From Gluconacetobacter tumulisoli (lineage in GTDB: Bacteria; Pseudomonadota; Alphaproteobacteria; Acetobacterales; Acetobacteraceae): a DNA stretch of 64,000 nt. The notes under the pieces were generated by a model. The model was given only the letters and a program-made list of their open reading frames with translations, did not search any database and was not told where the DNA came from. Position numbers and translations under genes: made by a program. The stretch is from contig NZ_JABEQM010000011.1 in the NCBI RefSeq assembly GCF_014174155.1, positions 62,001-126,000 on the forward strand. Reading direction: 5' to 3'. This document shows positions 1 through 64,000 of this stretch, piece after piece (within the stretch, counting starts at the first letter, position 1; each line of letters starts with the position of its first letter).

Positions 1-38
1 TCGACCAGGATCAGGTGGATCGGGGCGTCGCTGGACAT
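1..38 (-). CDS. 5' end of an unidentified gene, cut by the window edge
   Basis: An ATG at 38-36 on the minus strand opens a frame reading MSSDAPIHLILV and running off the left edge. It starts 10 bases after the stop of the zf-CHCC gene on the same strand, so the two could be co-transcribed. There is no clear Shine-Dalgarno sequence. Too little is visible to name a product. Confidence 0.35.
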   Translation of the reverse strand, partial: MSSDAPIHLILV

Positions 39-48
39 CGGAAAGCGA

Positions 49-264
49 TCAGTGCGCCGTCTCGTCCCCCGCGTCGGGATTCAGCACGAACAGGCGCGAG
101 CAATAGGGGCAGAACGTCTGGTGGTCGGCAATGCGCAGCCACACGCGCGGATGGCCCAGCGCGCCCATCCCGCCGTCGCAGGACAGGGTGCGGGACTGGA
201 CGATGATCGTCTCGACATGCCCCAGGCGGGGTCGCGGCGTCGGGTAGAGCGTCTGGGCCTGCAT
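49..264 (-). CDS. zf-CHCC zinc-finger protein
   Basis: A 71-aa protein with the C-x8-H-x13-C-x2-C spacing of the zf-CHCC family: C29, H38, C52 and C55, with the typical surrounding motifs CDGG, LGHPRV and CPYCSR. In the family this fold binds one zinc ion and resembles the zinc module of the complex I subunit NDUFS6. The exact bacterial role is not settled. A start 30 bases upstream (294) is possible; I prefer 264 because the family is about 60-75 aa and a purine-rich AGGCGG lies upstream of it. It is divergent from the hydrolase at 322. Confidence 0.8.
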   Translation of the reverse strand: MQAQTLYPTPRPRLGHVETIIVQSRTLSCDGGMGALGHPRVWLRIADHQTFCPYCSRLFVLNPDAGDETAH

Positions 265-321
265 GATGTTCGTTCCGCCTCGGTCTGTTGTCATGGGGTC
301 TGTGGTCAGGAGTGACGGGGG

Positions 322-1407
322 ATGATACGCAGGATTGCCGTGCTTTCAAACCTTCGCCTGTCACGCCTGCTTTATCTTGCCCTGCTGGCGCCGCTGGCCG
401 GGGGATGCGCCCTGCGCGACCTGCCGGTTCCCCATCCGCCGCCGGCCCATGCGGCCGACGGGGCGCTGGTGCCGCCCGACGGGACCATGGTCCTGTCCGA
501 CGGCACGCGGATTCCCTATCGCGTCTGGCCCGCCCGCGGGGTGGAACATGCGGTGATCCTGGCCCTGCACGGCTTCGACGACAGCCGCGATGCGTGGGAA
601 TTTCCCTCCCCCGTCCTGGCGGCGCGCGGGATCACGCTGTACGCGCCCGATCTGCGCGGCTTCGGCGGCATGCCCGACCGTGGCGGCTGGGCAGGGGCCG
701 AGCGGCTGGTCCATGACGCGGCGGACGAAGCCCGGATCATTGCCCGCCGCCATCCCGGCGTGCCGCTGTACCTGATGGGCGAGAGCATGGGCGGTGCGGT
801 GCTGACCTGCCTGATGGCGGGGCCGGACGCGCCGCCGGCCGCCGGCACCATCCTGCTGGCCCCGGCGGTCTGGAAACTCGGCCCGGGGGCCGAGGTGCTG
901 CTGCGCCTGATGGCGGCGGGCGCGCCGGGCTGGCGCCTGACGGGCCATGAATTGCCGGTGCATGTGGTGGCCGGCGACGACCTGGCGGCGATGCGGCGCC
1001 TGTACTACGATCCGCTGACCCTGCGCGCGACGCGCATGCAGGCCCTGTCCGGGCTGGCGGCGCTGATGCACCGGGCGGCGGACGAGGCACGACATATGCG
1101 CGGGCCGGTACTGGTGATCTACGGCGGTCACGACCAGCTGGTCCCGCCTTCGGCCATGGCCGATCTGTGGCGACGCCTGCCCGACTCCACCCGCCGGGAC
1201 TACATCCCCGGGGGCTACCACCTGCTGATGCGTGGACGCACGCGGCAGGCGGTGATCGACGACGTGACGCAATGGATCGCCGCCCCCGACCGCTTCCTGC
1301 CATCGGGCGGGGACGCCGCCGCCGCCGCATGGTCCGCGCTGCCGCATGACGGCAGCGACGCCCCGCCGCCGTTGCCCGCTGCCCTGGACGGCCTGACTGT
1401 CAAATAA
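322..1407 (+). CDS. Alpha/beta hydrolase, monoacylglycerol lipase-like, probable lipoprotein
   Basis: 361 aa. The N-terminus has a hydrophobic stretch (about 17-28) ending in a lipobox, AGGC with Cys29, so the protein is probably lipid-anchored and faces the periplasm. The hydrolase fold is clear: an oxyanion-region HGF at 83-85, the nucleophile elbow GESMGG at 153-158 with Ser155, an acid in GGHDQL and the histidine in GGYH near the C-terminus. This arrangement is that of lysophospholipase / monoacylglycerol lipase relatives; the substrate is unknown. The last 50 residues are Ala/Pro-rich and probably unstructured. It stands alone, 53 bases before tRNA-Arg. Confidence 0.85.
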   Translation: MIRRIAVLSNLRLSRLLYLALLAPLAGGCALRDLPVPHPPPAHAADGALVPPDGTMVLSDGTRIPYRVWPARGVEHAVILALHGFDDSRDAWEFPSPVLAARGITLYAPDLRGFGGMPDRGGWAGAERLVHDAADEARIIARRHPGVPLYLMGESMGGAVLTCLMAGPDAPPAAGTILLAPAVWKLGPGAEVLLRLMAAGAPGWRLTGHELPVHVVAGDDLAAMRRLYYDPLTLRATRMQALSGLAALMHRAADEARHMRGPVLVIYGGHDQLVPPSAMADLWRRLPDSTRRDYIPGGYHLLMRGRTRQAVIDDVTQWIAAPDRFLPSGGDAAAAAWSALPHDGSDAPPPLPAALDGLTVK

Positions 1408-1460
1408 ATGCGTGATCGGGACTGGCGCGCCAAAAAGGTTCGGGGTATGGAGGCGTCACT

Positions 1461-1537
1461 GGACTCGTAGCTCAGCTGGATAGAGCGTCGCCCTCCGAAG
1501 GCGAAGGTCGAAGGTTCGAATCCTTTCGAGTCCGCCA
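1461..1537 (+). tRNA. tRNA-Arg(CCG)
   Basis: A complete cloverleaf: acceptor GGACTCG pairs with CGAGTCC, the D arm is GCTC..GAGC, the anticodon loop CTCCGAA gives anticodon CCG, and the T arm is GAAGG-TTCGAAT-CCTTT. The 3' CCA is encoded. This gene is the target of the adjacent island: its last 26 bases are repeated at 12233-12258, and the left copy keeps the gene intact. Confidence 0.96.
1512..1537 (+). repeat. attL: 26-bp direct repeat at the tRNA 3' end
   Basis: These 26 bases cover the T loop to the CCA of tRNA-Arg and are identical to 12233-12258. Island integrases of the P4 type recombine at such tRNA 3' ends and leave a direct repeat at both borders. This marks the left border of the 10.7-kb island. 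Confidence 0.92.
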
Positions 1538-1661
1538 TTTCTGTAAAAATTTGTGAATTAAATCAATCCACTAGATTGATCGCGCCGATTTTTACCCATT
1601 CTAAAACCCACGATAAAACATGGGTTAGACGCGGACCGCCGCGAACGCCTGCGGACAATCA

Positions 1662-1940
1662 TCAGGCTGCGACCTTCCCTAGACACCGATAGACGGACGT
1701 GCGCCCGATCCCCAGCCGCTTGGCAATCTCGGTGGGGCTGACCCCCTCGGCGGCCAGCTTCTGGACTTCTTCGGCCTGTGCCCGCGCGGTGGGTTTCCGC
1801 CCCAGATAGCGCCCTTCCGCCTTGGCCTTGGCCTTGGCCTTGGCCTTGGCCTTGGCCTTGGCCTTGGCCTTGGCCTTGGCCTTGGCCTTGGCCTTGGCCT
1901 TGGCCTTGGCCTTGGCCTTGGCCTTGGCGATCCAAAACAT
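1662..1940 (-). pseudogene. Resolvase/invertase C-terminal HTH fragment behind an Ala-Lys repeat
   Basis: The frame encodes 92 aa. The last ~45 residues match the C-terminal helix-turn-helix of serine resolvases and invertases (GRKPTA, LAAEGVSPTEIAKRLGIGRTSVYRCL). The N-terminal catalytic domain, with its serine, is absent. In its place is a run of 18 Ala-Lys dipeptides from a tandem hexamer, preceded by MFWI. I read it as a truncated resolvase gene whose 5' side was replaced by an expanded repeat. It could instead be a small basic DNA-binding protein, because the frame is open and starts with ATG. A decayed copy of the HTH part lies outside attR at 12360-12500. Confidence 0.6.
1819..1926. 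repeat. (GCCTTG)18 tandem hexamer
   Basis: Eighteen uninterrupted copies of GCCTTG, 108 bp, without a single mismatch. On the minus strand it reads as Ala-Lys dipeptides. The unit is a multiple of three, so copy-number change would not shift the frame. Perfect arrays of this kind usually indicate recent replication slippage. Confidence 0.97.
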
Positions 1941-2057
1941 TCTGTATTTTATTGGAACACAAATCTATTCCGCCTCGAATGTTCCGCTGGGGCAATCCCT
2001 ATTGGAACAGAGGCGGACGCATACGAACGAAGACGGACTGTTGCGGATATTGCGCAT

Positions 2058-2076
2058 GATACCATATTGCGGTATC
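2058..2076. promoter_or_regulatory. Palindromic operator upstream of hicAB
   Basis: GATACC-N7-GGTATC is a perfect 6-bp dyad centred 17 bases before the hicA ATG, where a repressor would block initiation. HicB antitoxins with a C-terminal DNA-binding domain repress their own operon, so HicB or the HicAB complex is the likely ligand. This is inference from position and symmetry. Confidence 0.55.
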
Positions 2077-2083
2077 AATCCTC

Positions 2084-2338
2084 ATGAAGACGAAGCACCG
2101 ACGCACACTCGAACTGATCTTCAAACGGCCCGTGTCCGCGAATGTGGCCTGGGCAGATATCGAAGCTCTGTTCGTCTCACTGGGTGCCGAGGTGTCGGAA
2201 CGCGAAGGGTCGCGCGTAGGCGTCGTCCTGTTCGGTGAAATCCGCGTCTTTCATCGTCCCCATCCGTCACCGCACACGGATAAGGGAGCGGTCGCCAGCG
2301 TGCGGGAATGGCTCAAGGCAAATGGGGTAGCGCCATGA
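2084..2338 (+). CDS. hicA: HicA-family mRNA interferase toxin
   Basis: 84 aa, close to the usual HicA size. It is a small basic protein with a double-stranded-RNA-binding-like fold. Family features visible here are an early helix (TLELIFKRP), the G-S-R..V..F segment, and the conserved histidine within IRVFHRPHP that is needed for mRNA cleavage in characterised HicA toxins. Its TGA overlaps the hicB ATG (ATGA), so the pair is translationally coupled with the toxin first, as in classical hicAB. It is part of the tRNA-Arg island, where it may stabilise the element. Confidence 0.82.
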   Translation: MKTKHRRTLELIFKRPVSANVAWADIEALFVSLGAEVSEREGSRVGVVLFGEIRVFHRPHPSPHTDKGAVASVREWLKANGVAP

Positions 2339-2667
2339 ACAATGTCATGACCATCGGCGGCCAGCGGGCCGTGATCCAGTTCGATCCCGAGATCGGCATG
2401 TTCCGCGGAGAGTTCGTCGGCCTCAGCGGAGGGGCGGACTTCTATGCGGATAGCGTGGCGGGCCTGCAGCGCGAGGGCGAAATCTCCCTGCGGGTCTTCC
2501 TCGATATGTGCGCCGAAAAGGGGATCGACCCGGTGCGGCACTATTCGGGCAAGTTCCAGGTCCGCGTGAATGAGGAACTGCATGCACGCGCGGCCGAAGC
2601 TGCTGCAGCGAAAGGCGTAAGCCTGAACCAGTTCGTGCAGGACGCGATCGCCGAAGCCGCTGCCTGA
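2335..2667 (+). CDS. hicB: HicB-family antitoxin
   Basis: 110 aa from the ATG that overlaps the hicA stop. The N-terminal half is the degraded-RNase-H-like HicB domain (GMFRGEFVGLSGGADFYAD). The C-terminal ~45 residues (RVNEELHARAAEAAAAKGVSLNQFV) are an Arc/CopG ribbon-helix-helix DNA-binding domain, suited to autoregulation at the dyad at 2058-2076. It would bind and neutralise HicA. An in-frame start 27 bases upstream exists inside hicA and is less likely. The first codons of hicB recur as a relic at 12503-12535, outside the island. Confidence 0.85.
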   Translation: MNNVMTIGGQRAVIQFDPEIGMFRGEFVGLSGGADFYADSVAGLQREGEISLRVFLDMCAEKGIDPVRHYSGKFQVRVNEELHARAAEAAAAKGVSLNQFVQDAIAEAAA

Positions 2668-2727
2668 TTCTGTACTGGATGGACTGGACAGCGGCGGTGC
2701 ATGATTTGCGCCGGCCGCCCTCCGCTC

Positions 2728-2982
2728 TCAGCTAATCACCACCTGGTAGACCGGCGCCGGGCCACCCTCGATCTCAGTCACCTGCTTTGCCTTGCCATAG
2801 GCGCGGTCGAGGATCTCCTTACCCGCCGCCACCTGCACAGCATGCGACTCCCCGTTCAGAGCCAACCATGCCAGGCGCTCAAGCACCTCGGGCCCATATT
2901 TTCCCGCCATGGCCCGCACATCGGCCGTTACCTTGTTCGGGACTCCCTTCGGCCGCCCGCCGGTCTTGCGTCCTTCAGCCAT
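2728..2982 (-). CDS. Small basic protein with a GGRPKG motif, phage-related type
   Basis: 84 aa, starting MAEGRKTGGRPKGVPNKVT. The GRPKGxPNK opening is typical of small phage- and plasmid-borne proteins, some linked to small terminase subunits, but the sequence is too short to assign that function. The middle is a helix with an acidic/basic mix and the C-terminus is PAPVYQVVIS. It faces the hicAB pair convergently across about 60 bases. Its presence fits the mobile origin of the region; the role is unknown. Confidence 0.55.
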   Translation of the reverse strand: MAEGRKTGGRPKGVPNKVTADVRAMAGKYGPEVLERLAWLALNGESHAVQVAAGKEILDRAYGKAKQVTEIEGGPAPVYQVVIS

Positions 2983-3073
2983 GGTCTACTCTCGTGAGAC
3001 CTGTGCGCGGGTAATGGACGACGCGTGAGATTGATGATTCGCTGGCGTTCGTTTTTGGGTGTTGGAGACTGTC

Positions 3074-4003
3074 ATGGCGCATCGGTCGATCGGTCAGGAT
3101 TGTCTTGGGTTCTTGCGACCGGACCGGCCCACGTCATCGCTGGACGCGATCGTGGCGTTGATCGACTGGAAGCCGATCGGCGAGATGCTGTCGCCGCTGT
3201 ATCCTGCGACGAAGGGCGAACCCGCATGGCCGCCCCTCTCGATGTTTCAGGCGATGCTCCTGGCGATCTGGTATGACCTGTCCGACGTCAAGCTGGCCGA
3301 GGCGCTGGATGACCGGGCGTCCTTTCGCCGGTTCTGCGGTTTTTCTCTTCACGAACCGACACCGGAGCGCACGGCCTTCGTGCGGTTCCGACGCTTATTG
3401 GTGTCCCGGTCCCTCGACAAAACCTTGTTCGAAGCCATCACGACCCAGTTGAAGGCTCGGGCGATCCGGATCAAGACCGGTACGATCGTCGATGCGACAG
3501 TCATCGCGTCGCACACGGAACAGGACAGCGAGGCGCGCTGGGTCAAACACAAGGGCAGAAAGGCCGTTCATGGTTTCAAGGCCCATGTGGGCGCCAACGC
3601 AGCAACCGCCCTGGTGGAGAAGATCTCCATCACGCCGGCCAACATCAATGATGGCCGGGCCGGTCCCGACGCCTTGCCGGACAATCCGGGCGAGGTATTT
3701 GCCGATAGCGCCTATCGGGGAGCGTATTTCCGTGAAGCCGTGCGCGCCAGGGGGGGCAGCATCCGGGTGGCGGCGACGGGAATGTGGGGACGTGACGAAA
3801 AGGAGACGATTGCGCGCCTGAAGGCATGGAACCATGGGGTCCATCGTGTCCGCGGACGGATCGAGAAGATTTTTGGCACGTGGAAACGAAGCTATGGCCT
3901 GCGCCGCATGCGATGGCGCGGACTCGCCAAGGCCGCCGTCCAGATCCACCTCACGGCCACCGCCTACAATTTCAGACGCACACTCACTATCGTCGCCAGG
4001 TAA
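3074..4003 (+). CDS. IS5-family transposase
   Basis: 309 aa from the ATG at 3074, which has GGAGA seven bases upstream. The N-terminal region (PLYPATKGEPAWPPLSMFQ, DLSDVKLAEAL, SFRRFCGF) and the DDE core match IS5-group transposases: D in TIVDATVIA, D in FADSAYRG, and a C-terminal RGRIEKIFGTWKR with the conserved glutamate, then YNFRR. Length is normal and there is no frameshift, so the enzyme may be active. I could not identify convincing terminal inverted repeats by eye; the element ends are probably within about 70 bases of the gene on each side. Confidence 0.88.
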   Translation: MAHRSIGQDCLGFLRPDRPTSSLDAIVALIDWKPIGEMLSPLYPATKGEPAWPPLSMFQAMLLAIWYDLSDVKLAEALDDRASFRRFCGFSLHEPTPERTAFVRFRRLLVSRSLDKTLFEAITTQLKARAIRIKTGTIVDATVIASHTEQDSEARWVKHKGRKAVHGFKAHVGANAATALVEKISITPANINDGRAGPDALPDNPGEVFADSAYRGAYFREAVRARGGSIRVAATGMWGRDEKETIARLKAWNHGVHRVRGRIEKIFGTWKRSYGLRRMRWRGLAKAAVQIHLTATAYNFRRTLTIVAR

Positions 4004-4053
4004 TCGGGGAATAAACGTAACGTCGGCATCTCCGGTGCCCTTGTATTATCAGA

Positions 4054-4200
4054 CCCCCAAAGAAAGGGGGATTATATACTTGGCACCACAAACCTTAGAT
4101 GAGAGGGATTATCATCTAAGCAGAGGTCTCCCCCTCCCTTGGCACACCGCTAACAGATGGCCTCGCCAACTGGCGAGGCCATCTCAGGCTCTAAGAGCCT
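4054..4200. ncRNA. Cluster of four hairpins, candidate structured RNA
   Basis: Four consecutive inverted repeats occupy 147 bases after the IS5 transposase: 4054-4058/4066-4070 (5 bp), 4094-4102/4112-4120 (9 bp), 4156-4167/4172-4183 (12 bp, perfect, loop AACT) and 4186-4191/4195-4200 (6 bp). The third is stable enough to be a terminator, but no T-run follows on either strand. The cluster lies directly upstream of a 50-aa ORF with its own ribosome site. It could be a leader, an independent RNA, or IS-end and terminator debris. No Rfam family is recognised. Confidence 0.4.
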
Positions 4201-4237
4201 ATTCTTACCAAAACGCAACACTAAATGGAGAATAAAA

Positions 4238-4390
4238 ATGCCACCATTTAAAGAAGCTGGATTTGCAGGGTTGTTCAGGCATTATAAATGGATATTTGTT
4301 TACCGTTTATGCAAATACATATTTAGGATTGACGTTGAACCAACAAAATTATGGCAAGTTGTCCCAGTCAAAAATCCACGTCGTTTCTGA
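4238..4390 (+). CDS. Small basic protein of unknown function (50 aa)
   Basis: MPPFKEAGFAGLF opens a 50-aa frame with GGAGA eight bases upstream of the ATG. The protein is basic and aromatic, with a possible amphipathic segment (HYKWIFVYRLCKYIF) and a C-terminus NPRRF. It follows the hairpin cluster and overlaps the 3' end of the opposite-strand gene at 4349 by 42 bases. Base composition is AT-rich like the rest of 4200-7900. No family recognised; the ribosome site is the main support. Confidence 0.42.
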   Translation: MPPFKEAGFAGLFRHYKWIFVYRLCKYIFRIDVEPTKLWQVVPVKNPRRF

Positions 4391-4630
4391 TTTTATTATT
4401 TTTATTTGTTCGTCATTAACTTTCGAAATAAAACAAAATATATCTTCTCCTTTTTTGCATAATTCTTGCAATTCTTTCTCAAATACAAAATGAGTAACGT
4501 TTGGTTCTACTATATGAAAATTACCACGATAAAAAATTCTGTGTGATTTATTTAGGATATAATCACCAATATCATAAATTATTTTTTTATTATGAGTACT
4601 GTTACTGCCACAACATACTATGTAAGGCAT
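4349..4630 (-). CDS. Unknown AT-rich cargo protein (93 aa)
   Basis: 93 aa starting MPYIVCCGSNSTHNKK. It is AT-rich, so long open frames are more likely by chance, but amino-acid use looks protein-like (IFCFISKVNDEQIKIIKS, TTWIFDWDNLP). There is a CC pair near the N-terminus and no obvious signal peptide. It is convergent with the 50-aa gene, and their 3' ends overlap. No function can be proposed. Confidence 0.45.
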   Translation of the reverse strand: MPYIVCCGSNSTHNKKIIYDIGDYILNKSHRIFYRGNFHIVEPNVTHFVFEKELQELCKKGEDIFCFISKVNDEQIKIIKSETTWIFDWDNLP

Positions 4631-4787
4631 TTTCTACTCTTCATAATCACGTTATATCCACACTGGCTTCTGTGTAGTATGTGTAATTATGCTTTGAGGC
4701 GCTATTAGCAGTCAAGCCCCCTCTCTTGCCTTCTCTAGCCCTCCCACGAGACACTGGCCCCATCATCTTCTCAGGGGCATTTAAGGC

Positions 4788-5234
4788 ATGGGAATTCCAA
4801 GCGACCCGCTCTTGGACATCATGAGGCGGTCCCTGATCAACCTCGATTTCATCGAGGCCAACTACCAGAACCATGGCCTCTACGAGGTCGCCCAGTTGGT
4901 TAATACCTTCTTGGGCGCTTTTATCCATCCCTTCGAGAAATCAGCCAAAGGGAAGGAATTCATCAGATATTTCAGAGAAAGGCCACCGCCTGTCCCATTT
5001 GAGACGAAGACTATTGGAAATCTCAATTATTTGGAATTTATCTATTTCGTGAGGCACGCATTGGCTCACGGCGACCTGCATTACAACGCAAATAAGATCA
5101 AACAAATTGAGTCAATCACGCTTTGGAACACCAAATATAAGGAAAATCCAGTCAGGATTACCCTATCCATACGGGATATGAAGGTGCTACTTCTTGATTT
5201 TAAAAACGGTATTGAGGAAATGTTTGAAATTTAA
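4788..5234 (+). CDS. Putative HEPN-domain protein
   Basis: 148 aa, predicted mostly helical. Residues around 95-103 read YFVRHALAHGD, which contains the R-x4-H motif (RHALAH) typical of HEPN nucleases, placed as usual near the start of a late helix. The preceding LNYLEFIYF and following helices suit a compact four-helix HEPN fold. HEPN proteins are frequent RNases in toxin-antitoxin and anti-phage systems, and many are plasmid- or island-borne. No nucleotidyltransferase antitoxin lies beside it. Its 3' end overlaps the opposite-strand gene at 5187 by 48 bases. Confidence 0.6.
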   Translation: MGIPSDPLLDIMRRSLINLDFIEANYQNHGLYEVAQLVNTFLGAFIHPFEKSAKGKEFIRYFRERPPPVPFETKTIGNLNYLEFIYFVRHALAHGDLHYNANKIKQIESITLWNTKYKENPVRITLSIRDMKVLLLDFKNGIEEMFEI

Positions 5235-5864
5235 GATTATCTTTCTTTCAACCTCAATCCTGCCGTCAGACCTAAAGTCTTTAATTTTCAGAAAAGGCAT
5301 AAACACGTCGGGCAGGTCTTTCCCCATTTCATCAATAAGTCCAAATTCCAATTCTCTCGTTTTTTCAAATAGTTCCCAATGATATTTCCTCATCTCATCA
5401 TTTATATTTGCGCGGCGACCAGACTCTTCCAAATCGCTTTTGTTTGTTATTATCTGAAACAGCCTTTGTCTGACAGTTGATAAATATTCATGAGAAGATT
5501 TATTTAAGATAAATCTTGCCTGCTCTCCCAAATACATGGCATTTTCCACAATTTCAGTATTAGTTTTTTCATCACAGTCGCGCATACACACCCATATGAT
5601 AGCCCGCGCGTGAACATCATAAATTGCATATCTGCGATCAAAAAGGTCAGAAATAACCTTCTCTTTGGATATTCGGCGCTGCCAGTTGGCAATCCAGATC
5701 GTGATAGACCCAATTGCGATTGTGACAATCAAAGTCCCGACGTCAGATGGCTTGATCGTTACCATATGGTCGAAAACCGAATATACGTCGGATGGCAAAG
5801 ACAGTTGATTACAGTTTGCAGCCAAATTATCTTCTCCAACAGCAATCATAGGAGAATAACCCAA
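5187..5864 (-). CDS. Unknown protein with one membrane segment
   Basis: 225 aa. A single transmembrane helix (VGTLIVTIAIGSITIWIANW, about 42-61) is followed by a basic stop-transfer stretch (QRRISKEK) and a ~150-aa largely helical soluble domain with many charged residues. The layout resembles DUF4760-like membrane-anchored proteins, but I cannot assign a family. A shorter start at the methionine near residue 34 would put the helix at the extreme N-terminus and is equally plausible. It runs convergently into the HEPN gene and ends inside it. Confidence 0.55.
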   Translation of the reverse strand: MGYSPMIAVGEDNLAANCNQLSLPSDVYSVFDHMVTIKPSDVGTLIVTIAIGSITIWIANWQRRISKEKVISDLFDRRYAIYDVHARAIIWVCMRDCDEKTNTEIVENAMYLGEQARFILNKSSHEYLSTVRQRLFQIITNKSDLEESGRRANINDEMRKYHWELFEKTRELEFGLIDEMGKDLPDVFMPFLKIKDFRSDGRIEVERKIILNFKHFLNTVFKIKK

Positions 5865-6035
5865 TTAAATGCAGAAGGGAAGAAACGTCTCTTCTTTCGA
5901 AAACAGACAATTGGGGGACTTCAAATGCCTAGTCGGGTATGGAGTGTACCGAGGCTGTTGAGGGGAATGCCCCCCGGATGACGACGGACGTGCCGGGCTT
6001 CGAGAATTCAAAGAAATCAGAGGAGGATCGAGAAG

Positions 6036-6251
6036 ATGTTCAAAGATGAATATGATGAACAAGGTTTTCCAACGCATCCGTGGAAACGATTTAAATGCAA
6101 AATGTATTACGTTCGACATCGTATAAAATTGATATTGATCAGGCCTTTTAAACATATAATAACGGTTTATGCGTCGCAATCAAACCGTTCTTTGCGTGAT
6201 CAAATTATGTGGCTGCATGAGAGAATTAAGAAACTTGAAGAAAATAAATAA
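6036..6251 (+). CDS. Small basic protein of unknown function (71 aa)
   Basis: 71 aa, Lys/Arg/Tyr-rich, ending in a short helix with coiled-coil character (LRDQIMWLHERIKKLEENK). Translation is well supported by AGAGGAGGATC starting 17 bases before the ATG. The same string precedes the opposite-strand gene at 6557. The stop abuts the stop of that gene without a gap (6251/6252). The protein may bind nucleic acid or membrane, but nothing specific is visible. Confidence 0.5.
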   Translation: MFKDEYDEQGFPTHPWKRFKCKMYYVRHRIKLILIRPFKHIITVYASQSNRSLRDQIMWLHERIKKLEENK

Positions 6252-6557
6252 TTATATCTCCTCTATTCCCAAAAAATCCTCAGAAACGTCATCTATTTTG
6301 GTTCCATCTTCCAAAAAAAGTACATAAACTTCGACTTCCGATATGAAATCATATCTACTTTTTTGAACTAATATTTTACTCTGATCATTTCCCAGCGAAT
6401 CAGAAAACAAGAAAACGTCTCCTATATTCCCTTGAGCAATAGCATCATCCTCTGGGGTGGACGACAACCAAACTATCGCTGGAGCGTCGAGCAAAATGCT
6501 TGGAATTTTATCAAATACATATTTGCGGCCGGAGCGAGCTTGGTAAGACTTAGTCAT
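6252..6557 (-). CDS. Small acidic protein of unknown function (101 aa)
   Basis: 101 aa, acidic in its second half (EDGTKIDDVSEDFLGIEEI). It has alternating hydrophobic strands (APAIVWLS, GDVFLFSD, EVEVYVLFL), suggesting a small beta-rich domain. AGAGGAGGATC precedes the ATG with tight spacing, matching the ribosome site of the 71-aa basic protein that it meets tail to tail. Opposite charge and a shared ribosome site invite the idea of a pair, but this is inference only. Confidence 0.5.
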   Translation of the reverse strand: MTKSYQARSGRKYVFDKIPSILLDAPAIVWLSSTPEDDAIAQGNIGDVFLFSDSLGNDQSKILVQKSRYDFISEVEVYVLFLEDGTKIDDVSEDFLGIEEI

Positions 6558-6661
6558 TTGATCCTCCTCTTTTTATTTTTAAACATAGAATCATCCATTT
6601 TAAAAGAAAGATTATCGAGACTTGCCGAAAATCCCGTTTTCCCATATTCTGTAGGTGGCGT

Positions 6662-6817
6662 GTCGTAGCGCCTTTTCACACGAGGTCGCCCCTATGTCGG
6701 GTGGCCTGCCTAATGCAACACCCGGCTTTCGAGCCAAGGCGGTGAATGGGGGCACTCATTCTTCGTCCAAGGGAAATAAGCAGGGCGTGCCTATACCTCG
6801 TGTGAACACGCTACGAC
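6662..6817 (+). ncRNA. Candidate structured RNA with a long closing stem
   Basis: A 156-base segment, much GC-richer than its surroundings, folds back on itself. The closing stem pairs 6662-6670 with 6809-6817 (9 bp) and, after a small asymmetric loop, 6676-6685 with 6796-6805 (10 bp). Inside are 6688-6692/6749-6753, a hairpin 6698-6703/6719-6724, and GGCT-TTCG-AGCC at 6724-6735 with a UUCG tetraloop. It lies just upstream of a hairpin-masked ribosome site and two tiny ORFs and may be a cis-regulatory leader or a separate RNA. No reverse transcriptase or tnpB gene is near. It resembles no RNA family I can name. Confidence 0.5.
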
Positions 6818-6822
6818 CCGCC

Positions 6823-6840
6823 CGACGCCAGGAGGCGTCG
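6823..6840 (+). promoter_or_regulatory. Hairpin sequestering the ribosome site of the leader ORF
   Basis: CGACGCC (6823-6829), loop AGGA (6830-6833) and GGCGTCG (6834-6840) form a perfect 7-bp stem that ends exactly at the ATG at 6841. The Shine-Dalgarno sequence AGGAGG (6830-6835) lies in the loop and the 3' arm, so the closed stem would hamper initiation. This suits a switch controlled by temperature, protein or upstream RNA. The ligand is unknown. Confidence 0.6.
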
Positions 6841-6891
6841 ATGGGAAACTATGCTCGTCGTAGGGCACAATACGGGGTTCAACTACTGTGA
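6841..6891 (+). CDS. 16-aa leader peptide
   Basis: ATG at 6841 opens MGNYARRRAQYGVQLL and stops at 6889-6891. The AGGAGG ribosome site is well placed but held in a hairpin. The stop overlaps the GTG start of the next ORF (GTGA), so ribosomes finishing this peptide could restart on the 48-aa protein. The triple arginine may matter for stalling. Also possible is that this is the tail of a longer frame from 6655, which would run through the structured segment; I think that less likely. Confidence 0.42.
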   Translation: MGNYARRRAQYGVQLL

Positions 6892-7034
6892 AGACTTATT
6901 CGGCAAAGATTGTTTTGAAAAATGGCAATGTTCAAGAAGTCCGCGTACAGGCTGACAATTCTCTGAACGCCAAGTCTCTCATAGACATGCAGTATGGCAA
7001 CCCGCAATATCTTTATCTTCCTCGCCTAGCCTGA
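6888..7034 (+). CDS. 48-aa protein of unknown function
   Basis: A GTG start overlaps the leader stop. The product opens VKTYSAKIVLKNGNVQEVRV and continues QADNSLNAKSLIDMQYG before ending LPRLA. The pattern of a beta hairpin followed by an amphipathic helix looks like a real small domain, not noise. It is followed six bases later by a strong hairpin, so transcription of a small unit with the upstream RNA segment and leader appears to end here. No characterised family is recognised. Expression probably depends on translational coupling, since no independent Shine-Dalgarno sequence is visible. Confidence 0.55.
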   Translation: MKTYSAKIVLKNGNVQEVRVQADNSLNAKSLIDMQYGNPQYLYLPRLA

Positions 7035-7039
7035 CAATA

Positions 7040-7061
7040 GACGGGCATAAATATGCCCGTC
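7040..7061 (+). terminator. Rho-independent-like terminator after the small unit
   Basis: A perfect 9-bp stem GACGGGCAT-AAAT-ATGCCCGTC followed by the T-rich TCATTTATT. It closes the small transcription unit carrying the candidate RNA, the leader and the 48-aa ORF. Confidence 0.7.
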
Positions 7062-7108
7062 TCATTTATTATAAATTACACGATGGAATGATTGTGCGGG
7101 AGTAGGGA

Positions 7109-7603
7109 ATGGCGAGCGTTAAAGAAACTCTTCAAGATTTATATAAACGTGCTGTTGAAGAGAGCTTGGGAGCCGTTGCAAAAATTGACGAATACGGGGA
7201 CATTGAATTTCGTATTTTGAGGTACGGTAATTTTGAAATCTCTATTCTTGAGGATGACCCAGAGTATTTTAGGATTTTATATGGGATTGGAAACCCAGAG
7301 GACTGCGAGTTGTCTGAGTATGACTTCCTTAAAATTGCAAATGATGCAAACAAGACGAAAAAAGCTATAAAAGTAAGGTGCTCAGAATACAAATCTACAA
7401 AAAATAAATATTTAATCGTATCTATTGAATCGTTTATCGCTGCACCAAACAAAATTCCCGACGAAAATTTGGTAAAATCGATAATTGAACGCTATATGTC
7501 AGCCCTTCAATTTGCTATCGACAAAATAAGCGAAAGCCTTTTTGAAGAAGACAAGAAAATAAAGGAAAATAAGGGGCCAAAAATGCTCTCTGGTCCTCGG
7601 TGA
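7109..7603 (+). CDS. Unknown alpha/beta cargo protein (164 aa)
   Basis: 164 aa, soluble, with charged helices at both ends and a central strand-rich part (IEFRILRYGNFEISIL, YFRILYGIG). The general pattern of helix, several strands and long C-terminal helix is reminiscent of small secretion-chaperone-like or YbjN-like folds, but I see no diagnostic motif. AT-rich like its neighbours. It follows the terminator at 7040-7061, so it probably has its own promoter, and 77 bases separate it from the next small gene. Function unknown. Confidence 0.5.
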   Translation: MASVKETLQDLYKRAVEESLGAVAKIDEYGDIEFRILRYGNFEISILEDDPEYFRILYGIGNPEDCELSEYDFLKIANDANKTKKAIKVRCSEYKSTKNKYLIVSIESFIAAPNKIPDENLVKSIIERYMSALQFAIDKISESLFEEDKKIKENKGPKMLSGPR

Positions 7604-7679
7604 TTTTCTGATCGCTGTGTGGCGGCCTATCTGTCCGTCACACACAAATATTGACGTGTTATCTCAATGGTGAAAACTA

Positions 7680-7904
7680 ATGATCCCGCTTATTATCGGA
7701 ATTTTCATTATTCTGTTTTTGGGATGGTGCAATTATCGCATCATGAAGGCAATTATATTGCCGAAAAAAAGATTTTTTATTGTCTCGAATGGAAAGAAAA
7801 TTGACCTTGATACTCCAGAAGGAGGGAGACTAATAAGCGAATTTGTCACCCGTGCGAACAAATTGAGAGAACAAAGAAAGAAAGTAAATCATTCTGGCGA
7901 ATGA
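7680..7904 (+). CDS. Small single-pass membrane protein (74 aa)
   Basis: 74 aa. An N-terminal transmembrane helix (IPLIIGIFIILFLGW) is followed by a basic cytoplasmic-type tail with SNGKKIDLDTPEGG and a charged helix rich in Lys/Arg. It lies on the same strand as the 164-aa gene. No family recognised. It could be a membrane anchor for that neighbour or a small toxin-like peptide; neither is supported beyond topology. Confidence 0.42.
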   Translation: MIPLIIGIFIILFLGWCNYRIMKAIILPKKRFFIVSNGKKIDLDTPEGGRLISEFVTRANKLREQRKKVNHSGE

Positions 7905-7913
7905 TATTTTAAT

Positions 7914-8054
7914 TTAATTGGAAGAATCGTCCTCTTTTTCGTCCTTTGGCTGTTTCATAACCCTTTTTGCCTTCAGCAATTGACGCAAAACGTCCTCCAG
8001 AGGACGTTTCTCTTCCTCGTAGTCGGATAAATCAGGTTTAGGTTTTTTCTCCAT
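7914..8054 (-). CDS. 46-aa charged protein coupled to the IS1595 transposase gene
   Basis: 46 aa starting MEKKPKPDLSDYEEEKRPL, highly charged, ending KEDDSSN. Its ATG shares the last A of the transposase stop (TAATG on the minus strand), so translation would pass directly from the transposase to this ORF. It was probably carried by the IS1595-type element as a passenger. A helix (LEDVLRQLLKAKRVM) is the only structure visible. Function unknown. Confidence 0.5.
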   Translation of the reverse strand: MEKKPKPDLSDYEEEKRPLEDVLRQLLKAKRVMKQPKDEKEDDSSN

Positions 8055-8680
8055 TAATCAGTCCTTTTAATCCGTCGATAGGTCAACCGCTTGCCTTCGG
8101 CCTGCTTGATCGCTGCATTCATACGCATCGTATCATCCACACCCAGCTTAATCCGGTTATTATAGCGGAAATCAAATTCAGCCAAATAGCGGTGAAGATG
8201 GTTTTCTCCACAGTGCTGATAGATGCCTTTGAAGCCTCGTTTGAAAATCGAGAAAAACCCTTCAATCGTATTTGTATGGGCATCCCCGCGAACATATTCA
8301 TTTGCGCTGTGATTAACGGATTGATGCTCCTGATAATCCTTTCCCAATTTGGTATAAATGGAGGATTCATCCGTCATCAAACGAGTCTCTTTATCGATAT
8401 TCGCCTGCGTAATAGGTGCCACGGTTGCGGCGGTGGCCTTATCGATGTGAAAAGACCGAACTTTTCCACCACGTTCAACGAGGCTCACAACAGCCCGTTT
8501 ATGAGCATATCCCCGACGAACGGGAATTCCAGCCTTCCTACCGATATAGGTTTCATCAGCTTCAACCACCTTCCCTGAACCACCCATAGGGGAAAAGGTT
8601 TCGGTTCTCATGGCTTCCCGAATTCGGTGAGTCATAAACCAAGCGGTTTTATAGGTTACGTCCAAAACCTGGACTGACTG
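8054..8680 (-). pseudogene. IS1595-family transposase, 5' end lost
   Basis: About 208 codons of the DDE_Tnp_IS1595 domain remain: VTYKTAWFMTHRIREAM, the first catalytic acid in VVEADETYIG, the second in LMTDESSIY, and the C-terminal EGFFSIFKRG with YLAEFDFRYNNR. Typical members are about 300 aa with an N-terminal zinc-binding and HTH region, which is missing. The homologous frame stops at about 8680, where the IS3-type element begins, and no N-terminal part appears beyond that element. The open frame nominally begins at a TTG (8665), but the gene is surely inactive as a transposase. Confidence 0.82.
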
Positions 8681-8703
8681 CGATGATTGGTCCGGTTTTA
8701 TAG

Positions 8704-9582
8704 TTAGTTGATATGCGCTTCTGATGCCAGCCTGGCCGGGAGGTGAAGCGCAGCGGAACCGAGCGGCCAGGCTGGCACTTTGATTGTTTCTGGCGCTGGC
8801 GGGCGGTATTGCAGGCTGCTGTGTGGGCGCATCCGATTGTAATGCTCACGCCACCAGCCGGTGACGATTCCTACCTCCTCAAGGCTGTAGAAGATCTCGC
8901 CATTGAGCAGCTCGTCCCGCAGACGGGCATTGAAGCTCTCGATGTAGCCGTTTTCCCAAGGGCTGCCGGGTTCGATGTAGAGAGTGATGACACCCAGCCG
9001 GCCCAACCATTCGCGCACCGCGTTGGCGACGAATTCGGGGCCGTTATCAGATCGAATATGCCCAGGCGGCCCATGCTCGATGAACAGATCGGCCAGCACG
9101 TCGATCACGTCGTTCGATCGAAACCGCCGCAGCGGCACCATTGCCAGACATTCCCGGCTGAACTCGTCGATGATGTTGAGCATCCGATATCTGCGGCCGT
9201 TGTGCGTCCGATCTTCGACGAAGTCATAGGACCACACGTGCCCACGATGCTGTGGGCGCAGCCGGATACACGATCCATCGCCCAGCCATAGCCGACGCCG
9301 TTTCGGTTGCCTCTTCGGAACTTTGAGACCCTCCCGCCGCCAGATCCGCTCGACCACCGACAGGCTGACCTGCCAGCCAGCACGCCCCAGAAGAGCATGG
9401 ATGCGGCGATAGCCATAGCGGCCGTAATCCTTGGCCAGCGCGATGATATCGGCCGTCAGTCGATGCTCGTCGGTATCATCCTTTGGCAGATGACGCTGTG
9501 TCGAGCGGTGCTGGCCAAGCACCCGGCAGGTCCGCCGTTCCGATACCGGCCAATGCACGACGGACCTGTGCGATCGCCTCAC
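8704..9582 (-). CDS. IS3-family transposase OrfB (integrase-core)
   Basis: A frame of about 290 codons holding an HTH-linked segment (VSERRTCRVLGQHRSTQR), an HTH_21-like part (YGYRRIHALLGRAGW) and an rve integrase core with the DDE triad: D in YDFVEDRT, D in RSDNGPEF and E in WENGYIESFN. It ends with a normal RPHSSLQYRPPAP tail. The start is uncertain, because IS3 elements usually make OrfAB by -1 frameshifting. Here the -1 frame after orfA reads LSPSRRREAIAQVRRAL and then departs from the orfB frame near 9545. A one-base insertion (TTGG for TTG) would explain this, so the copy may be defective. Confidence 0.85.
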   Translation of the reverse strand: MRRSHRSVVHWPVSERRTCRVLGQHRSTQRHLPKDDTDEHRLTADIIALAKDYGRYGYRRIHALLGRAGWQVSLSVVERIWRREGLKVPKRQPKRRRLWLGDGSCIRLRPQHRGHVWSYDFVEDRTHNGRRYRMLNIIDEFSRECLAMVPLRRFRSNDVIDVLADLFIEHGPPGHIRSDNGPEFVANAVREWLGRLGVITLYIEPGSPWENGYIESFNARLRDELLNGEIFYSLEEVGIVTGWWREHYNRMRPHSSLQYRPPAPETIKVPAWPLGSAALHLPARLASEAHIN

Positions 9583-9597
9583 GGCGACGGGAGGGGC

Positions 9598-9876
9598 TCA
9601 AAAAGTCAGTTTCGACGCCTCTTGCAGGATCGCCTTGTCCAGTGCGAGATCCGCCACCAGCTTCTTCAATCGAGCATTTTCCCGCTCCAGATCCTTCATG
9701 CGACGCGCCTGATCCACCTTCAGGCCGCCATATTCCTTGCGCCACCGATACAGCGTCTGTTCAGCGATGCCGACCTGTCGACACGCTTCCACCGCCGTCG
9801 CACCTCGGCCAACGTGCACATCCACCTCACGCAGCTTCGCGATGATCTGCTCAGGCGTAAAACGTTGACGTCCCAT
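9598..9876 (-). CDS. IS3-family OrfA (HTH protein)
   Basis: 92 aa from the ATG at 9876, six bases after GGAGG. It has the transposase_8 HTH (FTPEQIIAKLREVDVHVGRG, GIAEQTLYRWRKEYGG) followed by a leucine-zipper-like helix (DLERENARLKKLVADLALDK). It ends KLTF-TGA; an ACTTTTTGA run just at the stop is a plausible -1 slip site for making OrfAB. An in-frame ATG 12 bases upstream is less well served by a ribosome site. Confidence 0.85.
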   Translation of the reverse strand: MGRQRFTPEQIIAKLREVDVHVGRGATAVEACRQVGIAEQTLYRWRKEYGGLKVDQARRMKDLERENARLKKLVADLALDKAILQEASKLTF

Positions 9877-10208
9877 ATAATCCTCCAATCCTTATGCCCC
9901 ATAGGGCTCTCCTTAGAATTGGACCAGTTTTCTCAAGGCAGACCAGTCGCGGCCGTCAGCTACTGGTTATGAGTCCGGGCCCTAACCTCGGACACCTGCT
10001 CCAGAGGGTAATTCATACACGACTCTCGACCCTGCGGGAGAACTGATCCCAATCAAAAGCGCACCCGACGGACCAAGCGTCTACGCCTTCACCCGGCCAA
10101 TCGGGTGTGCGATCCCGCGCGACTTGAACAGCACGTTGGACACAGAACGGATGCAAATGATACGATTCCGACATGACAGGCGATGCGCGACGACGTAGGA
10201 GAACAACG

Positions 10209-10682
10209 ATGCCGACCGATGATGTCCGCCACATCCGGTCTCATCGGCCATGGTCCGTATTGCTGCTGGGTTTTGCGAGCGTCACGACGGGTGCGGTGAT
10301 GGTGCTGCCCGCAGTCTTCTCCGCTCTCTTCTTCCTGGTTTCTCCGTTTCCTGTGGGGGCGATCCTGCATGGAACAACGATGATGTTCGTGGTGGTGGTT
10401 GAACTGCTTTTCGGTGTTCCGTCCCTGATCAGCCTTGGCAGGTCGTTTCGGGAATTCGCCGTCGGCATCCGGGAACACAGCCAGGCGTCCGCCGGCTTGA
10501 TGACGTTGAGCGTGTTCGGCATCTGTGGCGCAGGGGCGATGTTCTTTCCCATATTCCATGGGGTGGCGCAGATCGTGTTTCTGGCGAACCTGACCGTCGG
10601 CCTGTTTCTTCTCGGTCGCACGGCCCTGATCGTTTGCCGCGGTTCAGAAGACCGGCGATCCCGGCCCGATGTTTTGGGGTAG
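10209..10682 (+). CDS. Four-helix integral membrane protein, unknown
   Basis: 157 aa from the ATG at 10209, preceded by TAGGAG. Four hydrophobic segments are visible: WSVLLLGFASVTTGAVMVLP, LFFLVSPFPVGAIL through the next helix TMMFVVVVELLFGV, LMTLSVFGICGAGAMFFPIF, and IVFLANLTVGLFLLG. The C-terminal tail is basic. GC content returns to chromosomal levels here. It lies between the IS3 element and the integrase, so it is island cargo or a displaced gene. The 260 bases before it hold no recognisable gene. No family assigned. Confidence 0.6.
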   Translation: MPTDDVRHIRSHRPWSVLLLGFASVTTGAVMVLPAVFSALFFLVSPFPVGAILHGTTMMFVVVVELLFGVPSLISLGRSFREFAVGIREHSQASAGLMTLSVFGICGAGAMFFPIFHGVAQIVFLANLTVGLFLLGRTALIVCRGSEDRRSRPDVLG

Positions 10683-10823
10683 CCATTCACCCAGGATCCG
10701 AGCATACGGGTGGCACTGAGCCCGGACGAAATTCCCCAGCCCGCCACCGATAAACGGTAGTTTTCTTCGGGTTTCATGGCGGGCGAGATGAGGGCGTACC
10801 GTCGCGCGATCGACGTCCGGCGC

Positions 10824-12053
10824 TCAGGATGTCTGGTCATCCCCCTTCTGGGCCGGTGCCAGCACCCAGCGCGCCCAGTCATCCATCATCTGCCGGCGCT
10901 TCTCGAACAGATCCCCGCGGCGATAGGCAGCCTCGACCTTGTCCCCGATCGCGTGCGTCAGGGCCATCTCAGCCACCTCACGGGGATAGTCGGTTTCCTC
11001 GGCCGCCCAGTCGCGGAAGGTGGAACGCAAGCCATGGACCGTCACGTCATTTGCATCGGCTGCAGCGTGCAGAGCTTTCGAGAGCGCCACGTCTGACAAG
11101 GGCTTCCCGCGCTTCTGGCCAGCGAACACCAGGTCACCGGCTCTCGTGTCACGTAGCGGCTTGACCTCGCGCAAGATCGCCAGCGCACTCTCGGACAACG
11201 GCACACGATGCTCCCGGGCCATTTTCATCCGCTCGGCCGGCACGATCCAGACCTTGCCCTTGATGTCGATCTCGGACCAGACCGCCCCGCGGGCCTCCAT
11301 TGAACGGCAGGCCGTCAGGCAGACGAACCGAACAGCTTTGGCAGACACACCCCGGGAAGCCGCCAGGCGCTGCATCACCCCACCGATATCCTTCCGATCG
11401 ACAGCCGCATGATGCTCGATCTGTGCGACCTTGGACGGGCATGGCAAGATATTGGCCAGATGTCCCTTCCATCGGGCCGGGCTCTCCCCAGACCGCCATC
11501 CATGGGTACGAGCATAATCGAGGATGCTTTCTATTCGCCCACGAATCCGCGTTGCGGTTTCCGTCTTCGTCGACCAGATCGGCCGCAGGACAGTGAGCAC
11601 GTCTTCGGTTGAAACCGCAGCGACCGGCTTTTTCCTCAGAGTGGGATATGCGTGCTGAGACAGGGAGTTCGTCCAGATGGACACCACGCGCGGATCACGC
11701 CATCCTGGCGCCTGCTACTTGATATAGCGGGTAGCGACCTGCTCGAAGGTCAGGCCCACCTCTTTCCGACGCTCGGCCTTCTTTTCTCGCCGCGCGTCGA
11801 TGGGGTCGGTTCCGTCGCTCGCCAGCTTGCGCGCTGCTGCGGCCCGGATCCTCGCGTCGGCCAGACCGACCTCACGAGCAGAGCCGATTCCCATCTCTCG
11901 GGCTTTCCCGGTGGTCGGGCTGGTGTAGCGGAAGGACCAGGCGCGGGTATTGCCCTTCACCGTCAGCCACAGATTGCCACCATCGCAATAGACCCCATCC
12001 GTCAGAGACGCGACGGTACGGACGGTCAGGCGATTCGCGACGATCTTGGGCAT
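10824..12053 (-). pseudogene. P4-type tyrosine recombinase (integrase) interrupted by an in-frame TAG
   Basis: 410 codons in one frame. The first 112 (12053-11718) are the DUF4102 N-terminal domain (LTDGVYCDGGNLWLTVKG, YTSPTTGKAREMGIGSA). A TAG at 11717-11715 follows RYIK, and the same frame continues QAPGWRDPRVVSIWTNSLSQ into the catalytic domain. That domain keeps the arginine in TACRSMEAR, the HGLRSTFRDWA box, LTHAIGDKVE and the tyrosine in AAYRRGDL. It is therefore a single nonsense mutation, or the codon is suppressed. Otherwise length and order are normal for island integrases at tRNA genes. The gene reads away from attR at 12233, as is usual. Confidence 0.9.
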
Positions 12054-12232
12054 GGCTCATGCTACCACGCCCGTGCCTCCATTCCACCAGACCCACGATG
12101 CGAAACCAATGAACAGACCCATGAAAGAAAACTGCACCGCGGAGAACAGCTACGGACACACGCGGACGTGATGAACAAAATACGTCATTGAATCATCGTG
12201 TTATTTGGACAGTAGCGAACAGTGGCGGACTC

Positions 12233-12258
12233 AGGTTCGAATCCTTTCGAGTCCGCCA
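12233..12258 (+). repeat. attR: 26-bp copy of the tRNA-Arg 3' end
   Basis: Identical to 1512-1537; with that repeat it brackets the island. Here it lies within an inverted repeat, GGCGGACTC at 12224-12232 and GAGTCCGCC at 12249-12257, separated by 16 bases. This could present symmetrical core sites to the recombinase. It is not a second tRNA gene, as the 5' part is absent. Confidence 0.92.
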
Positions 12259-12640
12259 GATTTTCCAAAATTTATATATTAAATCAGTCGGTTAGACTGG
12301 TCGCGTCGATATGGAACATGGGTTGGACAGAGACCAGTACGGATGCCTGCTAACAATCGTCAGGCTACGACCTTCCCCAGGCACCGATAGACGTCCGTCC
12401 GATCCCCAGCCGCTTGGTGATCTCGGTGGGACTGCCCTCTCGACCGCCAGTTTCCGAACCTCGTCAGCCTGCGACTACGTGGCGGATTTCCGGCCCAGAT
12501 CATGGTCAATGTCATGACCATCGGCGGCATCCAGGCCTGACGCAGGCCGCGATTTCCGATCTGGTCGGCGTTCCGGTGGTGACCTGGCGGAATTGGGAAC
12601 AAGGCCGCGCAACGGTCCTGTGGTGCGGACGCTGCCGCGC
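12259..12640. pseudogene. Relics of an older copy of the island's left end
   Basis: The DNA right of attR repeats, in degraded form, what lies right of attL. First comes the AT-rich stretch with 'ACATGGGTT', then the resolvase HTH end (CACCGATAGACG, CCCAGCCGCTTGG, ATCTCGGTGGG at 12380-12430). At 12503-12535 the first codons of a hicB-like gene follow, sharing ATGTCATGACCATCGGCGGC with 2341-2360. Next is an XRE-type HTH relic (GLTQAAISDLVGVPVVTW, RNWEQGRA) at about 12530-12605. No frame is intact. The rest, to 12739, shows nothing. Confidence 0.75.
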
Positions 12641-12739
12641 GTGCTCTGGCGTGAGTCGGATGCAGTCAAGCGGCCCATGGTTGCGGCGCGCCCATGGTCG
12701 GACCAACGGCGCGCCTTTCCGTCAGTGCGGGCGATTATT

Positions 12740-13324
12740 TCAGTCGCCTTGCGCGCAGGCTTCCAGAAATCCTTCAATATCGTCATTCATCAGCTTCGGC
12801 AGACGCTGGCGCAGCAGTTCCTCCGGCCAGTTCCACCAGGCGATCTGGAGAAGACGCGCGACGATGGGCTCGGCAAAGCGGCTGCGGATGATCCGAGCCG
12901 GATTGCCACCCACGATCGCATAGGTCGGCACGTCCTTCGTCACGATCGCGCCGGCGGCAATGATGGCGCCAGAGCCAATCGTCACCCCCGACATGATGAC
13001 AGCGCGCGCCCCGATCCAGACATCATGGCCGATGACGATATCGCCTCGTGAACTGTGATCGTCCGTGCCATCGGCGGCTTCCGGCCAGAAATGCGAGAGT
13101 GTCTTGAAGGGATAGGTGGTCACCGTGTCCGGTCGGTGGTTCCCCAGAATCATTAGCACGCCCGGCCCGATGGAACAGAAGCGCCCGATTTCGAGGGACG
13201 CGTATTCGGCTTCGATGACCGTCGGGGATCCGTAAGTATGTTCCCCGATCTTCCAACCCCATTCAGCAATCTGATAGGCCAGAGCATAATGCGTGAGCGA
13301 GGCGAAGACGTTCTTTCCAAACAT
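12740..13324 (-). CDS. CatB-type xenobiotic O-acetyltransferase (left-handed beta-helix)
   Basis: 194 aa. The C-terminal half carries hexapeptide repeats ([36 protein letters not shown]) and the [12 protein letters not shown] end typical of the CatB / Vat family. An N-terminal core with [16 protein letters not shown] and [12 protein letters not shown] contains the histidine often used as base. Such enzymes transfer acetyl from acetyl-CoA to a hydroxyl on antibiotics or sugars; the substrate cannot be told. It is the first intact gene right of the island relics and reads toward them. Confidence 0.82.
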
Positions 13325-13695
13325 GGTGGGGATCCTTCGTCGTGAGCCAGAAGCACCGTGGCGAAATCACTCGTCCGGCTTCCTCAACCTGATCCCAGCC
13401 CCACCGCCGTTCTCGGCGATGAATGCGATACCGGCGCCTTCCGGGGACCGGGCAGATGGTGCAGGGACAAGAGGGCTTCGCCGCGCTGGACGCGGGAAGG
13501 GTGGCACGTGGGGGCCATTTTGTCATCTTGTGACAAGGTGGCCGGATGGAAGGGACAGGAGCCTTCCCAGCCAGTCCGGCCACAGCCGAAGCGGAGTTTC
13601 GGCAATGGCTAAACATGCCCTTTGCGGACCTGGCCTCCGCTCATCCCCTCCGGTCCGTCATGAGGATGTTGCGACGGATCAGCGCGGTCTTTCTC
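13325..13695. other. Intergenic stretch without a recognisable gene
   Basis: 371 bases between the acetyltransferase start and the end of the disordered protein gene. Open frames here lack ribosome sites and protein-like composition. The promoter of the acetyltransferase should lie at its left side. Confidence 0.5.
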
Positions 13696-14067
13696 CTAAT
13701 CAAGCCGCGTCGGAACCGGTCGCTCATCCGGATCCGGCGCCGGCTCCTCCGGATCCCGGTCCGGTTCATCGGATGGGGGGTCCGAAGGTTTCGGGACGCC
13801 TGACAGCGGACGACGATCCCAGTCACTCTCGTCATCATGTCCGTTGCTCTCGTCTTCGCCCTCGCCTTCTTCTTCGTCATCGTCTTCCGGGCGGGGATGA
13901 CGAGGCGGAAGCGGGGCCGATGTCCCGTCGAAAAACGCCGGTCGCGGATCCATCCACGATTCGCGATTGCCCGTCTTCTCGGGGATCGGCTCTTCCGCAG
14001 GTTCCGGCCGGGGCGCGTCCGGATCGGGGAAGGCACCATCCTCAGGCTTCGGCCGTTGGTCGCTCAT
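13696..14067 (-). CDS. Disordered Pro/Asp/Glu-rich protein (123 aa)
   Basis: 123 aa with almost no hydrophobic core: proline, Asp and Glu dominate, with an acidic run near residues 83-92 (DDDEEEGEGEDESN) and many PxP and DPD steps. AGGAGG stands well placed before the ATG, so it is likely translated. No signal peptide, so it is probably a cytoplasmic unstructured protein; charge-rich proteins of this sort may act in stress tolerance or as linkers. No family recognised. Confidence 0.55.
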   Translation of the reverse strand: MSDQRPKPEDGAFPDPDAPRPEPAEEPIPEKTGNRESWMDPRPAFFDGTSAPLPPRHPRPEDDDEEEGEGEDESNGHDDESDWDRRPLSGVPKPSDPPSDEPDRDPEEPAPDPDERPVPTRLD

Positions 14068-14546
14068 GGCATTCCTCCTGTGTGGGAGGGCAACACCGAT
14101 CGGATGAATTGGTTCCGGGCTCTACCGCCCTCCATGCGATCTTCCACCTGTCCTTCAGGCGCGGCGATAGCGGCTGCTGAAGCAGCCGAAGACCTTCCGT
14201 AATGAGTCAAGCTGGAATCGCTTGCCTGTTGTGAATAGTTTCCGTGATGGGCCCTTCATAAAAGCGTAACAGAATCAAGGTCGATTCTACGTCGGGTGCA
14301 CATTGATCGATTATTGGCGGGAAACCGCCGATTTCATGCTTCCCGGAAACAGATGCCGCGACATCCTTATCCACAGATTCCGGGGGTACCCCTGTGGGTA
14401 AGTCTGTAGATAGTTTTGGCAGGGTCTGGATGAGCCAAGCCGGACATCGCATTTCCCGGTTTGTTCTCGCGGGGCCCGTCAGGCGACCAGACGCTTCCCC
14501 GTCCGGACCGACGGCCGCCACGAAGGTGCATTTTCCCCAAGGGCTC
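14068..14546. other. Intergenic stretch with an inverted pair of DnaA-box-like sites
   Basis: 479 bases between the disordered protein and the end of gspK, without a convincing gene. At 14367-14376 stands TTATCCACAG and at 14391-14401 its near inverse, CCTGTGGGTAA; the centre GGGGTACCCC (14383-14392) is itself a perfect palindrome. TTATCCACA is the DnaA-box consensus, but two boxes alone are weak evidence for replication control. Confidence 0.4.
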
Positions 14547-15380
14547 TCAGGACCGGATATCCAGGATATGGACCATCCCGTTCAGATCCTCGCCCGCCCT
14601 TGTGGCCGACACCAGGACCGTGGCCTGGCGTGACGCGTGCCCCCCCTGGTCATCATCCATCGAGACGGTAACGACGATGGTCGCGGGTTTTCCGCCGCCG
14701 GGCGACATATGCACGCTGGGCCCGCCCGCCATGTGCAGGGCCTGGCGGACGACCGGATCGGCCACCGCGATATCGGGATCGTTTTGCTGCGTGACGGACA
14801 GATGCGGCCGCATCGCGCGCAGGAGCCCTGGCGTCATGCCGAGCACGAGGCCGATTTCATCCACGCTGCGGAACATGTCGCCCGGCGGAGCATAGGATCG
14901 TCCGGCGGCGAGATAGAGGGCCTTCGTCCTGACGGCGTTCCCCTGCTGGGCGGTGCTGCGCCATTCCGCCATGTTGGCGGCGATCGCGTCCGCCTGCGCC
15001 TTCTGCGCCCCGCAGACCTGCAGCAGCGCGGCCAGAAGCGGCCGCGACGCCATGTTCGGATTGACGAGCCCGGCCTCGGACGCAAGCCGTATGCGCGACG
15101 TCACGGATCCCGCACGCTGCACATGCTCGCGACCGTCGGCATTCCAGTGCCCCGGGGAACGGTCGAGGAAGTGAAAGATCCCTTCCCAGAGCCCGCCATC
15201 CGCCGCCGCGCGCATCTGCGCCGCGCGGCGCATGGCAGAGACGGTACGAATCTGTCGATCCGCCGACGTCACGACGATGGACGCCAGGAACGACAGCAGG
15301 ACCAGCGTCCACAGCACGATCAACAGGGCAAAGCCCCCGTCCCGCCGCGCGTCCCGTTTCCAGTCGCGCCGACGCGTCAC
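14547..15380 (-). CDS. gspK: Type II secretion minor pseudopilin GspK
   Basis: 277 aa, last gene of the T2SS operon. A prepilin-type segment, GG-FALLIVLWTLVLLS with the cleavage after Gly16, lacks the usual Glu at mature position 5. This is the known signature of GspK, the tip subunit of the pseudopilus. A long periplasmic domain follows, normal in size. Its ATG overlaps the gspD stop (ATGA). GspK would cap the I-J-K tip complex that starts pseudopilus assembly in the inner membrane. Confidence 0.88.
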   Translation of the reverse strand: MTRRRDWKRDARRDGGFALLIVLWTLVLLSFLASIVVTSADRQIRTVSAMRRAAQMRAAADGGLWEGIFHFLDRSPGHWNADGREHVQRAGSVTSRIRLASEAGLVNPNMASRPLLAALLQVCGAQKAQADAIAANMAEWRSTAQQGNAVRTKALYLAAGRSYAPPGDMFRSVDEIGLVLGMTPGLLRAMRPHLSVTQQNDPDIAVADPVVRQALHMAGGPSVHMSPGGGKPATIVVTVSMDDDQGGHASRQATVLVSATRAGEDLNGMVHILDIRS

Positions 15381-17758
15381 GGCCCGAGACCGACTTTCTG
15401 CCGCAGGCGTTGCTGGGGATCGGCGCTGCCGGACGCCCCCATCGTGTTCAGCTCATCCGGAACGACTGCCGCATTGGGGTGGCTGTCGCGCAGGTCCTCC
15501 ATCAGTTCCACTGCGTCGTGCTGGTCATGCATGACATGCGGCGTAATGAGAATCAGCAATTCCGTCCGCTGGCGATTGTTATTCTGGTTTCCCGCAAGAA
15601 CGCCCAGAACCGGAATGTTCTTGAGCCATGGGATGCCGCTGTTGGTACGGGTGGACGTATCGGTGATCAGGCCGGCCAGCCCCACCGTCTGCCCGTCCTG
15701 GACCACCACGCGCGAGGATACCGAGCGGTCGTTGAAGGTGGGGTTGGTGGTCGCGCTGCTGGTGGTGGAGGTTGCCGAGGTCACGGAGCTGACTTCCTGG
15801 ACGATGTCCAGCGTGACCAGCCCCGAATCGCTGACGTGCGGCGTCACCTGCATGATGACGCCCGTCGGCTGGTAGGTGAACTGGTTATAGATCGACGTGC
15901 CGATCGTGCTGGATTGCGATCCGATCTGGATCGGAACCAATTGCCCGACCTGCAGCCGGGCGGCCTTGTTGTCCTGGACCATCAGCTGCGGCGACGACAG
16001 GACATGCACCTTGGTCACGTTCTGCAGCGCGTCGATGGCGAACGGCGCGCCGCCGCCGCTGGCGCCCCCGATGATGAAACCCGGCAGCGTATGGCTGAAG
16101 GCCGCGGTCGCCAGGGTTCCGGCGGTGATCGTCTGGCTGTTGTTGCTCAGCACCCCGTTGATGCCGCCGGACTTGAAGAAGAACTGCGTCCCGTACTGCA
16201 GGGCGTCGTTGAGCTGGACTTCGGCGATGACGGCATCGATGCGAACCTGCAAGGGCATGACATCGATTTTTCGCATCATCTGCTCGACCGTGTCGCTTTC
16301 CTCCTCTGTCGCGTAGATCAGGATGGCGTTGTGCTGGGCGTTGGAAATGATCCGCATCCCCTGGCTTCGGCCCTCATTGCCGGCCGTACTGTCCAGGCCG
16401 CCGAGAAGGGGATTGTTGGACGCCGCCGACTGGCCCCCGCCCGCCTGCTGTCCGACGGTCGTCGTCGTCCCGCCCGGCTGCCCGCCGCCGAACAGGGAAT
16501 TCGTGCCTCCCAATCCGCCCGTCGTGGACATATTGCCGCCCAGTCCGCCACCCGCCAGGCCACCGCCAGCCAGACCCCCGGTCATGCCGCCGCCTGCCAG
16601 CCCCCCGCCCATGGCGTTTGCCCCGAAACCGCCCGTGCCCCCCTGCTGGCCGGCCTGGGCCGAGGCCGCTTCGGGCGGCAGCGCCGTCACGTCGCCAGGC
16701 GTGAACGCCTGCTGCAACGTATAGGCCACGTCATTCACGCTGGAATTCTGCACGTAGAATACATGCCACGACCGCATGGTCGCGCGGCGGTGGCGCTCGA
16801 TCAGGGCGAACAGACGCCGGGCGTCCTCGACATAGCGCGCGGCGCGCGCAACGACCAGAACCGCATTGACCCGCGCCAGCGGCAGGACCTGGACGACCTG
16901 CGCGAGCGCGCCGCCGCTGCCGTGCAGGGCGGCCTGCAGGGCCGTCGCCATGTCCCTGGCATTTCCGGACTCCACCGGAAGCAAGGCATAGGACTGGCTG
17001 GCCAGCCAATCCACGTCGAAGGCGTGGATGACTTCGACCAGCGTATTGCGCGCCGACGGCTCACCGCTGACCATCAGGGCGTTCGCACTGTCGACAGGCG
17101 TGACATGCGCCCCGGCCTGCAGGAACGGCTGGAGCGCCTTGGCCAGGTTTCCGGCCTCGGCATAGCGCAGCGGTACCATGACGCTGCCGCCCAGGGCCGT
17201 CCCCTCGGCCAGGCCGGACGCAGCCCCACCCTGCGGGTTGCCCGCGTCGCCCTGCGCCGGCACGATGCGGTACAAGCCGTTGCTGCGGATGATGGTGGCA
17301 TGCACCTGGGACAGGATGACCTGCAAGGCCGGCATGACCTGCGCCGATGTCAGCGGCGAGGCGGTATGCAGCGTCACCTGCCCCCTGACCGCCGGGTCGA
17401 TCGAATAATTCACATGCAGGATGTCAGTCAGGATCTGCGCGACCGCGTCGCGTATGTCCGTATCGGCGAAATTCAGTGCAATCGTGCCGACACCGCCCGC
17501 CTGGCCCGACATGGGAATATACGGCACGGCATCGCGCCCATAGCTGTACTGGACCGGACCGACCGGGTTCGCCGCCCCGATTCTGCCATTCATGTCGGGC
17601 GCGGAACGGCTCAGCGGCAGCGGACCGGGAAGCGGTTGAAGATGCGGCGCCGGTCCGGGGGCGCATCCCGCGACAGCCAGGCACAGCACGCCCCCCGTCC
17701 AGCCGTGATGCCGGCGGCGGGATGCCGGCCGGGCAGAAGGGTAATCGCAGGAAATCAT
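15377..17758 (-). CDS. gspD: Type II secretion outer-membrane secretin GspD
   Basis: 793 aa from the ATG at 17758, which overlaps the gspN stop. A lipobox-like LAVAGC ends at Cys32. N0 (TIALNFADTDIRDAVAQIL) and repeated N1-N3 domains (to about residue 560) follow, then the secretin core with the conserved VLSSPQLMVQDNK..LQVGQLVPI and the late GLAGLI and PVLG steps. Between N-domain repeats lies an unusually glycine-rich insert of about 70 residues (roughly 380-450). GspD forms the multimeric pore through which folded substrates, here probably levansucrase, leave the periplasm. The insert is longer than I would expect. Confidence 0.92.
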   Translation of the reverse strand: MISCDYPSARPASRRRHHGWTGGVLCLAVAGCAPGPAPHLQPLPGPLPLSRSAPDMNGRIGAANPVGPVQYSYGRDAVPYIPMSGQAGGVGTIALNFADTDIRDAVAQILTDILHVNYSIDPAVRGQVTLHTASPLTSAQVMPALQVILSQVHATIIRSNGLYRIVPAQGDAGNPQGGAASGLAEGTALGGSVMVPLRYAEAGNLAKALQPFLQAGAHVTPVDSANALMVSGEPSARNTLVEVIHAFDVDWLASQSYALLPVESGNARDMATALQAALHGSGGALAQVVQVLPLARVNAVLVVARAARYVEDARRLFALIERHRRATMRSWHVFYVQNSSVNDVAYTLQQAFTPGDVTALPPEAASAQAGQQGGTGGFGANAMGGGLAGGGMTGGLAGGGLAGGGLGGNMSTTGGLGGTNSLFGGGQPGGTTTTVGQQAGGGQSAASNNPLLGGLDSTAGNEGRSQGMRIISNAQHNAILIYATEEESDTVEQMMRKIDVMPLQVRIDAVIAEVQLNDALQYGTQFFFKSGGINGVLSNNSQTITAGTLATAAFSHTLPGFIIGGASGGGAPFAIDALQNVTKVHVLSSPQLMVQDNKAARLQVGQLVPIQIGSQSSTIGTSIYNQFTYQPTGVIMQVTPHVSDSGLVTLDIVQEVSSVTSATSTTSSATTNPTFNDRSVSSRVVVQDGQTVGLAGLITDTSTRTNSGIPWLKNIPVLGVLAGNQNNNRQRTELLILITPHVMHDQHDAVELMEDLRDSHPNAAVVPDELNTMGASGSADPQQRLRQKVGLGP

Positions 17759-18318
17759 CGTGTGCCGCCTGGTGTCTGGTCTTCGGGTTTCTGGTCGTCG
17801 GGTGAAGAAATGCCGGGTTCGTCCCCAGGGGCCGGGGCGCCGTCCGTCTTGCCGTCGGCGCTGCGATCGCGGTCCGGCCGCAGGGTCTGCTCGCCGTCCT
17901 CGCCGGTCACGCGCACGGAATCGACCCCGATCGCGACGATTCGCCACGGGCCGACGGTCGCGCCGACATCGACGACCTGCCCCCGTCCCGCCCCCTGCGT
18001 CATGAAGATGGCACGGCGCCGGCCGAGGCTGGCGACGATACCCGCCAGCCGCGGGCGGGAGGTGGACACGTCCGGCGCGGCGTCGGGGCGACGGGTGCGG
18101 CTGAACAGCGGACGCGTCAGGATGACCCCCTGCCAGTCCCCGATCTGCGCCGTGTTCGCCATGTCCTGTTCGACCGGCGCGGCAGGGAGCGGCGCGGCAA
18201 GCGCGGTCTCGCGTATGGAAAAGGAGAGGAAAGCGATGGAAAATCCGGCGCAGACGAAACCGGCGCCACAGGCCGCGGCAATGCGCCTGCGCGACGAGGG
18301 GAATATCATCCTGGTCAT
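17755..18318 (-). CDS. gspN: T2SS inner-membrane GspN with GspC-like HR domain
   Basis: 187 aa. One N-terminal membrane helix (about 14-36) precedes a periplasmic part. PLFSRTRRP at about 70-78 and the following beta-rich region (LAGIVASLGRRRAIFM, GATVGPWRIVAIGVDSVRV) match the homology region of GspC / short GspN proteins. No PDZ domain follows; the tail is Pro/Asp-rich and disordered. No other gspC is present, so this protein may link the inner-membrane platform to the secretin. Its ATG overlaps the gspM stop and its stop overlaps gspD. Naming as N rather than C follows the short form. Confidence 0.75.
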   Translation of the reverse strand: MTRMIFPSSRRRIAAACGAGFVCAGFSIAFLSFSIRETALAAPLPAAPVEQDMANTAQIGDWQGVILTRPLFSRTRRPDAAPDVSTSRPRLAGIVASLGRRRAIFMTQGAGRGQVVDVGATVGPWRIVAIGVDSVRVTGEDGEQTLRPDRDRSADGKTDGAPAPGDEPGISSPDDQKPEDQTPGGTR

Positions 18319-18941
18319 GGCGCGGTCGTGACCGGCGCGGGCGTGCTGCTGTCGTTCCGGCGGAACGCGTACACCGACATGTCGCATTCCATCATCGTGG
18401 CCGGCGTATCCTCGTCTTCGGATTTGTGAATATGCAGCCCGTCGATAACGACGGCCGGCGATGAACGTTCCAGGGTCGCGATCAACCGGACCAGGGTCGG
18501 AAAGGCGGCATTGACGACGATATGCAGCCCGATCCTCTGGTAATGGCCGATCATGGCAGCGGGTACGTTCTCGGCGCTGGAGACACTCGCCCCCATCGAG
18601 GACGCCGTCTGCTGCAGCATCTCCTCGAGATTGGCGCTGGCGATGGCTTCGGTCGCGCCGCCGATCAGGAGCGCGGGTCCGGGCGCGGACACACTGGCGG
18701 AACGGCGCAGGCCAGGCAGCGCGTCCGACAAGGCCTGCATCCGGGCAACGGTGTCGCGCTGGATGTCGAGGGTCTCCGCGCGCTGTCCGTACCAGTCCGA
18801 CAGCGGCGCCAGGACCAGCAGCCAAGCCAGCATCACGATGACCGCCGACAGGCCGAGGGCGGCCAGACGACCCGCCCGCCCTTCCGGCAAGGCGCGGATC
18901 ACCGCATGACGCGACGGGATCCTGTGATTCGAGATCTGCAA
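18315..18941 (-). CDS. gspM: T2SS inner-membrane platform protein GspM
   Basis: 208 aa if started at the TTG at 18941, two bases after the gspL stop; no ATG fits this frame. A GTG at 18902 is the alternative and would shorten the N-terminus to a few residues. One membrane helix (LAALGLSAVIVMLAWLLVLA) with the common LAPLSDWYGQRAE after it, a coiled-coil stretch, then a ferredoxin-like periplasmic domain (LHIVVNAAFPTLVRLIATLE), is the GspM plan. It pairs with GspL to hold the ATPase at the membrane. Confidence 0.8.
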   Translation of the reverse strand: MQISNHRIPSRHAVIRALPEGRAGRLAALGLSAVIVMLAWLLVLAPLSDWYGQRAETLDIQRDTVARMQALSDALPGLRRSASVSAPGPALLIGGATEAIASANLEEMLQQTASSMGASVSSAENVPAAMIGHYQRIGLHIVVNAAFPTLVRLIATLERSSPAVVIDGLHIHKSEDEDTPATMMECDMSVYAFRRNDSSTPAPVTTAP

Positions 18942-18943
18942 AA

Positions 18944-19990
18944 TCAGTGTCCAACGCCGGCATGAATCGAAAAAAGGCTCGCATTCTGTCCCTCCACGCG
19001 CGTCACCGGGGCGACGAAGGCGGGGGACCTGAACAGGGGATTCGTGCTGAGGGCCTGGATCAGCCCCGTCGCAGCGGAGGATTGTCCGCTGATGATCAAT
19101 TGCCCCTGCCGCAGGATCAGGTCGGTCAGAAAACTGTCGTCGGGCAAAATCCGGGTGACCGTGGCCAGTACCTCCATCGGGTCGCCCAGCCGCCGGCGTT
19201 CCTGCGCGATCATTCCCGCCCCGGCGGACCGGTCCTCGGCCTGCCGGCGCAGCGTGCGAGCCTCGTCGGCCGAGGGGCGCAACATCGCAATCCGCGCCGT
19301 CAGATGGTCCTGTTCGACGGACTGCCGCCAGAACGCCGTCGTCACCCCGATGACGGGCAGCAGCACGGCCGCGGCGGCGATGGCCATGCGGGTCCGCCGC
19401 CCGTGCCCATTTCGGACCTCCGACATCGGAATACAGGTCTGGCTTCCGGCGTCTTCCAGCATATCCGGTCGCAGGCCGACCCGCGCGAGGGCGGCGAGCG
19501 CGGAGGCGATCGACGCCTTGGGCACGATCGACAGCCGCATATGCAATTGCCGGCGTTCCGGGTCCCGGTGCAGGATGTCGTAGGCATACCATATCGCGTC
19601 GGCGGGAAACGGCGTCAGCCGGTCCATCTCGTAGTTCAGGACGGCATCCAGGTTGCCCTCCGCCGCCGACGGCAGGACGACGTCGCGCTGCATCAGCATG
19701 CCGGGGGGCAGGCGCAGGACGATCGATGCCGGCGCGCCGGTTCCCATCATTCCGGACAGGGCCCGCCGGCAGGCCGCGACGTCGCCATCGCCAGCCCCCT
19801 CGTCCGACGACAACCCGCAGACGCCGACAGGCGTCCGCACGCCCTGCCGGATCAGCGAAACGACAAGTCGCGGGCCCTCGATCACCGCAACGACCACGGG
19901 CTTGGCCGAAAACCGCGACAGACGCCACCGCGCGGGGATCATGTCGCCGATCTGTCGCCGCCACCAGATGAACAGGTCACCGGCGATCAT
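18944..19990 (-). CDS. gspL: T2SS platform protein GspL (PilN-like)
   Basis: 348 aa from the ATG at 19990; an in-frame TTG at 20044 would add 18 residues, with no better ribosome site. The cytoplasmic N-terminal half is actin-like (LPPGMLMQRDVVLPSAAEGN, NYEMDRLTPF), as in GspL and PilM. A membrane helix (MAIAAAAVLLPVIGVTTAFW) leads to a PilN-like coiled-coil and ferredoxin-like domain (ILPDDSFLTDLILRQGQLI). It would bind GspE on the inside and GspM in the periplasm. Confidence 0.85.
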   Translation of the reverse strand: MIAGDLFIWWRRQIGDMIPARWRLSRFSAKPVVVAVIEGPRLVVSLIRQGVRTPVGVCGLSSDEGAGDGDVAACRRALSGMMGTGAPASIVLRLPPGMLMQRDVVLPSAAEGNLDAVLNYEMDRLTPFPADAIWYAYDILHRDPERRQLHMRLSIVPKASIASALAALARVGLRPDMLEDAGSQTCIPMSEVRNGHGRRTRMAIAAAAVLLPVIGVTTAFWRQSVEQDHLTARIAMLRPSADEARTLRRQAEDRSAGAGMIAQERRRLGDPMEVLATVTRILPDDSFLTDLILRQGQLIISGQSSAATGLIQALSTNPLFRSPAFVAPVTRVEGQNASLFSIHAGVGH

Positions 19991-20081
19991 GAGGCGTGCA
20001 GTATGAAATTTCGAGGCAAGGACAAATTTCCGACCGGCTAGCAAAAGGACCAGGACAGGACCGAACAGACAGGCGAAGGCA

Positions 20082-20699
20082 TCAACCGGGCATGGGCTCC
20101 GTCATCGGGGCCGCGACGATATCCGGCCAGTGGCGGCGATCGTCATCGGAAAAAAGGATCCGGATACGCACAAGTTCCGGCAAGCCATTTCCATACCATC
20201 CATTCGCCCACTTTCCGTCTGAAAAATAATCGCATTCGATTCCCTGCACGCCGTCCAGCAGGACGTCCTGCCGCGTGGGGCGCGCGGGTTCGATCACATG
20301 CCGGTAGGGCATCCAGACGACGACCAGGCGGTGACGATCATCCACCGACAGGCGGATATCGGCCATGGGGGTCTCCGACCCCAGCGCCAGCGGTAACGGA
20401 CCCCGCAATGCGAAGCCATGGGCGCGGCCGACGAAAATCCGCCCGTCCCGCGTGCTGCCGCCGTTCGCATATTCGACCAGATGGCGCACGAACCGGTCGA
20501 CCGCCCCCAGTTCGGCCTGCGACGCCAGCATGCCGCGCTGGCGTTCGAATATCATCGTCGCCGCCTGGAAGCCACGTTCAAGCGCCAGCAGCACAAGCGA
20601 GAAGACGACCAGCGAAATCAGGATTTCGACCAGCGTGAAGCCCCGCTGCCCGCTGTCGCGACCGGCCTGACCGAGGTGGCCGTACCCCCCGCCCGTCAT
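20082..20699 (-). CDS. gspJ: T2SS minor pseudopilin GspJ
   Basis: 205 aa. A class III prepilin leader ends RG-FTLVEILISLVVFSLVL, with Glu at mature position 5 as required for assembly. The remaining ~180 residues form the periplasmic head, the usual size for GspJ, the largest of the H/I/J set. Its ATG overlaps the gspI stop. A 90-base gap to gspL is the longest spacing inside the operon. It should assemble with GspI and GspK into the pseudopilus tip after cleavage by GspO. Confidence 0.88.
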   Translation of the reverse strand: MTGGGYGHLGQAGRDSGQRGFTLVEILISLVVFSLVLLALERGFQAATMIFERQRGMLASQAELGAVDRFVRHLVEYANGGSTRDGRIFVGRAHGFALRGPLPLALGSETPMADIRLSVDDRHRLVVVWMPYRHVIEPARPTRQDVLLDGVQGIECDYFSDGKWANGWYGNGLPELVRIRILFSDDDRRHWPDIVAAPMTEPMPG

Positions 20700-21112
20700 G
20701 GCGCGCGCCCTTTCGTCCCCAGCCGTCGGGTGCGCAGCACCACGGTCCTGCGTCCCCCCGACGCCGACAGGTCGGGCCAGGATTCGCTGACCTCCACCTG
20801 GTACAGCACCATGGCGGGACCATGATCCAGCACGCCCGACTGTTCCGGGACGATGCGGATCTGCCAGGTGAACCCGCTGCCGTCATCCCCGCCCTGCACC
20901 AGCGGCACAACGCGCATGCCGTGACCCACCGCGGCCAGGTGCGACTGTGCGCGGGATATCGCTTCCTCGGTACGGTTGGCGATCTGCGTGGCGGCGATGC
21001 CGCCGACCATCCCTTCGTAGACGACGCCCAGCGCCAGCATCGCGATGACGAAGGCGATCAGGACCTCGATCAGGGTGAATCCGGCTTCGGTGTCGCGCAT
21101 GACGCTGCTCAC
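20696..21112 (-). CDS. gspI: T2SS minor pseudopilin GspI
   Basis: 138 aa. The leader MSSVMRDTEAG-FTLIEVLIAFVIAML has the Gly/Phe cleavage site and Glu5. A single hydrophobic helix and a small periplasmic head (GFTWQIRIVPEQSG, VVLRTRRLGTKG) match GspI in length and order. It starts inside the gspH stop (ATGA) and overlaps gspJ at its end. The neighbours H and J are also minor pseudopilins. Confidence 0.88.
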   Translation of the reverse strand: MSSVMRDTEAGFTLIEVLIAFVIAMLALGVVYEGMVGGIAATQIANRTEEAISRAQSHLAAVGHGMRVVPLVQGGDDGSGFTWQIRIVPEQSGVLDHGPAMVLYQVEVSESWPDLSASGGRRTVVLRTRRLGTKGRAP

Positions 21113-21531
21113 GGCCCGTCCACGGTGACGGCACCCGTCAGCCAGTTGGTGCGCAGGGTGACCTGCCGTCCCTGCTCGACCAGCCCGATCCGGGCGCCGG
21201 AGGCGCTGCCGTCGGGGTAGAAGGTGATGCTCGTAGCACTTCCTGCGGCCAGCGCCAGGCCGCGCGGCAGGGCCTGGCGGGCGTCGTGCCCCGCCCCGTA
21301 CTGCATATGCACGGGGTCGATCGTGACCGTGATGGCGGTGCCGGAGACAATCGCCTGCATCCGCCCCTGGCGCATGGCGACGGCGAGCGATTGCGCCGCG
21401 CCGCGCAGATCCAGCGTCGCCGAATGGAGCGGCCCGCGCGCGACCAGGATCGTCGCGATCAGGGCCAGGACCAGGACGACCACGATCATCTCGATCAGGG
21501 TGAATCCCCCGTCCGGCCCGTTATTTCGCAA
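21109..21531 (-). CDS. gspH: T2SS minor pseudopilin GspH
   Basis: 140 aa. The leader ends GG-FTLIEMIVVVLVLALIAT, with Glu5 present. The head domain has the GspH-type pattern ARGPLHSATLDLRGAAQSLAVAMRQ, then strand pairs (GTAITVTIDPVHMQY, ATSITFYPDGSASG). It overlaps the end of gspF by 11 bases, and its stop overlaps the gspI ATG. It would sit next to the I-J-K tip in the pseudopilus. Confidence 0.88.
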   Translation of the reverse strand: MRNNGPDGGFTLIEMIVVVLVLALIATILVARGPLHSATLDLRGAAQSLAVAMRQGRMQAIVSGTAITVTIDPVHMQYGAGHDARQALPRGLALAAGSATSITFYPDGSASGARIGLVEQGRQVTLRTNWLTGAVTVDGP

Positions 21532-22741
21532 GGTCGTTCAAGCTCAGCATGGCCAGCAGCAGCGACGACACGATCCCCGCCACCAGCAGGCCCATGACGA
21601 TCGTGATCGCGGGCACCAGAAGGGAGACCAGGCGCTGGGTGGCGATACGCACCTGGTCTTCGTGAATGTCGGCGGCCCGCAGCGCCATCGGGCCGAGCCG
21701 GGCGGTTTCCTCGCCCAGTCGCAGCAGATGGACGGTGCGTTGGGGGAAGACGGCCGCGGCTTCCAGCGCGATGGACAGGCCACGCCCGCCCTTGGCGCTC
21801 TGCGTCGCCGCGTCGATGGCCTGCACGACCGCGAGATTGCCGATGGCGCCACGCACGATCGACAGCGCCCCCAGGATGGGCACCCCGTTTTCCAGCAGCG
21901 TGCCGAGGATACGGGCAAAACGGGCGGCGAGGATTTCGCGCATCAGGGCGCCCACGACCGGCAACGCCAACAGCCAGCGGTCAATGCGCAGCTTCGCAGC
22001 GGGACGCCGCATGATCGCCCGCCCGCCCGCCACCAGCAGCAGCAGGATCGCCGGGATCAGGACGCCATAGCGGCCCAGCAGGCCGCCGGCCTGGATCATC
22101 ACCTGCGTCGAGACCGGCAGCGTCGCCCCGTTCTGCGCGAACAGGGGGGTGAATTGCGGCAGGACGTCCGTCAGCAGCAGGTAGATCGATCCGCACGCCG
22201 CCAGCGTCAGGATGGCGGGATAGATCATGGCGGATGTCACGGTCGCGGCCAGTGCGCGCTCGCGTTCCTGCAAGGCCGCCAGCCTGTCCATCGTCGGCGC
22301 CAGGTCGCCGCCGGCTTCGGCCGCGCGGACCATGCCGACATACAAAGGCGGGAAGCTGCCGGGATAGCGTCCCAGGGCGACATGCAGCGCCTGGCCGTCG
22401 CGCACCAGTGCGCGGACCCCGTCGCATACGGCGCGCACCCGCGCGCCGGGCGCGGTTTCCGCCAGAAAGCGCAGGGCCCGGTCGATATCCTGTCCCGCCC
22501 CCAGCATGACGGCCAGTTCGCGCGTGATCGCCGCCAGTTCGGATCGCCGCAGATCCTTCCGGCGCAGTCCGCCCATGCCCGACGGCAGCGTCAGCGTGAA
22601 CCGCGCCGGGGCGCCGACATGCATGGGAATATGCCCCTGCCGGCGCAGTGCCGCCACGGCGGCGGCCTCGGTCTCGACGTCCAGCGTGCCCCGGACGAGG
22701 TTGCCCTGCGCGTCGACGGCGGTGAAGCTGAAATCAGCCAT
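21521..22741 (-). CDS. gspF: T2SS inner-membrane platform protein GspF
   Basis: 406 aa. Two T2SSF domains (about 65-190 and 270-395) each end in membrane helices; the final helix (VPAITIVMGLLVAGIVSSLLLAML) and the central pair (VTSAMIYPAILTLAACGSIYLLL, GRYGVLIPAILLLLVAGG) give the usual three passes. The start MADFSFTAVDAQGNLVRGTL is the standard GspF opening. GspF is the polytopic centre of the platform and works with the GspE ATPase. It follows gspE by 26 bases and overlaps gspH. Confidence 0.92.
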   Translation of the reverse strand: MADFSFTAVDAQGNLVRGTLDVETEAAAVAALRRQGHIPMHVGAPARFTLTLPSGMGGLRRKDLRRSELAAITRELAVMLGAGQDIDRALRFLAETAPGARVRAVCDGVRALVRDGQALHVALGRYPGSFPPLYVGMVRAAEAGGDLAPTMDRLAALQERERALAATVTSAMIYPAILTLAACGSIYLLLTDVLPQFTPLFAQNGATLPVSTQVMIQAGGLLGRYGVLIPAILLLLVAGGRAIMRRPAAKLRIDRWLLALPVVGALMREILAARFARILGTLLENGVPILGALSIVRGAIGNLAVVQAIDAATQSAKGGRGLSIALEAAAVFPQRTVHLLRLGEETARLGPMALRAADIHEDQVRIATQRLVSLLVPAITIVMGLLVAGIVSSLLLAMLSLNDLAK

Positions 22742-22767
22742 GCGTGCCGCCCGGAACGAACATCACG

Positions 22768-24492
<1,725 letters not shown>

Positions 24493-24501
24493 CCCTTTCG
24501 A

Positions 24502-25296
24502 TCACAGGGCCAGCCCGTCCGGGCGGAGAAGCCAGGCCTGCCATAACCATATTCCCCACATCGCCAGAGCCAGTCCCGGCCCGAAAGGAACCGCCAGGCC
24601 CCGGTCCAGGCGGCCGCGCCCGGCAATCGCGGCCCCGCACAGCGTCAGCAGCGCCGCCACCAGGACGATGTGCGGCAAGGCCTGGGGGCCAAGCCACGCA
24701 CCCCCTGCGGCCAGAAGCTTCGCATCTCCCCCGCCCAGCCCATCATGGCCCCGGACCCGGCGATACAGAAGGGCAATCACCCGGAAGGATCCATACCCCA
24801 TCATGGCCGCGCCGCCGTGCCACAGGATGGCAGCAACGCCCGCGGGGGCGGACATCGCCAGGCCTGCCACGACCAGCGGCAGCGTCAGTATGTCCGGCAG
24901 GCGAAAGTAGGCCAGGTCGATCATGCCCAGCGTCAGCAGCCACCATCCGAACAGGCAGCCGCCCCACAGCAGGAACGGCGACGGAAACGCGCCGTTCCCC
25001 GGGACGCCCGCGCTGCCGACGACGGACAGGACGACCGCGGCCACCAGGACCGCCAGTACTTCCATCAGAAGATGCGACAGGTGAATGACGCCGCCACAGC
25101 TCCGGCATCGTCCCTTCCGGACCAGATAGCTGACGACCGGCACCATGTCCCGCGGGCCGAGCACGGTCCTGCACTGCATGCAGGCCGACCGAGCGAACAC
25201 CACCGGTTCCCCCCGGGGCAGGCGCGACGCCAGCACGCCCAGGAACGATCCGATGAAGGGCGCCAGCACCAGCGGCAGCCAGGGCGAATCGAGCAT
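24502..25296 (-). CDS. gspO: Prepilin peptidase GspO (A24 aspartic protease)
   Basis: 264 aa from the ATG at 25296, 22 bases after the gspG stop. It has the N-terminal methylase region with two CxxC pairs (C39/C42 and C64/C67), then the aspartic protease core with D127 in GMIDLAYFRLPD and D191 in GLGGGDAK, and about seven or eight membrane helices. It cleaves the leaders of GspG-K and N-methylates the new ends. Having it inside the operon makes the system self-sufficient. A GTG 15 bases upstream is an alternative start. Confidence 0.92.
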   Translation of the reverse strand: MLDSPWLPLVLAPFIGSFLGVLASRLPRGEPVVFARSACMQCRTVLGPRDMVPVVSYLVRKGRCRSCGGVIHLSHLLMEVLAVLVAAVVLSVVGSAGVPGNGAFPSPFLLWGGCLFGWWLLTLGMIDLAYFRLPDILTLPLVVAGLAMSAPAGVAAILWHGGAAMMGYGSFRVIALLYRRVRGHDGLGGGDAKLLAAGGAWLGPQALPHIVLVAALLTLCGAAIAGRGRLDRGLAVPFGPGLALAMWGIWLWQAWLLRPDGLAL

Positions 25297-25318
25297 CGCC
25301 ACGTCCGTCACGCGATCA

Positions 25319-25789
25319 TCAGGGATTGCAGATCTGCGTCGCGGCATTGGCGGCATTGCCGCCATTGGCCCCCGCCGAGCACAGGTCGTACTCATGCCCC
25401 GCACGTTCCGACGGGTTGCGATACAGATAGGGGTGATGCCACGGATCCAGCGGCTCGCCGCCCTCCTTCACATACGGACCGTTCCAGTTCTCCGCGTCCG
25501 CGGGACGTTCGACGAGCGCCTTCAGCCCCTCCTCCGTGCTGGGATAATTTCCCGCATCGAGCCGGTAGAGGTCCAGAACCTGGCCCAGCCGCTGTATCGA
25601 CTGACGCGCCACCGAGTTCCTGGCGCCCCCCAGTTGCCGCAGCGCGGCCGGGGCGACGAGGCCGATCAGCAGGCCGAGAATCGCGATCACGACCAGAAGT
25701 TCGAGCAATGTGAAGCCGGCCTCGCCGGGCCGCCGCCCCTGGCGGCCCGAAAAAGCGCCAGATACCAAAAGCTGTCTGGATTTCGGCAT
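25319..25789 (-). CDS. gspG: T2SS major pseudopilin GspG
   Basis: 156 aa from the ATG at 25789. The leader ends AG-FTLLELLVVIAILGLLIGL with Glu5. Downstream are the GspG hallmarks: LDLYRLDAGNYPSTEEGLKAL, a WNGPY and a DPWHHPYLYRNP loop that binds calcium in known GspG proteins. It is the first gene of the operon, so its promoter should lie in 25790-25882, shared with the divergent transglycosylase. I could not define -35/-10 boxes. The C-terminal Gly/Asn/Ala-rich tail is longer than usual. Confidence 0.92.
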   Translation of the reverse strand: MPKSRQLLVSGAFSGRQGRRPGEAGFTLLELLVVIAILGLLIGLVAPAALRQLGGARNSVARQSIQRLGQVLDLYRLDAGNYPSTEEGLKALVERPADAENWNGPYVKEGGEPLDPWHHPYLYRNPSERAGHEYDLCSAGANGGNAANAATQICNP

Positions 25790-25882
25790 GTTCAACCCGA
25801 TTCCCCGTGATAATGTCCAAAAAAATCGCGCCACACAACCGCGTCATGAAGACGCCGATCACGGAAAGGCCAGAGCCCCGCC

Positions 25883-26296
25883 ATGGGAATCGCATATCTT
25901 GGCTGCATGGCTCTCGCCGCATCGATCTATCACCTGCCGCCCCGCATCCTGCCGTCGATCCAGGCGGTGGAGAGCGGGCGAAACGGCCTTGTGCACCATA
26001 ACACGAACGGCACGGACGATCTGGGCGTCATGCAGGTGAATACGCGCTGGATCTTCCCGATTGCAAGATTCACCAATGTTCCCCCGCTGGTCGTCTATCG
26101 CAACCTCCTGGAAAATCCCTGCTATAATATCAGTGCCGCAGGGGCCGTCCTGCGCACCTACCTGAACGAAACGCATGGCGATCCGATGCGGGCGATCGGA
26201 TATTATCATTCCCATACCGCCGCGCTGAACGAAGCCTACCAGATGCTGGTCCTGTCCTCGGCACGTCGGCTGTTCAGCCCGCCCCCGCGGGGATGA
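25883..26296 (+). CDS. Small lytic transglycosylase (SLT domain)
   Basis: 137 aa. An N-terminal hydrophobic stretch (MGIAYLGCMALAASIY) may act as a signal. The SLT catalytic Glu is E30 in IQAVESG, followed by GTDDLGVMQVNTRW, the PCYNISAAGAVLR segment and AIGYYHS, as in VirB1/IpgF-type enzymes. These cut peptidoglycan to make room for secretion machines. It is divergent from gspG across about 90 bases, so it is probably the wall-remodelling partner of this T2SS. It ends 25 bases from the lsdB stop. Confidence 0.82.
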   Translation: MGIAYLGCMALAASIYHLPPRILPSIQAVESGRNGLVHHNTNGTDDLGVMQVNTRWIFPIARFTNVPPLVVYRNLLENPCYNISAAGAVLRTYLNETHGDPMRAIGYYHSHTAALNEAYQMLVLSSARRLFSPPPRG

Positions 26297-26324
26297 CGGC
26301 GCGCGCTTTCCAAAAGGGCCGTCA
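26294..26324. terminator. Hairpin between convergent transglycosylase and lsdB genes
   Basis: TGACGGC (26294-26300) and GCCGTCA (26318-26324) form a 7-bp stem that contains both stop codons. No T-run follows on either strand, so it is a weak, perhaps bidirectional, terminator. Confidence 0.35.
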
Positions 26325-27941
26325 CTTCGCCGGGACCGCAACGCGCACCGCCTCGAACGTCGCGCTTCCTCCTTCTGAAAACAGCGAGACCCGATCGCAT
26401 CCGGCCGGCGGAAAGATGAGGTCGGTCATGCGCAGGACGCCATCATTGGCGAAAACCTCCACAGAATCGCGATCGATGACCAGATGGAGGGACAGTGTGC
26501 CGTCCGGTGTGGCCAGATGGGCGATATGCGCCAGGCTGAACCGCGGCGAAAAGCCGACATTTCCGGAATGCCCCCGATCCAGGGTCAGGGTCTGATCGAC
26601 GAAATCATACCCGATGGACGTCCCGATCCTGCCATCCGTCGAACCGCGCACCACGATGCCGGCACGCCTGGCGCTACCCTTGCGGATCGTCAGGTGAATG
26701 TCGAGCACGTCGCCGCCGAAGGGTTCCACCAGGTGCCCATCGGTCCTCAGAATGTGATCCGCATAGGAGCGCACACCGCTTTTCCGGAGCAGGTCGTCAT
26801 ACGAACGGGGCGGCGCCTGAACCAGGACGGGCCGTCCCTCCTCTGTCTTCAGGGCGATGTTCACCGGCAGGGTCATCTGCCCCCGCCAGGGCGATGTCGG
26901 AACATCGCCTGCATAATCCCAATTGCTCATCCATCCGATCAGTAGAGGAGCACCGTCGCCGGTATTGGCGAAACGCGCCATCGCGTACTGGTCCGCGCCG
27001 TGATCCAGCCAGAGATAGCGTGACGGATCCGACCCCGGCGGCGGCAGGTCGTCCGGCGTGAAGGTCACGCCGTCGAACCGTCCCACGAAATATTCCACGC
27101 CGGAGCCGCCGGCGATGCTCCAGGGGTTCACGCTGACGATCATCACCCATTTCATGTCATGGGGATTCCCGTCCAGCGGCAGGGGAAACAGCAACGGCAT
27201 TTCCCACAGCATGCCCGGCTTCCGATAGCCGGATGGCTGAAAATCGCTGAGGAACGACCAGTGCAGCAGGTCCGTGGAGCGATAGAGCTTCACGACCTGG
27301 GCGTCGCCGACCACCGTCGCCATCACCCAGCACTGGCCGTCCTGGTACCAGAAGACCGAAGGATCGCGGAACTGCCGCGATTCCGGCTGCAATGTCAGGA
27401 CGGGATTGCGATCGTAGGCACGCCATGTGCGCCCGCCATCGACGCTGTAGGAAATCGACTGCGCCTGCGTGCCGTCGGGATGCGCCGGAGAGTTGAAGAA
27501 GACCGAGGTATGGAAGGCGAGCAGGGGCGGAACGCCGGCCGCGCCCAGGCCCGATCGGTTTTCCCGGTCGAGGACGACGGTGCCTGAAAAGATGTCCTCG
27601 CCCGGGCGGGCCGGTATCGCGACCGCCTGTTCCGTCCAATGGACCAGGTCGGTGCTGGTGGCATGTCCCCAGGACGTATGTCCCCATACCATGCCGTCGG
27701 GATTGTACTGGAAGAACAAATGATAGATCCCGTCAAGCAGGAACGGGCCGTTCGGATCGTTCGCCCAGTGCCGGGCGGGCGAGAAATGCAGTGCGGGCCG
27801 CCATTGTGGCGTCGCCGCGTCCTGCGCATAAGACGCAAGCGGAGCGTACATCAGAACGGCCGCCGCAAGCAGGCCGGCCCGAAGACACATGGCGGCACGT
27901 CGTCCGACCGCTCGTCCCACCATCCTTACCTTGTTCCACAT
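26322..27941 (-). CDS. lsdB: Exolevanase LsdB (glycoside hydrolase family 32)
   Basis: 539 aa from the ATG at 27941. A signal peptide of about 39 residues ends SYA-QDA. GH32 motifs: WANDPNG with nucleophile D62, SGT (FSGTVVLD), RDPSVFW with the transition-state acid, and WEMPLLF with the acid/base Glu in place of the common WECP. A C-terminal beta-sandwich follows (LHLVIDRDSVEVFANDGV). The enzyme releases fructose from levan in the periplasm or outside. It lies downstream of lsdA across 67 bases holding a strong hairpin, so expression may be attenuated relative to lsdA. The symbol is based on linkage and motif match. Confidence 0.93.
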   Translation of the reverse strand: MWNKVRMVGRAVGRRAAMCLRAGLLAAAVLMYAPLASYAQDAATPQWRPALHFSPARHWANDPNGPFLLDGIYHLFFQYNPDGMVWGHTSWGHATSTDLVHWTEQAVAIPARPGEDIFSGTVVLDRENRSGLGAAGVPPLLAFHTSVFFNSPAHPDGTQAQSISYSVDGGRTWRAYDRNPVLTLQPESRQFRDPSVFWYQDGQCWVMATVVGDAQVVKLYRSTDLLHWSFLSDFQPSGYRKPGMLWEMPLLFPLPLDGNPHDMKWVMIVSVNPWSIAGGSGVEYFVGRFDGVTFTPDDLPPPGSDPSRYLWLDHGADQYAMARFANTGDGAPLLIGWMSNWDYAGDVPTSPWRGQMTLPVNIALKTEEGRPVLVQAPPRSYDDLLRKSGVRSYADHILRTDGHLVEPFGGDVLDIHLTIRKGSARRAGIVVRGSTDGRIGTSIGYDFVDQTLTLDRGHSGNVGFSPRFSLAHIAHLATPDGTLSLHLVIDRDSVEVFANDGVLRMTDLIFPPAGCDRVSLFSEGGSATFEAVRVAVPAK

Positions 27942-27969
27942 CACAGGAAATCGGCAATCGAAAGCGGCG

Positions 27970-27997
27970 GACCAGCCTGCCGGCGGGCAGGCTGGTC
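27970..27997 (-). terminator. Intercistronic hairpin between lsdA and lsdB
   Basis: A perfect 12-bp stem (27970-27981 with 27986-27997, loop GGCG) lies just past the lsdA stop. There is no T-run, so partial termination or mRNA stabilisation is more likely than full stop. It would give more lsdA than lsdB product. Confidence 0.65.
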
Positions 27998-28008
27998 GAA
28001 CCCCATCG

Positions 28009-29787
28009 TTACTGACGGATGAACTGGTTGATCTGCGCCGTCGTCTGCGGGCTGGCGGTGTCCGCACTCGCGGACTGCGCCAGCAGGCCGGACTGCCCGG
28101 TCTGACCGGTCTGACCGGTCAGGTCCTGAAGGAATGCAAGGAAATCCACAACCCGACGATTGGCGGAGATGTCACCGTAGCCGCCGAGACCGCCATTGCC
28201 ATATGTCAGGTCAACGGCCGACGCCGCCGCGGAAATATGCAGCTTGACGGTGGGGGAGAGCGTTCCGCCCCGACGTCCCTCGACCGTGTCGATAAACGAC
28301 TCAACCAGGCCACCCGGCATGATGTAATGCGAATAGGACTGGAACGCCCGCGGGTTCTGCTGCGGATCGGGGTCGTAGTCCGTGCCGGCCGCCGTGTTCA
28401 GGTCGGTCGGATTTCCCATCACCAGGCCGCTGCCATAGTTCATGGGCTGGAAATCGCTGCGGATCCCCTTGCCGACGAACCCATACACCCCGTCCGGGCC
28501 GTCCACGCCGGCCGCGAATGTCGTGCGGTGGCTGATCGTGAAGATGTAATATTTCCCGTTATGGACATACATCTGCGGCCGTTCGGTCTGGTCATTGACG
28601 CAGTTTCCGGAAATCAGCGGCGGCAGGAACTTCCACTTCGACAGGGAGCTGTTCTCGGCGATCGCCAGACCGATATTGGCCTTCTGGTAGTAGGCGCCGG
28701 AATCGAGCACCTGCTGCAGCGTTTCGGCATGCGGATCATTGGGTTGATAACCCAAGTCCGCTTCGGTGCAGTTCGCGACGCCGCGCGGACCACCGGTATT
28801 GCCTTCGAACACCATGTAGTTCACGCCGGGGTGCTGCGGATCCTCGAAGGTGAACGGATCGCGGAAGCTGTAGAACTCGTTCTGCTGCCCCGTCTGGTAA
28901 TACACGCCGTCCGGCTGCAGAAGCGGGGTGTGCCGCGTGAACCCGGTGAACCAGACATGATTGAAATCGGCATGGATCAGGCCGATCGTCTGGGTGATGA
29001 CGGCTACCGGCGGCGTGATGTTGTTCGCGTTGGCATCGCGATTGAACGCCAGGTCCGTATAGAATACCGACACCCTGTTGCCGTTGGTATGGAGCAGGCG
29101 CGTCGAACCCGACCATTCCGCCTGTTGCGTGTAGGTGGTGCCGGCGAAAACCTTCGCGCTGGCCCCGTCGGCGAAGAGGTGACCGCCGTAGGTCCAGCCG
29201 CCATTGACCGGCCGCTGGCTGGCCGGGATACCCGCGCGGCGATAGAAATAGCCGATACGGGCATGAACATGACGATCGTCGAAGGTATAGCCGGCATTGG
29301 GGTCGGCCGTCAGGCAGAAGATGACCTCCCAGCCGTTATAGCTGAACTGGGTGGCGTGCTTGTCGATCAGCGTCCACGTATCCCATACCCAGACGTCCGG
29401 ATTGATCTGCGGAAAATCGGCCGGAATACTCGGCATCGTCAGCTGCGCCGGAATGGAATTCTGCCCGGCTGCGACGGTGGTATCCGAATGGGCCTTGATC
29501 TGAAGCGCATCGGCGCGCGTCCAGCGCGACGTGAAATCCGAAGCCGGATCATAGGCCTGCTGCGTATGGGTGCTGGGCAACGGAAAACCCGGCACGCCCG
29601 ATAGCGAACGCCCGGGAAAGAGGGTGGCGCCTTGGGGCATCATGCCCGGACGGGGGGCGACGCGCGCGGCCTCCCGCGTTTGCACTGATACGGACTGGGC
29701 AAGCGCGCCCTGCGCGCCCGCACACAGGACCATGGACCCCGCCAATGCCATTTTCAGCATTGACCCTTTCCGGCGTACATTCGCCAT
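28009..29787 (-). CDS. lsdA: Levansucrase LsdA (glycoside hydrolase family 68)
   Basis: 592 aa from the ATG at 29787, which has CAGGAGG seven bases upstream. A 30-residue signal peptide ends ALA-QSV. Catalytic residues of GH68 are present: D136 in VWDTW (nucleophile), D310 in RDPF (transition-state stabiliser) and E402 in TERPQ (acid/base). C340 and C396 match the disulfide known from G. diazotrophicus LsdA. The enzyme splits sucrose and polymerises fructose into levan and fructo-oligosaccharides. Export is expected through the adjacent T2SS after Sec or signal-peptide cleavage. The C-terminus has GQTGQTGQSG and a Ser/Thr/Gln-rich tail, slightly longer than the ~584 aa I recall. Confidence 0.96.
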   Translation of the reverse strand: MANVRRKGSMLKMALAGSMVLCAGAQGALAQSVSVQTREAARVAPRPGMMPQGATLFPGRSLSGVPGFPLPSTHTQQAYDPASDFTSRWTRADALQIKAHSDTTVAAGQNSIPAQLTMPSIPADFPQINPDVWVWDTWTLIDKHATQFSYNGWEVIFCLTADPNAGYTFDDRHVHARIGYFYRRAGIPASQRPVNGGWTYGGHLFADGASAKVFAGTTYTQQAEWSGSTRLLHTNGNRVSVFYTDLAFNRDANANNITPPVAVITQTIGLIHADFNHVWFTGFTRHTPLLQPDGVYYQTGQQNEFYSFRDPFTFEDPQHPGVNYMVFEGNTGGPRGVANCTEADLGYQPNDPHAETLQQVLDSGAYYQKANIGLAIAENSSLSKWKFLPPLISGNCVNDQTERPQMYVHNGKYYIFTISHRTTFAAGVDGPDGVYGFVGKGIRSDFQPMNYGSGLVMGNPTDLNTAAGTDYDPDPQQNPRAFQSYSHYIMPGGLVESFIDTVEGRRGGTLSPTVKLHISAAASAVDLTYGNGGLGGYGDISANRRVVDFLAFLQDLTGQTGQTGQSGLLAQSASADTASPQTTAQINQFIRQ

Positions 29788-30337
29788 TGAAACCTCCTGA
29801 GCAAAAGCTTGCAGGGCCGCGGCCAGGCCGCAACCGGTCATCATCGATAATCCGATGATTTACAAAGGATTCTCTTCCCTCATGCCCCTCGAGGCGTGGC
29901 GTAGAGGATCACGATAATTTTATCTATGTCAAATTTATTTTAATTAAAATTTATCGGCGAAATTAAGGCACTCAAATACAGAACGAAAATTGTATTGGAA
30001 AACATCTCGTATATGGAATGTATGTATTATATGTTAAAATAACAATATATCTTTATAAATAAAAATTGGAAAATAGAGGGGTTTCGGTGACAACCGAGTT
30101 GACGCCTCTTCGGGCTCCGTATCCGTCTGCGTGTCCGGCAACGCCGCCGCGTTCATTGAGCGGGTACGCAGCAGATGATCGGTAACCGACTACGGAACGG
30201 CCGATCGCTGCAATGGTTTCCCGCCGGCTTCATCAAGCGCGCGAATCCGTCACCTGAAAAACGACGTCCCACGTCAGGCGGCCGGCAAAGCCCCGGAACC
30301 GATCTTTGAATGTTTTATCATAATATTTCTAAACTCG
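29788..30337. promoter_or_regulatory. Upstream region of lsdA with an AT-rich block
   Basis: 550 bases between lsdA and the LysR gene. From 29925 to 30070 the sequence turns very AT-rich, with runs of T and A (ATTTATTTTAATTAAAATTT near 29932), in an otherwise GC-rich context. Such blocks often carry promoters and binding sites for nucleoid proteins. lsdA must be driven from here, but I cannot fix a -35/-10 pair. 30080-30337 holds no gene that I can support. Confidence 0.45.
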
Positions 30338-31255
30338 TCACGGAATCCTGTCCCAGGGCGGTATCGGCCCGTAGCATTCGACCAGATGGTCGATCATCGC
30401 CCTGACCTTGAGCGGAACGGTCGCCGCCGGCGCGTAGACCGCATGCAGTTCCGGCCCCTCCATCATCGGTGCGTCCAGGCTCAATGCCAGCAGCTTTCCC
30501 GACCGCAATTCGTCGGCCACGATGAAGGTCGGCTGGTAGATGATCCCCTGCCCCGCAACCGCCGCCTCACGCAGCACGTCGCCATTATTGGCAGACAGGG
30601 GCCCGCGGATCGGAATTGTCCTGTCGCCCTTCGTCCCGAAGCTCCATCGGGTGGCGCCTACGGTCTCGCTCAGCGTGTAGCCGAGGCAGGCATGATGCTC
30701 CAGCTCCGCGATCGTCCGGGGTGTGCCGTGACGGGCGAGATAGGACGGGGCGGCGCACACGACGAAGCGGATCGGCGCCAGCCGGCGGATTCGCAGGCTG
30801 CTGGGCGTCATCTTGCGGATGCGCAGGGTCAGGTCCCAGCCTTCCTCGATCAGATCGACCGTCCGGTCGTTCAGGCCCAGTTCCACGGAAACCAGCGGGT
30901 AGCGCCGACTGAATTCGGGCAGCAGCGGTGCGACATGGCGAATGGCGAAGGATACCGGCGCATTCAGGCGCAGCCGCCCGCGCGGCTCGTGCCGCTCGGC
31001 CGCGACGCCATGCTCCATTTCCTCCAGTTCCGACAGCAGTCTCTGGCAGCCATCGAGAAAGAGACGGCCGGCGTCGGTCAGGGACAGCCGCCGGGTGCTG
31101 CGATGGAGCAGCGGGACGCCCAGCCGCGCCTCCAGCGCCGCGACATGTTTGGTGACCATCGTCTGCGACAGCGACAAGGTACGGGCCGCCCCGGCAAAAC
31201 TGCCCTGTGCCACCACCCGGACGAACACCTGCATGCTGGTAATGCGATCGAGCAT
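30338..31255 (-). CDS. LysR-family transcriptional regulator
   Basis: 305 aa with an N-terminal winged HTH (MQVFVRVVAQGSFAGAARTL, SLSQTMVTKHVAALEARLG, LLHRSTRRLSLTDAG) and a substrate-binding domain of two alpha/beta lobes. The class resembles DsdC/CrgA-like regulators that act on oxidative or quinone stress. It is divergent from the DODA-type dioxygenase at 31370, the normal layout for a LysR and its target, with the control region in 31256-31369. The inducer is unknown. The lsdA promoter is downstream of its 3' end, so a link to levan genes is not implied. Confidence 0.9.
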   Translation of the reverse strand: MLDRITSMQVFVRVVAQGSFAGAARTLSLSQTMVTKHVAALEARLGVPLLHRSTRRLSLTDAGRLFLDGCQRLLSELEEMEHGVAAERHEPRGRLRLNAPVSFAIRHVAPLLPEFSRRYPLVSVELGLNDRTVDLIEEGWDLTLRIRKMTPSSLRIRRLAPIRFVVCAAPSYLARHGTPRTIAELEHHACLGYTLSETVGATRWSFGTKGDRTIPIRGPLSANNGDVLREAAVAGQGIIYQPTFIVADELRSGKLLALSLDAPMMEGPELHAVYAPAATVPLKVRAMIDHLVECYGPIPPWDRIP

Positions 31256-31369
31256 ATCTCACACTCACGGTGCCATCTGACTTTCCAGATCGATGGATTA
31301 TCGCAGCGTGGGTGAGGCAGCAATATCGCCCCGGGACAACGGCACCAACCGCAGGGAGGCAGACGCGCC

Positions 31370-32194
31370 ATGGCGATACGATCCATCATCCCCGACAACA
31401 TGGCCCGGCAACCGGTACTGTTCCTGCCGCATGGCGGCGGCCCGTGCTTCTTCATGGACTGGCCGGACACGTGGGATCGCATGGCGGCCTATCTGCGCGG
31501 AATCGCGGCGACGCTGCCCCGCCGACCCGATGCGATCCTCGTGATGTCGGGCCATTGGGAAACCGTCGTGCCGACCGTGACCTCCGGCGCGCAACCGGCG
31601 CTGATCTACGACTATCACGGGTTTCCGCCGCATACCTATCAACTGCGCTATCCGGCGCCCGGATCACCGGCGCTGGCGGCGCAGGTGCGGTCCCTGCTCG
31701 ACAGGGCGGGGATCGCCAACGCCGGCGATCCGACACGGGGATTCGACCATGGCGTGTTCATCCCGTTCATGCTGGCCTTCGACAAGGCCGACGTCCCAAT
31801 CGTGGAATTGTCATTGAAAAGCGACATGAACGTCGCGGACGAACTGCGCATCGGGGCGGCGCTGCACCCCCTGCGGGATCAGAACGTGCTGATCGTGGCA
31901 ACCGGGATGACGTACCATAACCTGAGCCACTTCATGGGCCGAAACCCTGAATCCGATGCCATCTCGCGGATGTTCGACGGGTGGCTGGCCGATGCGGTCG
32001 AAGCACCCGAAGCCGAACGGGACGAGGCCCTGCTGCATTGGGAGCGCGCGCCGGGCGCCCGGATCTGCCATCCGCGCGAGGAACATCTTCTGCCGCTGAT
32101 GTTCGCCGCCGGTGCGGCCGGCGCCGATCGCGGACGACGCGACTACAGCGACATCGTCATGGGCAAGGCGTTGTCGGGCTTCCGCTTCGGCTGA
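31370..32194 (+). CDS. DODA-type aromatic ring-opening dioxygenase (LigB fold)
   Basis: 274 aa. Metal ligands of the class III extradiol family are visible: H21 in LPHGGGP, H62 in SGHW, and H127 in FDHGVF; further histidines, H183 and H187, lie in YHNLSHF, and one in REEHLLPL. Family members open catechol-type rings with Zn or Fe. In bacteria, homologues next to LysR genes and YceI or pirin genes are often linked to quinone detoxification. A start at the ATG at 31400 would remove ten residues and is possible. The yceI gene follows 60 bases later. Confidence 0.85.
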   Translation: MAIRSIIPDNMARQPVLFLPHGGGPCFFMDWPDTWDRMAAYLRGIAATLPRRPDAILVMSGHWETVVPTVTSGAQPALIYDYHGFPPHTYQLRYPAPGSPALAAQVRSLLDRAGIANAGDPTRGFDHGVFIPFMLAFDKADVPIVELSLKSDMNVADELRIGAALHPLRDQNVLIVATGMTYHNLSHFMGRNPESDAISRMFDGWLADAVEAPEAERDEALLHWERAPGARICHPREEHLLPLMFAAGAAGADRGRRDYSDIVMGKALSGFRFG

Positions 32195-32254
32195 CACCAT
32201 CCTTCCGGCCCGCCCGGGCGGACCGTCTTCATTACCATAGGAAAGACCATTCAC

Positions 32255-32863
32255 ATGAAAAAGACCCTTCTGGGCGGCACCGTCGCCGCCGTCGGCTTGG
32301 TCGCGATGCTGCCCGGGGCCCAGGCCGTCACCGCATCACGCAGCGTGCAGGCCGGCAGCTACAGGGTCGAGACCACCCATACACAGATCATTTTCTCTCT
32401 GCTGCATTTCGGTTTCACCAGCTATTCGGGCATGTTTTCCGGCATCACGGGCACGTTGCAGCTTGATCCGGCACACCCCGCGGCCGCAAAGCTGGATGTC
32501 ACCGTACCGGTAAACAGCATCGCCACCACCAGCGACAAGCTGACGGGCGAGCTGAAGGGCGCGGACTGGTTCGATGCCGCGACATACCCGACCGCGACCT
32601 TTACCTCGACGAAGGTGACGCCGGCCGGCGCCGGCGATGCCGCGATCGCGGGTACCCTCACGCTGCATGGCGTCACGAAGCCGATCGTGCTGCACGCGCA
32701 TTTCGTCGGCGCGGGCGTCAACCCGCTGGACAAGGCCTATACGGTCGGCTTCCAGGGCACCGTCACCATCAGGCGCAGCGATTTCGGGGTGAAGACCTAT
32801 GTCCCGATGGTCGGCGACGAGGTCACCCTGACCATCGCCGGCGCGTTCGAAAAGCAGGACTAA
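32255..32863 (+). CDS. YceI-family periplasmic lipid-binding protein
   Basis: 202 aa. A signal peptide (MKKTLLGGTVAAVGLVAMLP) ends AQA-VTA. The mature part is the YceI lipocalin-like barrel: ETTHTQIIFSLLHFGFTSYS at the start, then LDVTVPVNSIATTSDKL, ADWFDAATYPTATFTST, GTLTLHGVTKPI and a terminal VGDEVTLTIAGAFEK. Such proteins bind isoprenoid quinones or amphiphiles in the periplasm. AGG-A-AAG stands before the ATG. It is followed by a decayed fusion gene carrying a second YceI domain. Confidence 0.92.
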   Translation: MKKTLLGGTVAAVGLVAMLPGAQAVTASRSVQAGSYRVETTHTQIIFSLLHFGFTSYSGMFSGITGTLQLDPAHPAAAKLDVTVPVNSIATTSDKLTGELKGADWFDAATYPTATFTSTKVTPAGAGDAAIAGTLTLHGVTKPIVLHAHFVGAGVNPLDKAYTVGFQGTVTIRRSDFGVKTYVPMVGDEVTLTIAGAFEKQD

Positions 32864-32867
32864 GCCG

Positions 32868-33547
32868 ATGCCGGACGCGGTCGCCCGACCGGCGCGTCCG
32901 GCCGCCATGCCGCCGTCGCCATGGTCCTGCACTGGATCATGGCGCTGGGCACCCTGCCCTCGCCGTCGGGCCGGTCATGACGCATGCCCCTTTTGGCCCG
33001 CAAGCGTTTTCCAGCGGTATCAACTGCATAAATCGATCGGCATCACCGTCCTGCCGGCCGGCATCGTGCGCCTGCCGTGGCGGATCACCTGCCCGCCGTC
33101 GGCCTTGGCGTTCGCCACGCTGACGATGCAGACCGGCACGCCGTTCACGGGCCATTTCTCGCAATTCGTCGGCCAGATCGCGCTGGATCCGGATCACCTG
33201 GAAACGGGGCACATCGTCACGATGGACAGCGCCTCGACCGGCAACACCCGGAGCGACATCGTCCGGCCCGGAAAGGACCGGTGCGATATTGCGCAATTTC
33301 CCGACGCGGTGTCCAGACCACGTCCATCCATGCCACCGGCCGCGACATGTTCGCGGTCGACGGGACGCTGACGCTGCGCGGGATCGGCAAGCCCGTGACG
33401 CGGCCCTTTACCCTGGCCATCGACGGCAACGCCGCCCACATGGCGGGCCGTGTCCAGCCGATCCGGACCGATTTCGGCGCCGGGCAGGTCGCTGGCCGAC
33501 CGGTCAATGGGTCGCACCGGAAGTCGGGGTCGACATCGACCTGATGG
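32868..33547 (+). pseudogene. Decayed cytochrome b561-YceI fusion gene
   Basis: Pieces in all three frames add up to a cytochrome b561 N-terminus (VLHWIMALGT, VMTHAPFGPQA, RYQLHKSIGITVL, WRIT) joined to a YceI domain (LTMQTGTPFTGHFSQF, LDPDHLETGHIV, VDGTLTLRGIGKPVT, GNAAHMAGRVQPIRTDF). The last two or three membrane helices of the b561 part are missing, and at least three frame changes interrupt the rest. Intact homologues encode a membrane b-type haem protein with a fused YceI. It directly follows the working yceI gene by 4 bases. Confidence 0.75.
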
Positions 33548-33973
33548 CCCATCACGAAAAATCGTAACGACGAGGCGGACTGTGGGCACACCATTTTTCC
33601 AGACACGAAAATAATATTTCCTATCCGTCGCGCGGAAGCGCGAAGAGATCACGACGACCAGACCCGCCGCAATCAGCGGCACATCCGGCACACCCTGCAC
33701 CGTTTCACCCGCAGAGTCCCATTCCATGAATCCTTGCATGTGCGACACCGATCACGAGCACGACAGGGCCGGAAACCGCCAGACGATTTTTCGTTTAGGA
33801 CCCATCGCCGATACCGCACCAGTGCCGGGAATGCGGTCGCGACCGTAACCGCCGATCGGTCCGCCGCCATCAATCCATTACATCGTCCCGGAACATGGAA
33901 GGCAGGCCGCCATTAAAAAACTGTCCATAAGCCCGATTTTACTATCGGCGTTCTTACGCACCATGGAAATAAT
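33548..33973. other. Intergenic stretch before satP
   Basis: 426 bases with no supported gene. The last 120 bases become AT-richer (ATTTTACTATCGGC, GGAAATAATATG) and should hold the promoter of satP. Confidence 0.45.
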
Positions 33974-34612
33974 ATGACACAAATGAGACATGGTATGGTG
34001 GAAATGACACGAGGAACTTCCTCCCAATTTGCAAACCCCGGGCCGCTGGGCCTGATGGGTTTCGGCCTCACCACGGTCCTGCTGAACCTGCATAATGCCG
34101 GATGGATTCCGATGGGATCGGCCATTCTGGCCATGGGACTGGTGTTTGGCGGACTGGCGCAGATCCTGGCCGGCCTGCTGGAGTATCCCAAGGGCAATAC
34201 GTTCGGCCTGACGGCCTTTACCTCTTACGGCGCATTCTGGCTGTCGCTGGTCGTTCTGGTCTGCCTGCCGCAGGTGGGGCTCATGCCGGCCTCGACCCCG
34301 CCGCTGATGGCGGCGTACCTGTTCATGTGGGGGATCTTCACGTTGATCCTCTTTATAGGCACGTTGTCGGCTTCCCGCGCATTGCAGGTCGTGTTCGGCT
34401 CGCTGGTCATCCTGTTCATGCTGCTGGCGGCGGCCGAGCGGTCCGGCAATCCGGCCCTGACGGTGATTGCGGGATATGAAGGCATATTCTGCGGTTTTTC
34501 GGCCATCTATGTTGCGATGGCCGAAATCCTGGAATTCCAGTTCGGCCATGCCATCCTGCCGCTGGGGACCATGCCACGTCCCCGCGCCAGCCATGCGATC
34601 GGCGCGCTGTAA
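33974..34612 (+). CDS. satP: Acetate/succinate transporter, GPR1/FUN34/YaaH (SatP) family
   Basis: 212 aa, six membrane helices. The diagnostic [11 protein letters not shown] motif stands at about 22-32, and the family's later [19 protein letters not shown] and [16 protein letters not shown] are present. The family moves acetate and succinate across the inner membrane with protons. For an acetic acid bacterium it would serve uptake in overoxidation or tolerance. A GGAAAT ribosome site fits the ATG at 33974; later in-frame ATGs exist (MVEMTRG). A strong terminator follows at 34676. Confidence 0.92.
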
Positions 34613-34675
34613 GCATCGCCGGGATAACCCTGCGGGGCAATAATCGAAAATTTCTTCGCTACATGCTGCTTTCAG

Positions 34676-34704
34676 CGCCCGCGCATCAGTGCGGGCGTTT
34701 TTTT
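34676..34704 (+). terminator. Rho-independent terminator after satP
   Basis: CGCCCGC-N8-GCGGGCG with seven T residues at 34698-34704. It is 63 bases after the satP stop. Confidence 0.9.
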
Positions 34705-34816
34705 GACGTGCGTGCCGGGACAACCATGGTCGTTCCCAGCTTTCACGGACCGGTTCCGCTATCCCCGCACGTATCGCAGCAGAACGGTACGGACAACCGC
34801 CTGCGCCGGCAACCAA

Positions 34817-34948
34817 TCACGCCCGGTCATAGGCATTTTTCGGACCTGCCGCGTCGTCCGGAACCGGATCGCCCGCCAGCACCCCCAGCCCAAAGCCCAG
34901 AAGCGAGCCAACCAGAAGCAGGACAACGGCAGAAAGACATTTTTTCAC
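34817..34948 (-). CDS. Small single-pass membrane peptide (43 aa)
   Basis: A GTG start at 34948 with GGAAAAGAGA just upstream opens VKKCLSAVVLLLVGSLLGFG and continues LGVLAGDPVP into a polar tail. It could be a signal-anchored or cleaved small peptide. There is no lipobox, although a Cys at position 4 is present. Only topology and the ribosome site support it. Confidence 0.4.
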   Translation of the reverse strand: MKKCLSAVVLLLVGSLLGFGLGVLAGDPVPDDAAGPKNAYDRA

Positions 34949-35152
34949 GGCACTCTCTTTTCCGAACACTGGAGCAGCGGCGACGAGCCCTCCATGTAGA
35001 CTTTTTTTCTGACACATTAAGTAATAAAGTGTCACGGCGAAGGAACGCCGATGCCACCGCGCAGCGGCCCCGTTCCGGACCATCGCGCCAGGACCCGATG
35101 CAAGGCCTCGCTCTTTATTACGATATAATTACAAAATGAAAATGTCAGAACT

Positions 35153-35307
35153 CTTTTGAAAATGTGGTCCCTTGCGGGAAAGCGGAACGCAGGGAAGCCT
35201 CGGGTGTGTGTGTTGCCGAGCACCGAAGCGAGGCGTGGCCTATGGGCCGCTCGCCACCGAGCGCAGAAAACACCCGTCGGATCGCCGGCAGCGCGCATTT
35301 TCAAAAG
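35153..35307. repeat. 155-bp segment bounded by a perfect 12-bp inverted repeat
   Basis: CTTTTGAAAATG (35153-35164) and CATTTTCAAAAG (35296-35307) are exact inverse complements. Inside, CGGGTGT (35201-35207) pairs with ACACCCG (35270-35276), and GCGAGGCGTGGCC (35228-35240) folds on GGCCGCTCGC (35245-35254). Nested stems of this kind suit a folded RNA; the flanking inverted repeat also suits a miniature transposable element. No direct target duplication is clear. It lies in the 484-base gene-poor stretch 34949-35432 before the lipoprotein gene; a further dyad, GGCTCCCT/AGGGAGCC, is at 35309-35363. Confidence 0.5.
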
Positions 35308-35432
35308 GGCTCCCTACGTTGAATTATTCCTTCGTCCCCGCGTTTCCTTCATCCAGGGAGCCTAAAATAAGCTTGGTGTTCCCCTGTGGGGGCTCTATTG
35401 CGTAGCTTCGTCGAAAACAGCCCCACGCGATC

Positions 35433-36509
35433 ATGAACAGATATTTTCACCACCTTTTTCTGTTGCCGTTGTTATTTGTTCTGGGAGGGTGCAATCCAAT
35501 CGGGCCCACACGGCTTGACCAGGATCAGAGCGACTATTCGCGGGCATTGACCAGTTCGGGCAAGCAGCAGACGCTGTTGAACGTCGTCCGCCTGCGCTAT
35601 GCGGACACGCCGGGGTTCCTCGACACCACACAATTGATCTCGGGCTATCAGCTTCAGCGCAACCTGTCGGTCGGGATCGGAACCTACTCCCTGGCCAGCC
35701 GGCCCTATGGCGGCGCGGGCGTCCAGCTTCAGGAAAGCCCCACCTTCACCTTTCAGCCGGTTACCGGCGATGCGTACGCCCAGAGCTTCTTGCGTCCCCT
35801 GCCGCCGGGCAATCTGCTGCCCCTGGCCATGGGCGGCCTGCCGATTGACGTTCTGTTCCGGCTTGCCGTGCAATCCATCAACCTGATCAACAATGCGGGT
35901 GCGCTCGGCAGCGATGTCGGGCGGGGCTCTCCGGTCTTTTTCGACCTGATCCATGACCTGCGGCTTCTGCAAGTGGCCGGCCTGCTGGGTATCCAGCTGG
36001 AGCGCGGCCCGGACGCGACAGGCAAGGATCCGACGGCCGATCGCGTCTTCCTGTCGATCGCCTCGACGGACGATCCATCCCTGGCGCAGGTGGTCCATGA
36101 AGTGCGCCATATTCTGGGCATGGCCCAGAACGACGAACGCGTGGAGGTCGTCTATGGCGGCGGGCGGCCGCGCCGGGGCCAGATCAGGCTGCTGACCCGC
36201 ACGATACTGGGCGTTCTGGGGCAGATCGCCTACCAGATCGACGTGCCGCAGGAAGACATCACCTCTGGCCGCACACGCCCCAGGATCAAGCTGATCGGCC
36301 GGGAAACGAAACCCATCGTCGTCATCCATGTCACCAGGGAGCGACCGCTGTCCGTCTTTTCCTGGACCACCTACAATCACAAATATTACTGGATCGCCGA
36401 CAACGATTTCGACAGCAAGCTGGCCTTTACGATGCTGCAGATTCTTCTGGAACTGTCGAAGACCAGCAAGGGCCCCAGCACGATCGTGACGATCCCCGTC
36501 AGCGGATAG
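35433..36509 (+). CDS. Conserved lipoprotein of unknown function
   Basis: 358 aa. The signal ends in the lipobox LGGC (Cys20), so it is a lipoprotein. The mature part begins NPIGPTRLDQDQSDYSRALT and has a long mixed alpha/beta domain, with conserved-looking pieces such as LLNVVRLRYADTPGFLD, SGYQLQRNLSVG and TFTFQPVTGDAYAQSFLRPL. I recognise a recurrent proteobacterial hypothetical type but no function. It stands alone. A palindrome-rich segment lies upstream. Its 3' end faces tRNA-Tyr across about 266 bases with no gene. Confidence 0.8.
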   Translation: MNRYFHHLFLLPLLFVLGGCNPIGPTRLDQDQSDYSRALTSSGKQQTLLNVVRLRYADTPGFLDTTQLISGYQLQRNLSVGIGTYSLASRPYGGAGVQLQESPTFTFQPVTGDAYAQSFLRPLPPGNLLPLAMGGLPIDVLFRLAVQSINLINNAGALGSDVGRGSPVFFDLIHDLRLLQVAGLLGIQLERGPDATGKDPTADRVFLSIASTDDPSLAQVVHEVRHILGMAQNDERVEVVYGGGRPRRGQIRLLTRTILGVLGQIAYQIDVPQEDITSGRTRPRIKLIGRETKPIVVIHVTRERPLSVFSWTTYNHKYYWIADNDFDSKLAFTMLQILLELSKTSKGPSTIVTIPVSG

Positions 36510-36775
36510 AGGACACGTCGTTCCTTCACCACCGGGCCCCGTATGCCGCTTCGACGACCCGCGTGCCTTGCTGTCGCGGGAAGGAACGTCAATACAATCC
36601 GGGAGGTTGGATCGAACACCGTATATTGCCCGACCGCGAGGAGTACATCCCGCAGGCTTGATCGAGACGGCGACGCTGAATTGCACAAAACGAGAACAAA
36701 TATACTGGAGAATGGCGCAAAAGGGGTAAAAAACCAAACCTTTTGAGACGCTATGATGCTGATTTATATGGATTT

Positions 36776-36861
36776 TGGTGGAGGGAGTTGGATTCGAACC
36801 AACGTAGGCGTACGCCAGCGGATTTACAGTCCGCCCCCTTTAGCCACTCGGGCATCCCTCC
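36776..36861 (-). tRNA. tRNA-Tyr(GTA)
   Basis: A class II tRNA on the minus strand: acceptor GGAGGGA with TCCCTCC, anticodon loop CTGTAAA giving GTA, a variable arm GCGTACGC, T arm GTTGG-TTCGAAT-CCAAC and an encoded CCA at 36778-36776. It is divergent from rlmB. No integrated element is visible at its 3' end. Confidence 0.96.
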
Positions 36862-36965
36862 GTGTGACAGGGTGGTTAGGACCATCCGGACGACGTGTCA
36901 ATGCCCTTGTCCGCCTCTGCGCACGATGGCGTGACGGACGGCGCGGTTCGGCCTATATCGAGGCC

Positions 36966-37820
36966 ATGCGCAATCGCCCGCCGCGTCGTCCGGACGCCCA
37001 AGCCGCCCAGCGCCCGTCCGGACGGACGGATGCGCAAGCCCCTTCCGACACTGCCCGCCCCTCGCGGCAGCGGGGAGGAGCGGCGCCCCGTGGCACGCCG
37101 CCGCGCGGGACCTACTGGCTGTATGGGCTGCACCCGGCGCTGGCGGCGCTGGCCAATCCCGAGCGGCGCATCCGGCAGATCCTGACGACCGAGGAGGGCG
37201 AGGCCGCCCTGCGCCAGCGTCTGGGGGCACCGCTGCCGATGCAGCCGCATCGTACCGACCGCAGCCGGCTGGAATCCCTGTGCGGGCGCGATGCCGTGCA
37301 TCAGGGCATCGCCATCCTGACCGACGCGCTGCCGTCCCTGTCGGTCGATGATGTCGTCGACCGGCCGGGGCCGGTGCTGCTGCTGGATCAGGTGACCGAT
37401 CCGCGCAATGTCGGTGCCATCCTGCGATCGGCCGCCGCCTTCCGTGCCGCCGCCGTGGTGGTGATGGAACGCAACGCACCGGACGAAACCGGGGCGCTGG
37501 CCAAGGCCGCATCCGGCGCGCTGGAAATCGTGCCCTTGCTGCGGGTGGTGAATCTGGCGCGGACACTGGATGCGCTGAAGGACCGGGGGTTCTGGGTTGT
37601 CGGGCTGGATGCCGGCGGCGGTGTGCTGGACGGCACGACGTTCGGCAAGCGTCGCGTGGCGCTGGTCCTGGGAGCCGAGGGCGACGGGCTGCGCCGCCTG
37701 ACGCGCGAACATTGCGATGAAATCTCGGGATTGGCCATGCCGGGCGACATGGAAAGCCTGAACGTTTCCAATGCCGCCGCCGTCGCCCTGTACGAACTGG
37801 CCCGCGCGGGCGTAGCCTGA
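36966..37820 (+). CDS. rlmB: 23S rRNA 2'-O-methyltransferase, TrmH/RlmB family
   Basis: 284 aa from the ATG at 36966. An N-terminal basic, disordered stretch (~45 residues) precedes the substrate-binding domain (WLYGLHPALAALANPERRI, AVHQGIAI) and the SPOUT catalytic domain. Motif 1 is DPRNVGAILRSAAAF, motif 2 LVLGAEGDGLRR, and motif 3 SLNVSNAAAVALYE with the knot asparagines. It methylates the 2'-O of a guanosine in 23S rRNA (Gm2251 in E. coli). A longer frame starting inside the tRNA-Tyr gene is not credible. Its 3' end may overlap an opposite-strand frame. Confidence 0.92.
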   Translation: MRNRPPRRPDAQAAQRPSGRTDAQAPSDTARPSRQRGGAAPRGTPPRGTYWLYGLHPALAALANPERRIRQILTTEEGEAALRQRLGAPLPMQPHRTDRSRLESLCGRDAVHQGIAILTDALPSLSVDDVVDRPGPVLLLDQVTDPRNVGAILRSAAAFRAAAVVVMERNAPDETGALAKAASGALEIVPLLRVVNLARTLDALKDRGFWVVGLDAGGGVLDGTTFGKRRVALVLGAEGDGLRRLTREHCDEISGLAMPGDMESLNVSNAAAVALYELARAGVA

Positions 37821-38041
37821 CCCCGGGTGGCGGCATCGACGCGGATGACGCCACGCACCAGTTCCGACATGATGATGCGGTCGATATCGTCCCGTTCGAC
37901 CGCATCCGGCCGCGCGATTTCCAGTCCCCCGACGACCGCAGGCGGCGGGGAATGCGGCAGGACGCGGTCCATCGCCTGATGGATCGTGGCGCCGGGGCAG
38001 ATCAGGACACCCGCCGCAAGCTTGCGCGCCGACGACAGCAT
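37388..38041 (-). CDS. Uncertain frame coupled to the 62-aa gene, overlapping rlmB
   Basis: From the ATG at 38041 the frame starts MLSSARKLAAGVLICPGATI and continues through a sensible-looking 65-70 residues (HQAMDRVLPHSPPPAVVGG, DDIDRIIMSELVRGVIRVDA) before it crosses into the antisense of rlmB at 37820. The last two thirds look like shadow sequence. The first part may be a real small protein that has lost its stop or suffered a frameshift near 37830. Its ATG overlaps the stop of the preceding gene (TGATG), which supports real translation of the beginning. Confidence 0.35.
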   Translation of the reverse strand: MLSSARKLAAGVLICPGATIHQAMDRVLPHSPPPAVVGGLEIARPDAVERDDIDRIIMSELVRGVIRVDAATRGQATPARASSYRATAAALETFRLSMSPGMANPEISSQCSRVRRRSPSPSAPRTSATRRLPNVVPSSTPPPASSPTTQNPRSFSASSVRARFTTRSKGTISSAPDAALASAPVSSGALRSITTTAAARKAAADRRMAPTLRGSVT

Positions 38042-38229
38042 CAGCGCACCACACCGGCCAGGCCCCCGTAGTCGGGACAGGCGACATAATCGGCCAGGGA
38101 ATGGGTATGCATGGACAGTTCGGGATGCCCGTGCGGGTCCATCCGCGCGGCGCCCTTGATACAGACGGTCCGGTAGCAGAGCGCCGCCCCTTCGGTGGAG
38201 CAGCCGACACGGCCGATAGGTCCACTCAT
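38041..38229 (-). CDS. Cysteine-containing small protein (62 aa), unknown
   Basis: 62 aa opening MSGPIGRVGCSTEGAALCYR, with further cysteines (TVCIKG, VACPDYGG) and many histidines (MDPHGHPELSMHTHSL). Four Cys and several His suggest metal binding, but the spacing matches no zinc-finger class that I know. It is divergent from the lipoprotein at 38292, and its stop overlaps the next frame's start. Unknown function. Confidence 0.45.
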   Translation of the reverse strand: MSGPIGRVGCSTEGAALCYRTVCIKGAARMDPHGHPELSMHTHSLADYVACPDYGGLAGVVR

Positions 38230-38291
38230 GTCACCCCCGACGAATCCGCAACAATGTGACAGACTGGCGGCGACCGCAGCGGAGATCCGGT

Positions 38292-38732
38292 ATGAAGCCC
38301 ATCCTGGCCGCCCTTGCCACCGCCGCCCTTCTGCCGGGCGGCTGCGCGCCCTACCCGCGCACCGTGATCGCCAGCAGCCATGCGCCTGCAAACGACGCCC
38401 ATTATGTGCGGCCTTTCATCGTCGCCGCGAACCGGGCCACGGTGATCAACAACTGGTTCGTCCTGAATCCCGATTGCTCGGTCGCCGATTATGTCACCGT
38501 GCGCCTGCTGACCCCGCCCGATCATGGGACGGTCACGATCCGGCGGGGCGCCTTCTATCCGAACTATCCGGTCGGAGAGGACCGTCATGCCTGCAACATG
38601 CAACCCCAGGGTGGCATCACGGCGACCTATCTGCCCGCGACGGATTATGTGGGGGCGGATCATTTCACGCTTTTGATCATCGCGGCCCGGGGCAGGTCCT
38701 GGACGACCGATTTCCAGGTATCGGTCCGGTAG
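38292..38732 (+). CDS. Small secreted lipoprotein, unknown
   Basis: 146 aa from the ATG at 38292, preceded by GGAG. The signal MKPILAALATAALLPGGC ends in a lipobox-like PGGC. The mature domain (~125 aa) seems an immunoglobulin-like beta fold (HYVRPFIVAANRATVINNWF, TVRLLTPPDHGTVTIRRGAF, ATYLPATDYVGADHFTLLI), similar in pattern to cadherin-like or Big-type modules. Two cysteines (DCSVADY, HACNMQ) could bond. A start 36 bases upstream is possible but less suited. Function unknown. Confidence 0.68.
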   Translation: MKPILAALATAALLPGGCAPYPRTVIASSHAPANDAHYVRPFIVAANRATVINNWFVLNPDCSVADYVTVRLLTPPDHGTVTIRRGAFYPNYPVGEDRHACNMQPQGGITATYLPATDYVGADHFTLLIIAARGRSWTTDFQVSVR

Positions 38733-38788
38733 GCCGTCCAGGCCCTGAAACGCGGAACGCGACAACCGGCAGGAAGGAAACGTCATTG

Positions 38789-39223
38789 ATGTTCAGCCAT
38801 GTTACCGTCGGCGTCCGCGACGTCGGCCGCGCGGCGACGTTCTACGACGCCGTCCTGGCCCCGCTGGGCATCGTCCGGTCCTGGACGGCCGAGGACGGAC
38901 GCTTCGTCGGGTGGCGCAAGCCGGACGGGCAGGAGGAAGACGGCACGTTCTTCATCGGCAGCCCCTTCGACGGCCAGCCGCCCGCGCCCGGCAATGGCTG
39001 GATGTGCGCCTTCGCCGCGCCCAGCCATGCCGCCGTACAGGCTGCCCATGACGCCGCCATGTCCCATGGGGGCACGGACGAGGGCGCCCCCGGCCCGCGC
39101 CCGCAGTACGGCCCGCATTATTTCGGCGCCTACATGCGCGATCCCGACGGGAACAAGCTGCATGTCGTCTGCCGCGTCCCCGGACCGCCGTCTTCCCTGC
39201 CCCCGGTCCCGGAACCGGCCTGA
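38789..39223 (+). CDS. VOC-family (glyoxalase-like) protein
   Basis: 144 aa. Paired beta-alpha-beta-beta-beta units of the vicinal oxygen chelate fold: the first opens FSHVTVGVRDVGRAATFYDA with the metal His4-type position, the second ends HYFGAYMRDPDGNKLHVVCR. Such proteins include glyoxalase I and bleomycin-type resistance proteins; this subgroup is usually annotated only as VOC. AGGAAGG stands before the ATG. The stop overlaps the osmC ATG by one base (TGATG), so the two are coupled and may both deal with electrophiles or peroxides. Confidence 0.85.
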   Translation: MFSHVTVGVRDVGRAATFYDAVLAPLGIVRSWTAEDGRFVGWRKPDGQEEDGTFFIGSPFDGQPPAPGNGWMCAFAAPSHAAVQAAHDAAMSHGGTDEGAPGPRPQYGPHYFGAYMRDPDGNKLHVVCRVPGPPSSLPPVPEPA

Positions 39224-39693
39224 TGGACAGGACCCACCGCTACGCCGTCACCCTGACCTGGACGGGCAATCGAGGCGACGGTACATCGTCCTATCGGTCA
39301 TACGACCGATCCCACCGCATCGACGCCCCGGGCAAGCCGCCGATCGACGGATCGTCCGATCCGGCCTTTCGCGGCGATCCGGCCCGCTGGAACCCCGAGG
39401 AACTGCTGCTGGCCGCGCTGGCGGCGTGTCATCAGCTTTGGTACCTCGGCCTGTGCGCGCAGGCCGGGATCGTCGTCACGGCCTATGAGGATTCAGCCGA
39501 AGGCACGATGGTCGAGCAGGCGGACGGCGCCGGGCAATTCACCACCGTCACCCTGCGCCCGCGCGTCACGCTGGCCGCCGGTTCGGACATCGCGGCGGCC
39601 GAGGCGCTGCATCGCACGGCGCACGACGCCTGCTTCATCGCGCGCTCGGTGAATTTTCCGGTCCACCATGTCCCGGTTACGACGATCGCCTGA
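39223..39693 (+). CDS. OsmC-family peroxiredoxin-like protein
   Basis: 156 aa. The two redox cysteines are in LAACHQLWYL and HDACFIARSVNFPV, the standard OsmC positions. The beta-sheet core begins RYAVTLTWTGNRG, followed by FRGDPARWNPEELLLAAL. OsmC/Ohr proteins reduce organic hydroperoxides with dihydrolipoyl or lipoylated partners. The YhfA-type or plain OsmC subfamily cannot be told apart here. Coupled to the VOC gene upstream; convergent with the phospholipase C gene 86 bases on. Confidence 0.88.
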   Translation: MDRTHRYAVTLTWTGNRGDGTSSYRSYDRSHRIDAPGKPPIDGSSDPAFRGDPARWNPEELLLAALAACHQLWYLGLCAQAGIVVTAYEDSAEGTMVEQADGAGQFTTVTLRPRVTLAAGSDIAAAEALHRTAHDACFIARSVNFPVHHVPVTTIA

Positions 39694-39779
39694 ATCGGGC
39701 GAACATGGATCCGGAGCGGAGGCGCGGGAAAACGACGGCGGCGTCAGCCACTTATGCTCAAGGATCCCCCCAGGGCGGG

Positions 39780-41882
39780 CTATACCCCCCGCAACGGCGG
39801 CTCCAGCATCGGCGCCCCCATGGCCGGATCCGTCGTGCCGGCGCGTCCATTTTCGACGTGGCCGGCAAAACGCACCGTATTGCGGCCGCCATCGGCCAGG
39901 AGCGTGAAATCGTACCAGTTCCCGCTGGCCGACAGCACGATCCGACGTTCCACGGCCTGGTCCGCCGGCACGTCGATCGCCATCTCCGCCCGCCCATAGG
40001 CGTTGTCCCGCACCACGACATGCGCGGCGCCTGCGGCGGGTTTCAACGTCAGAACCAGCGCATCATGCGCGCCATCATGCCGGACCGAGGCGACCACGCC
40101 TGGCACGCCGACATCGGGCGCGCCCGTCCGATGATAGCGACGGATGAAACCGTTCGGTCCCATGACGGTCAGCATCAAGGGCGCATCGCCGGCCGGCAGC
40201 CAGACGTCCGCCAGGCTCTTTCCGGCCTCGACGGTGTAACGGCGCGGCGTCTCGTCCGACAGTTCGCGATAGACATACAGGCATGCCGCCGCCCGGCCTG
40301 TATTGACGAAGCGCAGCGTCAGCGCGCCGTCGGCGTCCGTCGTCTCCTCGACCGCCAGATCGTAGGGTAACGGACGCGCCGGGCGCGTGCCCTCTTCCTG
40401 CCGACCGATATCGGCGGACTGGCTGGTCGCGGGAACGGCCGGGTCGCGCAGGCGGCACGACGCATCCACCGCCGCGCGATAGCCCGACGTGTCGGGCAGG
40501 CCCACGCGCCCATGCACCGGCAACGAGAAATCGAATGCCGAGGTCAGGTCGCCGCAGATCGCACGCCGCCAGGGCGTGATGTTCGGTTCATGCACGCCGA
40601 AACGCCGTTCGATGAACCGGATCACCGATGTATGATCGAATACCTCCGAACAGACATATCCGCCCGTGCTCCAGGGTGAAATCGCCACCATCGGCACGCG
40701 CGGCCCCAGCCCGTACGGCAAATTGTCCACCGTGTAGCGCTTGATGTTCAAGTCCGGCAGGCGGTCGTGAATTTCCCCCGCCGTACTAACGGTGCTCTTG
40801 CCGGGAAGGGCCGGCGTGGGCGGCTGCGGCGGCGGCACATGATCGAAATAGCCATCGTTTTCGTCATACATGACCAGGAATACGGTCTGCGCCCATACAT
40901 CGGGATTCGACGTCAGGGCATCCAGCACGCGCGAGATATAGACCGCGCCGTAGCCGGGGCTCCAGCGCGGATGTTCCGAAAACGCCGCCGGCGGCAGCAG
41001 CCACGATACGCTGGGCAGCCTGTCCTGCATCACGTCGGCTTTCAGGTCGTCCAGCGTCCGCTTGACCATCGCGCGACGATGGAGGGACGACCCTTCCGGG
41101 GCGGTCACGAAATTCCTGAAATTCATCAGGACATTGGTGCCGAAATTGCCGTTGAGCAGGTCTGTCACCTCCAATCCCTCCTGATAGATCTGCCAGGAGA
41201 CGCCGGCCTTTTCCAGCCGCTCGGGAAAGGTGGTCCAGGTGAACGGAGGCGGCACCGTCTTGTAGAACTGGCGATCCGCCCAGTCGATATTGTCCAGGAT
41301 CGGCCCCCCGCCCGCACCGGTGGGATCGACCATTCCCGTCATCAGGTAGAACCGGTTGGGATGGGTCTGGCACGGGGTGGAACAGAAATAATGGTCGCAT
41401 ACCGTGAACGCGTCGGCGAGGGCGTAGTGGAAGGGCAGATCCTCACGCGTGTAATATCCCATCGTCATGTCGGTCTTATGCTTCGGCCATTGGTCGTTTC
41501 GACCGGCATTGATCGCGGCATGCGTGGGTTCCCAGCTGTGATTCAAATCCATCACGCATTCCGCGCCGCTGCTTTTCGTGTTCAGGCGGAAGGGCATGAT
41601 CTCTCCCCCGCCGTCGTGCGCCCGGGGCTGACGCCAGAGCGGCACGCCATCGGCACGCAGCACGGGGAAGCGGTCATTCACACCGCGCACGCCGGACATG
41701 TGGCCGAAATAATGATCGAAGGATCGATTTTCCTGCATGAAGACGACGACGTGCTTCACATCTTCGATCGTGCCGGCACGGCGGCGGGCAGGCAGAGCCA
41801 TCGCGCGATGGATCGCCTCGGGGAGCAGGCCCGCGGACAGGGCACCCATCTGCAGAAAATCGCGCCGGTTAGAATGGAACAT
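39780..41882 (-). CDS. Tat-exported phosphocholine-type phospholipase C
   Basis: 700 aa from the ATG at 41882, with GAGGAG upstream. A twin-arginine signal (SNRRDFLQMGALSAGLLP) is followed by the phosphoesterase core: KHVVVFMQENRSFDHYFG with the metal Glu/Asn, CDHYFCSTPCQTHPNR, NDGYFDHVPPP and VPMVAISPWS. Two C-terminal DUF756-type beta modules end the protein. This is the domain plan of non-haemolytic PlcN-type enzymes, which cleave phosphatidylcholine and sphingomyelin. It would act in the periplasm or outside and could use the T2SS, as Plc enzymes do in Pseudomonas; that is inference. Confidence 0.92.
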   Translation of the reverse strand: MFHSNRRDFLQMGALSAGLLPEAIHRAMALPARRRAGTIEDVKHVVVFMQENRSFDHYFGHMSGVRGVNDRFPVLRADGVPLWRQPRAHDGGGEIMPFRLNTKSSGAECVMDLNHSWEPTHAAINAGRNDQWPKHKTDMTMGYYTREDLPFHYALADAFTVCDHYFCSTPCQTHPNRFYLMTGMVDPTGAGGGPILDNIDWADRQFYKTVPPPFTWTTFPERLEKAGVSWQIYQEGLEVTDLLNGNFGTNVLMNFRNFVTAPEGSSLHRRAMVKRTLDDLKADVMQDRLPSVSWLLPPAAFSEHPRWSPGYGAVYISRVLDALTSNPDVWAQTVFLVMYDENDGYFDHVPPPQPPTPALPGKSTVSTAGEIHDRLPDLNIKRYTVDNLPYGLGPRVPMVAISPWSTGGYVCSEVFDHTSVIRFIERRFGVHEPNITPWRRAICGDLTSAFDFSLPVHGRVGLPDTSGYRAAVDASCRLRDPAVPATSQSADIGRQEEGTRPARPLPYDLAVEETTDADGALTLRFVNTGRAAACLYVYRELSDETPRRYTVEAGKSLADVWLPAGDAPLMLTVMGPNGFIRRYHRTGAPDVGVPGVVASVRHDGAHDALVLTLKPAAGAAHVVVRDNAYGRAEMAIDVPADQAVERRIVLSASGNWYDFTLLADGGRNTVRFAGHVENGRAGTTDPAMGAPMLEPPLRGV

Positions 41883-42045
41883 CCGAACTCCTCTTCCTGT
41901 CCCTGGACGCTGCGCGCATGCAGGATGGCGGGTGTGAAACGCCCGATACGCAAGCCATTTTGAAATGAAACAACGGCCTTGCCTATACTGCGTCATCTTG
42001 TCTCAAGACGCCTGCTGGTGCGCCACAGGGGGCGCTGGCCAAGGA

Positions 42046-42075
42046 AAAGGCCCATCCCCTTCCGGAAATGGGCCC
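42046..42075 (-). terminator. Terminator of the first TonB receptor gene
   Basis: On the minus strand a hairpin with stem GGGCCCAT/ATGGGCC is followed by TTTTCCTT, 20 bases after the receptor stop. Confidence 0.65.
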
Positions 42076-42095
42076 TTCCCACGCCTGGTCGCGGA

Positions 42096-44552
42096 TCAGA
42101 AATCCGAACTGATGGACCCGATGGCCGAGAACGGGGAGGCGATCGAATAGGTCGGTGCGCTGCCGCTGATCGCGCCGCCGTAAACGCCTTTCATTGCGTT
42201 GGCCGTCGCCTGAACGCCACTGACCGCCCCCAGATAACGGGTATTGGCGATGTTCTGGAGATTGATCTGCACATGCGGGCTCTTGAATGGTCCCCAGTTG
42301 GGGAACCGGTAGCCCGCCGAGACATTCATGCGCACGAACCCCGGAATGGACTGGTCATCCATGAAGGTCGAATATTGCCGTGCGGTATATTTCAGGTTGA
42401 ACGTACCGAACACGCTGCCGTCGTCATAATCGAGGCCGAAACCCAGCGTGTATTTGGGGGCCTGCGGAGCGATCTTGCCGGCGCTGCGGACGTAATCGGT
42501 GATGGAGCTGCCGTTGAGCTTGGCGGAGACGGCGATGTTGCTGTCGGTAACGGCATGCAGATATTCGGCCGACACATAGGGGCGGAAATTATAAATCGGA
42601 CGCGTTCCGATCTCGAAATCCACGCCGTCGCTGTGCGCGTTGCCGCCATTGATGCTGCTGGTCCAGTAATTGGCCGGATTGGTCGGGTCCACGACCGTCT
42701 GCGTATAGAGGCGGTTTGTGAAATTATAGTGGAAATAGGTAATCGAGGACGAGAACAGCTTGCCCTGGTAGCGCCAGCCCGCTTCCTCGGAAATCGAGAT
42801 TTCCGGCTTCTGCGCGGTCGTGCCGTGGGTAGTATATCCCGATCCGCTGTAATAGGTGCCGGCGTCATACAGCGACGTGTTGGCCGGCATCCGGAAATTT
42901 GTCGCACCGGAAACGAAGAGCTGATTTTCGTCGTTGATCTTGAACCGGACCGCCGCCGTGGGCAGAGGCTCCCCCAGGGTCTGGCTGATATATTTTCCCG
43001 TCGAGGTGTCGGGCAGGTTGTTCTGCCCGCGCCGGGTCACGATCGCGTATTTGAATCCCGCATCGAGCGTCAACCGATCGTGCAGGAGCGAAAGGCTGTC
43101 GCCGATGAAGGGCGCGTGAATCGTCGTCTGGGTCATCGCATCGCGATATTGCTGCGTCTCGCCATTGGCGAGGACAAGCTGCGAACCGCCCCCCCACACA
43201 TCGGCCGGCGTGCCGTCCGCGTTGACCCCCGAATATGGCCCGGTCTGGAACTGCTTCGAATATTCGAACCAATAGCCGATCAGCAGCCGGTTCGGCCCGG
43301 TGGTCAGCGTGACCTTCGTGACTGCGCCAGGGCGATAGGTCTGGGTGTTCGACGGGTTGTAGAGCAACGTCGATCCCTTGGAGACCCCGTTGATCGAGCT
43401 TCCCATCGTCTGGGATCCCCATTGTTGCTTCTCGAGATTCTCGTAATAGGCGCCGCCGCCATTTCCGTTGCCGTACCAGAAGTACGGGGTTTCCGTCAGG
43501 ACGATGCGGTCGGTCAGGGTGAAGGTCGAGGGCGCGCTAGCATAGATGTTGGTGAACGGATTCTGGTGCAGCTTGTAATAGGTCGAGTTGGCCGAGGTAT
43601 CGCCGGTGTACACCGAGCTGTAGACCGTATTGCCCGTAACCGGCGCGCCCATCACGCCATCGCCGAATTTCTGGTAATTGGTCAGGTTGGTGCTGGGAAA
43701 CGCGGCGTTATTGAGCTGATTGCCGACGATCGCCAACGAAATGCGATTGCCCTGCCCCCAGTCATTGACGAATTTCATCTCGCCATGGATCTTCTTGTCC
43801 ATGCCCGGGCCGCGCCACATGTTGGCGTGCGTGTCGGAGAAGGAGAAATAGGCACGCGCGTTCGTATGGGCGATCAGGCCGGTATCATACCGCACGAAGC
43901 CGCGCACCGAATTGAACGAGCCGTAGCTGAAATTGACCCGGCCGCCCATCTTCATCAGCGGGTCGATCATGTACATGTTGACGATGCCGCCGGACGCGTT
44001 GATGACCGGGCTGTCGAGATCCGCGGAGCCCTGCGCCAGCTGGATCTTCTGCAGGTTCTCCGAATCCAGGATTTCCTGCGGGTAGATCGCGCCGGAACCG
44101 ATGTCGCTGAGCGGGAAGCCTTCGAGCGTGAAGCCCATCTGGGACTGCGTCATGCCGCGCACCGTCATGGTGCCGCCGGTCAGGCCCATCGGATCGGTGT
44201 CCGACGTGTTCACACCCGGCATAAGCGTCATCAGCTGGAACGGATTGAGACCGGGCGTCTGCTTTTCGATGAAATCACGGGTGACGGTCGATTTCGATTT
44301 CGGCGCATCCTCGTTCACCATCAGGCCGCCGCCGAGCGCGCGGCGGGTGACGCCATCGCCTGCGCTGTGGCCCGTCACTTCGACATGTTCGGCCGCGACA
44401 TCGGTGGGCGCGGTGGAGCCGAGCATCGTGGGGGGCACGGCCGAAGGGTGCTGCGACTGATTTGCCGTCTGGGCGCGCGCGGGCATCGCGGCGATCGTCA
44501 CGATCGCGGTGCTTGCAAGCAGCAACGGAAGACAGGTCAGGGAACGCGTCAA
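42096..44552 (-). CDS. TonB-dependent receptor (first copy)
   Basis: 818 aa. The signal peptide ends ARA-QTA. A TonB-box-like segment (HVEVTGH) and a plug domain (RDFIEKQTPGLNPFQLMTLM, TVRGMTQSQMGFTLEGFPLS) precede a 22-strand barrel ending in the terminal Phe (SISSDF) needed for outer-membrane insertion. It is paralogous to the 813-aa receptor at 57086, with the same plug organisation and nearly equal length. There is no sigma/anti-sigma pair next to it and no N-terminal signalling domain. The substrate is unknown: siderophore, cobalamin or sugar are all possible. Confidence 0.92.
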   Translation of the reverse strand: MTRSLTCLPLLLASTAIVTIAAMPARAQTANQSQHPSAVPPTMLGSTAPTDVAAEHVEVTGHSAGDGVTRRALGGGLMVNEDAPKSKSTVTRDFIEKQTPGLNPFQLMTLMPGVNTSDTDPMGLTGGTMTVRGMTQSQMGFTLEGFPLSDIGSGAIYPQEILDSENLQKIQLAQGSADLDSPVINASGGIVNMYMIDPLMKMGGRVNFSYGSFNSVRGFVRYDTGLIAHTNARAYFSFSDTHANMWRGPGMDKKIHGEMKFVNDWGQGNRISLAIVGNQLNNAAFPSTNLTNYQKFGDGVMGAPVTGNTVYSSVYTGDTSANSTYYKLHQNPFTNIYASAPSTFTLTDRIVLTETPYFWYGNGNGGGAYYENLEKQQWGSQTMGSSINGVSKGSTLLYNPSNTQTYRPGAVTKVTLTTGPNRLLIGYWFEYSKQFQTGPYSGVNADGTPADVWGGGSQLVLANGETQQYRDAMTQTTIHAPFIGDSLSLLHDRLTLDAGFKYAIVTRRGQNNLPDTSTGKYISQTLGEPLPTAAVRFKINDENQLFVSGATNFRMPANTSLYDAGTYYSGSGYTTHGTTAQKPEISISEEAGWRYQGKLFSSSITYFHYNFTNRLYTQTVVDPTNPANYWTSSINGGNAHSDGVDFEIGTRPIYNFRPYVSAEYLHAVTDSNIAVSAKLNGSSITDYVRSAGKIAPQAPKYTLGFGLDYDDGSVFGTFNLKYTARQYSTFMDDQSIPGFVRMNVSAGYRFPNWGPFKSPHVQINLQNIANTRYLGAVSGVQATANAMKGVYGGAISGSAPTYSIASPFSAIGSISSDF

Positions 44553-44616
44553 GTTTCATATCCTCTGGATTATATTTGCGTCACGTCTAACACCCATTCA
44601 TTCATGTTGGCAGGCC

Positions 44617-44640
44617 AAACCTGACCGTATGATCAGGTTT
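44617..44640. promoter_or_regulatory. Palindrome upstream of the first TonB receptor
   Basis: AAACCTGA (44617-44624) and TCAGGTTT (44633-44640) form an exact 8-bp dyad with an 8-base spacer, 65 bases upstream of the receptor start. The position fits an operator for a dimeric repressor. It does not match a Fur box well. A hairpin function is the alternative. Confidence 0.45.
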
Positions 44641-44818
44641 CTTAAAACCTTCACAAAGTCCGTAAAGATAATATTTGTCAGGTAGTTGGAGTCCGGCTCA
44701 CGGCGTGCGTGGGACTGATCCGCACGCAACGGCACCGACAGGCCGTGACCAGAAGCGGCGCCACGAGGCGTGGCGCCAGGGGCCATTCATGCTGCGGATC
44801 GATATGATTCCGAACAGG

Positions 44819-46342
44819 TCACCGCGCTGCAGGCGCGACCGGGCCCGCCTGTTCATAGGCATATCCCATCGCCAGCAGCGCCGGTTCCGACCAGGCCGCG
44901 CCGATAAAGGACAGCCCGACCGGCAGCCCCCGCACCCGGCCCATCGGCACGCTGAGATGCGGATAGCCGGCCACGGCCGCCAATGTCCCCGCGCCAGTTC
45001 CGTCGCCCGGCCGGTCGCCCAGGACGGGATCGGTCATCCAGGCCGGACCGATCGTGGGAGCCACCAGGGCGTCCAGCCGATCGTGCGCCAGCATGGCGTC
45101 GATGCCCGCCGCCCCGGCGAGGCGTCGCGCGTCGGTCCGCGCCGTCAGGTAGGCGGGATCCGACAAAGTTGGGGCCTGAACCGCCTTTTCGAACATATCC
45201 TGTCCAAACCATGTCATTTCGCGATCGGCGTGTTCGGTATCGAACGCGATCAACGCCGTCAGGTCGCGGGTCTTCACCGCCGCCGGGGTCTGGGCCAGAT
45301 AGGCATTCACCCCGGCGCGGAATTCGGACAGCAGGACCGTCAATTCGGCTTCGCCCATGGTCTTGGCGTCGAATGTCCCGATCTCGACCAGGGTCGCGCC
45401 CAATGCGCGCAGCCGCGCAAGGGCGGTGTCGAATACCGCGCGCAGGTCGGGATTTTTGCCCTGGGCGAAGCGCATCACGCCGATCCGCCGCCCGCGCAGG
45501 GCATCGGGTGCCAGGCCCGCCAGATAATCGGCGCGATGGCGATCGGCGTCCGCCGTCGCGGGATCGACGGGGTCGGATCCCGCCATGACACCCAGCAGCA
45601 GCGCGGCGTCCCGTACGGTGCGCGTCATCGGGCCGGGCGTGTCCTGGCTGGTCGAGATCGGCACGACGAATGTACGCGACACCAGACCCACCGTCGGCTT
45701 CAGCCCGACGATGCCGTTGACCGCCGCCGGACAGGTGATCGAGCCATTGGTTTCGGTCCCGATGGCCGCCATAGCCAGGCCCGCTGCCACGGCGACGGCA
45801 CTGCCGGCGCTGGAGCCGCAGGCCGTCCGCGCGCGATCGTACGGATTGCGCGTCAGGCCGCCCACGGCGCTCCATCCGCTGCTGGCGTGGGCCGAGCGGA
45901 AATTGGCCCATTCCGACAGGTTGCCCTTGCCCAGCACGATCGCCCCGGCCGCGCGCAGCCGCGCGATCACCGGCGCGTCGCGATGCGTCAGGTTCCCCAC
46001 CAGCGCCAGCGACCCGGCGGTCGTCGGCAACGGGTCCCGCGTTTCGATATTGTCCTTCACCACAATCGGCAGGCCATACAGCGGGCCGCGCACCCGCCGC
46101 ATCCGCGCCAGGGCGGCGGCCTGCGCTACCGCGTCGGGATTCAGCGCCAGGATAGCGTGCAGCCCGTCCGGCCCCGCGTCAGTCCGCGCGATGCGCGCGC
46201 GATAGCGCCGCACCAGGCTGTCGGGCGCCAACCGCCCGGCGTGCATCGCCGCCACCAGGTCGGTGGCGTTGTCCGGCCAGGCCTGCGGCGACGCGGCCTG
46301 CGACAGGCCCGGCACGCACGCCCCCAGCAGTGCCGCCAACAT
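44819..46342 (-). CDS. Exported amidase (amidase-signature family)
   Basis: 507 aa from the ATG at 46342, giving a signal peptide MLAALLGACVPGLSQA-AS. The Ser-cisSer-Lys triad is present: K96 in IVVKDNIET, the cis-Ser in GSSAGS (176-181) and S201 in ETNGSI. This is the GatA/fatty-acid-amide-hydrolase fold, but export and sequence argue against tRNA amidotransferase. It hydrolyses amides in the periplasm; the substrate is unknown. The frame is open for 42 codons upstream to 46468, but that part includes an A/T-rich repeat, so I exclude it. Confidence 0.88.
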   Translation of the reverse strand: MLAALLGACVPGLSQAASPQAWPDNATDLVAAMHAGRLAPDSLVRRYRARIARTDAGPDGLHAILALNPDAVAQAAALARMRRVRGPLYGLPIVVKDNIETRDPLPTTAGSLALVGNLTHRDAPVIARLRAAGAIVLGKGNLSEWANFRSAHASSGWSAVGGLTRNPYDRARTACGSSAGSAVAVAAGLAMAAIGTETNGSITCPAAVNGIVGLKPTVGLVSRTFVVPISTSQDTPGPMTRTVRDAALLLGVMAGSDPVDPATADADRHRADYLAGLAPDALRGRRIGVMRFAQGKNPDLRAVFDTALARLRALGATLVEIGTFDAKTMGEAELTVLLSEFRAGVNAYLAQTPAAVKTRDLTALIAFDTEHADREMTWFGQDMFEKAVQAPTLSDPAYLTARTDARRLAGAAGIDAMLAHDRLDALVAPTIGPAWMTDPVLGDRPGDGTGAGTLAAVAGYPHLSVPMGRVRGLPVGLSFIGAAWSEPALLAMGYAYEQAGPVAPAAR

Positions 46343-46381
46343 CAGGCCCCGCCATCCCTTCCGGAGCGGCTGGCCGATGCC

Positions 46382-46510
46382 TTCTTTTTCTGAAGAAAAA
46401 GAAGCAAAAAGACTTTCATTCGTTATCAGCCCTCGCATGATCCCGCACATGGTCCCCTGAACGTCCAAAATTTTTTGGTTCTTTTTTACAAAGAAGAACG
46501 AAGAACCCCC
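46382..46510. repeat. Purine-run repeats between amidase and hydrolase genes
   Basis: Two related stretches, TTCTTTTTCTGAAGAAAAAG (46382-46401) and GGTTCTTTTTTACAAAGAAG (46478-46497), each form T-rich/A-rich hairpins. They look like terminator-type repeats; the second may end the hydrolase transcript on the minus strand. Confidence 0.4.
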
Positions 46511-46521
46511 GCCACACGGGG

Positions 46522-47406
46522 TCAGTGCTGGAATTGTCCCAACCAGGTCACCAGTCGACTGGCCAGAGCGATTCTGGCATCGGAAAAGCTGTGATCAGTT
46601 TCCAAGGTCTCGGCATCGAGATGTTTGGCGCCTGCCTTGCGCGCGGCCCGGGCGGCAGCCTCGGCCATGAAGCCGATACCACGCGTTGTACCAATCAGTC
46701 CCAGAGGGCGCCCGGACAGAGCAGGCATCGTGGCGACCAGGTCCAGCGCGGAACCGGCATGCGCCACCTCGTCCATGAGTCGCGCCTCGCTGGTGCCGGC
46801 CAGCGGCGGCATGTCACCGCGCACCTCATCGACCAGGAACGCTTCACGCTTTTCAGGGTCGGCAAAGCTGCGGCCGATCGCGGCGAAGTCGGCCGGATCG
46901 ATCAGGAACGCACCGACGACGCGCGGGTCATCGGCTGCGATCCGCGCGGCCACGATGCCGCCGAGACTATGCCCGGCGACGGCAATGCGGGATGAGTCGA
47001 TGTCGAACCGCGCAATCACCTGGGACTGGCGCAGGTAGGCCAGCGCATTGGCGGCATCCTGCACGCAGTGGGCGAAGGAAAAGCGACCGGGGCTGCCCCA
47101 GGACCCACGATAATGGAATGTGAGGACATTCCACCCCGCACGCCGCGCGGCCTGGGCCAGATCCAGATTCTGTTCGTTGCCGGGAAAACCGTGGAGCAGC
47201 AGCAAGGTCGGATGCGGCCGGGCCCCGGCCGCACTGTACATCACGGCGTTCAGCGCACCATCTTCCGAAGGGATGACGAAGGCGGCCATCGCCGATGGAT
47301 GCAGGCGATCGACGGGCGGGTCGATGGTCACCGCCGCCGGCGGGGGCGCGGCCAGCGCCAGGGCAGGCATCGCGAGAAGAAGTGGAAAAAGCATCCGTCG
47401 CATCAT
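46522..47406 (-). CDS. Secreted alpha/beta hydrolase
   Basis: 294 aa. Signal peptide of about 19 residues (MLFPLLLAMPALALA-AP). The fold is clear: HGFPGNEQN at about 72-80 for the oxyanion region, the nucleophile in GHSLGG at about 145-150, and the C-terminal His in TDHSFSD. It resembles dienelactone hydrolase/prolyl-peptidase-like esterases, but no substrate can be named. It is upstream of the amidase on the same strand with 180 bases between. Confidence 0.88.
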   Translation of the reverse strand: MMRRMLFPLLLAMPALALAAPPPAAVTIDPPVDRLHPSAMAAFVIPSEDGALNAVMYSAAGARPHPTLLLLHGFPGNEQNLDLAQAARRAGWNVLTFHYRGSWGSPGRFSFAHCVQDAANALAYLRQSQVIARFDIDSSRIAVAGHSLGGIVAARIAADDPRVVGAFLIDPADFAAIGRSFADPEKREAFLVDEVRGDMPPLAGTSEARLMDEVAHAGSALDLVATMPALSGRPLGLIGTTRGIGFMAEAAARAARKAGAKHLDAETLETDHSFSDARIALASRLVTWLGQFQH

Positions 47407-47560
47407 TACACCCTGCCTGACGACAGCACGGGCAATCCGCCCGCGATCGCCACCCTGAAGCCTGGCCTGTCGACCAGTCCTCTTTCTGAATCACATAATC
47501 CGCTTCATGGGAATCAGGCGACCCAGCCTGTTTGCAATCTCATCCGACAGGCACAAAAAA

Positions 47561-47584
47561 ACCCGGGGCCAGATGGCCCCGGGT
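47561..47584 (-). terminator. Rho-independent terminator of the RND operon
   Basis: A perfect 10-bp stem, ACCCGGGGCC with GGCCCCGGGT and loop AGAT. On the minus strand it is followed by seven T residues (the A-run at 47554-47560). It is 26 bases after the outer-membrane gene stop. Confidence 0.92.
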
Positions 47585-47610
47585 ATCAGGCGGCATTCAA
47601 AGCCGTCCGG

Positions 47611-49200
47611 TCACTTTCCCATCGGGACCGTGCCCGTGCGCAACGTCGGCGTGCCCGTCAGATCGTCATACGGGGTTTCGTCGACAGGGGTGTCGATCCC
47701 ACCGGCGGGGGTGGGATGGTGCAGCCCGTCATATTGCAGGACCGAGAACGTCATCGTCTGGTCGGGCGTCGGCAGCAGCTTGTCGTTCCAGCCACCGCCC
47801 AGCGCGCGGACCAGACCCACTTCCGCCTGGAAATAGCGGGTCGCGACCTGCACCTGCGAGATCTGTGCGTCCAGTGCCGCTTCCTGCGCTATGATCGCGT
47901 CCAGATAGGGGGACACGCCCCCCTTGTACAGGGTCATGGTCATATTCTGCATGTCCAGCGCCGCCGACACGGCCGCCCTCAGGCGGTCGTTTTCCGCCCA
48001 CAGGCGATCGGTGCGCGACAGCCCGTCCTCGACCTCGCGAAACGCCGAGAGGACCGAGGAGCGATAGCGGTCACGCATCTCGCGATAGCTGGCCCAGGAG
48101 GCCTGCAGGGCCGCGCGGCGCAGGCCGCCCTCGAAGATCGGCATCGAGGCCGAGGCGCCATAGGACCACATGCTGTTCGCCAGATTGGCCAGGTCGAACC
48201 CGTTGGCATCGAATCCGCCGTTCGCGCTGAGCGCGATATGCGGATAGAACGCCGCGCGCGACACGCCAATCGCACGGTTCGCCTGCGCCATCTGCCGTTC
48301 CGCCGACGCGACGTCCGGACGACGCTGCAGCAGGTCGGACGGCACGCCCACCGGAATGGTCGCCCGCGTGAAATGCAGCGTTTCGACCGGCGCGATATGG
48401 AAACCGGACGGCGCGCTGTTGGTCAGGATGGCGATCGCATGTTCCGTCACCTCGCGCTCGGCCAGGATATCCAGTTCCGCCGCCTGGGTGACGTACAGCC
48501 GGTTCTGCGCACGGGCCAGGTCCAGACGGGGTGCCGCCTGGTTGGCCAGCTGCGACTGGGTGACCGACACCGCCTGCTGGTAATAGGCGATGGATTTGCG
48601 ATAGATCGCGTCCTGCGCGTCATAGCCGCGCAGGGCCACGTAATCGTCCGCCAGTTCCGCCTGCAGGCTCAGCCGCGCCGCCGCGAAATCCGCCGCCTTC
48701 TGCTGGGCGGAATATTTCGCCATGCGCACCTGGTTGCGGATTTCCGACCAGAAATCCGGCTCCCACGACGCCAGGCCGCCATAGAATTCGTCGGTCTGGG
48801 TCAGCGCGCCCTTGTAGCGAAACAGCCGGTCCGCCGACTGCTTGTTGTCCGACGCGCCGAAAGCCAGGCCGAAATGCGGCAGCAGGTCGGCACGGGCCTG
48901 CATGACCATGGCGCGCGCCTGGACGAACCGTTCGGCCGCAGCCTGCAGGTCCGCGTTGGCGGCCATGGCCTTGTCTTCCAGCGCATCCAGCTGCGGATCA
49001 TGCAGCACCGTCCACCAGTTCGACGGCAGCTGGGTATCCGCCGGCGTGGCGGTGGCGAACGGCGCCTGCCCATGCCAGGTGGCCGGCACGACATAGGTCG
49101 GGGGATGGTAGGTGGGCGCCAGGTCGCAGGCGGACAACGCCGTCAGCGACAGCATCGCCCCGCCGGACACCATGGTCCGGCGCAGTGACCGCACGATCAT
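47611..49200 (-). CDS. RND efflux outer-membrane factor (NodT-type lipoprotein)
   Basis: 529 aa. The signal ends LTALSACDLAP, a lipobox with Cys about 24. Two OEP repeats give the coiled-coil barrel of TolC-like channels: DPQLDALEDKAMAANADLQAA in the first, RRPDVASAERQMAQANRAIG in the second. It would dock on the membrane fusion protein and let the pump open to the outside. Third gene of the operon; its start overlaps the fusion-protein stop (ATGA). A strong terminator follows. Confidence 0.92.
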   Translation of the reverse strand: MIVRSLRRTMVSGGAMLSLTALSACDLAPTYHPPTYVVPATWHGQAPFATATPADTQLPSNWWTVLHDPQLDALEDKAMAANADLQAAAERFVQARAMVMQARADLLPHFGLAFGASDNKQSADRLFRYKGALTQTDEFYGGLASWEPDFWSEIRNQVRMAKYSAQQKAADFAAARLSLQAELADDYVALRGYDAQDAIYRKSIAYYQQAVSVTQSQLANQAAPRLDLARAQNRLYVTQAAELDILAEREVTEHAIAILTNSAPSGFHIAPVETLHFTRATIPVGVPSDLLQRRPDVASAERQMAQANRAIGVSRAAFYPHIALSANGGFDANGFDLANLANSMWSYGASASMPIFEGGLRRAALQASWASYREMRDRYRSSVLSAFREVEDGLSRTDRLWAENDRLRAAVSAALDMQNMTMTLYKGGVSPYLDAIIAQEAALDAQISQVQVATRYFQAEVGLVRALGGGWNDKLLPTPDQTMTFSVLQYDGLHHPTPAGGIDTPVDETPYDDLTGTPTLRTGTVPMGK

Positions 49201-50378
49201 CCCTCGATTTCCTCGCTGGATTCGTCATAACCCTTGGCCGGCTGCACGACGTGCACCTTCTGTCCTTCCAGCAGGTCGGCCGGCGGGTTGTTGATGATCC
49301 GGTCGGTGGGCGACACCCCGCCCGTCACATCGGTCTCGCCATCGGCCATGCGCCCGACCTCGATATTGTGGTAATGCACGACATCGTTGGCATCCAGCAC
49401 CGCGACCTGCATGCCCTTTTCCTCGAACACCAGGGCGGCGGTCGGGATCTCGAACACGCCGGGCGTCGAGGCTGCGGTCAGCTTGACCGAGGCGAACGTG
49501 CCCGGCCACAGCTCATGCTTGTCGTTATCGATGGTGAATTCCGTCACCGCCGTGCGGGTGTTCGGGTCATAGCCCCGCGCGATGGTCAGGAAGTCCGCCT
49601 TGAACGTGCGGTCGGGGAACTGCGGCACGCTGACCTCGGCCGTCATGCCGGGCTTGAGGATGTACGAGAACACTTCGGGCACCGATACGAACAGGCGCAT
49701 CTTGTGCATGTCCGATACGGTGAAGAGCTGGCTGGCTTCGCCGTTCGAACCATGCTCGCCGGCGCCACCGCTGACATAGTCGCCGACATTGATGTCGCGC
49801 GACGTCACCACGCCGTCGAATGGCGCGACGACGGTCTTGAAGCGCTCCAGCGCCTCGAACTGGTCGACCTTGTGCTCGGCCGCCTGCATGCTCGCCAGGC
49901 CCGCCTTCTCGTTCGCATCGGCGACCGAGACCGACTGGCCCGACACTGCCTGCGACTTCGCCATGGCGCGCCAGCGGTTGGCGCTGACCACGGTCAGGTT
50001 GTACTTGGCCTGCGCCTCCGCCAGATCGGCCTTGGCCTGGGCATATTGGGCGTCCAGGCTGGGGGCGTTGATTTCGGCCAGTACGTCGCCGGTCTTCACC
50101 TCGGCGCCGTAATCCTTGTACCACATCTTCACATAGCCCGAGGCCTGCGGAAACAGCGGCGCCTGGTACCAGGCGTCGATATTGCCCGGCAGCGTCAGCG
50201 TCACGTTCTTGGGCGCGGGCTTGGCCGTAATGACGGCAACGTCGGGCAGCGCGTTGCGGATGGTCTCGGCGCGCAGGGCGCTTGCCGCATGCACCCGGTC
50301 AAAGACCTGATAGCCGACCAGCAGGGCCAGGACACAGGCCCCCGTCGCCAGAACGGTAGTACGAGACAGGGAAGCCAT
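49197..50378 (-). CDS. RND membrane fusion protein
   Basis: 393 aa from the ATG at 50378, which shares one base with the permease stop (TGATG). An N-terminal membrane segment (TVLATGACVLALLVGYQVF) leads to a biotinyl-lipoyl half-motif (GYVKMWYKDYGAEVKTGDVL), a coiled coil (SLDAQYAQAKADLAEAQAKY), the second half-motif with PFDGVVTSRDINVGDYV, and beta-barrel and proximal domains. It links permease and outer-membrane channel. Length is typical for HlyD/AcrA-type proteins. Confidence 0.92.
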   Translation of the reverse strand: MASLSRTTVLATGACVLALLVGYQVFDRVHAASALRAETIRNALPDVAVITAKPAPKNVTLTLPGNIDAWYQAPLFPQASGYVKMWYKDYGAEVKTGDVLAEINAPSLDAQYAQAKADLAEAQAKYNLTVVSANRWRAMAKSQAVSGQSVSVADANEKAGLASMQAAEHKVDQFEALERFKTVVAPFDGVVTSRDINVGDYVSGGAGEHGSNGEASQLFTVSDMHKMRLFVSVPEVFSYILKPGMTAEVSVPQFPDRTFKADFLTIARGYDPNTRTAVTEFTIDNDKHELWPGTFASVKLTAASTPGVFEIPTAALVFEEKGMQVAVLDANDVVHYHNIEVGRMADGETDVTGGVSPTDRIINNPPADLLEGQKVHVVQPAKGYDESSEEIEG

Positions 50379-53300
50379 CAGACGGTCTCCTTCCGGCGGG
50401 ACGGGCGGTTGTAGATGATTGCGTAAACACAAGGGACGAAGAGAAGGGTGGAAATCGTGGCCACGATCAGCCCGCCGATCACCGCCTTGCCCAGCGGTGC
50501 GTTCTGCGAATTGCTGATCGACATCGGGACCATGCCCACGATCATCGCCGCGGCGGTCATCAGCACCGGCCGGATACGACCGTACCCGGCCTCCAGCGCC
50601 GCCTTCAGCGCGTCGCCGTGGATCTCCAGCCGTTCACGGGCATAGGAGACGACCAGGATCGAGTTCGCGGTCGCCGTGCCCATGCACATGATGGCGCCGG
50701 TCAGCGCCGGGACCGACAGATGGGTGTGCGTCAGGAACAGGCTCCACGCGATGCCGGCCAGCGCCCCCGGCAGGGCCGAGATGATGATGAACGGGTCCAG
50801 CCAGGACTGGAAGTTCACGACGATCAGCAGGTAGATCAGCGCGATCGACACCATCAGGCCGCCGATCAGCTGGTAATAGGCGCTGCGCATCGTGGTCGCC
50901 TGGCCTTCGACATCCACCGCCGCGCCGCGCGGCACGTCGGCGTTCGTCTGCGCGATCACCTTGTTCACCCCCGACAGCACGGTCCCCAGATCGGTGCCTT
51001 CGGCCGACACATAGATGTCGAACGCGGGCATCGAGTTGTAGTGCGAGACCTGGCCCGGCGTGCCGACGGCGCTGATGGTGCTGACCGCGCCCAGCAGCTG
51101 CATGTCGTGGCCGGAGGGATCGCCGTCACCCTTGTCGACCGGGATCGACAGCAGGTCGTTGAAATGCGTCAGCTGGTTCTGCGTGACATAGGTGTTCAGC
51201 AGGAAGGTCACCCCCCAGGCGGGATCGTACCAATAGACCGGATCGACGGTCGAACTGCCCGACAGGGTCATCAGTTCGTTGTCGGCCAGGTCGGCGGCGC
51301 TGATGCCGGTCGCCTGGCTGAACGTGCGGTCGCCCTTCACGAACAGGGTCGGCGTCTTCATCGTCTGCTGCAGCGACACGTCGGTGGCCCCGGGCACCAC
51401 GCGCAGCTTGTTCGTCAGTTCGATGGCGTAGCTATAGAGCTTGGACAATTCCGGACCCGTCACCTTGATGTCGATCGGTGAGGGCGATCCGAAATTGAGG
51501 ATCTTCGCCGTCAGGTCGGCCGGCTGGAAGGTGAAGGCCGTGCCGGGAAAGCTGGCGGACAGGCCCTTCCGCAGCACCGCGCGGTAATCCCACACCGGCG
51601 CTTCGGCCTCGGTCAGCGTGATCGTCAGGTCGCAATCCTGCGTGCCGATGGTGGGCGTGGGAATGAAGGCCTGGTTGTGCGGCGCCTCGGCCAGGCCGCA
51701 ATTGCTGACCACGTCATCGACCTTGCCGGGCAGCAGTTCGTGGATGCGGTCGCTGACCAGCGTCGCGATGCGGCCCGCGACCTCGATACGGGTGCCCAGC
51801 GGCGCGCGCATGTGCATCTGCAGCTGGTCGGACTTGATTTCGGGGAAGAAGTCGCGGCCCGCCACCATGTACAGGCCCATCGACAGCACCGACAGCCCCA
51901 GGAAGACCGACACGAACCGGACACGGTTCTCGATGGAGCGCTGCAGGAACGCCCCATAGGATTCGCGGAAGCTGGTGAAGCGGCGTTCGAACCCGCGCTG
52001 GAAACGCGAGAAGACGTTGCCGCCCTTCAGTTCATCCCCATGCGTATCATGGCCGTGGGCGCCATGGGTCTGCCCCGCCAGCAGGAACTTCGCCATGGTC
52101 GGCACCAGGGTGCGCGACAGGATGAAGGACGCGATCATGGCGAAGATGATCGCCTCGGCCATCGGCATGAACAGCCAGCCCGCGACACCGCCCAGCTCGA
52201 ACAGCGGCAGCCAGACGATGCAGATGCAGGTGGTGGAGACGAAGGTCGCGGTCACGATCTGGTTGGCCGCGTCGATGATCGCGACCTCCAGCTCCTTGCC
52301 CATTTCCAGATGGGTGTCGATATTCTCGATCATGACGGTGGCGTCGTCCACCAGGATGCCGACCGCCAGCGCCAGGCCGCCCAGGGTCATGACGTTGATC
52401 GTCTGCCCCGCCCAGCCCAGCCCGATCACCGCGCACAGGATCGCCAGCGGGATCGAGGTCGCGATGATGATCGTCGAACGCCACGAGCCCAGGAACAGCA
52501 GCACCACCAGGCCGGTCAGGAACGCCGCCGTGACCATTTCACGCAGCACGTCCTTGATCGAATCCTTCACGAAGCCCGAGGCATCGTTGAGGATCGAGAT
52601 ATGGGCCGATGCCGGGATGACCTGCTCCAGCCGCGGCATCAGCGCCTTGACGCCGTTGACGACGTCCAGCGTCGAGGCCTCGCCGCTCTTCATCACCACC
52701 ATGACGACGGCCTGCCGGCCCTTGACCAGCACCAGGTTGGTCTGCGGATGGCCGCCGCGATACACCTCGCCCAGGTCATGCATGTAGATGACCGAGTTGC
52801 CCACCCGCTTGATCGGGATGTTGGCCAGTTCATCCATCGTGCGCGGCTGGGCGTTGGTCGCAACCATCCAGTCCGTGGCGCCGATTTTCTGGTCGCCGGC
52901 CGGGCGGACGATGTTCTGCTTGTCCAGGACGTTCTGCACGTCCATCGCCGACAGATGGTGGGCCTGAAGCTGCTTCTGGTTCAGCGCGAACATCACGAAC
53001 GCGTCCATGCCGCCATACGGATGGGGCACGATGGCGCCCGGCACCGTCACCAGCAGCGTGCGGACGCGGATCTGCGCCAGCTTGAACAGGTCCGACGGCG
53101 TCATGGTGGGCGACGTCAGTTCCAGCGTGATGACGGGAACCGACGATGCTTCCAGCTTCATGATCATCGGCGCCGGGATCTTTTCCGGCAGCTGCATCAG
53201 AACCGTCTGCGAAATCGCGGTAACGTCCGCCTCGGCCGATCCGATATCCGTTCCCGGCTGGAAGAAGATCTTCACGATGCCGCGTCCGTAATACGAATCG

Positions 53301-53551
53301 GACTCCATGTGCTCGATGCCCTCGACCGTCGAGGTCACGCCCTGTTCGTAATTGTACATGACGCGGCCGGCGACTTCGTCGGGCAGCAGGCCGGCATAGG
53401 TCCACACCACGGCGATCGCCGGGATCTTGATGTTGGGAAACACGTCCGTCGGTGTCTTGAAGGCGGACATGACGCCGAACAAGAGGATCAGAATGGACAA
53501 GACGACAAATGTGTACGGCCGTCGCAGGGCCGTCACGACTATTGCATTCAT
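50378..53551 (-). CDS. RND multidrug efflux permease (HAE1/MdtC-like)
   Basis: 1057 aa, first gene of the operon. It starts with NAIVVTALRRPYTFVVLSIL, a helix-1 pattern, and has twelve membrane helices in two halves. The proton-relay acids are in GILVDDATVMIENI (helix 4). Periplasmic porter loops (TYAGLLPDEVAGRVMYNYEQ, PFQPG) and C-terminal helices with GTATANSILVVSYARE complete it. The missing DxxD arrangement of metal pumps favours drugs or organic acids over copper. No regulator adjoins, but dyads lie about 350 bases upstream. Confidence 0.94.
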   Translation of the reverse strand: MNAIVVTALRRPYTFVVLSILILLFGVMSAFKTPTDVFPNIKIPAIAVVWTYAGLLPDEVAGRVMYNYEQGVTSTVEGIEHMESDSYYGRGIVKIFFQPGTDIGSAEADVTAISQTVLMQLPEKIPAPMIMKLEASSVPVITLELTSPTMTPSDLFKLAQIRVRTLLVTVPGAIVPHPYGGMDAFVMFALNQKQLQAHHLSAMDVQNVLDKQNIVRPAGDQKIGATDWMVATNAQPRTMDELANIPIKRVGNSVIYMHDLGEVYRGGHPQTNLVLVKGRQAVVMVVMKSGEASTLDVVNGVKALMPRLEQVIPASAHISILNDASGFVKDSIKDVLREMVTAAFLTGLVVLLFLGSWRSTIIIATSIPLAILCAVIGLGWAGQTINVMTLGGLALAVGILVDDATVMIENIDTHLEMGKELEVAIIDAANQIVTATFVSTTCICIVWLPLFELGGVAGWLFMPMAEAIIFAMIASFILSRTLVPTMAKFLLAGQTHGAHGHDTHGDELKGGNVFSRFQRGFERRFTSFRESYGAFLQRSIENRVRFVSVFLGLSVLSMGLYMVAGRDFFPEIKSDQLQMHMRAPLGTRIEVAGRIATLVSDRIHELLPGKVDDVVSNCGLAEAPHNQAFIPTPTIGTQDCDLTITLTEAEAPVWDYRAVLRKGLSASFPGTAFTFQPADLTAKILNFGSPSPIDIKVTGPELSKLYSYAIELTNKLRVVPGATDVSLQQTMKTPTLFVKGDRTFSQATGISAADLADNELMTLSGSSTVDPVYWYDPAWGVTFLLNTYVTQNQLTHFNDLLSIPVDKGDGDPSGHDMQLLGAVSTISAVGTPGQVSHYNSMPAFDIYVSAEGTDLGTVLSGVNKVIAQTNADVPRGAAVDVEGQATTMRSAYYQLIGGLMVSIALIYLLIVVNFQSWLDPFIIISALPGALAGIAWSLFLTHTHLSVPALTGAIMCMGTATANSILVVSYARERLEIHGDALKAALEAGYGRIRPVLMTAAAMIVGMVPMSISNSQNAPLGKAVIGGLIVATISTLLFVPCVYAIIYNRPSRRKETV

Positions 53552-53893
53552 ATGCGACCTTTTCCCCTGTTCAGGACTTTCTCAGCGGGGGCGTGGACCG
53601 TGGGCGCGCGCCAGCATTCACCCCCGGGGGACGGGGATGGGCCGGACCTGCGGTCCTGTCATGAAATGACGGCGGCACGGTGATGCCCCACAGGGGCCGC
53701 ACCCGCACCGGTCCAGGCACACGCCGTCGCACGCCGATCCCGGAATGACGGGATGGCGGACAGGTGACGACCGGACGGACGTCGCGATGTCAGTCGCTGG
53801 AATCTGGATCTGTCATAATTGGCCTCCCGTGTCGGTGGACGCGCCCCTGCCGGGACACGCTGTCTCAACTCACAGGCTATACATAGGAGTGTT

Positions 53894-53942
53894 TCATAAT
53901 ATGTATGAAAAGATGTTCATGTAGGAAAAACATCTTTCATGA
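53894..53942. promoter_or_regulatory. Overlapping dyads, probable operator of the RND operon
   Basis: TTTCAT (53894-53899) and ATGAAA (53907-53912) form a dyad with a 7-base spacer. The right half also belongs to a longer one: ATGAAAAGATGTT (53907-53919) with AACATCTTTCAT (53931-53942), one base bulged. So three TTTCAT/ATGAAA half-sites are spaced across 49 bases, a layout common for TetR- or MarR-type repressors. Confidence 0.45.
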
Positions 53943-54062
53943 AGGCCGGTTCATCATCCGATCTGTTACAGGACTTTACGGACGCACCGGCCTCAGTGCC
54001 GGGCGCCATGCCTGCCATGTTCGAAATCGAAACGAATTGTTACATGGTCGCGCGGACAGGCA

Positions 54063-54103
54063 GGTCGGGCGTTGCCCGAACTCGCCAGGGCCTGGGGCCC
54101 TGG
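54063..54103 (-). repeat. Dispersed GC-rich repeat, copy C
   Basis: Inverse orientation, with GGCCCTGG, TTCGGGCA and CGCCCGACC in the same order as copies at 56400-56439 and 62101-62140. It lies about 160 bases past the ilvD stop. Confidence 0.55.
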
Positions 54104-54261
54104 ACCCCGATCATGGATCAACGGATTGGTTTCCAAGGGCCGATGGCCTTTGGCGGGGTGCAGGGCTGCGCCCGGAGAGGCGGGTCTGAAATTCGCCCTT
54201 GAAATTCGCCCTGTCGCGCGAGAGTGCCGCGATCAGGCGACGCGGCCTGATCGCGGAGGGA

Positions 54262-56121
54262 TCAGCGTCCGCGACGTTTCAGCTGCGCGACGTCGCGCAC
54301 GGCGCCCCGCGCGGCGCTGGTGGTCAGGGCGGCATAGGCCTGCAGGGCGACGGAGACAACGCGGTCGCGTTCGGGCAGCCAGGCCGCGTCGCCCTTGTCC
54401 TCCATCCGCGTGCGGCGGGCGGACAATTCGGCGTCGGGCAGCGCGGTGCGCAGGATGCGGTTGGGGATGTCGATCTCGATGATGTCGCCATCCTCCAGCA
54501 GGCCGATGGCCCCGCCCTCGGCTGCCTCGGGCGAGATATGGCCGATCGACAGGCCGGCGCTGCCGCCCGAGAAGCGGCCGTCGGTGATCAGGGCGCATTT
54601 CTCCGCCAGACCCTTCGATTTCAGGTAGCTGGTCGGATACAGCATTTCCTGCATCCCCGGGCCGCCCTTCGGTCCCTCGTAGCGAATGACGACCACGTCG
54701 CCCGCCACGATCCGGCCGGCCAGGATCGCCGACACCGCCGCGTCCTGGCTTTCGAAGATTCGCGCTGGGCCGGAGAAGGTCAGCAGGCCGGCCGCCACCC
54801 CCGCCGTCTTCACGATCGCCCCGTCCTCGGCGATGTTGCCGTACAGGACCGCCAGACCGCCATCCTGGCTGAAGGCATGCGCCCCGTCATGGATCGCACC
54901 CGTCGCGCGGTCCAGGTCCAGTTCCACGTAGCGGCTGGCCTGCGAGAACGCCTGGGTCGTGCGCACCCCGCCCGGGGCGGCGCGGAACAGGGTAAGCGCG
55001 TCCGACGGCGCGTCCGGCGCGGCCACGTCCCAGCATTCCAGCGCCTGCGCCAGAGAAGGCGCGTGGACCATCGGCACCTCGCGGTGCAGCAGACCCAGCC
55101 GGTCCAGTTCGCCCATGATGGCGGGGATGCCGCCGGCGCGATGGATGTCTTCCATATGCACGTCGGCCTTGGATGGCGCGACCTTGCACAGATGCGGCAC
55201 CTTGCGCGACAGGCGGTCGATGTCGGCCATGGTGAAGGGGACTTCGCCCTCATGCGCCGCGGCCAGCAGGTGCAGCACGGTGTTGGTCGACCCGCCCATG
55301 GCGATGTCGACGGACATCGCGTTCTCGAACGCCTGCATCGTCGCGATGCCGCGCGGCAGGGCGGTCGCGTCCTCCTGCTCGTACCAGCGACGGGCCAGGT
55401 CGACGATCCGCCGCCCGGCCTCCAGGAACAGGTCGCGCCGGTCGGCATGGGTGGCAACCAGGCTGCCGTTGCCCGGCAGGGCCAGGCCCAGGGCCTCGGT
55501 CAGGCAGTTCATCGAATTGGCGGTGAACATGCCCGAGCACGATCCGCAGGTCGGGCAGGCCGACCGCTCGATGCTCTGCGACTCCGCGTCGCTGACGCGC
55601 GGATCGGCGGCCGAGACCATCGAGGTGATCAGGTCGACATGGCGTTCCACCCCGTCCTGGGTGATGCGCCCGGCCTCCATCGGCCCGCCGGAGACGAAGA
55701 TGGCGGGGATGTTCAGCCGCATCGCCGCCATCAGCATGCCCGGCGTGATCTTGTCGCAATTGCTGATGCACACCAGGGCATCGGCGCAATGCGCGTTGAC
55801 CATGTATTCCACCGCGTCGGCGATCAGTTCGCGCGACGGCAGGCTGTAGAGCATGCCGCCATGGCCCATGGCGATGCCGTCATCGACCGCGATGGTGTTG
55901 AATTCGCGCGCGACGCCCCCGGCCTCGGCCACCGCACCGGCAACCAGCTGGCCCAAATCCTTCAGATGGACATGGCCCGGCACGAACTGGGTGAAGGAAT
56001 TGGCGACGGCGATGATCGGCTTGCCGAAATCGGAATCCTGCATGCCTGTGGCGCGCCACAGGCTGCGGGCGCCGGCCATGTTGCGACCATGGGTCGTGGT
56101 GCGGGAACGATAGCCGGCCAT
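54262..56121 (-). CDS. ilvD: Dihydroxy-acid dehydratase
   Basis: 619 aa, nearly the same length as E. coli IlvD (616). Iron-sulfur ligands fit: C122 in SNCDKITPG and C195 in [11 protein letters not shown], together with the N-terminal [18 protein letters not shown] containing a third candidate ligand region. The C-terminal part holds [20 protein letters not shown] and GRFSGG. It converts 2,3-dihydroxy-isovalerate and -methylvalerate to the keto acids in Val/Ile/Leu synthesis. It stands alone; no other ilv gene is in the window. Confidence 0.96.
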
Positions 56122-56493
56122 CAGAATGCCTTTCCGTGCATGCGGCAGAGTCCAGTGCGGGGCGGATACAGCAGCAAGGGCCGCAAATCCAGCCCCGCCG
56201 CACGCTGCCTCTTCTTATGTCGTCCCTTATATGGGAGGGTTGCCCCCAACGTGAAGCCACGGGATGCTGCCCGCAATCACGCATTCAAGCCATTTTGCCG
56301 GACGCCACCCCGATTGACGCGACGGCAGGATATCGCCCCGGCCCAATCAAATCGCATATCCCATTGTAAACACATAATTTTATAAGACGAGTGGGATGGA
56401 AGGGCCAAGGCCCTTGCCAGGTTTGGGCAGCGCCCGACCTGCCCTGCCGGCCATGTGATATTATTCGCCGCGCAAAAAGATTAGGGGCGCCGC
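56122..56493. other. 372-base region between ilvD and the DUF3224 gene
   Basis: It holds the ilvD promoter side and, at 56400-56439, copy A of a dispersed repeat with the inner hairpin AAGGGCC-AA-GGCCCTT (56400-56415). No gene supported. Confidence 0.5.
56400..56439 (+). repeat. Dispersed GC-rich repeat, copy A
   Basis: 40 bases, identical to 62101-62140 at 34 positions by direct count. It begins with a hairpin AAGGGCC-AA-GGCCCTT and ends GCGCCCGACC. Confidence 0.65.
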
Positions 56494-56991
56494 ATGCGAC
56501 GCATCACATTTCTGGTTTCAACCCTGCTGGCCGCCCCGGGGGTGCATGTTCATCCACGGTCCCCCGCACCTGCCACTCTTGTCGGAGACCATGCCATGTC
56601 CAGGAAAGCGATCGGCAGATTTGATGTCGAGATAAAGCCCGAAGCGTCCTTCGGGGACGGCATCGGCCGGTTTGTCGTCACAAAACAATTCCATGGCGAT
56701 CTTGAAGGAGCCGGCACCGGCGAGATGCTGGCAATACGCACCGGCACCCCGGGATCCGCCGGATATGTTCTGATCGAGCGGGTGACCGGCACGTTGCAGG
56801 GGCGGTCAGGCAGCTTCGTGCTCCAGCATCATGGCCTGATGGACAGGGGCCGGTCCGAGATGACGGTCACCGTCGTCCCGGATTCGGGCACCGGCGGGCT
56901 GATCGGGATCGCCGGCGACATGACGATCGACGCGGCCGCCGGCCACAGCTACGCATTCGCCTACAGCCTGCCCGCTTCCCCCGAACGATAG
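56494..56991 (+). CDS. DUF3224-like protein
   Basis: 165 aa as drawn; a start at 56596 gives 131 aa, the usual family length, and is about equally likely. The core is the DUF3224 barrel: GRFDVEIKPEASFGDGIGRF, VTKQFHGDLEGAGTGEML, GYVLIERVTGTLQGRSGSF and LQHHGLMDRGRSEMTVTVVP, a small allene-oxide-cyclase-like fold of unknown function. The extra N-terminal segment could be a weak signal peptide (RRITFLVSTLLAAPGV). AGGGG stands before the first ATG, GGAG before the second. Convergent with the second TonB receptor. Confidence 0.8.
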   Translation: MRRITFLVSTLLAAPGVHVHPRSPAPATLVGDHAMSRKAIGRFDVEIKPEASFGDGIGRFVVTKQFHGDLEGAGTGEMLAIRTGTPGSAGYVLIERVTGTLQGRSGSFVLQHHGLMDRGRSEMTVTVVPDSGTGGLIGIAGDMTIDAAAGHSYAFAYSLPASPER

Positions 56992-57007
56992 GCCGAGTCC
57001 AAAAAAA

Positions 57008-57030
57008 GCCGGGTGGCAGGGCCACCCGGC
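57008..57030 (-). terminator. Bidirectional terminator between DUF3224 and TonB receptor genes
   Basis: Perfect 10-bp stem GCCGGGTGGC/GCCACCCGGC, loop AGG. On the minus strand it is followed by seven T residues (A-run 57001-57007), ending the receptor transcript; on the plus strand only TTT follows. Confidence 0.9.
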
Positions 57031-57085
57031 TTTCCCGATCGCATGGTCCGGTCCCGCCCCCGGTATGACAGGGGCGAGGCCGTGA

Positions 57086-59527
57086 TCAGAAGGCGGTGGA
57101 GGCCGTCACGATCGCGGTGAACGGAGCCTGCAGGTAGTAGTAGGGCGAGCCGACGCCGTTGGAGCCGGAAATCGTGCTGCCGTAGACGCCCTTGGTCGCG
57201 TTCAGATTGTTCGCGAAACCGGCGATGCCGCTGCGGAACTTGGCGTTCGTCAGGTTCTGCATGTTCAGCTGGATCTGCGGCCCCTTGAGGAAGCCCATCG
57301 ACCGGAAGCGATAGCCGATATTCACGCTGTCGGTGATGAACTGCGGGATGTACGAGTCATCCATCAGGGTGGCGTACTGCTTGGCGACGTATTTCACGTT
57401 GCCCGAGATGAACAGGCGGCCGTCATCGTAATCCAGGCCCAGAGCGGCCTGCACCTTCGGGCTGCGGATCTGCGTCTTGCCGCGCGTCGGCAGCAGGTCG
57501 TTGACCGTCGCCCCGTTCAGCACGCCGGTCGTCGCCAAATTGTTGTCGATGCGCGCGTCCAGATATTCGAACGTCGCATAGGGGCGCAGATGGAACCACA
57601 GCGGCCGCGTCGCCAGCTGAACGTCCACCCCACGGGTGGTCTGACCGCCGGCATTCACGGTCCGACTGTAATTCGCGCCGCTCGCACCGTCATAGTAGCT
57701 GAGGCTGAGCTGCTTGTTAGTGAAGTTGTAATTGAAGAACGAGACACTGCCGACCAGTAGATCGCCGTTATAGCGATAGCCGATTTCTTCCGAGATCGAA
57801 TATTCCGGCGCCGACGAACCACCAATCTGGGTCTGCTTGCCCGCCGTGCTGAAATAATCGACCAGAGACGTGTTGCTGGGCACGCGGAAATTGGTGGACC
57901 CGGCGACATAGATCTGGTGATGCGAGTTGAAATTCCAGCTCAGGCCGACCTGCGGCAGCGGCTCGGCATTGTGCAGGTTGCGGTTGTAGAGGGCGCCCGG
58001 CGAGTAATCGTAGGTGCGGCGGGTGACCATCGCCTCCTTGAAGCCAAGGTCGATGCGCAGGCGATCGTTGAAATATTTCATCGTGTCGCCGACGAACAGC
58101 ATGTTGATCTGCGTCAGCGTCAGGAAGTCGCGCGCCCGGTACTGGTCGCCACCCGGCACTGTGTAGACATCCTTGGTCCCCCAGATATTCAACGGCTGGC
58201 CGGTCGTCTGGTTCACCATGCCGATCGGCGAATACTGGTCGAGGTTGGAATATTCATACCACCAGCCCGCCGTCAGCGTGTGATGGCTGCCGATCCGGTA
58301 GTTGAACTTCAGCGTGTTGCCGGTGCGGAACTGTTCCTGGTTCGACGGCGCGAAGACGATGGCCTGCGTGCCCGGCGTGACCTGGCCATTCCCGTTCAGG
58401 TCGACAGCCACGGGCTGGTTGCCCATGTAGGTCGATCCCTCGGTCAGGGTGGACCCGCCGGTGCCGTTGCCGATGCCGTGCCAGAAATAAATCGTGTCAT
58501 CGATCGACAGGTTGGGCGTGACGACGATATGCGTCGGCGCCGAGACGATGACGTTACGGAACGGATTGACGTGCAGCTTGTAGTAGGCGGTGTCCTTGAT
58601 GCCGCTGTAATTGGCGTCGTAATTCGTGCTGTACCCCGTCGCGCGGTACTGCGCCAGGCTGGGATTCAGCATGAAATCCGCGACCTGGTCGTTGTACGAC
58701 ACGGTCATGCCGGTGGAGCTGCCGTTCTGGAAATCCTTGATGGCCTTGAAGTCATAGTGGAACTTCTCGATCTGGCCGGGGCCGCGCCAGTTGTTGCCGT
58801 CGGTGTGGCTGAAGGCGAACATGGCGCGCAGGCCGGTGGTGCCGATGTCACCCGAATTCAGGCGCAGGAACTGCCGGTGGGTGTCGAACGACCCGAACGA
58901 GATATCGATCAGGCCGCCGCGCTCGTGGGTCGGGTTGCTCATGGTCGCGGTCACCAGGCCGGCCGACGCGTTCACCACGGGCGAATCGATATTGACCGAT
59001 CCTGGCTGCAACGAGACCGATTCCAGATCCTCGGCTTCCAGCACTTCGTTGGAATAGAACTGGCCGCCGCCGATATCGTTCAGCGGCATGCCGTCCAGCA
59101 GCCAGCCGATCTGCGTCTGGTCCATGCCGCGGACCTCGGTCTGGCCGGAGGTCAGGCCGAACGGGTCCTGGTCGGACACGTTGGCGCTGGGCAGCATGCG
59201 CAGAAGCTGCTGGATGTTGGTCGTCGGCGACTGCTTGGCGATGAAGTCGCGGGTGATGGTCTGAACCGCCTTCGGCTCGGTCTCGACGCGCAGCAGGCCG
59301 CCGCCGGGGGCGCGGGTGCGCGCGCTGCGGCCGGTCACGGCGACCTGCTCGGGCGCCGCGTCGGAATATCCGCCTTTCGCGGTCGGGGCACGGGTGGAGG
59401 CCGGCGAGGTCGTCGCGGAAGTGGAGGACGACGCGGGCGCCACCTCCTGCGCCACGGCGGTCGTGGCGGCAAATCCGCTTATGGCAGTGCTGGCCAGCAG
59501 GATGGTCAGACAGGTGCGAGACAACAT
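57086..59527 (-). CDS. TonB-dependent receptor (second copy)
   Basis: 813 aa. The signal peptide ends AVA-QEV. Plug domain (RDFIAKQSPTTNIQQLLRML, EVRGMDQTQIGWLLDGMPLN) and barrel end in a terminal Phe (TASTAF). It shares the plan and many segments with the receptor at 42096 (VINASxGxV, NNWRGPG/NMWRGPG, TKGVYG near the end), so the two are paralogues. Again no adjacent sigma factor or TonB. A Ser/Thr/Ala/Pro linker follows the signal peptide. Substrate unknown. It is divergent from the phosphodiesterase gene at 59682. Confidence 0.92.
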   Translation of the reverse strand: MLSRTCLTILLASTAISGFAATTAVAQEVAPASSSTSATTSPASTRAPTAKGGYSDAAPEQVAVTGRSARTRAPGGGLLRVETEPKAVQTITRDFIAKQSPTTNIQQLLRMLPSANVSDQDPFGLTSGQTEVRGMDQTQIGWLLDGMPLNDIGGGQFYSNEVLEAEDLESVSLQPGSVNIDSPVVNASAGLVTATMSNPTHERGGLIDISFGSFDTHRQFLRLNSGDIGTTGLRAMFAFSHTDGNNWRGPGQIEKFHYDFKAIKDFQNGSSTGMTVSYNDQVADFMLNPSLAQYRATGYSTNYDANYSGIKDTAYYKLHVNPFRNVIVSAPTHIVVTPNLSIDDTIYFWHGIGNGTGGSTLTEGSTYMGNQPVAVDLNGNGQVTPGTQAIVFAPSNQEQFRTGNTLKFNYRIGSHHTLTAGWWYEYSNLDQYSPIGMVNQTTGQPLNIWGTKDVYTVPGGDQYRARDFLTLTQINMLFVGDTMKYFNDRLRIDLGFKEAMVTRRTYDYSPGALYNRNLHNAEPLPQVGLSWNFNSHHQIYVAGSTNFRVPSNTSLVDYFSTAGKQTQIGGSSAPEYSISEEIGYRYNGDLLVGSVSFFNYNFTNKQLSLSYYDGASGANYSRTVNAGGQTTRGVDVQLATRPLWFHLRPYATFEYLDARIDNNLATTGVLNGATVNDLLPTRGKTQIRSPKVQAALGLDYDDGRLFISGNVKYVAKQYATLMDDSYIPQFITDSVNIGYRFRSMGFLKGPQIQLNMQNLTNAKFRSGIAGFANNLNATKGVYGSTISGSNGVGSPYYYLQAPFTAIVTASTAF

Positions 59528-59681
59528 TGGCCGGAGGGCCCCCTCAAGGATGTATGAACTTGTCCAACTATTCCAGAACGTGAATTTTCCTCAATGCAAA
59601 CTTGACCATTTAGACAAATCGACTTCGTACCTATGACATATATGCAACAGAACCGCGCCGGGCGGCCGAAAGAGTGAGGCG

Positions 59682-60707
59682 ATGACATTAAAAAAAACAT
59701 GTTTATTTCTTTGTTTTTTCATATCCATCTTTTCCCTTCCCCCAACACCGGAAGCCGCGGCGCGGCCGGGATTCGTGGTTACGGTACTGGGCGCGCGGGG
59801 CGGGATGCTGGACGGGAACCTCAGCGCCTACATGATTCGGCCGGCCGGTGACGACCGGGCGGTCCTGTGCGATGCCGGAACGGCGATGGGCGGCCTGGTG
59901 GCGGCCGGCCGGACCGGCGCGCTGGATGACATTGCCGTGCCACGTGGCAGCGGCCTGACACGCCCGGGCTATGTGCTGACGCATACGATTCGCGCCTATC
60001 TGATCAGCCACGCGCATCTGGATCATGTCGCGGGCCTGGTCGTCGCGTCGCCCGACGACAGCGCCAAGCCCATTTATGCCCTGCCCGCGACCCTGGACGA
60101 TTTGTCGGCCCATCTGTTCAACTGGCGCATCTGGCCGAATTTCGGCGATCGCGGTCCGCCGCCCGCGCTGGGCAAGTACCATTATCGCGCACTGACACCG
60201 GGCCGGGCAGAGCCGGTGCCGGACACCGCGATGACCGTCACCGCCTGGCCGCTGGACCATGGCGGCGTCGAATCGACCGCCTTCCTGATCGCCGCGAACG
60301 GGATATCCGTCCTGTACATGGGCGATACCGGACCCGACGCCGTCGAGGGCGGGCACCGCCTGGACGATCTCTGGCGGGCGATCGCACCGGAGGTTGCGGC
60401 ACACCGGCTGAAGGCCATCGTCATAGAGGCCTCGTACGACGACACCCGGCCGGACCGGATGCTGTTCGGCCATATGACCCCGACCTGGGTGGCGGCCACG
60501 CTGCGGGACCTGGCGCGCCAGGCGGGCGGACTGGAATCGCTGCGCGGTCTGACGGTGCTGATCGGCCACGTCAAATACAGCCTGGCCGCCGGGCCTGCAC
60601 CGCAGGAGGCCATACGGCGGGACCTGGTCCGCGACGCGGCACGCAGCGGCCTGGGGGGCGTGCGCTTCCTCATCGCGGAGCAGGGACTGCGCCTGACCGT
60701 GGACTGA
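59682..60707 (+). CDS. Class II cyclic-nucleotide phosphodiesterase, exported
   Basis: 341 aa. Signal peptide of about 26 residues (LFLCFFISIFSLPPTPEAAA). The metal-binding HAHLDH at 110-115 after AYLIS, the later WPLDHGG, YMGDTGPD and GHMTP match the PF02112-type class II PDEs (metallo-beta-lactamase fold). In bacteria such enzymes act on cAMP/cGMP in the periplasm, for scavenging external cyclic nucleotides. AT-rich 5' codons (aaaaaaacatg..) are typical of a signal region. No cyclase is nearby. Confidence 0.88.
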   Translation: MTLKKTCLFLCFFISIFSLPPTPEAAARPGFVVTVLGARGGMLDGNLSAYMIRPAGDDRAVLCDAGTAMGGLVAAGRTGALDDIAVPRGSGLTRPGYVLTHTIRAYLISHAHLDHVAGLVVASPDDSAKPIYALPATLDDLSAHLFNWRIWPNFGDRGPPPALGKYHYRALTPGRAEPVPDTAMTVTAWPLDHGGVESTAFLIAANGISVLYMGDTGPDAVEGGHRLDDLWRAIAPEVAAHRLKAIVIEASYDDTRPDRMLFGHMTPTWVAATLRDLARQAGGLESLRGLTVLIGHVKYSLAAGPAPQEAIRRDLVRDAARSGLGGVRFLIAEQGLRLTVD

Positions 60708-60859
60708 CCGGCGGCCGCCCGCCGGGCAGGATGGTCACACGATTATGAAGAGCGGCGGCCGTTCCCCGCGCGCGCCGTACAGCCATTTCTTCCGTTACCA
60801 CCGATACGCATACATGAACCGCGCCGGCGAAGCGCGGACCGAACGGAGGAGTGAATCCC

Positions 60860-61336
60860 ATGGCCATTCCCGTCCTGCATATCCTGAACAGCAAAGGCTC
60901 GGCCGTCGTCACCGTCCGGCCGGACGAACCGGTGACGGCGATCGCGCACCTGATGTTCAGGAACGGAATCGGCGCGGTGCCGGTCATCGTCGATGGCGGG
61001 CATGTCGCGGGGCTGGTCTCCGAACGATCGATCGTCGAGGCCCTGGCGACGCGCGGCGCCGATATCGGCCGATTGCGCGCGGCCGATATCATGACCCGCG
61101 ACGTGCCGACCGCGACCCGGTCCGAAGACATCCTGTCGGTCGCGCGCAAGATGACCCGCCGCCACAGCCGCCACGTTCCGATCCAGGACGGCGCCGGCCA
61201 GCTGGTCGGGCTGGTCAGCATCGGCGATATCGTGAAGCTGCGGCTGGAGGAAGCCGAGCTTCTGGCGCGGGAAATGCAGTCCTACATCATGCAGGACAGC
61301 CACGCCTCGGTCGCGCCCCACCCGTTCGCATCCTGA
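60860..61336 (+). CDS. Protein with two CBS domains
   Basis: 158 aa from the ATG at 60860, nine bases after GGAGGA; the GTG at 60851 is less likely. Two CBS motifs, about residues 12-65 (AVVTVRPDEPVTAIAHLM, GAVPVIVDGGHVAGLVSERS) and 77-135 (IMTRDVPTATRSEDI, HSRHVPIQDGAGQLVGLVSI), form one Bateman pair that could sense adenine nucleotides. Nothing else is fused. Stand-alone CBS pairs of this size often regulate respiratory or redox enzymes. Convergent with the nitroreductase. Confidence 0.9.
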   Translation: MAIPVLHILNSKGSAVVTVRPDEPVTAIAHLMFRNGIGAVPVIVDGGHVAGLVSERSIVEALATRGADIGRLRAADIMTRDVPTATRSEDILSVARKMTRRHSRHVPIQDGAGQLVGLVSIGDIVKLRLEEAELLAREMQSYIMQDSHASVAPHPFAS

Positions 61337-61351
61337 CGGCGCCCGCCGGGC

Positions 61352-61951
61352 TCACCCCCCGGTGAAATGGCCGGGAAAGGCGATGTCCGACAGCGGCAGC
61401 CGGCCGGACGGGGTTTCGCGGGTGCGCAGGCCTTCGGGCAGGATATCGGGCGGGGCCTGGCGGCCTATGGCGATCGCGGCGTGGATCGCATGGTCGTCCG
61501 GCACGCCCAGACCCGTGCGGATGGCGTCGTGATCGATGCCGCTCATGGCATGGGCGGCCCATCCGGCGGACGTCGCCTGCAGCATGATATATGCCGCCGC
61601 GGCACCGGCGTCGAAGGCGTGCGTCAGGGCCGGCACCGGTTCCGTCTTGCCGGGGGGCAGCATCGTCGTGCCGGACAGGACGAACACCAGCGCCGACGCG
61701 GACCCGGCCCAGGACTGGTTGAACGGGATCAGGTAGCTGACGAAGCGGTCCCAGTCCGCCGTGTCACGCCGCGCGTAGACAAAACGCCAGGGCTGCGAAT
61801 TATAGGCCGATGCCGCCCAGCGTCCGGCTTCGAGGAACGAGAGCAGCAGGTCCTCGGCGATCGGCGCGCCGTCATAGGCGCGCGGCGACCAGCGGTCGAG
61901 AAAGAGGCGGTCGACCGGATGCGCGGATGTGCGAAGGGGGGCAGTGGTCAT
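61352..61951 (-). CDS. Nitroreductase-family protein
   Basis: 199 aa. The N-terminal FMN-binding run RWSPRAYDGAPIAEDLLLSF, then EAGRWAASAYNSQPWRFVYA with the Arg/Ser/Asn contacts, and a C-terminal IAIGRQAP. A flavoprotein of the NADPH-dependent nitroreductase group, probably a dimer reducing quinones, nitro compounds or similar. It is convergent with the CBS gene across 15 bases and lies alone on the minus strand. Confidence 0.9.
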   Translation of the reverse strand: MTTAPLRTSAHPVDRLFLDRWSPRAYDGAPIAEDLLLSFLEAGRWAASAYNSQPWRFVYARRDTADWDRFVSYLIPFNQSWAGSASALVFVLSGTTMLPPGKTEPVPALTHAFDAGAAAAYIMLQATSAGWAAHAMSGIDHDAIRTGLGVPDDHAIHAAIAIGRQAPPDILPEGLRTRETPSGRLPLSDIAFPGHFTGG

Positions 61952-62100
61952 GGGCGGGTCACCATTCTGGCCAGAGGAGTCCCCAGCATAGACCGGATCG
62001 CCGGACCGGCGAAGACTCGAACAAATGGACGCTCATGGGCCAGGACGTTGTTCCGCAAGGACGTAGTCCTTTGGAACTCCGGATTTTATCAATCGGATGC

Positions 62101-62140
62101 AAGGGCCGAGGCCCTTGCCGGGTTCGGGCAGAATCCGACC
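62101..62140 (+). repeat. Dispersed GC-rich repeat, copy B
   Basis: 34 of 40 positions equal copy A at 56400-56439. It forms the hairpin AAGGGCC-GA-GGCCCTT (62101-62116) and lies 17 bases past the stop of the TauE/SafE gene (minus strand), so it might aid its termination. Confidence 0.65.
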
Positions 62141-62156
62141 TCTTCCGCCACTTGCG

Positions 62157-62951
62157 TCACGCCTGCCCCTCCGGCAGCAGGAGCGCCAGCCCGCGCCAGA
62201 TCATGTAGAGCGCGACGACGAAGATGATCCCGGCGAACACCCGTGTCAGCAGTCCGCGCGACCCTGCCAGCACTCGGGCCGCGCGCGTGCCGCCCAGGCT
62301 GCCGACGATACCGCCCGCGACCAACAGGCCCGCCAGCGGCCAGTCCACCAGGCCCGATGCGGCATAGCTGACGGCGGTGCTGAGGCCGAAGACCGCCACG
62401 GCGACCAGTGACGTGCCGACCGCGTTCAGGATCGGCATGCCGGTCGACGCCATCAGGCCGGGAACGATCAGGAACCCGCCGCCGATGCCGAAGAATCCGG
62501 ACAGCAGGCCGGTCGTCAGCCCCGCCCCTGCGATGCGCCCGATATTGCCGCGCGTACAGGTGGCGCCCGGATCCCCCGTCCCGCCCCGACCGCGCAGCAT
62601 CAGCAGCCCGACGACGACCATCAGCACCGCGAAGCACAGCAACAGCCTCTGCCCGCCTATCGCCTTGCCCGCATGCGCGCCGGCCAGCGCCCCCAGGACG
62701 CCCGCCGCCGCGAACACCCCGGCACAGCGCCATTTGACGGTGCGCGCCCGCGCGTGGCTGGCCAGCCCCGCCAGCGCATTGGCCGCGACGGCGGCGGCGC
62801 TGGTGCCGATGGCGACATGCGGGCTGCGCACCCCCACCAGATAGACCATCAGCGGCACCGCCAGAATGGATCCGCCCCCGCCGACCAGTCCCAGGGTGAA
62901 ACCGACCAGCACGCCGGACAGGATGCCGAGAAGGGCCTGAACGGGATCCAT
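62157..62951 (-). CDS. TauE/SafE-family sulfite exporter-like protein
   Basis: 264 aa with seven or eight membrane helices. The characteristic opening (LLGILSGVLVGFTLGLVGGGGSILAVPL) and the repeat in the second half (GLLSGFFGIGGGFLIVPGLM) identify the family. TauE/SafE proteins export sulfite, sulfoacetate or related sulfur anions. The gene directly follows the metallo-hydrolase at 63061 on the same strand with a 109-base gap; in several proteobacteria such a pair handles sulfide with the regulator BigR. Confidence 0.9.
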   Translation of the reverse strand: MDPVQALLGILSGVLVGFTLGLVGGGGSILAVPLMVYLVGVRSPHVAIGTSAAAVAANALAGLASHARARTVKWRCAGVFAAAGVLGALAGAHAGKAIGGQRLLLCFAVLMVVVGLLMLRGRGGTGDPGATCTRGNIGRIAGAGLTTGLLSGFFGIGGGFLIVPGLMASTGMPILNAVGTSLVAVAVFGLSTAVSYAASGLVDWPLAGLLVAGGIVGSLGGTRAARVLAGSRGLLTRVFAGIIFVVALYMIWRGLALLLPEGQA

Positions 62952-63060
62952 CGCGCCCGTCAGCCCCGGCCGGACACCCCGCGGGCGACGGCGATGTCAG
63001 CCGCGTCGGGAAGGCGAGAAAGGCGTGCGGTCATGCGATTCGGGTTCTTCGTCCACGCGC

Positions 63061-63999
63061 CTACAACGTGTCCAGCGGGATCTTGATATAGCGGGTGCCG
63101 TTGGCTTCCGGTTCCGGCAGGTGGCCGCCGCGCATGTTCACCTGCACCGACGGCATGATCAGCCGGGGCAAATCCAGCGTCGCGTCGCGCGCCGTGCGCA
63201 TGGCGACGAAATCATCCTCCGTCACGCCGTCATGGACGTGGATATTCCCCTGGCGTTCGGCCGAGATCGTGGTTTCCCACACGAAATGGTCACGCCCCGG
63301 CGCGCCGTAATCATGGCAGAGGAACAGCCGCGTTTCATCCGGCAGCGACAGCAGGCGACGGATCGAGCGATAGAGCATGCGCGCATCCCCGCCGGGGAAA
63401 TCGGCGCGCGCGGTGCCGTAATCGGGCATGAACAGCGTATCGCCGATGAAGGCCGCATCCCCGATGACGAAGGCCATGTCGGCGGGCGTATGCCCCGGCA
63501 CATGCAGGGCGATGGCGTCGATCGACCCGAGGCGGAAGCGTTCGCCGTCATGGAACAGCCGGTCGAACTGCGACCCGTCGCGGGCGAAGGCCGTGCCGGC
63601 GTTGAAGATCTTGCCGAACACGTCCTGCACCTGGACGATATCCGCCCCGATGGCCAGCCTGCCGCCCACCTGCCCCTGCAGCCACGGCGCCGCCGACAGA
63701 TGGTCGGCGTGGGCATGGGTTTCCAGCTGCCAGGCGACCTCCAGCCCTTCGGCGCGAACATAAGCCAGGACGGCGGAGGCGGAATCGTTGCGCGTGCGGC
63801 CCGACGCGGGGTCGTAGTCCAGCACGCTGTCGATGATCGCCGCCTGGCGCGTCGCCGGATCGTGGACGACATGGGTCGCGGTGAAGGTGGCCTGATCAAA
63901 GAAGGTGCGGACCACCGGCACCGGCGCGCCGGCCGATGCGCCGGTCAGGATGGCGCGGATCTGGGACGTGGCGGCGTCGCAGGCAGGATCGGTCGGCAT
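63061..63999 (-). CDS. Persulfide-dioxygenase-like metallo-hydrolase (ETHE1/Blh type)
   Basis: 312 aa. The metallo-beta-lactamase motif THAHADH is at 94-100, with the further metal ligands in HVPGHTPADM, GDTLFMPD and LFLCHDYG. This spacing and the phrase FFDQATFTATHVVHDP are those of Blh/ETHE1-like persulfide dioxygenases, which oxidise glutathione persulfide to sulfite. With the TauE/SafE gene it would detoxify sulfide and export the sulfite. The ATG is at 63999, one base from the window end, so any regulator upstream is out of view. Confidence 0.88.
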   Translation of the reverse strand: MPTDPACDAATSQIRAILTGASAGAPVPVVRTFFDQATFTATHVVHDPATRQAAIIDSVLDYDPASGRTRNDSASAVLAYVRAEGLEVAWQLETHAHADHLSAAPWLQGQVGGRLAIGADIVQVQDVFGKIFNAGTAFARDGSQFDRLFHDGERFRLGSIDAIALHVPGHTPADMAFVIGDAAFIGDTLFMPDYGTARADFPGGDARMLYRSIRRLLSLPDETRLFLCHDYGAPGRDHFVWETTISAERQGNIHVHDGVTEDDFVAMRTARDATLDLPRLIMPSVQVNMRGGHLPEPEANGTRYIKIPLDTL

Positions 64000-64000
64000 C

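Follow-up and report, generated by a model that had tools for sequence, protein, structure and literature searches.

The locus at positions 6643–7062 of a 64,000-nucleotide stretch of Gluconacetobacter tumulisoli DNA (the window, which belongs to a 3.96-Mb genome) raises the question of what a strongly folded RNA segment does in front of a very short reading frame and a gene for a 48-aa protein. An earlier note on this DNA had suggested a regulated small-protein module. That idea is partly supported, with one essential part missed: antisense pairing by an arm of the RNA is the most likely means of regulation.

We began with the parts of the unit, all of which lie on the plus strand. The computed fold of 6650–6845 reached −96.7 kcal/mol, compared to −73.0 (sd 4.5) for dinucleotide shuffles, none of 200 being as good (z −5.2), and the folded segment described earlier is thus borne out. 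Its long stem, PA, consists of 9 bp (6662–6670/6809–6817) and 11 bp (6675–6685/6796–6806), the latter previously counted as 10. A UUCG hairpin (GGCU-UUCG-AGCC, 6724–6735) is present in the sequence, as claimed, but the minimum-energy fold pairs this stretch otherwise and relatives keep it poorly, with only 73.7% of cells paired over 29 of them; a simple pattern for a GNRA- or UUCG-capped hairpin was found at this place in 42 of 96 compact RNAs. Downstream, the computed fold contains the 7-bp stem that holds AGGAGG and ends at ATG 6841 (hairpin 6823–6840). The TGA of the 16-codon leader ORF (6841–6891) overlaps the GTG at 6888 of the 48-aa ORF (6888–7034), and the sole Shine-Dalgarno-like element for this GTG is a weak GGGG at a distance of 10 nt. 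The proposed terminator corresponds to a terminator-like hairpin of 10 bp at 7039–7062; the hairpin scan gave three such sites against a shuffle mean of 1.1. The surroundings are AT-rich, as had been stated, with a G+C content of 0.38–0.42 over about 4–8 kb of the window, and the unit stands there among ORFs that read as transposases and integrases.

Two further features of the window were observed. With 23.3 bits (E 5.6e-05), a 148-aa ORF at 4788–5234 (+) matches Pfam HEPN pEK499_p136 below the cut-off of 26.6, and its product is possibly a HEPN-domain protein of the island. A long hexamer-repeat run at 1558–1995, giving AKAKAK, QGQGQG or ALALAL depending on the frame, lies within an ORF whose end reads as resolvase-like.

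We then compared the RNA with known families. At curated thresholds, Rfam found only two tRNAs in the whole window. At lax thresholds, sRNA-Xcc1 (RF02221) matched 6696–6834 with 32.1 bits (E 0.00053–0.0012; cut-off 53 bits); nothing else rose above noise, and a riboswitch or another Rfam class was rejected. The earlier note, which knew of no match to a retron, a tnpB RNA or a riboswitch that it could name, had passed over this relative. The alignment spans the full model (positions 1–87), and closing stem, P2 motif (AAUACAA/GGGAAUA), arm position and second hairpin all agree; the window RNA differs in its score well under the cut-off, in a long insertion and in the upstream strand of PA, which falls outside the Rfam model. 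Judged by its sequence, it is a divergent relative of sRNA-Xcc1. The matched segment, the predicted mature antisense RNA, opens with the 5′ strand of an acceptor-like stem, PB (6696–6704, in the place of P1 in C4), which pairs with 6818–6826. The P2 domain (6705–6784; CCTGC/GCAGG plus CCC/GGG) follows, carrying an extension at 6724–6766 in Acetobacteraceae copies and a short hairpin in compact relatives. Hairpin P5 (6785–6811) pairs 6785–6789 with 6807–6811, and the antisense arm (6795–6817) has its b′ segment in the P5 loop and its a′ segment (CTACGAC) adjoining the PB 3′ strand.

RF02221, which belongs to no clan in the Rfam table, is common in Pseudomonadota: 57 of 398 genomes matched at E ≤0.001 (39 over the cut-off), as did 28 of 147 genomes of relatives at E ≤0.1 (2 over the cut-off), while none of 14 control genomes matched in either search. 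RNAs similar to that of the window also occurred on 12 plasmids, 11 from Komagataeibacter and one from Gluconacetobacter, where the match sites carry no annotation. For family-wide analysis, 51 of 57 match rows from the relatives and 70 of about 100 from Pseudomonadota gave 121 copies with surroundings; one doubtful match (L032) was excluded and five copies (L128–L131, L133) joined later, giving 125 loci, and L119, with a flank missing, was left out of the swap test described below.

Published accounts treat sRNA-Xcc1 of Xanthomonas as a trans-acting sRNA linked to virulence, and that of Xylella as a vesicle RNA (PMC12444791, PMC12189769). RNA sequencing of Escherichia coli EDL933 lists an 89-nt minus-strand sRNA-Xcc1 at coordinate 1392052 among ncRNAs of low translation, with two values, 40293 apparently standing for reads and 0.02 for ribosome coverage (PMC5331693). 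The EDL933 copy in our analysis lies at 1394619–1394707, the coordinates presumably differing through use of another assembly, and the two are probably the same because length and strand agree. Two RNA copies stand 416–418 nt apart in two species (L021, L076; genomes G003, G005), which recalls the clustering of the Xylella sXF1-5 copies at about 381–386 nt (PMC12189769).

The clearest clue to function came from the arm, whose complementarity to two other places can be read in the sequence itself. In the window, 6795–6817 is complementary both to 6662–6686, upstream of the matched RNA, and to 6857–6878, downstream of it. The upstream copy carries GTCGTAG (6662–6668) and CACGAGGT (6679–6686) and would pair with the arm in the precursor, as stem PA. 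The predicted target, with GTCGTAG and ACGGGGT on either side of ggcacaat, lies within the leader ORF, 9 nt 5′ of GTG 6888. The target matches the arm imperfectly; its bipartite score is 12, a value reached by 2.3% of swapped pairs, and the computed arm–target duplex has −24.1 kcal/mol, compared to −11.2 (sd 3.0) for 1000 shuffled targets, of which 0.3% were as good. The motif GTCGTAG-N(4-14)-CGRGGT has four matches in the 3.96-Mb genome, one each at the upstream copy, at the arm (on the minus strand) and at the target, and a fourth elsewhere. As the motif was written from the locus, three of these arise by construction and the informative part is its rarity elsewhere; the reversed pattern has 23 matches in the same genome. 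Just 5′ of the upstream copy, a GTGCTATnnT-like sequence recurs in Acetobacteraceae (e.g., L077, L078, L080); it looks like an extended −10 promoter, with CATATTCT (6643–6650) as its counterpart in the window.

The same relation was found in other family members, where the segment just 5′ of the closing-stem 3′ strand is often complementary to one place upstream of the Rfam model and to another in the start region of the gene that follows. At L057, for example, the upstream copy is TTAAACACACCCTATCAGCGG and the downstream one TTTAAACAACCCTATCAGTGG, followed by a Shine-Dalgarno sequence and ATG. To quantify this, each arm was scored against its own downstream region and against swapped ones. 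Across 120 loci, the cognate mean was 9.80, while permuted pairs gave 7.58 (sd 0.19; best of 5000, 8.25), and 40 of the 120 scored at least 12, compared to 2.3% of swapped pairs. With 80 nonredundant loci (arms <75% alike), the mean was 10.28 versus 7.64 (sd 0.23; best of 10,000 permutations, 8.50), with 31 at 12 or more versus 2.4% of swapped pairs. No signal was detected for these 80 loci in three windows 150–550 nt downstream (means 7.2–7.8) or in a same-sense control (mean 7.45). The upstream match was stronger than the downstream one, with a mean of 12.56 compared to 7.41 (sd 0.24) for swapped pairs. This bipartite exact-match score was picked after viewing the sequences and after two noisier measures. 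By whole-arm duplex energy, the cognate was best in only 4 of 120 rows (median rank 33), and by gapped local alignment, 6 of 120 lay beyond the 99th percentile of the swapped distribution. Only 55 of 125 loci had a target score of at least 11 (6.9% of swapped pairs did), and the upstream score was below 11 in 31 of the 125.

Close relatives of the window locus gave a finer view. Three species share the RNA, the target and the 48-aa ORF, and in these, arm and target change together, the target reading GTCGTAG in the window and in Acetobacter sp. UBA5411 and TTGGCAG in G. aggeris. In UBA5411, the target directly covers the Shine-Dalgarno sequence of the homologous ORF (GCGAGGCATAGTTATG). In genome G004, 131 nt of the RNA (6696–6826) are identical and the target is kept, with a different ORF downstream.

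An RNA of this family might instead work mainly in trans on distant mRNAs, its neighboring gene being incidental. Such is the published view of sRNA-Xcc1, as given by the title of a 2011 paper cited in PMC12444791, and target predictions in PMC2996969 and PMC12189769 point the same way; in addition, 20 of 27 scored Acetobacteraceae copies have a target score below 11 within 100 nt downstream, 18 of these 20 keeping an upstream copy (score at least 12). We nevertheless consider this reading unlikely, since the downstream matches of the 80 nonredundant loci lie far above permutation and are gone beyond 150 nt, and since the single further match of the strict motif in the window genome stands on another contig with no such RNA nearby. 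In Acetobacteraceae copies without a near target, an ORF of about 75 aa was seen to recur (L021, L023, L028, L030, L031, L077, L084, L086), mostly starting 66–91 nt 3′ of the RNA, with such stretches as SASDMADALVRxCGW and MSAHDVAACLIRGFG, followed by CxE and FW.

Pairing with the adjoining gene recalls C4, the antisense RNA of phages P1 and P7 (Rfam RF01695; c4-a1b1, RF03163; clan CL00128), which we compared using the P1 record annotation, the Rfam alignment and a reading of the sequence. The P1 record has the order a1, b1, C4, a2, b2, icd, the final bases of icd containing the start of ant1, and C4 itself comprises an outer stem, a tetraloop hairpin, a hairpin with b′ in its loop, a′, the outer strand and RCC. 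In the window, too, a1-b1, RNA, a2-b2 and start codon follow one another in this order. In both RNAs, b′ lies in a hairpin loop and a′ just before the outer 3′ strand, and both have the outer stem, the inner capped hairpin and the RCC end. Site lengths are 7 and 8 nt in P1 and 7 and about 8 nt in the window, and the start codon follows b2 by 10 nt in P1 and by 9 in the window; the 48-aa gene thus occupies the place of icd. In C4, b′ covers the ribosome site (PMC5320573), and in the window, complementarity likewise links the arms with an upstream copy and with a place at the ribosome site of the gene that follows. This two-site complementarity holds family-wide, with many copies lacking one site or the other.

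There are also clear differences. Unlike in P1, the leader ORF of the window starts 5′ of the target; the gap between the RNA and a2 exceeds 20 nt, compared to 4 nt in P1, and that between a2 and b2 is 8 nt, compared to 22. The AAUACAA/GGGAAUA internal loop in P2 belongs to the sRNA-Xcc1 family, and the window form adds an extra domain. Moreover, C4 targets an antirepressor operon, whereas the window has a 48-aa gene with an overlapping small ORF and no antirepressor after it. Models of the C4 clan gave no match in 6500–7150 at E ≤10, C4 models found nothing where RF02221 matches in 20 loci (E ≤0.05), and RF02221 gave no match on P1 C4 at E ≤10. Since the two sets of models do not recognize each other, the likeness is one of plan, and we call the unit C4-like, not C4.

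The 3′ end of the RNA would extend this likeness to maturation. For C4, RNase P is described as the maturing enzyme, acting at the 5′ end of the outer stem (PMC5320573), and RCCA as a determinant of cleavage by this enzyme (PMC12710915). In the window, the PB 3′ strand is followed by GCCA (6818–6830). Across the family, RCCA stands directly 3′ of the closing stem in 50 of 121 loci, compared to 1.3% in nearby sequence, and NCC in 76 of 121, compared to 7.7%, although these counts are not independent because the copies are related; a U precedes the closing stem in 69% of copies. A stem followed by RCCA fits maturation by RNase P as in C4, and the RCCA/U pattern would place the cut just before 6696. 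The ends of sRNA-Xcc1 have been mapped to give an 88-nt RNA (PMC2996969), which likewise fits a cut at the closing stem, its mapped end probably being model position 1, to judge by the length of the RNA.

The earlier note had held that covarying stems would support the unit, and the stems do covary. Among 29 Acetobacteraceae sequences, all five pairs of P5 were changed on both sides with 99.3% of cells paired, as were seven of the nine pairs of outer PA (93.9% paired) and 5 of the 10 pairs of the helix 6739–6748/6757–6766 (94.4% paired). PB was 100% paired in these sequences, with seven of its nine pairs invariant, and 98.5% paired in 125 loci whose alignments were fitted by the Rfam model. 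Inner PA was just 61.0% paired, which may partly reflect misalignment. When PA and PB together were compared with 500 shuffles, the count of pairs changed on both sides was reached by 26 and the pair-type count by 134; the remaining three measures were reached by none. P5 and PA share the arm and are mutually exclusive, which gives the RNA two states, held in the presence of the upstream copy and free in its absence.

We propose the following mechanism. Upstream copy, RNA, leader, 48-aa gene and terminator would be transcribed as one RNA, in which the arm, as long as the upstream copy is attached, would be held in stem PA. RNase P, as we infer, would cut 5′ of PB and release an RNA of about 130–140 nt whose a′ and b′ segments would then be single-stranded. 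These could pair with the second target copy at 6857–6878 and mask the weak ribosome site in front of the 48-aa gene, and would hold down translation of this gene, which overlaps the leader and may be translationally coupled to it. A cell that already contains the RNA would keep the gene silent, and brief expression could occur in a cell without it, repression being the presumed sign of the control and timing its presumed use. On this view, the folded RNA appears to act as a repressor, pairing on a C4-like plan with the region where the adjoining small gene starts; we regard it as likely that the unit is a C4-like antisense module, and many members of the sRNA-Xcc1 family seem to follow the same plan.

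The leader and the AGGAGG hairpin allow another reading, in which the segment is a cis-acting leader, whether riboswitch, RNA thermometer or leader-peptide attenuator, with the hairpin masking the start and the 16-aa peptide sensing a signal. The fold, the hairpin and the TGA/GTG overlap are all real, and by eye, a terminator-like hairpin and a T run stand directly 3′ of the RNA, before the next ribosome site, in three distant Alphaproteobacteria (L010, L017, L034). However, the hairpin is broken in an Acetobacter homologue (L133) and absent in L002 and L030, so that a hairpin-masked ribosome site, as first described, holds for the window and is not conserved. The same is true of the leader peptide: the 16-codon ORF is there, yet G004 has it out of frame, in UBA5411 it runs in frame into the 48-aa ORF, and in G. 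aggeris it reads GTG GCG TAG. Several relatives have a start with a Shine-Dalgarno sequence at this place and a different peptide. A cis-acting leader also leaves unexplained why the arm tracks both the upstream and the downstream copy, and we judge it quite improbable.

Under the antisense reading, the gene to be silenced is the 48-aa ORF, which is coding by its codon-position pattern. Its structure was predicted as beta-beta-alpha-beta (pLDDT 96.0, from a four-row alignment). The best match of this model among solved structures was T7 Gp2, an RNA polymerase inhibitor (4lk0_M; probability 0.99, TM 0.74/0.71), with a weak E-value of 0.35 and 20% identity, and many unnamed phage proteins of similar size also match the predicted fold. 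A homologue matched the PHROG "RNA polymerase inhibitor" at E 0.23, and the 48-aa protein itself had no PHROG match below E 0.088. A phage or virus origin was rejected, with no phage relatives at E ≤1 and none of 32 candidate viral-contig stretches confirmed. Searches for homologues hit 2 of 147 genomes of relatives (P0001) and 2 of 385 genomes of the class (A4), the window genome included in each. Conservation of the ORF together with the fold, which the earlier note had expected, holds in part. The two occur together in two other species, and the RNA accompanies three of the six homologues known here (the window, L132, L133); the other three (L001, L134, L136) have no Rfam match to the RNA, and the identical RNA of G004 precedes another ORF.

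Genes downstream of family members were then surveyed, a script having picked 118 ORFs, of which 89 were scanned. Pfam (E ≤0.001) assigned 10 to Rha, 6 to Bro-N, 6 to SymE and 1 each to P22_AR_N, KilA-N and ANT, leaving many unknowns, and NCBIfam placed seven more in the XAC0095 family. Among the 18 loci with an antirepressor-type Pfam domain (Rha, Bro-N, KilA-N, P22_AR_N, ANT; E ≤0.001), 13 had a target score of at least 11, including all 11 genes above Pfam's own cut-off; this set replaced a first, hand-picked 18, of which 17 had reached 11. The RNA stands directly before ant in phages Aaphi23 and Rac-SA53, before a KilA-N gene in Acinetobacter phage 4316 and 40 nt before "phage antirepressor Ant" in E. 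coli EDL933, and all four of these copies score 11–13; the annotated ant starts 33–40 nt 3′ of the RNA in Aaphi23, Rac-SA53 and EDL933. At three loci (L041, L050, L052), the arm match precedes a short ORF ahead of the Bro-N gene, not the Bro-N start, which recalls icd before ant in P1. At L046, a sub-threshold c4-2 RNA (2890–2958, minus strand; 34.8 bits, cut-off 41) was seen about 1.3 kb from an sRNA-Xcc1 copy that precedes a P22_AR_N gene, so that both RNA types occur side by side.

The six neighbors that match Pfam SymE_toxin, four with a target score of at least 11, invite comparison with SymE/SymR, in which an antisense RNA also holds down a small gene; sRNA-Xcc1-type RNA, in contrast, is encoded upstream and in the same direction as the gene. 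This layout at symE has been noted and a divergent regulatory mechanism suggested (PMC12444791). According to the same source, no integron cassette is more widespread in Xanthomonas than the one with symE and sRNA-Xcc1, which is present in 13 species.

That the locus works at the DNA level, as a repeated site for recombination or replication at which inverted and direct copies create complementarity without RNA function, is highly improbable: several genomes have more than one copy, the closely spaced pairs in two genomes among them, and sRNA-Xcc1 sits in Xanthomonas integron cassettes (PMC12444791), but the matches lie near gene starts with none further downstream, G-U pairs and the RCCA end fit an RNA, and sRNA-Xcc1 has been detected on Northern blots (PMC2996969). 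An integron attC reading of the stem was rejected by eye, there being no core-site pattern.

In the mainly open-access literature searched, we found no link between sRNA-Xcc1 and C4-type repression of a neighbor, and PMC12189769 gives sRNA-Xcc1 and C4 as separate annotations. A tentative wider reading is that the two are branches of one kind of plug-in antisense repressor, matured by RNase P, which would silence dangerous mobile-DNA cargo (antirepressors, SymE toxins, Gp2-like polymerase inhibitors) in resident hosts and leave it active on entry. On this reading, the arm and its two copies would evolve together, so that an identical RNA can precede a new gene, as in G004. If sRNA-Xcc1 is indeed a C4-type repressor of its own neighbor, its target could be read from the sequence, control of symE in the Xanthomonas cassette would be directly testable and the C4 plan would extend from phage antirepressors to small cargo genes.
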